Part shown: piece by piece, positions 1 through 28,074 of the stretch
Position numbering within the stretch: the first letter of the stretch is position 1
Layout: every line of letters starts with the position of its first letter
Origin: a virus
Strand: one strand, 5' to 3'
DNA: 28,074 nucleotides
Virus record (IMG/VR): IMGVR_UViG_3300036820_000632
Span: 1 to 28,074 of that record
Program-made: the position numbers and the translations under genes
The notes under the pieces: model-generated
What the model saw: only the letters and a program-made list of their open reading frames with translations
The model's database searches: none
What the model was told of the DNA's origin: nothing

Positions 1-735
1 GAGAACCTGGCCCCTGACCATCGACTTGTCCGCTGGCTGGGCGAGGACGCCGCGCTCAGGTTGGCGCACACTTTTGGCGGCGAGGACATAACCGTCCCGA
101 ATTGCCGGAACGCTACGCGGAAGGCCGAGATCTGGGCGGATTTCATGGCTGAAATGCCGATTGCGGAGATCGCACGCAAATATGGCGTCACGGAGCGGCG
201 GGTCAGGCAGATTACGGCGGAGGAGCGCGGACCACTCCCCGCGGATTTTCACCGCATGATTGCGGCCGGCCCACGTTCTCCCGAGCGCGCCGCCATGAAT
301 CGGCTCAACGGCACCCTTGGCGGCCGAACAAACTCCATGATCAAAGAAATCCTGCTCCGGCTGCGCGGCCAGCCTCAGTCCCCATATGGGGCGATGTACA
401 CCATGCTCAATCTCTTCCAGCCGACGCTGGAGGTGGTGATCAACGAGGAGAGGGCCATGGAGGTCACCATCGAGCGAGCCGTTGAGCTCGTGGCGGCCCG
501 CCTGCCCGCCACCCTCGAAATCCGTCACGGCGACCGTGCATCGCTGATGATTCTTCGGCCCGCGAAGCAGGCGCGCAATCAAGAGGACCTCATGATCTGC
601 GTGCGCACGCCCGTCGGGCCCAAGACGATAAGTCAAAACTCCATCGTCATCTGGGGACTCCAAGCGCTCGCCGAGTCGGCTGTGATCGATCGGGAATCCG
701 CGAAAGCGGAGCCCAGCCCGCAACAGGCCGCATGA
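1..735 (+). CDS. Mor/C-family late transcription activator with extra C-terminal domain (5' partial)
   Basis: The reading frame is open from the first base, so the true start lies outside the window; 244 codons are visible. The visible N-terminal part matches the layout of Mu Mor/C activators: LVRWLGEDAALRLA helix, a GGEDITVP turn (the family's 'FGG..iyIP' motif, about residues 25-32), then a helix-turn-helix ending in YGVTERRVRQI (about residues 60-71). Mor and C are dimers that bind dyad sites and recruit RNA polymerase to promoters lacking a good -35 box. Unlike Mu Mor (about 129 aa), this protein runs about 165 residues past the HTH into a region I do not recognise, with no stop or frameshift. 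It overlaps the small terminase gene by ATGA. Likely role: switching on the morphogenesis genes downstream. An internal TTG at 61 could be called as a start but would cut the Mor domain. Confidence 0.75.
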   Translation, partial: ENLAPDHRLVRWLGEDAALRLAHTFGGEDITVPNCRNATRKAEIWADFMAEMPIAEIARKYGVTERRVRQITAEERGPLPADFHRMIAAGPRSPERAAMNRLNGTLGGRTNSMIKEILLRLRGQPQSPYGAMYTMLNLFQPTLEVVINEERAMEVTIERAVELVAARLPATLEIRHGDRASLMILRPAKQARNQEDLMICVRTPVGPKTISQNSIVIWGLQALAESAVIDRESAKAEPSPQQAA

Positions 736-1283
736 GCCGTGCCGCCCCAAAGCGGAAAGAATGCTCGGCGGATGAACTGGCGGAAATTCTCGGAATCTCG
801 CCGCGGAGGATCCGGCAGCTCGCGGAGGATGGTACGGTCAAGAATCTGGCGCACGGCCGATATGACCTTGTCGCCTCAGTCCGCGGCTACATCGAATTTC
901 GGGAGCGGTCCGCGATGGCGGCCGGCCCCGAGGACTACGAGCGCGAGCGGACGCTCCTTACGCGCGCCAAGCGCGAAGAGGCCGAGGTCCGCACGGCGCT
1001 CCTGGTCGGCACCGCGGGGGACATGGGAATCCTCCGAGAGATCATGTGCGATCTGATCCTCCGAGCGCGCAACAAACTTCTCGGTATCCCCGCCACCTAT
1101 GCCGGCCAGCTCGCCAGCGAAACCGACCCCAACCAGATCGCCGCCCTCCTCAACGAAGGCGTCACGACGGCGCTTGCCGAGCTTGCTTCAGCAAAGCCGG
1201 GAGACGTTGTACGCAGGTATTTGGAGCGACATCGCGAGGACCTGGGCGCCGCCGCCGAAACTGACGCTGAGCCAGTGGGCTGA
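732..1283 (+). CDS. Terminase small subunit, Nu1-like
   Basis: 183 aa. It recognises phage DNA and hands it to the large terminase at the start of packaging. The N-terminus has a winged-helix/MerR-like HTH of the Nu1 type (about residues 11-55; SADELAEILGISPRRIRQLA, then a 'G.YDL..SVRGYI' wing and helix). Next comes the typical charged helix 'ERTLLTRAKREEAEVRTALLVG' and a C-terminal helical part that includes ILRARNKLLGIP, as in Nu1/terminase small subunits. The length fits lambda Nu1 (181 aa). The ATG overlaps the stop of the activator gene (ATGA), and the 3' end overlaps the large terminase gene, so the two are translationally linked. The assignment is firm from both motif and context. Confidence 0.9.
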   Translation: MSRAAPKRKECSADELAEILGISPRRIRQLAEDGTVKNLAHGRYDLVASVRGYIEFRERSAMAAGPEDYERERTLLTRAKREEAEVRTALLVGTAGDMGILREIMCDLILRARNKLLGIPATYAGQLASETDPNQIAALLNEGVTTALAELASAKPGDVVRRYLERHREDLGAAAETDAEPVG

Positions 1284-3177
1284 CCGAAATCGGCGAATTC
1301 CCAGCGTTTCCTCACCTGAGCCGGGGATTTGGCGCACCAGCCGCGTCCCGTACACGCGGGAGATAATGGATTCGATGAGCGACCCGGCGGTCCGCGAGGT
1401 CGTTTTCCGTAAAGGCTCCCAGGTCGCGGCGAGCGAAATCATCATCAACGGCATCGGTTTCTACATCGAACACGAGCCATCCCCGCAGCTTCTGTTCCAA
1501 CCCACCACCACGACGGCAGAGGACTTCTCCAAAGACCGGATCGCACCCACCATCCAGGAAACCCCATGCCTCAGGGACAAGGTGGCCGACCCGAAATCAC
1601 GGGATTCCGGCAACACGATCCTCCACAAGAACTACCCAGGCGGGAAATTGGTGATCGGCGGCGCCAATGCCCCCACCAACCTGGCCAGTCACCCCGTCCG
1701 AATCGTCTGGTTCGACGAAGTTGACCGGTATCCCGCTTCCGCCGGCGCTGAAGGCGACCCGATCGCGCTCGGCACCCGCCGCACGCAGAATTTCTGGAAC
1801 CGGAAGGTGTTTCTGGCTTCGACCCCGACGCTAAAGCAAACATCCCGAATCTGCCGCGCTTTCGAGGCTTCAGACCAGCGCCACTACTACGTGCCGTGTC
1901 CTTCCTGCGGGGAGCCGCACATCATCGAATTCAAGAACCTGCATTGGGAGGAGGGAAAGCCCGAGACTGCCAGCCTCAACTGCCCGAAGTGCCAAACGCC
2001 CTACACCACAGTCCAAAAAAACCAGGCAGTAAGGAAGGGCTTCTGGCGCGCGCACGCGCCGTTCAACGGATCGGCCGGTTTCTTTCTGTCCGGGCTATAT
2101 TCGCCCTGGGTCGAGCTCGAGCAGATCGCCCGGGAATGGGAGAAGGTGAAGGACATCCCCGAGGAATGCCAAACCTTCATAAACACGGTGCTTGGCGAGC
2201 CATACGAGGACACGACCGATGCTTTCGATTGGGCTACGCTCCAGGCCCGCGCGGAGGAGTACCCGTACCCTGTACCGTACGGCGTTCTCTGCCTCACCGC
2301 CGGCGTCGACACCCAACCCGACCGCCTCGAGTGCGAAATCGTCGGCCACGACGAGAACAGCCGCACCTGGAACATCGACTACATCGTCATCCACGGGGAT
2401 CCCGATATCGAGCAGGGGAAGCCTGACTGCCCCTGGGATGAGCTTTTGAATGTCATTCGGGACCGGAGCTACACGCACGCGTGCGGCTTTGGGATGAAAG
2501 TCTACGCCACAGCGATTGATTCTGGCGGCGCCAACACGACGGCGGTCTATAAATTCTGCAAGGGGCGCAAGGCGCAGCGGATTTTTGCGATCAAGGGCGT
2601 GTCCGGCGAAGGATTGCCGATCGCCGGGACCCCTAACCGCAAGCAGACCGGCAAGTCCCGGCGACCGGTCGATCTTTACCCGGTCGGCGTCGACCAGGCC
2701 AAGGCCGCGCTCTACCGGCGGTTCAAGATCGCGGAGCCGGAAAAGCCGGCGTACTGCCATTTTCCGACCGCCCGGCCAGAGGAATATTTCAAGCAAATCA
2801 CCTCAGAAATCGTTGTGACGCGCATGGTGAAAGGTTTCCCGAAGCGGGAATGGACGCTCCCGAGCGGGCAACGCAACGAAGCCTTGGACTGTCGCGTGTA
2901 CGCAATGGCCGCGGCGGCGATCGTGCGTCCTCCGTGGGACAGGTTCATCCGGATCCGGGGCGAATATCTGAAGGCCTGCGCCGAACCGCCGGTTGGGTCC
3001 CCAGGGCACGCGGCCGCTGGGCAAGCCCGACCGACGCCGCGCTTCACGCCGGCGGAACCCAGCGCGGAAGCCGGCGCGCTGGGAAATACACCCCCGAAAC
3101 CGGACACTTCCCGCCCAACCAAAGACGCCAAAGGCCGACGCCGACGGCGGCATAATCCTTTCGTGACATCATGGTAA
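1207..3177 (+). CDS. Terminase large subunit, GpA family
   Basis: ATP-driven DNA packaging motor and nuclease. With a TTG start at 1207 (weak GGGAG just upstream) it is 656 aa, near lambda A (641). An ATG at 1099 is in frame but would overlap the small subunit by 185 bp, and the conserved GpA N-terminus ('W.PPP.LT.S.WAD..R') begins just after 1207. Visible motifs: Walker A-like K69-G-S-Q-V...S-E77 in the deviant GpA form, Walker B WFDEVD (D170, E171), a zinc-knuckle pair C231/C234 and C259/C262, and the C-terminal nuclease with GVDTQPDRLE (about D368) and AIDSGG. The last 60 residues are low-complexity and include a dyad repeat (3058-3083). The stop overlaps the next ATG by 7 bp. The family call is sure; the start is uncertain. 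Confidence 0.92.
   Translation: MYAGIWSDIARTWAPPPKLTLSQWADRNRRIPSVSSPEPGIWRTSRVPYTREIMDSMSDPAVREVVFRKGSQVAASEIIINGIGFYIEHEPSPQLLFQPTTTTAEDFSKDRIAPTIQETPCLRDKVADPKSRDSGNTILHKNYPGGKLVIGGANAPTNLASHPVRIVWFDEVDRYPASAGAEGDPIALGTRRTQNFWNRKVFLASTPTLKQTSRICRAFEASDQRHYYVPCPSCGEPHIIEFKNLHWEEGKPETASLNCPKCQTPYTTVQKNQAVRKGFWRAHAPFNGSAGFFLSGLYSPWVELEQIAREWEKVKDIPEECQTFINTVLGEPYEDTTDAFDWATLQARAEEYPYPVPYGVLCLTAGVDTQPDRLECEIVGHDENSRTWNIDYIVIHGDPDIEQGKPDCPWDELLNVIRDRSYTHACGFGMKVYATAIDSGGANTTAVYKFCKGRKAQRIFAIKGVSGEGLPIAGTPNRKQTGKSRRPVDLYPVGVDQAKAALYRRFKIAEPEKPAYCHFPTARPEEYFKQITSEIVVTRMVKGFPKREWTLPSGQRNEALDCRVYAMAAAAIVRPPWDRFIRIRGEYLKACAEPPVGSPGHAAAGQARPTPRFTPAEPSAEAGALGNTPPKPDTSRPTKDAKGRRRRRHNPFVTSW
3058..3083. 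repeat. Dyad repeat copy 1 (inside terminase 3' end)
   Basis: CCCAGCGCG, 8-nt spacer GAAGCCGG, CGCGCTGGG: a perfect 9-bp inverted repeat, the same as the copies at 5490, 13089 and 19872. This copy is within the terminase coding region rather than after a stop codon. At the position where the other copies carry TAAACT or TATTCT it has GACACT (3103-3108), so any promoter role is weakest here. It lies 88 bp before the 3171 gene. Confidence 0.85.
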
Positions 3178-3764
3178 CGCGCAACCGGGTCCAAGGTGAG
3201 ACCATCAAGCTCGCCGCGCTGCCCCGTGCCGAGTCGGTTGCGAACTGCTTTGCGAATTTCAAAGGCCCGTCGGGCACCCCTGTCGTCACGCAGGGAGTCC
3301 GTAAACTTTCCGTCGTGGGGGTTCCCTGGCTCGTCGACGAAACGGGGTTTTTCACCGATTTCGGGCCGATTCCACTCACGCGAACCGCCTGGCTGATTAC
3401 CCAGGACACCTCGGCGTTCGTTCCCGGGCAGTGGGCCGCCGAGATCTGGGCGGTGGACTCGTTCGGCTCCAAATCCGTCCTGACGACGGTCAGTTTCACA
3501 ATCACGCCCTCAATCGCCGTCGGCGGATCCAACGATCAGCGATCCCAGGCGCAGAGGGCCGTCGAAAACATCGAGGCATACCTGGCAAATCCGAATAATT
3601 TCGCCGCCGCGTCGTACAAGATCAACAACCGCGAGCTGCAGCGGTACTCGATTGCGGAGCTGCGCGACCTCCTGGGTTACTGGAAAACCCGGCTCCGGGA
3701 GGAGAACATACGAGCTTCCGGCCGCCGTGGTGTGATCGGCCGGCGCATCGAGGTCTTCTTGTGA
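3171..3764 (+). CDS. Conserved head-region protein, gpW/DUF6148-like C-terminus
   Basis: 197 aa, between terminase and portal, where phages often encode a gpW-type head completion protein. Residues 1-115 look beta-rich (alternating hydrophobics, an Ig-like ending '...VDSFGSKSVLTTVSFTIT'). Residues 125-190 form a helical unit 'NIEAYLANP...SYKINNRELQRYSIAELRDLLGYWKTRL' that resembles the small proteins just upstream of lambda-type portals (gpW, DUF6148: 'SY.i..R.l.R....eir..i.yw'). The combination of the two parts is not one I recognise as a named family. The start ATG overlaps the terminase stop (ATGGTAA) and the 3' end overlaps the portal start (GTGA). The role in head completion is inferred from position and the C-terminal pattern only. 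Confidence 0.6.
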   Translation: MVTRNRVQGETIKLAALPRAESVANCFANFKGPSGTPVVTQGVRKLSVVGVPWLVDETGFFTDFGPIPLTRTAWLITQDTSAFVPGQWAAEIWAVDSFGSKSVLTTVSFTITPSIAVGGSNDQRSQAQRAVENIEAYLANPNNFAAASYKINNRELQRYSIAELRDLLGYWKTRLREENIRASGRRGVIGRRIEVFL

Positions 3765-5488
3765 AGATTTCCAGCCTCCTTTCTCCGCTCTTCGGGCGGC
3801 CGCGAAAGCACCGGCCGGGCCGGTCGTATCCTTGGGTTTCTCCGGTCAGCTCCAATTACGTGAAGGAGACGCGATCGATCGCGGCCGGGAGCCTCGGCGC
3901 CATCATGGGGCTCGATGCCGGTAGCGTGGGCCGCAAAGAGGCCTCCTGGACCACCTGGCCAATGTCGGCGGACCAGACAGTGTGGCAATTTTGGAACATC
4001 CTCTGCGCCCGCAGCCGGGAATGTGCGAACAACAATGACCACGGCCGGCGCTACATGCACCTGGTCCGCGACAACGTCGTGGGCTCCCGCGGCGTGCGTC
4101 TGAAGCCGATTCCGAAGGGATCTGACGGGAAGTACGATGAGGCCACGGCGGATGCGATTTCCGACGCATGGACGGACTTCCTCGAGGCGCCCGAGGTGAC
4201 CGGAAAGCACGACGGAATTACCACGGAGCGGCTCCTGATCACCAGTGCCGCCATGGATGGCGAAGTCCTCGCCAAGATCGTGATCGGCGACGAGGCGGGG
4301 CCTTACGGGTTTGCGATTCAACCTCTCGACCCGTTTCTCCTGGATCCACACCACAACCAGGACGGACTGCCGGGCGGCAACTACATCCGCTTCAGCATCG
4401 AATACAACAAGGCCGGGCGCCCGGTGGCCTACCACCTGCGCAAGGGGCAAAACGACTACTGGGGCTACGCCTCGACCATGGATTACGAGCGCGTGCCTGC
4501 CGACCAGATCATTCATGCGTTTGTCCCGGAGCTTGTTGGCCAGCGCCGCGGGCTCCCGTGGATGCGCGCTGCGCTACTCCGCCTTTGGCACATCAAGGGA
4601 TACGAGCAGGCGGCCGTCATCAACGCCCGGGTCAGCGCCGCCAAATGCGGGTTTTTCAGAGAACCGGACGGCGAAGCGACCGAAGAGCCGCTCGAGATGG
4701 ATGCCCAAGCCGGCGTTTTCGAGGACATCGGCAACAAGGAATTTGTCAAAGCGGAGTGGAATTGGCCCACCGGCGAATTCGGCCCATTCCTTGCGGCCTG
4801 CCTTCGCCACGCCTCCGCGAGCTTGAACGTGGCCAACCACAGCCTCACCGGCGACATGTCAGGGGCGAATTACTCGTCGCTGCGCGTCGCGAGCCTGGAC
4901 GAGCGTGAGGGATGGATGGCCCTGCAGGTGTGGTTTTCGATGTCCGTGATGCGGCCGATCTACGTCGCCTGGCTCAAATTCGCGCTTCTCGCGGACAAGA
5001 TCGTGGATGCCTCTGGCAAGCCGCTGCCGGCCCAAAATTTGGAGCGCTACAAGCGCGTTCTTTGGCTCGGGCGCCGCTGGGGCTGGATCGATCCACTCAA
5101 GGAGGTCAGTGCGAACATCCAAGCCATCATGCATCGCCTGAAGAGCCGCACCGCGGTGATTGAGGAGCAGGGCGGGGATGCCACTCAAGTATGGGAGCAG
5201 GTCCAAGCCGAAGAGGAGGAGCTCGAGGGACTCGGCATCACCGTTCCATCCGAACAGGGAGGGCAACAGACCCCCAACCAGGTCACCGTCGGTCCGGATG
5301 CAAACGGCAACGATGATCCGGATGCCGACTCCGATCCCGACTCTGCACGCGCCAGCGCCCTTGAGGCCGATGTGATCGTGATGCGCGCCGCGGCGACAAC
5401 GAACGCAACCATCATTGCGGAGCGAGAGGCGGAACTTGCCCGCCTACGCGCCACTCTTCAGCGGAAGCCGAAAAAGAGGGCGGCCTAA
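3761..5488 (+). CDS. Portal protein, lambda (gpB) family
   Basis: 575 aa; lambda B is 533. It forms the dodecameric ring at the capsid vertex through which DNA is packaged and to which the tail joins. Recognisable lambda-portal features: an N-terminal 'SNYVKETRSIAAGSLGAIMG', 'RCARDNxxAxG'-type text near residues 85-115 (SRECANNNDHGRRYMHLVRDNVVGSRG), 'EYNKAGRPVAYHLRK', 'DQIIHAFVPELVGQRRGLPWM', and 'NYSSLRVASLDERE' in the C-terminal half. The last 85 residues are an acidic stretch (rich in D, P, N) followed by a lysine/arginine-rich coiled helix. The GTG start overlaps the previous stop (GTGA), and a GAGG seven bases upstream is one of the few plausible Shine-Dalgarno sites in the window. Confidence 0.92.
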   Translation: MKISSLLSPLFGRPRKHRPGRSYPWVSPVSSNYVKETRSIAAGSLGAIMGLDAGSVGRKEASWTTWPMSADQTVWQFWNILCARSRECANNNDHGRRYMHLVRDNVVGSRGVRLKPIPKGSDGKYDEATADAISDAWTDFLEAPEVTGKHDGITTERLLITSAAMDGEVLAKIVIGDEAGPYGFAIQPLDPFLLDPHHNQDGLPGGNYIRFSIEYNKAGRPVAYHLRKGQNDYWGYASTMDYERVPADQIIHAFVPELVGQRRGLPWMRAALLRLWHIKGYEQAAVINARVSAAKCGFFREPDGEATEEPLEMDAQAGVFEDIGNKEFVKAEWNWPTGEFGPFLAACLRHASASLNVANHSLTGDMSGANYSSLRVASLDEREGWMALQVWFSMSVMRPIYVAWLKFALLADKIVDASGKPLPAQNLERYKRVLWLGRRWGWIDPLKEVSANIQAIMHRLKSRTAVIEEQGGDATQVWEQVQAEEEELEGLGITVPSEQGGQQTPNQVTVGPDANGNDDPDADSDPDSARASALEADVIVMRAAATTNATIIAEREAELARLRATLQRKPKKRAA

Positions 5489-5489
5489 A

Positions 5490-5515
5490 CCCAGCGCGGA
5501 AGCGGGCGCGCTGGG
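5490..5515. repeat. Dyad repeat copy 2 (portal / capsid boundary)
   Basis: CCCAGCGCG-GAAGCGGG-CGCGCTGGG, perfect 9-bp arms, starting two bases after the portal stop codon. It could fold as an RNA hairpin (no U-tract follows) or act as a dimeric protein site. See the promoter entry next to it. Confidence 0.9.
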
Positions 5516-5521
5516 AGACGA

Positions 5522-5551
5522 ATCGACGGCGGAATAAACTCCGCCGTCGAT
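5522..5551 (+). promoter_or_regulatory. Putative activated promoter inside a perfect 12-bp hairpin before the capsid gene
   Basis: ATCGACGGCGGA (5522-5533), loop ATAAAC, TCCGCCGTCGAT (5540-5551) is a perfect 12-bp inverted repeat. A -10-like TAAACT (5535-5540) sits across the loop and begins 32.5 bp from the centre of the dyad at 5490-5515. The predicted +1 is near 5547, three bases before the ATG at 5550, so the mRNA would be almost leaderless. The first two bases of the ATG are in the right arm. No -35 box is visible, as expected for Mor/C-activated promoters. Function is inferred. Confidence 0.5.
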
Positions 5552-7499
5552 GCCTGAGAAGCCCAAGAACCCGTTTACTGCGGAGCGCGAGGCCGGTCAC
5601 CCGGTCCGGTTCCGGCGCAGCATGCGCATCGAACGGGTTGATGACGAAAAGAAGACCGTCGATATCTCGTTTTCTTCGGACGTCGATCTGGAGCGCTGGC
5701 CCGGGTACTTCGAAAAGCTGTCGCATGATGCCGGCGCATGCGACCTCACCAGGCTCAACGCGGATGCATCCTGCCTGTGGAACCACGACTGGGACGTCCT
5801 GCTGGGCGTCGTAGATCGCGCCTGGGTCGACGGCGGCAAAGGCTACGCGACCGTCCGCTTCGGCAGCTCGGAAAAGGCCAAGGAAGTTTGGCCCGACGTC
5901 CGAGACAAAATCATCCGCAACGTCTCCGTGGGCTACGAGATCCTCGCCGAGGAACTCACCCGCAACGACGAGACGGGGTACCACTACACCGTCACCCGCT
6001 GGAGCCCCTACGAAGTCTCTTTCGTGACCGTTCCCGCCGACATCACCGTCGGCGCCGGTCGCACTCTGGAAGCCGCTGGCCTCACCTCTCAATCCCGCAA
6101 AAATATGCCTCTCGAAACCGCTCCGGCCGCTCCGGCCGCCACCGCCGCCACCGCGACTCCTCCCGCCGCTGCGGCTCCCGCCATCACCGACGTCCGCGAC
6201 AAGGAAGCGCTTCGCGATGCGAAGACGATCCTCGAACTCGGCAAGCTCTATGACGCCCGGGACCTCGCCCAGGACGCCGTTGCCGCCGGCCAATCCGTCG
6301 GCGAGTTCAAGTCCGCCCTTCTCGAGCGGGCCAAGAAGGCGGTCGCGGTCCGCACCGAACACCCCCTCGGCCTTTCGGACAAGGAGATCCAGGAATTCTC
6401 GTTTGCCCGCCTGGTCGCCGCCTCGATCCCGGAAAACCTCGGCGGCTCGCGCAGCCACCGCGAGGCCGCGGGATTTGAGATGGAGGTGGTCAGCGCCGCC
6501 GCCAAGGAGCGCGAGAAGCGCACCGGCAAGCCTCCGCAGGGCCATTTCATCCCCGCGGAGATCCTGAGCCGCGGCAAGGTCAAGTTGACCGAAGAGCAGC
6601 GCCAGGCGTATCTCGCCAAGCGCGCCGCGATTGGCATCAGCGTGGGCGATTCCAACGCGGTCGCCACGACCGTGCCCTTTCTGGACGTCGCGAGCTTCGC
6701 CGAACTGCTTCGTCCGGAGGCGATCCTCCTGAACCTCTGCACCGTCGTGAGCGGCCTCGAGGGGACCTTCGAAATCCCGAAGCAGGTGAGCGGCTCGACG
6801 GGCGGCTGGGTCCAGGAAGACCAGTCCGTCTCCGGCCAGGACGCCATCTTCCTCCAACTGCAAGCCACGCCGCACACGGCCGGCGCCTTCATCGACATCA
6901 CCCGCCGGGCGTCCCTGCAGTCGGCGCTCCCGCTGGAGTCGATTCTCCGCACTGGCCTCGCCGAGGGGTTGGGCCAGACGGTCGATCTCGCCGGCTACTA
7001 CGGGACGGGCGCCAACGGCCAGCCCAAGGGCCTCACCCTCACCGACGGCGTGAAGATCGTGGAATTTGCCGGGGTCGAGGGCACCAACGGCAGCGACGGC
7101 GTCAATCCCGAGTGGACCGAGCTCGTGAACATGGAGACCGTGATCGCCGAGGGGAATGTGAAGATTTCCCCGCAGAGCGGCGCCTACCTCTTCGCCGCGG
7201 CGGCCCGCGGTTGGCTGAAGACCCGCCAGAAGGTCCCGGGCACGCCCACGGGCGCGACGATCTGGGAGCCCGGCGACACGGTCAACGGCTACAAGACCGG
7301 CGTCACCAACCAGATTCAGGTGGGCCACTACTTCCTGGGCAACTGGAAGGAGCTCCACGTCTGTTTCTGGTCGGGCCTCGACATGATCGTCAACCCGTTC
7401 CGCTTCGCGGAATCCGGCAAGGTGCGCATCAGCGTCCTCCAGGACCTGGACTACCTCAACCGCCGCCCCGAGGCGTTCACCTTCGGCTTCCACCCGTAA
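5550..7499 (+). CDS. HK97-type prohead protease fused to major capsid protein
   Basis: 649 aa single chain. Residues about 18-165 are an HK97 prohead protease (family S78): WNHD with catalytic His79, NVSVGYE with catalytic Ser126, then 'WSPYEVSFVTVPAD', the usual end of the domain. Residues about 185-350 are Ala/Pro-rich then helical and charged, as in the scaffold (delta) domain. Residues about 350-649 are an HK97 major capsid protein: 'LNLCTVVSGLEGTFEIPK', 'GWVQEDQSVSGQDAIF', 'AFIDITRR', 'GTGANGQPKGL', and a C-terminal 'YLNRRPEAFTFGF'. In HK97 the protease and capsid are separate genes; here one polyprotein would have to cut itself free. No stop, internal frameshift or gene boundary is seen in the linker. 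It is the first gene after the portal, behind a putative promoter. Confidence 0.92.
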   Translation: MPEKPKNPFTAEREAGHPVRFRRSMRIERVDDEKKTVDISFSSDVDLERWPGYFEKLSHDAGACDLTRLNADASCLWNHDWDVLLGVVDRAWVDGGKGYATVRFGSSEKAKEVWPDVRDKIIRNVSVGYEILAEELTRNDETGYHYTVTRWSPYEVSFVTVPADITVGAGRTLEAAGLTSQSRKNMPLETAPAAPAATAATATPPAAAAPAITDVRDKEALRDAKTILELGKLYDARDLAQDAVAAGQSVGEFKSALLERAKKAVAVRTEHPLGLSDKEIQEFSFARLVAASIPENLGGSRSHREAAGFEMEVVSAAAKEREKRTGKPPQGHFIPAEILSRGKVKLTEEQRQAYLAKRAAIGISVGDSNAVATTVPFLDVASFAELLRPEAILLNLCTVVSGLEGTFEIPKQVSGSTGGWVQEDQSVSGQDAIFLQLQATPHTAGAFIDITRRASLQSALPLESILRTGLAEGLGQTVDLAGYYGTGANGQPKGLTLTDGVKIVEFAGVEGTNGSDGVNPEWTELVNMETVIAEGNVKISPQSGAYLFAAAARGWLKTRQKVPGTPTGATIWEPGDTVNGYKTGVTNQIQVGHYFLGNWKELHVCFWSGLDMIVNPFRFAESGKVRISVLQDLDYLNRRPEAFTFGFHP

Positions 7500-7529
7500 T
7501 CGGCGCATCGCCGGGGAGATTTTTCCATC

Positions 7530-7868
7530 ATGAGCCAATCCATCACCATGGTCCGCGCCGCGATTGTTCTCGGCGCGGTCCGGACGGCGACCACGGTTGT
7601 TGCCAACGTTCCCGACCAAGAGGCCGCCGACCTGGTCTGGCGCGGAGACGCGACCTATACGGACGGCGCGCCGGCGCAATCCGTCGAGATCGACGATTCC
7701 ATCAACATCAACACCGCCCAGATCGCGGATAGCGGCGCCGTCGGGCAGGCGGTCCTGAAGTCGGCAACGCTTGATGCTTTCCTCACCGCCATCGGCGCGT
7801 CCTTGGGCGCGGCGAATAGCGGCGGGGCGGGCTACAAGCAACTGATCTTCCCGAACGCCGATACCTGA
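7530..7868 (+). CDS. Hypothetical head-region protein
   Basis: 112 aa, directly after the capsid gene (30-bp gap) and 21 bp before the next gene. I do not recognise a named family. It contains 'VPDQEAADLVWRGDATYTDG', the kind of phrase found in short phage head proteins ('...A..Lv.rGdA....'), followed by a polar middle and an Ala/Gly-rich C-terminus. There is no signal peptide or membrane segment. The position after the major capsid gene would fit a decoration or head accessory protein, but length and context are the only support; it shows no clear resemblance to lambda gpD. Confidence 0.7.
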   Translation: MSQSITMVRAAIVLGAVRTATTVVANVPDQEAADLVWRGDATYTDGAPAQSVEIDDSININTAQIADSGAVGQAVLKSATLDAFLTAIGASLGAANSGGAGYKQLIFPNADT

Positions 7869-7889
7869 TCGGCTCACCTTGCGGCGGCA

Positions 7890-8234
7890 ATGGTAGCCCC
7901 CTGTCTCGATATTGCCCTCGACCAGGGGGCCGACTTTCAGCAGCTCGTCAATTTCACCCAGTCGGACGGGGTGACGCCAATCGATCTGTCGGCCTACACC
8001 GGCGATATGCAGGTACGCGACCGACCTGGCGGAGTGCTCCAGATCGAGCTCACGACCGCCAACGGTCGCATCGCGACGGACAGCCAGGGTAATGTCACGA
8101 TGACGATTGCCGCCGCTGACACGGCCGCGCTCACGCCGGGGCGGTACTTCTACAATTTGCGCCTGATCTCCGGAGAAAACGTTGCAGCCCTTCTCCAGGG
8201 ATCATTCACGGTCAACGCGGCCGTCAACCAATGA
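7890..8234 (+). CDS. Small beta-sandwich phage protein (fibre-associated type)
   Basis: 114 aa. The text 'LDQGADFQQLVNFTQSDGVTPIDLSAYTGDMQVRD', 'GNVTMTIAAADTAALTPGRYFYNLRLISG' and a final '...LLQGSFTVNAAV' is a common small phage protein pattern (substrate- or fibre-associated Ig-like fold: 'G.d....i.w...dG.piDLtgyt...qvR...'). These often sit next to fibre genes, and the next gene here encodes a collagen-like fibre-like protein whose ATG overlaps this stop (ATGATG, 8231). No Shine-Dalgarno is visible before the ATG. The function is not known; an adaptor between capsid or neck and the fibre is possible. Confidence 0.75.
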   Translation: MVAPCLDIALDQGADFQQLVNFTQSDGVTPIDLSAYTGDMQVRDRPGGVLQIELTTANGRIATDSQGNVTMTIAAADTAALTPGRYFYNLRLISGENVAALLQGSFTVNAAVNQ

Positions 8235-10318
8235 TGCGGCGCATAGCATTCATCGCGACATTCGCCAGCGCGCTCACCGCGCGGGCGATCCTTTTTCCGT
8301 CGAACCCGGTTGTCCACGTGAACGGCGGAATTCCAGGTCCGCGTGGGAATTCCGTGCTCAACGGATCAGGAGCCCCGGCTTCCGCGACCGGCATTGTTGG
8401 GGACTTCTATATCGATATCTCCGCAACGCCGTACGAGCTTTACGGCCCGAAGGGGAGCGGCGGATGGGGATCGCCGGTGGCGCTCGGCGGCGGCTCGGGT
8501 TCGGCGGCCAACACCATCTGGAATGGCTCCGGCGTCCCGAGCAATACCCTCGGTTCCAACGGGGATTTCTACATCGATACCGTCGCGCATGCTATCTATG
8601 GGCCGAAGGCCTCGGGAGCGTGGGGTTCGGCGACGTCTCTGATCGGGCCCGCCGGGGCCACCGGTGCTACAGGGCCCGCTGGGCCGACTGGGCCAACCGG
8701 AGCGCAAGGCCCGCAAGGAGTGGCCGGCCCGGCAGGTTCCACCGGCCCACAAGGGCCGACCGGTGCCACCGGAGCCCAGGGTACGGCCGGAGCAAATGGT
8801 TCGACCTGGTATAGCGGCAGCTCGGTGCCCTCTTCAGGCATTGGCGGAAACGGCGACTACTATTTTCGCACCACGACCGGGGACGTTTACCTCAAGGCAT
8901 CCGGCTCATGGGGCTCTCCGATTGCCAATCTGGTGGGCCCGCAGGGCGCTACCGGCGCTACTGGGGCCACAGGATCCACCGGCGCTACCGGCGCCCAGGG
9001 GGCCGCGGGCCCGGCGGGCGCGAACGGCAACACGGTTTGGAACGGTTCCGGCGCGCCCTCGGGGGCCGTTGGGGTCAACGGCGACTTCTACATCGATACC
9101 GCAGGGAGTGAGATCTACGGGCCAAAGGCCTCGGGGGCATGGCCGACTGGCGTATCGCTCATTGGGCCGGCCGGCGCTACTGGGGCGACGGGTCCCAGCG
9201 GTATATCCGGCGCGACTACCAATGGGGCGGTATATGCGACCTCGGCGACAGGAGCGGGAAGCACATCGGCGCTCGGAGATGGGCAATTCATGATCGGTTC
9301 GTCCGCGGGGGCTCCTGCGGTAGGTACGATCACGCAAGGAACGGGGATTACTGTCACGCCGGGGCACAACACGCTCACCATTTCAGCCACCGCATCTGCC
9401 GCGACCGTGTACACCTATTCGAGCAATGCGACCTGGAGCAAACCTTCCGGTTGCTCCACGGTTATCGTGATTTGCTGGGGCGGCGGCGGTGGTGGTGGCG
9501 GCGGAAACGTTGGGGCATCTGGAACGCAACGAAATGGTGGGGCCGGTGGCGGTGGGGGCGCGCGCGTAGAGAGAATAATCCCGGCGTCAATGCTTCCGAC
9601 TACCGTTGCAGTCACCGTCGGTTCTGGGGGATCCGGAGGTGCTTCGGGTTCCGCTGGCGGCAATGGTTCAGCTTCGCAATTTGGCACCTGGGTATTTGCC
9701 GGCGGCGGTGGCGGCGGGGCGGCGGGGAGTAACTCCGCAAATTGCTCGGGCGGTGGTGGTGGCGGCTCTGCGAGTTCAGGGGGCGCAGGGTCATCGTCCG
9801 CCGCGGTCGCGGGCGGGAATCCCGCTGCATCGACTTCGGCGACGACTGTGGGCGCCGGCACAGGGGGCACGGGGTGGGCGACAAGCCCGGGCGCCAGCGC
9901 CGAATACGGCGGTGGCGGCGGTGGTGGCTCAAACGGCACTGGGGCGAAATATTCTGGCGGCGGCAGCATGTACGGTGGCGGTGGTGGCGGCTCAGGCGGG
10001 GGGGTGAGCACCAGCAATACGCTCACGTCGTCGGCCGCCGGCGGTGCGAGCGGGTCGTATTCCAGCGGCACGGGGGGAAGTTCTGGGTCGAGCGATGGGG
10101 CTTCTGGAAGCGCCGGCGCGAACGCGTCGAACAATGCAAATGCCGGTAGTGGCGGCGGCGGTGGGGATGGGAGCGTGGCTTCCACGGGTGGCAATGGGGG
10201 CGCTGGAGGCACGCCGGGCGGTGGTGGCGGCGGCGGCGGCGCTGCCATAACCGGGCAGACCTCGGGCTCGGGCGGAGCTGGAGGGGGCGGCTATTGCGAG
10301 GTGATTTCACTCTACTGA
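8231..10318 (+). CDS. Collagen-like, glycine-rich fibre-like protein with signal-peptide-like N-terminus
   Basis: 695 aa. Residues 1-19 look like a Sec signal peptide (MMRR, hydrophobic core, ALTARA). Four copies of a module of about 45 residues follow (about 41-85, 95-140, 190-235, 267-312) with the pattern 'W.GSG.P....G..GDFYID....IYGPK.SGAWG...L.GP'. Between them lie Gly-X-Y collagen runs (139-190, 236-267, 312-326), which would form a trimeric triple helix. Residues about 393-695 start with 'YTYSSNATWSKPSGCSTVIVICWGGGG', the glycine-rich domain seen at the tips of phage fibres, and are dominated by Gly/Ser/Ala. The repeats are typical of tail or head fibres that bind host surfaces. The location in the head module rather than with the tail-fibre genes, and the signal peptide, are odd. 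It overlaps the next gene by TGATG. Confidence 0.85.
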   Translation: MMRRIAFIATFASALTARAILFPSNPVVHVNGGIPGPRGNSVLNGSGAPASATGIVGDFYIDISATPYELYGPKGSGGWGSPVALGGGSGSAANTIWNGSGVPSNTLGSNGDFYIDTVAHAIYGPKASGAWGSATSLIGPAGATGATGPAGPTGPTGAQGPQGVAGPAGSTGPQGPTGATGAQGTAGANGSTWYSGSSVPSSGIGGNGDYYFRTTTGDVYLKASGSWGSPIANLVGPQGATGATGATGSTGATGAQGAAGPAGANGNTVWNGSGAPSGAVGVNGDFYIDTAGSEIYGPKASGAWPTGVSLIGPAGATGATGPSGISGATTNGAVYATSATGAGSTSALGDGQFMIGSSAGAPAVGTITQGTGITVTPGHNTLTISATASAATVYTYSSNATWSKPSGCSTVIVICWGGGGGGGGGNVGASGTQRNGGAGGGGGARVERIIPASMLPTTVAVTVGSGGSGGASGSAGGNGSASQFGTWVFAGGGGGGAAGSNSANCSGGGGGGSASSGGAGSSSAAVAGGNPAASTSATTVGAGTGGTGWATSPGASAEYGGGGGGGSNGTGAKYSGGGSMYGGGGGGSGGGVSTSNTLTSSAAGGASGSYSSGTGGSSGSSDGASGSAGANASNNANAGSGGGGGDGSVASTGGNGGAGGTPGGGGGGGGAAITGQTSGSGGAGGGGYCEVISLY

Positions 10319-10587
10319 TGCAAGCGAACATCCAACCATACACGATTCCGGCAACGCCGGGCAGGAGCGGGGGCATCGCCGTGCTCCTATCGATCGGGGA
10401 CGATTTCACCGGCCAGGCCAACGTCACGGCCATCTTTGAATGGGCGCTGCTCGACAGCAACGGCAACGAATTGACGCACGACAAGACGCCGCTCACCAGC
10501 GACCAGTATAACAACTGGGGCACCGGTTCAGATTCAACCTACATCCCGAGCTGCATTGCCGCGAACCTCGGTCTCACGTTGGCGTGA
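10318..10587 (+). CDS. Hypothetical protein after the collagen-like gene
   Basis: 89 aa when started at the ATG that overlaps the previous stop (TGATG, 10316-10320); a longer frame from 10294 would intrude into the collagen-like gene and is unlikely. The sequence is 'MQANIQPYTIPATPG...GGIAVLLSIGDDFTGQANVTAIFEWALLDSNGNEL...LTSDQYNNWGTGSDSTYIPSCIAANLGL'. It looks like a compact beta-rich domain without signal peptide or membrane segment. I do not recognise a family by function; the coupling to the fibre-like gene suggests an accessory structural role. A 159-bp gap follows. Confidence 0.7.
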   Translation: MQANIQPYTIPATPGRSGGIAVLLSIGDDFTGQANVTAIFEWALLDSNGNELTHDKTPLTSDQYNNWGTGSDSTYIPSCIAANLGLTLA

Positions 10588-10746
10588 TCTCCGATCGCCC
10601 CCGTGATCGGCACGCCATCAGACCCGTGGGTTCCCGGATCGCATCGCCGAATCTCGCCCAAGAAAGCCCTCAAGCAGACCCGCAGCCTTTTCACTGAACT
10701 CTTCCGCCGTCTCGGTTTTGACGGCGCAACCGCTGAAACACCCACC
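10588..10746 (+). other. 159-bp spacer with a small palindrome
   Basis: The frame of the next gene stays open upstream to a GTG at 10603, but the extra 48 residues (rich in Arg, Lys, Ser) do not resemble the family and the ATG at 10747 is preferred. CCGATC (10591-10596) and GATCGG (10605-10610) form a 6-bp hairpin just after the stop of the preceding gene; no U-tract follows, so I do not call it a terminator. No dyad of the CCCAGCGCG type is present here. Confidence 0.4.
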
Positions 10747-10965
10747 ATGACCCGAATCAAAATCCTCAAACCCTGCGTGGCCGGCGAAAAGCCGCGCCGT
10801 AAAGGCGACGAAGTCACTGTCTCCGATATCCTCGCCGCCAACCTCATCCACATGAAGCTCGCCTCCAAAGTCGGCGAAGTCGCGAGCCCGAAGCTGCAGC
10901 CCTGGGAAAAGGCGCGCCCGAGCGCCAAGCCCGAGAAGACCGCCAAGCAGTTGGCCGCCAAGTGA
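10747..10965 (+). CDS. Small head-tail region protein
   Basis: 72 aa from the ATG at 10747. 'TRIKILKPCVAGEKPRRKGDEVTVSDILAANLIHMKLASKV' follows the pattern of short Mu-like and lambda-like phage proteins encoded between capsid and connector genes ('.kvl....i.Gk...kGd.vev....A..Li..gkA'), and the C-terminus is a basic Lys/Ala tail. The function in those phages is not established. The stop overlaps the next gene (GTGATG, start at 10965). A start at GTG 10603 would add a 48-residue N-terminus of uncertain reality. Confidence 0.7.
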   Translation: MTRIKILKPCVAGEKPRRKGDEVTVSDILAANLIHMKLASKVGEVASPKLQPWEKARPSAKPEKTAKQLAAK

Positions 10966-11342
10966 TGTTCGACGAGGACCTCAAAGTCTTCTTCGACACG
11001 AAGGGCTTCGCGAGTAACGCGACGTTCACGCTCCCCGGTGGATTGGAGCACCATTTCCCGGTCATATTCGATAACGCTTTCATCAACCCCGAGACTGGCC
11101 TCTTCAGCCTGGAATCCACCAACCCGCAGGGTTCCTGCCGGCAGACCGACGTCGACGAGCTCATCGACAAGGTTGCAGCCGCCAACGGAGGCTCCGCGGT
11201 CTTACCCAACGGGCAGGGAGTCCCTCTTCGCTCAATGCCGGCGGCCATCGACAAAACCCCTCGCGGCCAGACATTCGCGGTGCTCGAAGTGAAGCCCGAC
11301 GGCGAAGGGACTTGCACCATTCAATTTTCCCGCGAGTCGTGA
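10965..11342 (+). CDS. Head-tail joining (attachment) protein
   Basis: 125 aa from ATG 10965 (a GTG three bases earlier is also possible). The opening 'MFDEDLKVFFDTKGFASNATF' and the later 'GLFSLESTNPQGSCRQTDVDELIDKVAA' with a C-terminal 'QTFAVLEVKPDGEGTCTIQFSRES' fit the phage head-tail joining/attachment proteins of the lambda gpFII kind: short beta-rich proteins that sit between the portal ring and the tail. The position, between the head genes and tail completion genes, agrees. It is coupled by overlap on both sides (GTGATG upstream, GTGA downstream). Confidence 0.8.
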   Translation: MFDEDLKVFFDTKGFASNATFTLPGGLEHHFPVIFDNAFINPETGLFSLESTNPQGSCRQTDVDELIDKVAAANGGSAVLPNGQGVPLRSMPAAIDKTPRGQTFAVLEVKPDGEGTCTIQFSRES

Positions 11343-11860
11343 GCACGTACGTCCAGGGAGCCGAAGGGATTGAGGCCATCGGGCGGCAACTTGCCGCTAT
11401 GCCCGAGCAGATCGAGCGCGCCCTGAAGCGGGCCATCAACTCGACGGCCCGTTGGGCGGCCGACGCCGGCCGGTCCGGCATCGCCCGGACGCTCAGGATT
11501 AGCATCAAGGCGCTCGAGGGGCGGGTGCGCATCGGCATACGGGTGGAGAAAGAGGGTTTTTCAAAGGCGTGGTTCGGCTTGCGGGATATTTCCTCCGGCC
11601 GGCTGCATCCGGTCCAGACGACAACGGGGGCGCGCGCCGAGGGTTTGGGGGAGGTGCCCCACGCGTTCGTGCAGCATTTGAAGAGCGGCCAAGCCGTCAT
11701 GTTCCGGCGCCGCGGGCCTCTCCGCTATCCGATTGACATGCTGAGGTTGCCTATAGCCGACGTAGGCGACCAGGTCATCGCTGGCGAGGTGTTCCCAAGG
11801 GTTGAAGGGCGGCTCCTTGAGACGTTCAAGCGCGAGCTTGAGCGGGAGGTCCTGAAATGA
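11339..11860 (+). CDS. Minor tail protein Z-like (neck / tail completion)
   Basis: 173 aa from GTG 11339, which overlaps the previous stop (GTGA); an earlier TTG at 11312 would overlap more and is less likely. Prophage minor tail protein Z features: 'ALKRAINSTARWAADAGRSGIARTLRISIKALEGRVRI' in the N-terminal half, then 'WFGLRDISSGRLHP', 'GHAFVQHLKSGQAVMFRRR'-type text (here PHAFVQHLKSGQAVMFRRRG), 'YPIDMLRLPI', and a final helix 'LLETFKRELEREV'. In lambda, gpZ completes the tail end that joins the head. The neighbours (head-tail joining protein before, terminator-like protein after) agree. Confidence 0.85.
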   Translation: MSTYVQGAEGIEAIGRQLAAMPEQIERALKRAINSTARWAADAGRSGIARTLRISIKALEGRVRIGIRVEKEGFSKAWFGLRDISSGRLHPVQTTTGARAEGLGEVPHAFVQHLKSGQAVMFRRRGPLRYPIDMLRLPIADVGDQVIAGEVFPRVEGRLLETFKRELEREVLK

Positions 11861-12435
11861 ACCCCAACCCGGCTGCCAACCCCCTGACCGATCTCGTGGG
11901 CCTGCATGCCGCCGCGCTCTCCGACCTCGCGACGGTGTTCCCGGCCGCGGCCGGCACCACGCCTGGCTGGGACGTCCGCTGGTATGCGCGTGTCCAAGGC
12001 AAAATTCCGACCCCAGCAATTTACCTCGACCTGAATGATTTCGAGCCGGTTGAGGACAAAGGCACGGGGCAATGGGTTGCGGCGATGAAGTTCGAGGCCT
12101 TCGTCTTCACTGACTACCAGAAGCCGGCCTACCAAATCCTGGCCCGCCTCTATGCGGCCCAACTCGCTTCCTTCCTCAACAATCACACCTGGACGGGGAT
12201 TTTTGGAACAACGCCGATCGAAGTGACAGGCATCTACGCGGACCGCTTCGCGATGTCCGTCGGTGGCGAGCAATACGATTGCATGCGTGTGGAGTTTCAG
12301 CAGGCGGGGACGTTCAGCGCGGATCCGAACAGCGCCGGCACCTTGCCGACCGAAATCTTTCTCGGGATCGCGCCGAATGTTGGGCCAGCCAACATCAACG
12401 ACTACGAGCAGGTGTTTCCTCAGCCAACGTCGTGA
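11857..12435 (+). CDS. Tail terminator-like protein
   Basis: 192 aa. The ATG overlaps the Z-like stop (ATGA), and GGGAGG seven bases upstream is one of the best Shine-Dalgarno sites in the window. Text such as 'LHAAALSDLATVFPAA...WDVRWYARVQGKIPTPAIYLDLNDFEPVED', 'MKFEAFVFTDYQK...ARLYAAQLASFLNNHTW' and 'YADRFAMSVGGEQYDCMRVEFQQ' is what is seen in P2- and Mu-like tail completion/terminator proteins, which cap the tail tube. Assignment rests on this pattern and on the position just before gpV. The GTG of the next gene overlaps the stop (GTGA). Confidence 0.65.
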   Translation: MNPNPAANPLTDLVGLHAAALSDLATVFPAAAGTTPGWDVRWYARVQGKIPTPAIYLDLNDFEPVEDKGTGQWVAAMKFEAFVFTDYQKPAYQILARLYAAQLASFLNNHTWTGIFGTTPIEVTGIYADRFAMSVGGEQYDCMRVEFQQAGTFSADPNSAGTLPTEIFLGIAPNVGPANINDYEQVFPQPTS

Positions 12436-13088
12436 AGAACAGTTTCGCCTCGCGGATCCGCAAGCTCGAGGAGCGGGTGGCCAATCTGATACGCCCGGGA
12501 ACCATCACCGCCGTGCAACTCAGCCCGCCCCGGGTTACCGTGGACCTCCATGCGGGCGACATAATCTCTCCGCCGCTGCCATGGTTCACCCGCCGAGCCG
12601 GAAACGACGTCGATTGGTGGGCGCCTGAGGTAGGGGAGCAGGTCGTAGTGATCTGCCCAAGCGGCGACATCAACCAGGGCTTTGTGCTGCCCGCCGTGTA
12701 TCAGACCGCATTTCCGGCGCCGGACACTTCGGCCGATCACCACATCACGAAATACAAGGACGGCACGGCGATCACGTACGACCGCGCCGCGCATGCCTGG
12801 ACTTTGGACGTCGTGGGCTCGGGAGCGCAGGTCAATGTGATTTCTGCCGGCAAGGTCATGGTTACTGGATCGAGCGACATCGATGTGACCAGTTCCGAAG
12901 GGGCGATCAACCTAACGGCAAGTGGCAAGGTGACCATCGCCGGATCCGAGATCGACCTGAACGGGCCGGTTGTCGCAAGCACGACGGTAACCGCCCAGAC
13001 GGATGTGGTGGGCGGCGGCAAGTCGCTCAAGACCCATGTTCACACCGGAGTCCAGTCTGGCGGTTCGCTGTCTGGGCCGCCGCAATAA
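12432..13088 (+). CDS. V: Baseplate assembly protein V (central spike)
   Basis: 218 aa from GTG 12432 (GTGA overlap); P2 gpV is 211. It forms the trimeric membrane-piercing needle of the baseplate. The N-terminus 'RIRKLEERVANLIRPGTITAVQLSPPRVTVDL' starts an OB-like domain that includes 'WWAPEVGEQVVVICPSGDINQGFVLPAVYQ'. The C-terminal half has short repeating beta strands (KVMVTGSSDIDVTSSEGAINLTASGKVTIAGSEIDLNGPV), as expected for the triple-stranded beta-helix. The tip shows LKTHVHTGV, the His-X-His motif that binds iron in the P2 and phi92 spikes. It is the last gene before a dyad/promoter module. The longer in-frame start at 12279 lies deep inside the previous gene and is rejected. Confidence 0.93.
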   Translation: MKNSFASRIRKLEERVANLIRPGTITAVQLSPPRVTVDLHAGDIISPPLPWFTRRAGNDVDWWAPEVGEQVVVICPSGDINQGFVLPAVYQTAFPAPDTSADHHITKYKDGTAITYDRAAHAWTLDVVGSGAQVNVISAGKVMVTGSSDIDVTSSEGAINLTASGKVTIAGSEIDLNGPVVASTTVTAQTDVVGGGKSLKTHVHTGVQSGGSLSGPPQ

Positions 13089-13114
13089 CCCAGCGCGGAA
13101 GCGGGCGCGCTGGG
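13089..13114. repeat. Dyad repeat copy 3 (gpV / sheath boundary)
   Basis: CCCAGCGCG-GAAGCGGG-CGCGCTGGG, identical to copy 2, starting directly after the gpV stop codon TAA. Confidence 0.9.
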
Positions 13115-13133
13115 AGACTTCAGCCCAGGGCGA

Positions 13134-13159
13134 TATTCTCCCGCCACATCCTCCCAAAT
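13134..13159 (+). promoter_or_regulatory. Putative activated promoter for the sheath operon
   Basis: TATTCT (13134-13139) begins exactly 32.5 bp from the dyad centre at 13101.5, the same offset as in the other two intergenic modules. A +1 near 13146 would leave a 14-base leader before the sheath ATG at 13160. No -35 box and no Shine-Dalgarno are visible. The role is inferred from the conserved spacing. Confidence 0.5.
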
Positions 13160-14689
13160 ATGCCCGGCCAATATCTTCACGGTGTTCTGGTGACGGAGGT
13201 GGAATCCGCCGCCGGCACGACGCAAACCCTCGCGAGTTCTGTCATTGGCCTGGTCGGCACCGCCCCCGGCGCACAAGCCTCCGCGTCTGCCTCGCTCGCA
13301 ATCGGCACGGTCGGCGCGAACAACGGCATCACCCTGACGGCGGCTCAGGCCGGCTCGGCGGGCAACAACATCAGCCTGAGCATCCGCACGCCGGGCGTCC
13401 AGAACGCCGCTCTTTCGATCCAGGTCAACAGCAACGCCATCGTGGTGAATCTCGCCACTAGCGGCGCGACACCGCCAGCGGTCACCACCACCGCGACGCA
13501 GCTACTCGCCGCGCTCGAGGCCAATGCCGATGTGATGGCCCTGGTGACCGCGGCCGCTACGGGCGGCTCCAGCGGCGCGGGCTTGGTCGCGAGCCTGAAC
13601 CAGACTTTCCTCGCGGGCGGCTTGGACGCGGTCGGTGCCGTGAATGTGCCCTATCTCGTCACGTCGGAGAGCCAGATTGCCGGGTTTGGGACCGGCGGAA
13701 CAATTCCGCAGGCCCTGCAGGACATCTTCGATCAAGGGAACGCCACCGTCGTGGTGGTCGTGGTCGCCCAGGTCGAGAACGAGGATTCGAACCCCGGCAC
13801 GATCACCAACGTGATCGGCGCTCTGAGCGGCACCACATACACCGGCCTCAAGGCCCTGCTGGGGGCCGAGAACCAGCTCGGCGTCATCCCGCGGATCATC
13901 ATCGCCACGGGTTTCTCCCAGAACCTCTCCGTCGCGAACGAAATGTTGGTTGAGGCCGCCGCGCTCCGGTCCATCGCCGTCATTGACGGGCCCAACACGG
14001 ACGACGCCGACGCCGTCGCATATATCCAGAACTTCGGCTCCGCCCGCGCCTATGTCGTGGATCCCGGCGTGCAGATCACGAGCGCCGCGACCGGCCTCAC
14101 GGTCACGGCCTTCGCCTCCGCCCGAGTGGCCGGCCTCATCTCGGCCAACGACCAGGCCAACGGCTTCTGGACGAGCCCGTCGAATCAGTTGCTCGCGAAT
14201 ATCCTCGGCACCACGCGCCCGGTCGATTTCTCGTTCAACAACCCGAATTGCCGGGCGAATTACCTCAACAGCCTGAACATCGCCACCATCATCCGGGTGA
14301 GCGGCGGCTTCCGACTCTGGGGTGATCGTTCGGCGTCGATCGACCCGAATTTCGCATTCCTGCAGGTTCGCCGCACCGCGGACATCATTGAGGATTCCAT
14401 CCAGCGCGCCCATCTGTGGGCCGTGGATAAGAACATCACCAAGGATTACCTCAACCAGGTGGTCGCCTCGGTCCAGGGCTACCTGGACAGCCTGAAGGCC
14501 CTTGGCGCGATCCTGGACGGCACGATCACGGCGGATCCGTCCCTGAAAACCGTCCAGAACATCCAGACGGGGAAAGTCTACTTTGACATCTCCTTCACCC
14601 CGCCGACGCCGGCCGAACAGGTGAACTTTACGGTCAACCCCGTTGCCACCTCCGGCTACGCCAGCCTCCTTTCCAACTCGAGCTCGTAA
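13160..14689 (+). CDS. FI: Contractile tail sheath protein (FI family) with an inserted domain
   Basis: 509 aa; P2 FI is 396. It polymerises around the tube and contracts on infection. The N-terminus 'VLVTEVESAAGTTQTLASSVIGLVGTAPG' and, after a gap, 'VNVPYLVTSESQIAGFGTGGTIPQALQDIFDQGNATVVVVVV' are the two halves of the standard P2-type opening. Later sheath motifs include 'LGVIPRIIIATGF', 'RAYVVDPGV', 'RVAGLISANDQANGFWTSPSNQ', 'RANYLNSLNIATIIR', 'GFRLWGDRS' and 'FLQVRRTADIIEDSIQ'. Between the two N-terminal halves (about residues 41-157) sits an extra domain that also occurs in gpJ of this phage. It is the first gene after a dyad module and 9 bp before the tube gene. Confidence 0.95.
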   Translation: MPGQYLHGVLVTEVESAAGTTQTLASSVIGLVGTAPGAQASASASLAIGTVGANNGITLTAAQAGSAGNNISLSIRTPGVQNAALSIQVNSNAIVVNLATSGATPPAVTTTATQLLAALEANADVMALVTAAATGGSSGAGLVASLNQTFLAGGLDAVGAVNVPYLVTSESQIAGFGTGGTIPQALQDIFDQGNATVVVVVVAQVENEDSNPGTITNVIGALSGTTYTGLKALLGAENQLGVIPRIIIATGFSQNLSVANEMLVEAAALRSIAVIDGPNTDDADAVAYIQNFGSARAYVVDPGVQITSAATGLTVTAFASARVAGLISANDQANGFWTSPSNQLLANILGTTRPVDFSFNNPNCRANYLNSLNIATIIRVSGGFRLWGDRSASIDPNFAFLQVRRTADIIEDSIQRAHLWAVDKNITKDYLNQVVASVQGYLDSLKALGAILDGTITADPSLKTVQNIQTGKVYFDISFTPPTPAEQVNFTVNPVATSGYASLLSNSSS

Positions 14690-14698
14690 TCCCCCGAC

Positions 14699-15211
14699 AT
14701 GAACACTCCCGCCAACGGCATTCTCCGCGACTTCGCCCTCACCGTCGACGGCGAGGGATATGCGGGCAACGCGGAAGAGGTCACGCTTCCCGCGCTGGAC
14801 CTGCTCATCGTCGATTACAAGGCGGGCGGCCTGGATGCCCCGCTGTCGATCGACATGGGCATGGAGAAGATGCAGCTCAAGGCGAAGCTCAACGATACCA
14901 CGGCGGATGCCCTGGCCACGTTCGGCCTCCTGGGCAGCCAGGACAAGACGGTCACCCTGAAAGGGGCCGCGCAGAACCTGGACAACAGCATCAGCCAGAT
15001 TGCGGTCAGCGCCCGAGGCAAGTGCCGCACGCTCACCGCCAGCCCTTGGAAAAAGGGCGAGACGGCCAACCACGAGTATGTTTGGGACCTTTCGTACTAT
15101 CAGTACGCGGTCGACGGCAGCGTGGTGCATCAGATCGATGTCCAGAACGGCATCCGGATCATCAATGGCGTCGATCAGCTTCAGAACGTCCGGGCCGCGC
15201 TCGGCCTCTAA
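14699..15211 (+). CDS. FII: Major tail tube protein (FII family)
   Basis: 170 aa, as in P2 FII (172). It stacks as hexamers to form the inner tube. Family text: 'LRDFALTVDGEGYAGNAEEVTLPALDLLIVDYKAGGLDAPLSIDMGMEKMQLKAKL', then 'GQxKTVTLKGAAQ'-type (DKTVTLKGAAQNL) and 'ISQIAVSARGKCRTLTASPWKKGETANHEYVWDLSYYQYAVDG', ending with 'IRIINGVDQLQNVRAALGL'. It directly follows the sheath gene, as in P2. No Shine-Dalgarno precedes the ATG. A GC-rich hairpin follows the gene before the chaperone. Confidence 0.95.
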   Translation: MNTPANGILRDFALTVDGEGYAGNAEEVTLPALDLLIVDYKAGGLDAPLSIDMGMEKMQLKAKLNDTTADALATFGLLGSQDKTVTLKGAAQNLDNSISQIAVSARGKCRTLTASPWKKGETANHEYVWDLSYYQYAVDGSVVHQIDVQNGIRIINGVDQLQNVRAALGL

Positions 15212-15242
15212 TCATCTTGTCAGCCAAGGGTGTTAGTGGTCA

Positions 15243-15272
15243 GCCCCCGCTCGCCCGCCGGTGGGCGGGGGC
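15243..15272 (+). terminator. Strong GC hairpin between tube and chaperone genes
   Basis: GCCCCCGC (15243-15250) pairs perfectly with GCGGGGGC (15265-15272); an alternative inner stem CGCCC/GGGCG is also possible. It lies in the 81-bp gap between the tube gene and the E gene. No U-tract follows (next bases CTACCGACACC), so it may act as a partial terminator or mRNA end-stabiliser that lowers E relative to the sheath and tube. It could also affect translation of E, whose ATG is 20 bases downstream. Confidence 0.4.
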
Positions 15273-15292
15273 CTACCGACACCTCCCTCTTT

Positions 15293-15538
15293 ATGGATAA
15301 GACCACCATCCCCCTGAAAACCCCGATCGAACACAACGGGCAGCGGTTCACCGAAATCACCATCCTTCGGCGGCCGAAGACCAAGGACGTGCTCCGAAGC
15401 CGCAAGGGCAAGAGCGACGAAGAGGCGCAGCTCGCGCTGATCAGCAACCTCACCGAGATCGCCCCGGAGGTGTTTCAGGAAATGGACTACGCCGATTACG
15501 TCCGGGTCGCGGAGGCCGTCGCGGGTTTTTTATCCTGA
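15293..15538 (+). CDS. E: Tail assembly chaperone E
   Basis: 81 aa from ATG 15293; P2 E is 91. With its frameshifted partner it coats and chaperones the tape measure protein during tail assembly. 'TIPLKTPIEHNGQRFTEITILRRPKTKDVLRSRKG...EEAQLALISNLTEIAPEVFQEMDYADYVRVAEAVAGFL' is the standard gpE pattern ('l..Pi...G...teltlR.P...D......g......e..l.aa.tgl..e....ld..Dy..l...v..Fl'). The gene ends ...GGT TTT TTA TCC TGA, where T TTT TTA is a slippery heptamer for -1 frameshifting. An earlier in-frame start at 15230 lies in the hairpin region and is rejected. Confidence 0.93.
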   Translation: MDKTTIPLKTPIEHNGQRFTEITILRRPKTKDVLRSRKGKSDEEAQLALISNLTEIAPEVFQEMDYADYVRVAEAVAGFLS

Positions 15539-15678
15539 CCGAGGAAACTGCGCGCTCCCTCGTCATCGCGCTCGCGCATCACACCGGATGGGCGCTCGCC
15601 GAAATCAACGAAATGGACATCGCCGAACTATTGGATTGGGTGGACGCGCTGCCGCGTGAACAGCTGAGCCATGCCTGA
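15293..15678 (+). CDS. Tail assembly chaperone E+E' (programmed -1 frameshift product)
   Basis: Translation that slips back one base at 15526-15532 continues as ATC CTG ACC GAG ... to TGA at 15676-15678, giving a protein of about 128 aa (80 from E plus about 48). The E' part reads 'ILTEETARSLVIALAHHTGWALAEINEMDIAELLDWVDALPREQLSHA', which matches the P2-type E' pattern ('...W....i..m...el..w...l'). It has no start codon of its own, and its stop overlaps the tape measure ATG (ATGCCTGA at 15671-15678). P2 E+E' is 142 aa. Frameshifting of these genes is well known in tailed phages; that it happens here is inferred from the intact slippery site and the conserved E' frame. Confidence 0.88.
15526..15532 (+). 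other. Slippery heptamer T-TTT-TTA
   Basis: In the E frame the codons are GGT TTT TTA TCC TGA, so the seven bases TTTTTTA fit X-XXY-YYZ with both tRNAs able to re-pair in the -1 frame. It is the same heptamer as used by HIV-1 gag-pol. A possible stimulatory stem, CGAGG (15540-15544) with CCTCG (15558-15562), begins eight bases downstream. Confidence 0.88.
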
Positions 15679-17983
15679 ACGCACGCTCAAGGCATCGATC
15701 CTCGTTTCGGGCGAGGTCGGCGCGAAGATGCGCAGCAGCCTCGCTGGGGCGACGCGCGACACCAATCTATTCAGGGCCGCCCTTGACCGGCTGCAGCGCA
15801 CGAACGTCACCGCTGGCAGACTGGAAACCGGCATGACCGCCCTCCGCGCGCACCGGCAGCAGCTGAAGGCGGCCCAAACTGAATTGGCCGCGCTGCAGGC
15901 CCGCATGACGGCCGCCGTGCAGCCGCGTCCAGGCACCATTGGGCCCGACCGGCCCACGAAGCAGCTCCAGGCGGATTTCGAAAAGGCACGCCAGTCTTCC
16001 GAACGGCTCAAGAAAGCGATTCAGACTCAGGCTGAGACCCTGAAAAAAGACCGGGCTCAACTCCTCGCCGCAGGGGTGAATGTCCACCAACTGGCCTCCG
16101 AGCACGTGCGCCTGCAAGGCGAGTTGGACAAGACGCGTGCCCGGATGGAGCGCCTGGGGAAGCTACAATCAGCCATGAGCGCCGCGGGGAGCGCTTTTTC
16201 GAAACTGCGGAGCGATTTGACCAGGATTGGCATCGCAGCTGCGAGCGTCGGTGCATCTGGCTACGGGATCTTCCGTTTCGCCAAGGACTCCAGCGAGTTC
16301 AGCTTCAGCGCCTACCGTATGGCGCGCAGCCTCGGGATCGGCACGACGGCGCTCATGCAGATGCACTATGCTGGCATCAAGAGCGATGTCACCGTCCAGG
16401 ATCTGGACCAGGCGATGCTTCGTATGGTCCGGACCACGCTCCTCGCCAGGACCGGCTTGAGCATCTATGGGCGAGCGTTTCAGCGCCTCGGCATCGACGC
16501 TCTGTCGTATTCGAAGTCCTCGGTCTTCGAGCAGATGCGGATTTTGTCCGAGCGATTCAAGGATCTCCACGACCCCGAGGAACGCGGCCAGATCGGAATG
16601 CTTCTCTTCGGCCGCTACGCCGGCGCCAATATTGCCGATATGCTGGCCAAGGGGCCGGCGGCATGGCAGGCGATGCTGAAGGAAGGCATCACGTCAGGCT
16701 ATGCCCCGAATGGCCCGGAGATCATGGCCGCGATCACGGCTGCTGGCCGCATCCGGGATTTTGGTGCCCGCCTCCTCGGCTTTCGGTCTCAGCTCGGGAC
16801 CCAACTCCTGCCTGTGATCACGGGCGCGCTTGACCGGCTCGGCGCGTGGCTTGATGCGCACGGCACCGAGCTCGTCGGCTTTTTCAAATCCCTGTCGATG
16901 GCGGCCGTCGACGCCCTGCCGGCAATCGGGAAGGTCGCCGACGTCACGCTCCGGGTGGCGGCCACGGTCGCGCGACTCTTTGATTCAATGCCGCGCTGGG
17001 CGAAGTCCGTGACGGTAGTGTCCGCACTGATGGGGGGCGCCACACTGGTGCTCGGGGAGTTCGCGGTGCACTTGGTCGAGGGAGCGCTTGCGTTCAAGAA
17101 ACTCGGCGGAGCGGCCGTTAAAATGCTCGGCAGTGAGTCCGCGCTGGGCGGAATGTTCGGCACGCTGCGCACCGGCGCCCTGTCGCTCCTCGGGCCACTT
17201 ACGGCCATCGACTGGCCCATTCTCGCCATCGGAGCCGCCATCGCGGTTGCCGGCGTTCTGATCTACAAGTACTGGCGCCCGCTTGCCGCCTTTTTCAAAG
17301 GCTTTGGACAGGGGATTGCTGAGGCGCTGGGGCCGCTCTGGCCGCCGCTCCATGAACTCCTCGCGCTTGCCGGGAAGGTATTCTCGACCGTTTTCGGCTG
17401 GCTCAAGCCTGTCGACACAAGCGCGGCGGCGCTCGATCGTTGGGCAGCCGCCGGCCGTCGCGTCGGTAATGCGCTCGGCCTCATTTTGCTGCCGCTGCGC
17501 GAGATGGTTTGGCTCATGAATCAGGCGGCGGCGCTGACCGGTTTTGGTTCCACCGCGCCTGGCGTCGGCGGTGCGGCGGCCACCAAAGCGCCAGCGGGGC
17601 CCGGGAAGTCCAACAAGATCGCGTGGGTCATCCGCGAGCCATTCCTCGTGGCCGCGGCGCTGAGTTCTCTATTTCGCCACGCTGGACAACTTGGAAACAG
17701 CCGGCCGATCCAGCCGGTCGCCCCTTCATCGACCGGGTCCGACACCATGGATACCGCCGCCGCAGATGCGCAGCGTTTTGGAGCGCAGGCTCCCGGCGTG
17801 CGCATGCAATCGGCAGCTGCGGGGGGCAAACCGCTCACCGTCAGCTTCAACGCCCCCATCACCATCCACGCGGCGCCAGGGATGAACGTTGCCGATCTCG
17901 CGCGCGAGGTGGCCCGTCAGCTGAAAGCTCAGCAGGACGCGCTGAACCGCACGTTGCTGACCCAGGGGTACGCCTACTCGTGA
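15671..17983 (+). CDS. T: Tail tape measure protein (T)
   Basis: 770 aa; it sets tail length and is ejected with the DNA. Residues about 30-165 are predicted coiled coil (LDRLQRTN..., LEKARQSSERLKKAIQTQAETLKKD-like text) and contain the tape-measure phrase 'LLAAGVNVHQLASEHVRLQGEL'. Residues about 185-330 resemble the conserved P2 gpT region ('FRFAKDSSEFSFSAYRMARSLGIGTTALMQMHYAG'). Two hydrophobic segments, about 447-475 and 514-536 (WPILAIGAAIAVAGVLIYKYW), could insert in the host membrane. The C-terminus is 'INxAPGMNVADLAREVARQLKAQQDALNRTLL'-like, common in this family. The ATG overlaps the end of E', and the stop overlaps gpU (GTGA). P2 T is 815 aa, so a tail near P2 length is expected. Confidence 0.93.
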   Translation: MPERTLKASILVSGEVGAKMRSSLAGATRDTNLFRAALDRLQRTNVTAGRLETGMTALRAHRQQLKAAQTELAALQARMTAAVQPRPGTIGPDRPTKQLQADFEKARQSSERLKKAIQTQAETLKKDRAQLLAAGVNVHQLASEHVRLQGELDKTRARMERLGKLQSAMSAAGSAFSKLRSDLTRIGIAAASVGASGYGIFRFAKDSSEFSFSAYRMARSLGIGTTALMQMHYAGIKSDVTVQDLDQAMLRMVRTTLLARTGLSIYGRAFQRLGIDALSYSKSSVFEQMRILSERFKDLHDPEERGQIGMLLFGRYAGANIADMLAKGPAAWQAMLKEGITSGYAPNGPEIMAAITAAGRIRDFGARLLGFRSQLGTQLLPVITGALDRLGAWLDAHGTELVGFFKSLSMAAVDALPAIGKVADVTLRVAATVARLFDSMPRWAKSVTVVSALMGGATLVLGEFAVHLVEGALAFKKLGGAAVKMLGSESALGGMFGTLRTGALSLLGPLTAIDWPILAIGAAIAVAGVLIYKYWRPLAAFFKGFGQGIAEALGPLWPPLHELLALAGKVFSTVFGWLKPVDTSAAALDRWAAAGRRVGNALGLILLPLREMVWLMNQAAALTGFGSTAPGVGGAAATKAPAGPGKSNKIAWVIREPFLVAAALSSLFRHAGQLGNSRPIQPVAPSSTGSDTMDTAAADAQRFGAQAPGVRMQSAAAGGKPLTVSFNAPITIHAAPGMNVADLAREVARQLKAQQDALNRTLLTQGYAYS

Positions 17984-18588
17984 GCGCGCCGACCCTGCTC
18001 AAACTCGGGGCGTTCGTCTTCTCGATGGACACCGCAGCCTTCGAGGAATTCCAGCGCGTCACCGAATACCTCTGGCCGGCGCAAGACCGGATCGGCACCA
18101 CGCCCGCGCTGCAGTTTCTCGGCATGGCCGTGGAGACGATCTCGCTCCGCGGCTCCATCTACCCGCACTTCCGCGGCGGCCTGGGCCAAATTGACGGCAT
18201 GCGCGCCCAGGCTGGGCTCGGCACCCCTCTGCTCCTGGTTGACGCCTTGGGCAGCGTGAAGGGCTTCTGGTGTATCACCCGGGTGTTGGAGGGCCGGAAG
18301 TCATACTGGCCATCCGGCGCCCCCAAACAGATGGATTTCGAGCTCGAGTGCCACTATTACGGCCCGAACGGCACGGACACTCAGCCAGCTTCCTATCCTG
18401 TCGTCGGCGCCACCGTTGGTGGTGATTCCCCGATGACGTTCGTGCGCGCCCCATCGCCCGCGGCCGATGGCGCCGGATCGATAGCCACGAACCCAGCGGG
18501 CGCCCCCTACACGCCCGGCCGCATCGGCGCCGGCGGCGTTGGCCTTACGATCGATGCCGGCCCGCTCGAAATCTCCGTTGGCCTGTGA
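17980..18588 (+). CDS. U: Tail protein U
   Basis: 202 aa from GTG 17980 (GTGA overlap with the tape measure stop). The P2 GpU pattern is clear: 'LLKLGAFVFSMDTAAFEEFQRVTEYLWPAQDRIGTTPALQFLGMAVETISLRGSIYPHFRGGLGQIDGMRAQAGLGTPLLLVDALGSVKGFWCITRVLEGRKSY' followed by 'KQMDFELECHYYG'. P2 U is 159 aa; the extra C-terminal stretch of about 60 residues is Gly/Ala/Pro-rich (PSPAADGAGSIATNPAGAPYTPGRIG). The protein is needed for tail completion in P2. A longer frame from 17509 lies within the tape measure gene and is not real. Confidence 0.92.
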   Translation: MSAPTLLKLGAFVFSMDTAAFEEFQRVTEYLWPAQDRIGTTPALQFLGMAVETISLRGSIYPHFRGGLGQIDGMRAQAGLGTPLLLVDALGSVKGFWCITRVLEGRKSYWPSGAPKQMDFELECHYYGPNGTDTQPASYPVVGATVGGDSPMTFVRAPSPAADGAGSIATNPAGAPYTPGRIGAGGVGLTIDAGPLEISVGL

Positions 18589-18797
18589 ACCAGACCTACA
18601 TCACGCGAGATGGCGACACCCTGTCCTCCATCGCCTATGCCTATTACGGCTACTGCACCGGAATGGTTGAGGCGATCCTGGCTCTCCCGACGAACAAAGG
18701 CATCGCGATCTACGATGTGTTTCCGGCCGGTGTGACGGTCATCTTGCCGCCCGCCGCTGCCCAACCTCCAACCACACCAACCCAACTCTGGCAATGA
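18585..18797 (+). CDS. X: Tail protein X (LysM-like)
   Basis: 70 aa from GTG 18585 (GTGA overlap). P2 X is 67 aa. 'YITRDGDTLSSIAYAYYGYCTGMVEAILALPTNKGIAIYDVFPAGVTVILP' is the gpX pattern, a LysM-like fold that may bind peptidoglycan or hold the tail hub together. The order U-X-D is as in P2. The 3' end overlaps gpD (ATGA). The C-terminal 'AAAQPPTTPTQLWQ' is the usual flexible tail, with the final LW commonly seen in this family. Confidence 0.93.
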   Translation: MNQTYITRDGDTLSSIAYAYYGYCTGMVEAILALPTNKGIAIYDVFPAGVTVILPPAAAQPPTTPTQLWQ

Positions 18798-19870
18798 CAC
18801 CCGCTTATTCCATCTCGGTCGACGGCAACGCCATCAACTTCGGCGGCCGGCTCATCTCCATCCAGGTCACGGACGAATCTCCCGACCGGTATGTGGCTGA
18901 GACGTCTGACACCCTGGAGATTGTGCTGGACGACACACTTCCTTCTCGTCTCGCGTTGCCGCAGCGCGGGCGAGCGTTGAGCGTTAGCCTGGGATATAAG
19001 GAGACGGGATTGGTGGCGCTCCAAACGTTCATCGTAGACGAGGTGGAAATCCTCGGCCCTCCAGACCGGATGATCATCCGTGCTCAAACCAACCCGAAGA
19101 GTTCGGCCGACCAAGCCTATGCGTCCTTTGCCACGCACAAATCCCGCACCTTCCCGACCGGCAGCACCATTCAAGCCGTGGTCGCGCAGATTGCCAAAGA
19201 TCACTCCATGACGGGTGTGGTTAGTGCGAGCCTTGCAAGCATCCAACTCCCGCAGATCAACCAAGTGGATTCTCCGGACATGGACGTACTTTGGGATATT
19301 GCCCTAACGCATGATGCCGTAGTGAAGATCATTGGCGGTAAGCTTACTCTTCTCGATAGAGGGATTGGAATGTCGGCCACCGGCCAACAACTCCAGCAGG
19401 TCACCGTTACGCGCGCGCAACCCGGGCAAGCATTGGATCCAAAAGCGAACTACCTCACTTCGTGGCGCTGTCGGTTTAGCGACTTCATTCAATACGCCAC
19501 CGCCATCGCCCGATACTACGACCTCGACAAGGCGAAGTACGTCGAGGTGACAGCGGGCTCTGGCGCGGAGCCAATACTGCGGCTCACCAACACATCCCCC
19601 AACGCGAGTGAGGCTCAAGCCGCGGCGGCCGCGGCCCTGGCCGCATGCGACCGCCGCACAGCCGAAGTCACTTTAGGAATGCCTGGCAACGCGGCGATAG
19701 TGGCCGAAGGAACTGTTACGGTGCAGGGTATCCGTGACGGCATTGATGACACATGGTGCGTCATGAAGGTGATTCACACAATCGACCACGACGGCTTCCG
19801 GACCGAAATCAACGCCAACCGGCTTTCGTCTGATGCCCTAGAGGAAGCTGACGCCGACGAGGACGACTAA
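18794..19870 (+). CDS. D: Late control / tail hub protein D
   Basis: 358 aa; P2 D is 387. It is the baseplate hub (gp27-like) to which the spike V attaches. The family pattern starts 'AYSISVDGNAINFGGRLISIQVTDESPDRYVAETSDTLEIVLDD' and continues '...LPQRGRALSVSLGYKETGLVALQTFIVDEVEILGPPDRMIIRAQTNP', then 'KSRTFPTGSTIQAVVAQIAKDHSMTGVVSASLASIQLPQINQVDSPDMDVLWDIALTHDAVVKIIGGKLTLLDRG' and a C-terminal 'DDTWCVMKVIHTIDHDGFRTEINANR'. The base composition looks somewhat less GC-rich than the sheath and tube genes. The ATG overlaps the X stop; the gene ends directly before dyad copy 4. Confidence 0.93.
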   Translation: MTPAYSISVDGNAINFGGRLISIQVTDESPDRYVAETSDTLEIVLDDTLPSRLALPQRGRALSVSLGYKETGLVALQTFIVDEVEILGPPDRMIIRAQTNPKSSADQAYASFATHKSRTFPTGSTIQAVVAQIAKDHSMTGVVSASLASIQLPQINQVDSPDMDVLWDIALTHDAVVKIIGGKLTLLDRGIGMSATGQQLQQVTVTRAQPGQALDPKANYLTSWRCRFSDFIQYATAIARYYDLDKAKYVEVTAGSGAEPILRLTNTSPNASEAQAAAAAALAACDRRTAEVTLGMPGNAAIVAEGTVTVQGIRDGIDDTWCVMKVIHTIDHDGFRTEINANRLSSDALEEADADEDD

Positions 19871-19871
19871 A

Positions 19872-19897
19872 CCCAGCGCGGAAGCAGGCGCGCTGGG
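19872..19897. repeat. Dyad repeat copy 4 (gpD / gpW boundary)
   Basis: CCCAGCGCG-GAAGCAGG-CGCGCTGGG, perfect 9-bp arms, with one spacer base different from copies 2 and 3. It starts two bases after the gpD stop codon TAA. Confidence 0.9.
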
Positions 19898-19910
19898 AGT
19901 GGGTCGGCCG

Positions 19911-19929
19911 CGGGAATAAACTCCCGTGA
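19911..19929 (+). promoter_or_regulatory. Putative activated, leaderless promoter for the baseplate operon
   Basis: TAAACT (19917-19922) begins 32.5 bp from the dyad centre at 19884.5. The predicted +1 is 19929, which is the A of the gpW ATG, so the message would be leaderless. CGGGA (19911-19915) and TCCCG (19922-19926) flank an ATAAAC loop identical to that before the capsid gene. Promoter function is inferred. Confidence 0.5.
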
Positions 19930-20267
19930 TGCTCGGCACCGATCGAAACACCGGGAAGCCGCTCGCCGGCCTTGCGCACCTCTTCCAGTCCGTCACCGAC
20001 ATCCTCACCACTCCCCTTGGGAGCCGGGTCGAGCGACCCACGTACGGATCCGAGGTGTTCGATCTCATCGACTCCGACCTTACCCAGGCCGGCCTCGTTA
20101 ACCTCTATCATGCCGCCGCCTCAGCCCTCGCTGCTTGGGAGCCCCGTCTTCAGGTCACCCAGATTAAGGCACGGGTCGTTCAGGCCGGATCGGTCCTGAT
20201 CGACATCATCGGCATCTACCTGCCCGACGGGAAGCCCATCACGCTCCAGGGAATCGTGGTCTCCTGA
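19929..20267 (+). CDS. W: Baseplate wedge protein W (gp25-like)
   Basis: 112 aa from ATG 19929; a GTG three bases earlier is possible but the promoter geometry favours the ATG. P2 W is 115 aa. 'GTDRNTGKPLAGLAHLFQSVTDILTTPLGSRVERPTYGSEVFDLIDSDL' is the classic gpW/gp25 pattern ('G.d..tg..i.g..hl.Qsi.diL.TP.gsRv..r.yGs.l..liD.p'). It ends 'LQVTQIKARVVQAGSVLIDIIGIYLPDGKPITLQGIVV'. It starts sheath assembly at the baseplate. It is the first gene of the last transcription unit in the window and is coupled to gpJ (TGATG). Confidence 0.94.
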   Translation: MLGTDRNTGKPLAGLAHLFQSVTDILTTPLGSRVERPTYGSEVFDLIDSDLTQAGLVNLYHAAASALAAWEPRLQVTQIKARVVQAGSVLIDIIGIYLPDGKPITLQGIVVS

Positions 20268-21493
20268 TGCCGCTGCAATCCGTCATCAACCTGAGCAATG
20301 TCCCCGCCCCCCAGGTGGTGGAGGCGCTCTCGTACGAGACGATCCTGGCCCAGATGCTGGCGGAGTTTCAGGCGAACAACCCGACCTTCACCGCTCTCCT
20401 CGAGAGTGACCCGGCATACGCGATTCTCGAGACGGCCGCCTACCGGGAAATGCTTCTCCGCCAGCGCGTGAACTCCGCGGCCCTGGCAGTCATGGTCCAA
20501 TACGCGACCGGCTCCGACCTCGACAACCTGGCGGCCAACTTCGGCCTCGTTCGGGAAGGGACGCCGGCGTCAGCGACGATCGGGTCCGGGGACGCGGCCG
20601 TGGCGTTCATGGCTGCCACGGGCGGACAGGCTGGCAACGCGATCACGGTCACCTTCATCGCGGCGAACGGCCCCTTCGCCAACCTGGCCGTGAACGTCGT
20701 CGGGACAGCGATTTCCGTCATCCTGGGGTCAGACGTAAACGGCAGTCCAAACTCCACGGCCGCGCAGATCGCCGCCGCGGTGAACGGGACAGCCGCAGCT
20801 TCGGCGCTCGTCGTTGCGAGTTTGCCGGGCGCCGGGACATCGCTCGGCGCGGCCGCCGCGCTGACAACGCTTGCCGGCGGGGTCGACGAGACCGACCAAT
20901 CGCTCCAGAACCGAGTCCTCCTCGCGCCCGAGAGCTATACTTGCGCGGGCCCGAAAGGGCAATACGAGGCGCTGGCCATGGACGTCGCCGGCGTGGCGGA
21001 CGTAATGGTCCTGGGGAAGAACGACGACAACACCATCGCGGCGGGTACGGTCGTTCTCGTCGTCATGGGCTCCGCCGCCAATGGTGTACTGGCCGACCCC
21101 GATACCGCGACTGACGGCGAGGAAGGGGAGAGCCCGGTCCTTGCCGCGGTGCGCGCCGCCCTCAGCGCCGATGACGTCCGGCCGCTGAATGACACGGTCC
21201 ACGTCCAGGCCGCCGCCCAGGTCACCTTCGCGATCGTCGCCGAGATTTACACCTACGCCGGGCCCGACCCGACCACGGTTCTCGCGAATGCGCAGGCCGC
21301 CGCCCAAGCCTACGTCAACCAGCGCCAGGCCGTAGGCAGCTCGGTGCCACTGTCTGGGATTATCGCCGCTCTTTCGGTCGCCGGCGTGCAGCGGGTCGTG
21401 GTTTCCAGTCCTGCCACTGATACCGCCGTGACGAGCTACCAGTTCCCGTACTGCACGGGCATCACGCTCACCAATGGGGGAGTCGCCGCATGA
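20267..21493 (+). CDS. J: Baseplate assembly protein J with an inserted domain
   Basis: 408 aa; P2 J is 302. It is the baseplate wedge protein (gp6-like). Standard parts: 'EALSYETILAQMLAEFQANNPTFTALLESDPAYAILETAAYREMLLRQRVN', 'MVQYATGSDLDNLAANFGLVR', then, after an insert, 'ETDQSLQNRVLLAPESYTCAGPKGQYEALAMDVAGVADVMV' and the C-terminal 'PTTVLANAQAAAQAYVNQRQAVGSSVPLSGIIAALSVAGVQRVVVSSP'. The insert (about residues 106-206) has the same pattern as the extra domain in the sheath protein of this phage (AGN-I, AI-V-L, TAAQ, LAGG-D). It overlaps gpW at the start (TGATG) and gpI at the end (ATGA). Confidence 0.93.
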   Translation: MPLQSVINLSNVPAPQVVEALSYETILAQMLAEFQANNPTFTALLESDPAYAILETAAYREMLLRQRVNSAALAVMVQYATGSDLDNLAANFGLVREGTPASATIGSGDAAVAFMAATGGQAGNAITVTFIAANGPFANLAVNVVGTAISVILGSDVNGSPNSTAAQIAAAVNGTAAASALVVASLPGAGTSLGAAAALTTLAGGVDETDQSLQNRVLLAPESYTCAGPKGQYEALAMDVAGVADVMVLGKNDDNTIAAGTVVLVVMGSAANGVLADPDTATDGEEGESPVLAAVRAALSADDVRPLNDTVHVQAAAQVTFAIVAEIYTYAGPDPTTVLANAQAAAQAYVNQRQAVGSSVPLSGIIAALSVAGVQRVVVSSPATDTAVTSYQFPYCTGITLTNGGVAA

Positions 21494-22176
21494 GGTCGCT
21501 CCTGCCGCCCAGCGCCACCCCCTTCGAATCAGCGATGGAGGCCACGGTCGCGCGCATCGGCCGCGTGCCATCCAAGGTCATCAAGGAGGTCTGGAACCCC
21601 CAGACCTGTCCGCTCGCCGCGTTGCCCTGGCTGGCGCAGGCCCTGGGCGTAAGCCCATGGAATCCCCAATGGAGCGAAGCGCAGCAGCGCGCGGCTGTCG
21701 CCTCGAGCATCCAGGTCCACCGTGTAAAAGGAACCGTCGGCGCGCTCAAGCGCGCGCTGCAAGCCATCGGCTACGAGTGCGAGATCGACGAGGCCACCGG
21801 TGAGGCCTTCACCTTCCGCGTCCTCATCGACGCCAGCACCTACGGCCTGACGGACGAATCGGTCTATGACGACGCCACCGCCATCGCCCTCGAGGCGAAG
21901 CCGGCCCGTTCCTACCTGGCCGGCGTGGACGGCCTCCTGCAGTCGGACGGCGAGCCGTGCCTGACGGGCGCCACGATCGGAGGCGCCGATACCTATGTGC
22001 TGCCCGACCTGACGGTCGCCGGAGTGGATCCCGATGGAACCATTTACGCGGGCGGCGCCCAGGGCCTCTCGCTCGGGATCACGCTCGCTCCCGCGTTCCA
22101 GACCAGCACTCCGGCCCAAACTGGCGGAATTTTTGCCGGCGGGGCCATCGGACTTTCGCTCGCGATCACGCTCTGA
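21490..22176 (+). CDS. I: Tail protein I with an extended C-terminus
   Basis: 228 aa; P2 I is 176. 'SLLPPSATPFESAMEATVARIGRVPSKVIKEVWNPQTCPLAALPWLAQALGVSPWNPQWSEAQQRAAVASSIQVHRVKGTVGALKRALQAIG' is the family core (baseplate wedge, links to the fibre). After 'RSYL', residues about 155-228 are a Gly/Ala-rich extension in which 'GGAQGLSLGITL' and 'GGAIGLSLAITL' repeat near the end, plus 'TIGGADTYVLPDLTV'. This probably reaches out to the fibres. GGGGGAG seven bases before the ATG is a good Shine-Dalgarno site. The ATG overlaps the gpJ stop. Confidence 0.92.
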   Translation: MRSLLPPSATPFESAMEATVARIGRVPSKVIKEVWNPQTCPLAALPWLAQALGVSPWNPQWSEAQQRAAVASSIQVHRVKGTVGALKRALQAIGYECEIDEATGEAFTFRVLIDASTYGLTDESVYDDATAIALEAKPARSYLAGVDGLLQSDGEPCLTGATIGGADTYVLPDLTVAGVDPDGTIYAGGAQGLSLGITLAPAFQTSTPAQTGGIFAGGAIGLSLAITL

Positions 22177-22178
22177 TC

Positions 22179-23681
22179 ATGCCGCAGACCTACGCCACCG
22201 TCATCACGAACCTAGGCGCCGCAAAGATCGCCGCGGCGCTGGCGGACAACACGTCCGTGCAGCTCACCCAGATGTCGGTGGGCGACGGGGGCGGTAACCT
22301 TGTCACACCGGACCCAACCCAGACTTCGCTGGTGCGGGAGACCTACCGGACCAACATCAACTCGCTCACCCAGGACGCGAACAATCCGGACTGGCTGATC
22401 GCAGAGATGGTGATCGACCCGACTGACGGGGGCTGGACGGTCCGCGAGGTCGGGCTCTTCGACAACACGGGAACTCTGATCGCGGTCGCGAACTTCCCGG
22501 ACACGTACAAGCCCCTGCTCACCGACGGCTCATCCCAGAACCTGGTGGTCCGGATTTACCTGCAAGTCACCAACCCTGGCGTGCTCAGTATCTCCATCGA
22601 CCCAAACGTGGTGGTGGCCACACGGGTGTGGGTGGAGGACAACTTCTCGCTCGCGGCGCTGATGCCGGGCGGACTGACGGGCTACGTCCTCGCCAAGAAG
22701 TCCAATGCTGATGGAGACGTGGAATGGTACGACCCGGTCGCGGGCTACAACATCACCGTCAATACTGTAGAGGAGAACCAGGTGGCGTCGGCGGGCCAGA
22801 CGGTCGTGAACCTCACGGTCGCGGGGACCGCCAACATGTCAGTCTACCAGAATGGGCTCCGTCTCAGGGCCAATCAATTCACCGTGAACAGCCCCACGCA
22901 GTTCACGTTGGGCACCGGCGCCGCGGCGGGCGACAAGCTCACGATGGTGCAGAATGAGCCAGCCAGCGCCTCCCAGTTCCTCCAGAAGACGAACAATCTT
23001 TCCGAGATTCAGGCGGCAGGCCCAGCCGCCCAAGCCGCGGCCGTCGCCAACCTCGGGCTCGCACCGCTGACTTCCTCGGCCGCCGTCGCCGCGGTGCTCG
23101 CTGTTCTTTACCCGGTCGGCGAAATCCTCATCACGCACCGCTCCGCGAATCCATCGACCTGGCTGGGTGGCACGTGGGCGCCCTACGCGCAGGGGCAGGT
23201 GTTGGTGGGCTACAAGGCGGGCGATCCGAACTTTGGCGCGCTTGACAAGACCGGCGGCGAGGTCGCCCACACGCTGACCACATCTGAACTCGCGGCGCAC
23301 AGTCACACCAACGAGCCGCCGGCCGCGAATACCGCCATCAATGGCGATCATTCCCATTCGGTCGGTCCGATCAGCGCCACTACCGGCAGCGTGGCGGATC
23401 ACACGCACGAAGTCGCTTATGGCCAAAACAGCGGGACATATCCTGGCCCCGGGACCGAGGGCCTCGATATCGGCAGCACTGAAGATAGCACGTGGCAAAC
23501 TTCCCCGGCGGGCGGCCACTCGCACGCGGTAAGCGTTCCGGCTTTCAACACGGGTAATGGCGGCTCGCACCAGCATTCGGTTGCGATCCCTCCTTACTCC
23601 TCCGACCCCGCCGGCGGCAACGCGGCGCACAATAACCTACAGCCCTTTACGACGGTGTTTATGTGGCTGCGGACCGCCTAG
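22179..23681 (+). CDS. Tail fibre / collar protein with HxH-rich gp10-like C-terminus
   Basis: 500 aa from ATG 22179 (the in-frame start at 21957 is inside gpI). Residues about 1-150 are a P2 gpH-type fibre N-terminus / tail-collar domain: 'YATVITNLGAAKIAAALADNTSVQLTQMSVGDGGGN...WLIAEMVIDPTDGGWTVREVGLFDNTGTLIAVANFPDTYKP'. The middle contains 'TVNTVEENQVASAGQTVVNL...MSVYQNGLRL', a fibre-stalk module. From about residue 312 it is the T4 gp10-like C-terminal domain: 'YPVGEILITHRSANPSTWLGGTWAPYAQGQVLVGY', several His-X-His pairs (HSH, HTH, HQH), ending 'HNNLQPFTTVFMWLRTA'. HxH pairs in T4 gp12 and phi92-type needles bind metal ions on the fibre axis. It likely mediates host binding. Confidence 0.88.
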   Translation: MPQTYATVITNLGAAKIAAALADNTSVQLTQMSVGDGGGNLVTPDPTQTSLVRETYRTNINSLTQDANNPDWLIAEMVIDPTDGGWTVREVGLFDNTGTLIAVANFPDTYKPLLTDGSSQNLVVRIYLQVTNPGVLSISIDPNVVVATRVWVEDNFSLAALMPGGLTGYVLAKKSNADGDVEWYDPVAGYNITVNTVEENQVASAGQTVVNLTVAGTANMSVYQNGLRLRANQFTVNSPTQFTLGTGAAAGDKLTMVQNEPASASQFLQKTNNLSEIQAAGPAAQAAAVANLGLAPLTSSAAVAAVLAVLYPVGEILITHRSANPSTWLGGTWAPYAQGQVLVGYKAGDPNFGALDKTGGEVAHTLTTSELAAHSHTNEPPAANTAINGDHSHSVGPISATTGSVADHTHEVAYGQNSGTYPGPGTEGLDIGSTEDSTWQTSPAGGHSHAVSVPAFNTGNGGSHQHSVAIPPYSSDPAGGNAAHNNLQPFTTVFMWLRTA

Positions 23682-23684
23682 CCT

Positions 23685-24440
23685 ATGCCCTCCTACGCTT
23701 TCAATCTCACCACCATCGGGGCGAATCTCATCGCCGCCGCGGCGACATCTGGCGTCCCGCTGGTGATCGCCAATGTCGCCATCGGATCCGGCGACGGCAC
23801 GACGCTCACCGCGGCTTCCACGACGCTGATCAGCGAGCAGTACCGGACGGGTCCGTCGACTATCAATGTCGTCAACGGGGTCGCCAATCTGACCGCGGTC
23901 ATCCCCTCGACCACCGGCGGCTTCACGATTTCCGAGATCGGCCTATTCGACGCCGCCAATAACCTCATCGCCTACGCCGCCTTCCCGCCGACGTACAAAC
24001 CGGCGCTGGGCGGTGGGCTTTCCCAGTACAGCCTCACGGTGACCTGCCAGCTCGCGGTCTCGAGCACCAACGTCCTCACGATCACGGCCGCCGCGGGCAA
24101 CCCGTTCGGCTCGGCCGCCAACGGCGGCGGGAACACCACGATCACCGGCCTGGTGGGCGCCCTGCAGACCTTCATCCTGACGGTCACCGGCGCGGCGATT
24201 CGGACCTCAGTCATTGCCCTGGGCGATTCGACGGCGGGTCAAGGCAACCGATTGACCGTCTACGTGGCGCTGCCGGCGTTCCCAGGCATCACGCTTAATT
24301 TCTGCGACGGCAGCGTCACAGGGACGCAGGTCGCGAGCATCACGACCGACGGCAACACGCCGGACGCCATCTTCGAGTTTTACTACAACGCCGGCTGGAA
24401 GCTGCTCCGTGCGTCCTCGCCGGCCTACCCGCGCGCCTGA
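23685..24440 (+). CDS. Second tail-collar fibre protein, paralogous N-terminus
   Basis: 251 aa, 3 bp after the first fibre gene. Residues about 1-145 follow the same plan as the N-terminus of the first fibre: 'NLTTIGANLIAAAATSGVPLVIANVAIGSGDG', 'LISEQYRTGPSTINVV', 'TTGGFTISEIGLFDAANNLIAYAAFPPTYKPALGGGLSQYSLTV'. The C-terminal 100 residues differ: 'ITGLVGALQTFILTVTGAAIRTSVIALGDSTAGQGNRLTVYVALPAFPGITLNF...FEFYYNAGWKLLRAS', a small beta domain common at the end of phage fibres. No chaperone is recognisable next to it. Either both fibres attach at different sites or they are alternatives. Confidence 0.85.
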   Translation: MPSYAFNLTTIGANLIAAAATSGVPLVIANVAIGSGDGTTLTAASTTLISEQYRTGPSTINVVNGVANLTAVIPSTTGGFTISEIGLFDAANNLIAYAAFPPTYKPALGGGLSQYSLTVTCQLAVSSTNVLTITAAAGNPFGSAANGGGNTTITGLVGALQTFILTVTGAAIRTSVIALGDSTAGQGNRLTVYVALPAFPGITLNFCDGSVTGTQVASITTDGNTPDAIFEFYYNAGWKLLRASSPAYPRA

Positions 24441-24445
24441 TCCCC

Positions 24446-25948
24446 ATGAAGTTCCTCCGACTCATCCTTATCGCGCTCTGCGTCCCTGCGCTTGCGCTCG
24501 CCCAAAATATTGGCAGCACGCCGAGCGCCAAAGTGCTCGCCAATGAACGCAATGCGCTGGCCCCACGGGGCGCCGTGTATTTCGACGGTTCGGCCAACGA
24601 TGAGGTGTATAGCGCGCTAACAAATCAGTCGATCGGGACCGATCCATTTTCGATTTCCATCGTGTTTACGGTGCCCAGCACGGCCCCCACTTCCCACCAA
24701 AGCGGGGTCGCGATGTTGTCACCCAATCAACTCACCTGCGCCAACTACAACGCGTTTGCGGTGGTGATTACTTTGGCTGGCAACCTGGAGGTTGTCCTCA
24801 TGGCCGACTCGGCCGACGAGAACGTTGCCACGTGCCCTTTGGTAAGCAGCTATGGCGGGAAGACCGTCAACGTAACGATCGTGCGCCCCTATTCTGGGAA
24901 CCTGCAACTGTACATAAACGGGATTCAGCAGACGCTGACATTCACCACGGCAGGAACTCCGCCTGGATGGCAGGGGAATGTCGCCTCGACCTATTTTGGC
25001 ATTGGATACGATTCGCAGACCGAAGTATTGCGAGGCAAAATCTATTCGGCGACCCTTTATAACCTCGCCCTTTCGGCGTCCGATGCCGAGGAGATTTTTG
25101 AGTTGGGCAACGCGGTTCCAGACCGCTTTCGATGGGGCTCGCAGGCTGACCGCATTACCGGGGATTCGCAGACATTCACTGCTAGCGTCGGAAGCTGGGT
25201 TGGTGTGACCGATACGATCGCCGAGGTGTCCGGTTCAATGAATGTCACCGTCAACTCCGGCGGATACGCCTACCTGACCACATCTGCTTTTGTGCCGAAC
25301 AAGGCAAATCGCGTCCGCTTTAGTTACCAGCAGGTCTCTGGGACTGCCGCACTGATGGAGATAAGCGACACAAGCAGTGGGACACCGTGGATTCAATTTA
25401 CTCCCACAGGGGCCGTTCAGACTTTCGACGGCGTGATTGATCTTACTTACACCTCGGGTGGGAACGTGCAGATCGCCTTCGGCTCTGGTGTTGTGGCTTT
25501 TGACAACTTCCGCGTCCAGCAAGTGGGCGCTATTTGCCACTTCCGCTGTGATGATGGCGTTGGCTACCAATTGTCAGACGCGTCGTCGAATGCGCTTCAC
25601 GCGACAATTAGCGCCGCGGGAGTGACCCATTCTATTGCGCAGCAGCGCGGCGTGGTCCGATTTACGACGAATACATCTGGCAACCAGCAGGCCTTGGGCC
25701 AGGTCGCGCTACCGAGCGGGGCGCGGGTCATGTCGTGGACAATTGATAACACCTCGGGGTCCGCCGTGACGGTCTCCCTAGGCTCCGCTTCCGGCGGCAC
25801 GCAGTACGCCAACTCCGTGAGCGTGGCGTCCGGCGAGAACGATATCACCCTCGCGACCCGGTACAACGGCAGTGGTGGCAACCTCTGGGTGAATGCCAGC
25901 AGCACCGCGACTCTTCTCCATACGATCTACTATGACCTCGTTCAGTAA
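24446..25948 (+). CDS. LamG-type receptor-binding protein with signal peptide
   Basis: 500 aa. Residues 1-19 are a Sec signal peptide (MKFLRL, hydrophobic core, ALALAQ). About 40-220 is a LamG/concanavalin-like domain: 'GAVYFDGSANDEVYSAL', 'FSISIVFTVPS', 'NLQLYINGIQQTLTF', 'LRGKIYSATLYNLALSASDAEEIFELG'. About 228-370 is a second beta-sandwich that looks carbohydrate-binding. About 373-500 is a C-terminal module often found at the end of phage fibres ('YQLSDASSNALHATISAAGVTHSIAQQRGVVRFT'). The base composition is visibly less GC-rich than the sheath or capsid genes, as if acquired as a cassette. The signal peptide is hard to reconcile with assembly on a virion in the cytoplasm. The next gene overlaps it by 17 bp. 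Confidence 0.75.
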   Translation: MKFLRLILIALCVPALALAQNIGSTPSAKVLANERNALAPRGAVYFDGSANDEVYSALTNQSIGTDPFSISIVFTVPSTAPTSHQSGVAMLSPNQLTCANYNAFAVVITLAGNLEVVLMADSADENVATCPLVSSYGGKTVNVTIVRPYSGNLQLYINGIQQTLTFTTAGTPPGWQGNVASTYFGIGYDSQTEVLRGKIYSATLYNLALSASDAEEIFELGNAVPDRFRWGSQADRITGDSQTFTASVGSWVGVTDTIAEVSGSMNVTVNSGGYAYLTTSAFVPNKANRVRFSYQQVSGTAALMEISDTSSGTPWIQFTPTGAVQTFDGVIDLTYTSGGNVQIAFGSGVVAFDNFRVQQVGAICHFRCDDGVGYQLSDASSNALHATISAAGVTHSIAQQRGVVRFTTNTSGNQQALGQVALPSGARVMSWTIDNTSGSAVTVSLGSASGGTQYANSVSVASGENDITLATRYNGSGGNLWVNASSTATLLHTIYYDLVQ

Positions 25949-26246
25949 ATTCATCCTGGCCGCCTTCCTGGCGATTGCCGTCCTCTCCACGCCCGCCCTT
26001 GCAGCGCCGAAGGCCTTGAGCCTCGGCTCGCCGCTGGACGCATCGCATTACGCCGCCGGCGCGACCGCGGTCATGACGATCAGCCTGCTGTCCATCGACT
26101 ACCAGAACGGCGTCTACCGCTTCCAACTCTTGGACAGCACCGGGACGGCTTACAATGGGGGCGCCGTCTACGGCGTGAATGTGGCGAACCCGTCTGAAGC
26201 GAACGCCCAGGCCGACATAACGGCAGCGATCGAGGCGGCACACTGA
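25932..26246 (+). CDS. Small exported hypothetical protein
   Basis: 104 aa from ATG 25932, overlapping the LamG-type gene by 17 bp; an earlier in-frame start (25893) would put nothing useful in front of the clear signal peptide. Residues 1-23 are a Sec signal (MTSFSK, hydrophobic core, TPALA-AP). The mature part 'LSLGSPLDASHYAAGATAVMTISLLSIDYQNGVYRFQLLDSTGTAYNGGAVYGVNVA' is a short beta-rich domain followed by an Ala-rich helix 'NAQADITAAIEAAH'. No named family is recognised. The position beside another exported protein suggests that the two act together. Confidence 0.7.
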   Translation: MTSFSKFILAAFLAIAVLSTPALAAPKALSLGSPLDASHYAAGATAVMTISLLSIDYQNGVYRFQLLDSTGTAYNGGAVYGVNVANPSEANAQADITAAIEAAH

Positions 26247-26249
26247 GTC

Positions 26250-27008
26250 ATGAGCCGCAGATACAGCTACCGCCCGCCGCCGGCGAATCACCCGTTCCTT
26301 GCGACAGCTCCCCGGCTTTTGACGGACGCGGTGCCGCCCGCGCTACCAAGTTCCATCGATCTGCGGGGCATCATGCTCCCGGTGCGCGACCAAGGGCAGG
26401 AGGGATGCTGCTCCGGGTTTTCCTCCGCGGCATTCCGCGAGGCGCTCTATCGCCAGCAGAATGGCGTGTTCGCGCCGTGCGGCTATCTCTCTCCAGCATA
26501 TCTCTACGGGCGCACCCGCATGGCGGAGGGCACGTTCCCCGCCGACGCCGGCGCCACGTTGGTCGACGAGTTCATGACCCTCTACAACTACGGGGTGTGC
26601 CCGGAGGAGAGTCTCCCGTACAACCAGAACCCCGCGGAGGCGCCCACTCCCGCTTGCGATGTTGCTGCCCAACCTTTCCGAATCCCAGCGCCACTCGGAG
26701 TCCCGGTCTCAGACCCGGTCTTCCTGAAAACCGCGCTCGCTCGCAATTTGCCGGTCGCGTTCGGGATGCCCGTCTACCAGTCGTTCGAAAGCACCGGCTC
26801 CTCTGGGCTGGTGGCCATTCCGGACAAGTCGCGCGAAACCCTACTTGGTGGCCACGCGATGCTTGCCGTCGGTTACGATGATGCCCGCGGCGTCGTGATC
26901 GTACGGAACTCCTGGGGCTCGTCCTGGGGTGATGGCGGCTACTGCTACATGCCGTACGCGATGATCAGCGGATGGTTCGAGGGCTACACCATCACGCCGG
27001 CCGCCTGA
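26250..27008 (+). CDS. Papain-family (C1A) cysteine peptidase
   Basis: 252 aa. The full C1A active site is present: oxyanion Gln48 and nucleophile Cys54 in RDQGQEGCCSGF, His202 in LLGGHAMLAVGYDD, and Asn220 in VIVRNSWGSSWGDGGYCYMP. 'LPSSIDLRG' marks the start of the mature enzyme. There is no signal peptide and no inhibitory I29 propeptide, only about 30 residues before the catalytic domain. Papain-like enzymes cut proteins or peptide bonds; in this place, just before a holin-like gene, it could be a lysis or entry enzyme acting on the cell envelope, or act on a host protein. It is not a standard muramidase or amidase, and I see no cell-wall-binding domain. The gene is 3 bp after the previous one. 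Confidence 0.9.
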   Translation: MSRRYSYRPPPANHPFLATAPRLLTDAVPPALPSSIDLRGIMLPVRDQGQEGCCSGFSSAAFREALYRQQNGVFAPCGYLSPAYLYGRTRMAEGTFPADAGATLVDEFMTLYNYGVCPEESLPYNQNPAEAPTPACDVAAQPFRIPAPLGVPVSDPVFLKTALARNLPVAFGMPVYQSFESTGSSGLVAIPDKSRETLLGGHAMLAVGYDDARGVVIVRNSWGSSWGDGGYCYMPYAMISGWFEGYTITPAA

Positions 27009-27021
27009 AATTTTCCCGCCT

Positions 27022-27744
27022 ATGAATAGCACCCACATCCAACGCCATGCCGCGCTCTACGGCATCCTGTTCGTTCTCTGCGCTCAGCAGTTCATCACCC
27101 AGTTTACCGGCCACGTCCCCACGTGGATCATCGAAATGCTGCGTTACGTCGTGACGTGCGCGGGCATCATCGGTCCCTACCTCGCGAAGCCGCCGGCGCT
27201 GCCCGCCCCGGATTCGCCCGCGCCGGCGGCCAGGTCCATCATTCCGCCGGCGGCTGCCGCGGTTGCCATCGTCTTGCTTTGCCTGATCGTGGCTCCGGGG
27301 TGCGCGTCCACGGCCAGCCAAACGATCGATTCGGCTTCGACCCGATTTGAATCCGTTCTGCCGACCGGAGCCCGAATGTCCGTCGTGTACCCGGGCGACA
27401 CCAAGGCAGACCACTTGAAGGTGACCATCGATCCGCAGACCGCGACCGCGTCGGTGGACGCCACCAATCTTCAGACCAGCAAGAGCCAGATCATCGACAG
27501 CGCGGGGACCGCCCAGGCGAACGCAATTGCCGCCGAGGCGCAGGCCTTCGGCACCTCGATGCAGGCGCTGAGCACGGTCCTCGGACAACTGATGCCTCTT
27601 GTCCAGTCAGCGCTTGCCGTTCACGCGCCGGCGGCGCCGACAGTGGCCGCGGTTGCGCCGGTGGTCCCCGCATCTGCGGATGTTCCCGTGGCGCTGAAGG
27701 TCCCTCCGCCTCCTGCGATCCAGATGCCGCTCCTTCGCAACTGA
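27022..27744 (+). CDS. Holin-like membrane protein with lipoprotein-like inner segment
   Basis: 240 aa. Hydrophobic segments lie at about residues 11-27 (ALYGILFVLCAQQFITQ), 37-55 and 73-91. The first 56 residues look like a small phage holin. The third segment, AAAAVAIVLLCLIVAPGC with Cys94, resembles a lipoprotein signal with a weak lipobox (Pro at -2). After it comes an Ala/Pro/Ser/Thr-rich domain of about 145 residues ending in 'VPPPPAIQMPLL', as in Rz1-type outer spanins. One reading is a holin fused to, or overlapping with, a spanin-like lipoprotein; another is one three-helix membrane protein. The gene lies 13 bp after the peptidase, so a lysis role is likely but not proved. Confidence 0.6.
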   Translation: MNSTHIQRHAALYGILFVLCAQQFITQFTGHVPTWIIEMLRYVVTCAGIIGPYLAKPPALPAPDSPAPAARSIIPPAAAAVAIVLLCLIVAPGCASTASQTIDSASTRFESVLPTGARMSVVYPGDTKADHLKVTIDPQTATASVDATNLQTSKSQIIDSAGTAQANAIAAEAQAFGTSMQALSTVLGQLMPLVQSALAVHAPAAPTVAAVAPVVPASADVPVALKVPPPPAIQMPLLRN

Positions 27745-27747
27745 CTT

Positions 27748-28074
27748 ATGTCCTGGTCAATCAAACTCATCGGGCCGCGCAAGGCGGTCTTCGATCAACT
27801 GCAGGGGCCTGGTTATTCGACCGTGCCCCTTGGAATCAAGAACGCCATTGGCGAAATCCTAGCGGCGGGCGCTGACAGCCCGGTCAATACTGATTTCGTC
27901 AATCAGCCGGGCGCGCACGACTCGGCGATTGTGGAAGGGCACGGCCACGCCGGCCCGGAGAACTGGGGTGGCATCGGTGAGCTGCGCGTGGAGTTGTTCA
28001 CGGCTGCCGTGAGTCCCACGCCGCCGCCATCCCCGGCTCCAGACACGCATCCGTCCTCTCCGCAGTCGACGTGA
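27748..28074 (+). CDS. Small conserved phage protein
   Basis: 108 aa; its stop codon is the last codon of the window. 'MSWSIKLIGPRKAVFDQLQGP...LGIKNAIGEILAAGADSPVN...AIVEGHGHAGPENWGGIGELRVELFTAAV' has the pattern of a short phage-associated protein ('MsWki...G......k..i...l.......v.v.G.GH....GG...l.Ve') whose function I do not know. The C-terminal 20 residues are Pro/Ser-rich. No signal peptide or membrane segment. It follows the holin-like gene by 3 bp. Confidence 0.7.
   Translation: MSWSIKLIGPRKAVFDQLQGPGYSTVPLGIKNAIGEILAAGADSPVNTDFVNQPGAHDSAIVEGHGHAGPENWGGIGELRVELFTAAVSPTPPPSPAPDTHPSSPQST

Follow-up and report, generated by a model that had tools for sequence, protein, structure and literature searches.

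In phage P2, several late operons are each preceded by a dyad for an Ogr-type phage activator. In phage Mu, Mor binds as a dimer to a 16-bp dyad centered at -43.5, where it replaces the -35 element (PMC4390567). The Mu C protein serves four late promoters, whose -10 sites are non-consensus (PMC4461284). In the oligonucleotide table of the latter study, the sequence ATAAYCCC precedes TAGACT, CAAACT, and TATCCT by exactly 28 nt in the lys, I, and P promoters; that these three hexamers are the Mu -10 elements is our own reading of the oligonucleotides (PMC4461284).

The sequence studied here is a 28,074-nt window of one virus contig (IMG/VR record IMGVR_UViG_3300036820_000632). It belongs to a tailed phage with a contractile tail, in which the head genes are lambda-type and the terminase and portal are of the lambda family. 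A 26-bp dyad, CCCAGCGCGGAAGCnGGCGCGCTGGG, is present in four copies, all in one orientation, at positions 3058, 5490, 13089, and 19872, compared with 0.15 matches expected from dinucleotide shuffles when up to three mismatches are allowed. These four dyads and a 12-bp palindrome at 5522-5551 are the only perfect stems of at least 9 bp (loop 3-10) in the 28 kb. Each dyad is followed at one spacing by a hexamer, and we refer to the pair as a module. Relatives were drawn from IMG/VR scans as one close group, L014, L020, and L025, of which L014 and L025 share one source metagenome. The features, with their counterparts in this group, are as follows.

1 to 735, plus strand: Mor-family late activator gene, its 5' end cut by the window start and its frame open to base 1; it encodes an HTH and a C-terminal region of ~150 aa.
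3058 to 3083, plus strand: dyad of module 1, within the 3' end of terL; orthologous elements lie in the terL tails of L020 (3184) and L025 (12190).
3103 to 3108, plus strand: hexamer of module 1, GACACT (weak); CAAACT in L025 and CAGACT in L020 at the same place.
5490 to 5515, plus strand: dyad of module 2, in the portal/capsid gap; orthologous element at L014 2061.
5512 to 5517, plus strand: TGGGAG, separated by 17 nt from the module 2 hexamer and occupying the -35 position; GGGAG is kept in L014, L025, and L020.
5522 to 5551, plus strand: second palindrome, a 12-bp perfect stem with a 6-nt loop, the longest perfect stem in the window.
5535 to 5540, plus strand: hexamer of module 2, TAAACT, with a predicted +1 at 5547 and the capsid ATG at 5550; L014 has TAGACTCC at equal spacing.
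13089 to 13114, plus strand: dyad of module 3, in the gpV/sheath gap; orthologous element at L014 7222.
13134 to 13139, plus strand: hexamer of module 3, TATTCT, with a predicted +1 at 13146 and the sheath ATG at 13160; TATTCTCC in both phages.
19872 to 19897, plus strand: dyad of module 4, in the gap preceding gp25/gpJ/gpI.
19901 to 19940, plus strand: imperfect hairpin over the module 4 hexamer and the gp25 start codon (z -4.05 when the whole stretch is folded as RNA).
19917 to 19922, plus strand: hexamer of module 4, TAAACT, with a predicted +1 at 19929; gp25 starts at GTG 19926 or ATG 19929.

A sequence-only reading of this DNA had reported three intergenic dyads with arms around a free N8 center. 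The copies at 5490, 13089, and 19872 lie where it placed them and their arms pair without mismatch; its count needs revising, because the window holds a fourth copy at 3058-3083 within terL, with GACACT at equal spacing, and the center is not free sequence but reads GAAGCnGG in every copy. Read in the terL frame, the copy at 3058 encodes P-S-A-E-A-G-A-L-G. The three intergenic copies fill gaps of 55-71 nt, which agrees with the earlier description of them as occupying the main gaps of an overlapping array; elsewhere in the ORF list the genes are packed, and the three dyads begin 0-1 nt past a stop codon. Module 1 leads into the head-tail adaptor and portal genes, module 2 into a protease/capsid fusion gene, module 3 into the sheath gene, and module 4 into gp25, gpJ, and gpI. 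The other long gap (15538-15671) separates a tail-chaperone-sized ORF from the tape measure gene. It lies at the expected place of the tail-assembly chaperone, where a frameshift product may bridge it, as in other contractile-tail phages.

Measured from the first base of GCGGAAG in the dyad, the hexamers GACACT, TAAACT, TATTCT, and TAAACT follow at 39 nt, a distance that corresponds to 32.5 bp from the dyad center. For the three intergenic copies (hexamers at 5535, 13134, and 19917) this is the spacing originally proposed, and the accompanying view that it is fixed across unconserved DNA is borne out by the 17-nt spacers, just 6-8 of whose 17 positions are identical between window copies. The claim that no -35 box is visible is right in substance. 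In every window copy the -35 position is taken by TGGGAG (TGGGAA at 3058), which is separated from the hexamer by 17 nt and overlaps the right dyad arm; this sequence (TGGGAG/GGGGAG) is a poor match to TTGACA. A scan for sigma70-consensus promoters found none near the modules; the sigma factor of the host may have a different consensus.

The suggestion that a Mor-family gene begins the cluster is upheld by two profile matches. Pfam Mor matches the window protein at E=3.2e-9 (37.2 bits, with a cut-off of 24.9; the L020 homologue scores 27.6 bits), and PHROG 836/532, annotated as late transcriptional activator, matches at E=6e-11. The gene lies directly upstream of terS and opens the cluster. 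Its counterpart in L025 precedes terS and follows genes whose translations, inspected by eye, read as methyltransferase, helicase, and HNH-type proteins. This order puts the activator where early and late genes meet; the sole module copy in the 12.3 kb of L025 is the one in terL. Full-length homologues of 282 aa are encoded in L020 (34-882) and L025 (8980-9828). The window protein and these relatives are 49% identical overall and have the HTH segment VTERxVR in common. The C-terminal region of ~150 aa is conserved between the two groups, and in the window protein it matches no Pfam or PHROG family.

Structural comparison of the activator is limited by a weak model (mean pLDDT 56.8). Its HTH aligns with that of Mu Mor (1rr7) at Z 5.5 over 48 residues with an rmsd of 3.9, and 1rr7 is among the top rows for this segment, where other HTH proteins score similarly. 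The C-terminal region of the same model gives middling, mixed structural matches. A Foldseek search with the model returned nothing at E<=0.001, so we assign the protein no fold; a PDB sequence search with it found no match.

Set against the described systems, the modules resemble the Mu C promoters. As at Plys, PI, PP, and Pmom, several promoters would be served by one Mor/C-family dimer from a site at fixed spacing; the right dyad arm in the window begins 28 nt before the hexamer, as does the Mu half-site, and the hexamers are of the same non-consensus -10 kind. The site sequence, in contrast, is unrelated: ATAAYCCC occurs in no module, and the window dyad is longer and GC-rich. The phage also differs from Mu in its lambda-type head, terminase, and portal, and in having one predicted promoter within terL. 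The likeness to Mu Pm lies in the dyad position (near -43.5 in Mu and -44.5 here), the presence of a -10, and a Mor-family protein. Pm, however, is one middle promoter with two 5-bp repeats in 16 bp, recognized by a Mor of 129 aa, whereas here there are four late sites of 26 bp and a protein that in the relatives has 282 aa and an extra C-terminal region. P2 offers a further parallel in its several late operons with upstream dyads, and the window phage has P2-like tail genes, but the P2 activator is of the Ogr type and that of the window belongs to the Mor family. The Ogr element TGT-N12-ACA is absent from all eight module regions, four in the window and four in the relatives. The modules are thus best read as a variant of Mu Mor/C-like promoters in a phage that is itself not Mu-type.

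The relatives retain the geometry of the modules around a diverged element. The L014 portal, capsid, and sheath proteins are 62-64% identical to those of the window, and the L025 terL product is 66% identical. In place of the window dyad, this group has CCTAACGCGGAAGGAACACCGGGGGGAG, which is identical in the L014 portal/capsid and gpV/sheath gaps and the L025 terL tail and slightly altered in the L020 terL tail. These sites match the positions of three of the four window copies; the gp25 site is covered by no contig of the group. At each of them the distance from the first base of GCGGAAG to the hexamer is again 39 nt (TAGACTCC, TATTCTCC, CAAACTTT, CAGACTTT). The hexamers of the terL sites are weak in the window and its orthologues alike, and CAAACT in the L025 terL tail keeps the spacing of the window modules. 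Across the eight sites the shared pattern is ACC-n-A-n-CGCGGAAG ... G ... GGGA ... A-nn-CT.

The sheath site, at which the window and L014 share the hexamer TATTCTCC, allows the parts of a module to be compared. Between the two phages, the element is identical at 18 of 28 positions, the hexamer with the next two bases at 8 of 8, the spacer at 3 of 17, and the downstream DNA at 12 of 44. The 54 nt of upstream coding DNA are identical at 33 positions, roughly equal to the element. The weight of the argument is therefore carried by the hexamer and by a distance that stays constant although the bases in between are not conserved, and less by element identity alone. An element, fixed spacing, and TAnnCT kept at orthologous sites despite changed intervening DNA are, on sequence grounds, the hallmark of a promoter whose activator site is held in phase. 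The half-site letters CC-N3-CG / CG-N3-GG are mostly retained in the relatives, which fits the binding of a protein dimer to DNA, although symmetry is weak there and the elements are not clear palindromes.

Several counts bear on the strength of this pattern. On the plus strand, TAnnCTCC occurs five times in the window, three of them at the module position, and twice in L014, both at the module position. By our own arithmetic, with the sequence at a frequency of ~2.3e-4 per base in L014, the probability that two copies fall at an offset fixed beforehand is ~5e-8. When a matrix is derived from the three intergenic sites of the window and applied to ~0.6 Mb of loci, the two L014 sites come out on top outside the window (scores of 10.9 and 9.7 bits), with the best chance match narrowly behind at 9.5 bits and the L025 terL site at 2.3. 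An unbiased search for hexamer pairs that share upstream DNA scores 33-37 of 45 in the window, 34 of 45 in L014, and at most 28 in all other loci. An exact-module scan of IMG/VR returned both sites of L014 and one chance match in an AT-rich gene of L016.

The comparison draws on this one related group. In distant relatives (L012, L018, L028-L051, and others) repeated pairs of element and hexamer do not rise above background, and in L018 and L019 inspection by eye of the DNA ahead of the capsid gene revealed no such element. The sheath-site DNA has no match among plasmids. Named phages give no DNA match to the window, no protein match to the activator, and only matches below 60% for capsid and sheath, and the one-per-species genome collection contains no relatives of the portal.

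We consider it likely that the four modules are late promoters used by host RNA polymerase under the control of a Mor/C-type activator that the phage itself encodes. This was the proposal of the sequence-only reading, and it gains from the persistence of the module at orthologous sites in a group that is 62-66% identical and possesses a Mor-family gene. The earlier description of a complete circuit goes further; binding of the activator to these sites, their promoter activity, and the start sites are what we infer from the arrangement. Under this model, a Mor/C-family protein would bind the predicted sites as a dimer from about -57 to -32, with the dyad center at about -44.5, and would recruit or activate host RNA polymerase containing the housekeeping sigma factor. 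The polymerase would use a -10 of the form TAnnCT, with the non-consensus TGGGAG at the -35 position. One activator would in this way control four transcription units: adaptor-portal (from within terL), protease/capsid, sheath onward, and baseplate-fibre.

Late-gene control is seldom readable from sequence in uncultivated phages, and here both an activator and its candidate promoters can be named. The two phage groups form a natural pair in which the site has diverged and the geometry is constant, so it becomes directly testable how activator and site co-evolve and what fixed phasing contributes to activation of the Mor/C type. Such regulation would also be extended to a phage that combines a lambda-type head, a terminase, and a contractile tail.

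The strongest competing explanation keeps the modules as promoters but has the dyad bound by another factor, either an activator from the host or a repressor of the phage that keeps the late genes silent in lysogeny. The Mor-like gene is tied to the sites by family and position only, dyads are as typical of repressors, and the palindrome at 5522-5551 covers the -10, where a repressor would act. The dyads themselves, however, abut the -35 position from the upstream side, as activator sites usually do, and the poor -35 sequence means that activation is needed. The element also differs between the phage groups, as expected for a phage-encoded protein, and a late-activator-family gene is present in every member of the group in which the region upstream of terL is visible. 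On balance, we regard binding by such another factor as improbable.

A second alternative is that the dyads act as RNA hairpins after stop codons, marking termination, 3'-end protection, or processing. The position of three copies immediately after stop codons would suit this role, and the 9-bp GC-rich stem folds well as RNA. The dyads, however, are not followed by a T-run and are missing from the output of a terminator scan; one copy, like its orthologues, is located within terL, and the exact spacing to TAnnCT would go unexplained. Of the nine dyad pairs compared across the eight sites, three are kept in all and a fourth in seven, one changes to T/G, and the remaining four are disrupted in most or all of the relatives, with no compensatory changes, so the 9-bp RNA stem is not conserved. 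The perfect palindrome of the window is absent from L014, L020, and L025, which argues against an RNA hairpin, a terminator, or a mobile repeat, and we judge a hairpin function quite unlikely. A mobile host palindrome (REP or MITE-like) copied into the phage, which near-identical copies and one within a reading frame might suggest, is scarcely credible and largely refuted by orthologous conservation: the positions are kept with a diverged element and equal hexamer spacing, the copies share a single orientation, CCCAGCGCGGAAGCnGGCGCGCTGGG has 0 matches in the one-per-species genome collection (so the scatter through a host genome that the earlier reading had named as damaging to the promoter proposal is not seen there), and the seven other IMG/VR contigs that carry the dyad have unrelated centers and flanks.

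Alongside the proposed activator-driven promoters, two of the sites have a second layer of symmetry. The palindrome at 5522-5551 spans the hexamer of the capsid site, and its last two bases are the AT of the capsid start codon. RNA folding also places the hexamer of the L014 capsid site in a hairpin loop, and the sheath sites show no hairpin of comparable strength. A described parallel is T4 gene e, where a hairpin spans the late promoter and the start codon and masks read-through RNA, and the RNA made from the late promoter does not have the 5' arm (PMC3014915). The geometry at 5522-5551 is alike, although here masking is a prediction and would concern the capsid and gp25 sites only. Starts at 5547 and 19929 would give almost leaderless transcripts free of the 5' arm of the hairpin, and in read-through RNA the start codon would be masked. 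The palindrome at 5522-5551 may thus be a translational mask for read-through RNA or an operator for a repressor, and we hypothesize translational masking at both the capsid and gp25 sites. Most genes of the window and of L014 have no Shine-Dalgarno sequence, so short leaders are not odd in this phage; the host itself may rarely use one.

A more elaborate and tentative scheme can be drawn up, which we think doubtful as a whole. A Mor-family activator with an extra C-terminal domain of ~150 residues would control the four late promoters, its site having changed together with the protein while the geometry stayed fixed. The second palindromes at the capsid and gp25 sites would silence read-through RNA, so that synthesis of capsid and baseplate proteins would depend entirely on the nearly leaderless transcripts from their own late promoters.

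Three further features of the window fall outside the modules. A terminator-like stem-loop with a T-run lies immediately 3' of the capsid gene (7500-7514), and a collagen-like, glycine-rich repeat protein is encoded downstream of that gene (8231-10318). A papain-family cysteine protease (26250-27008; Pfam PF00112, E=6e-17) adjoins the tail-fibre and lysis region.
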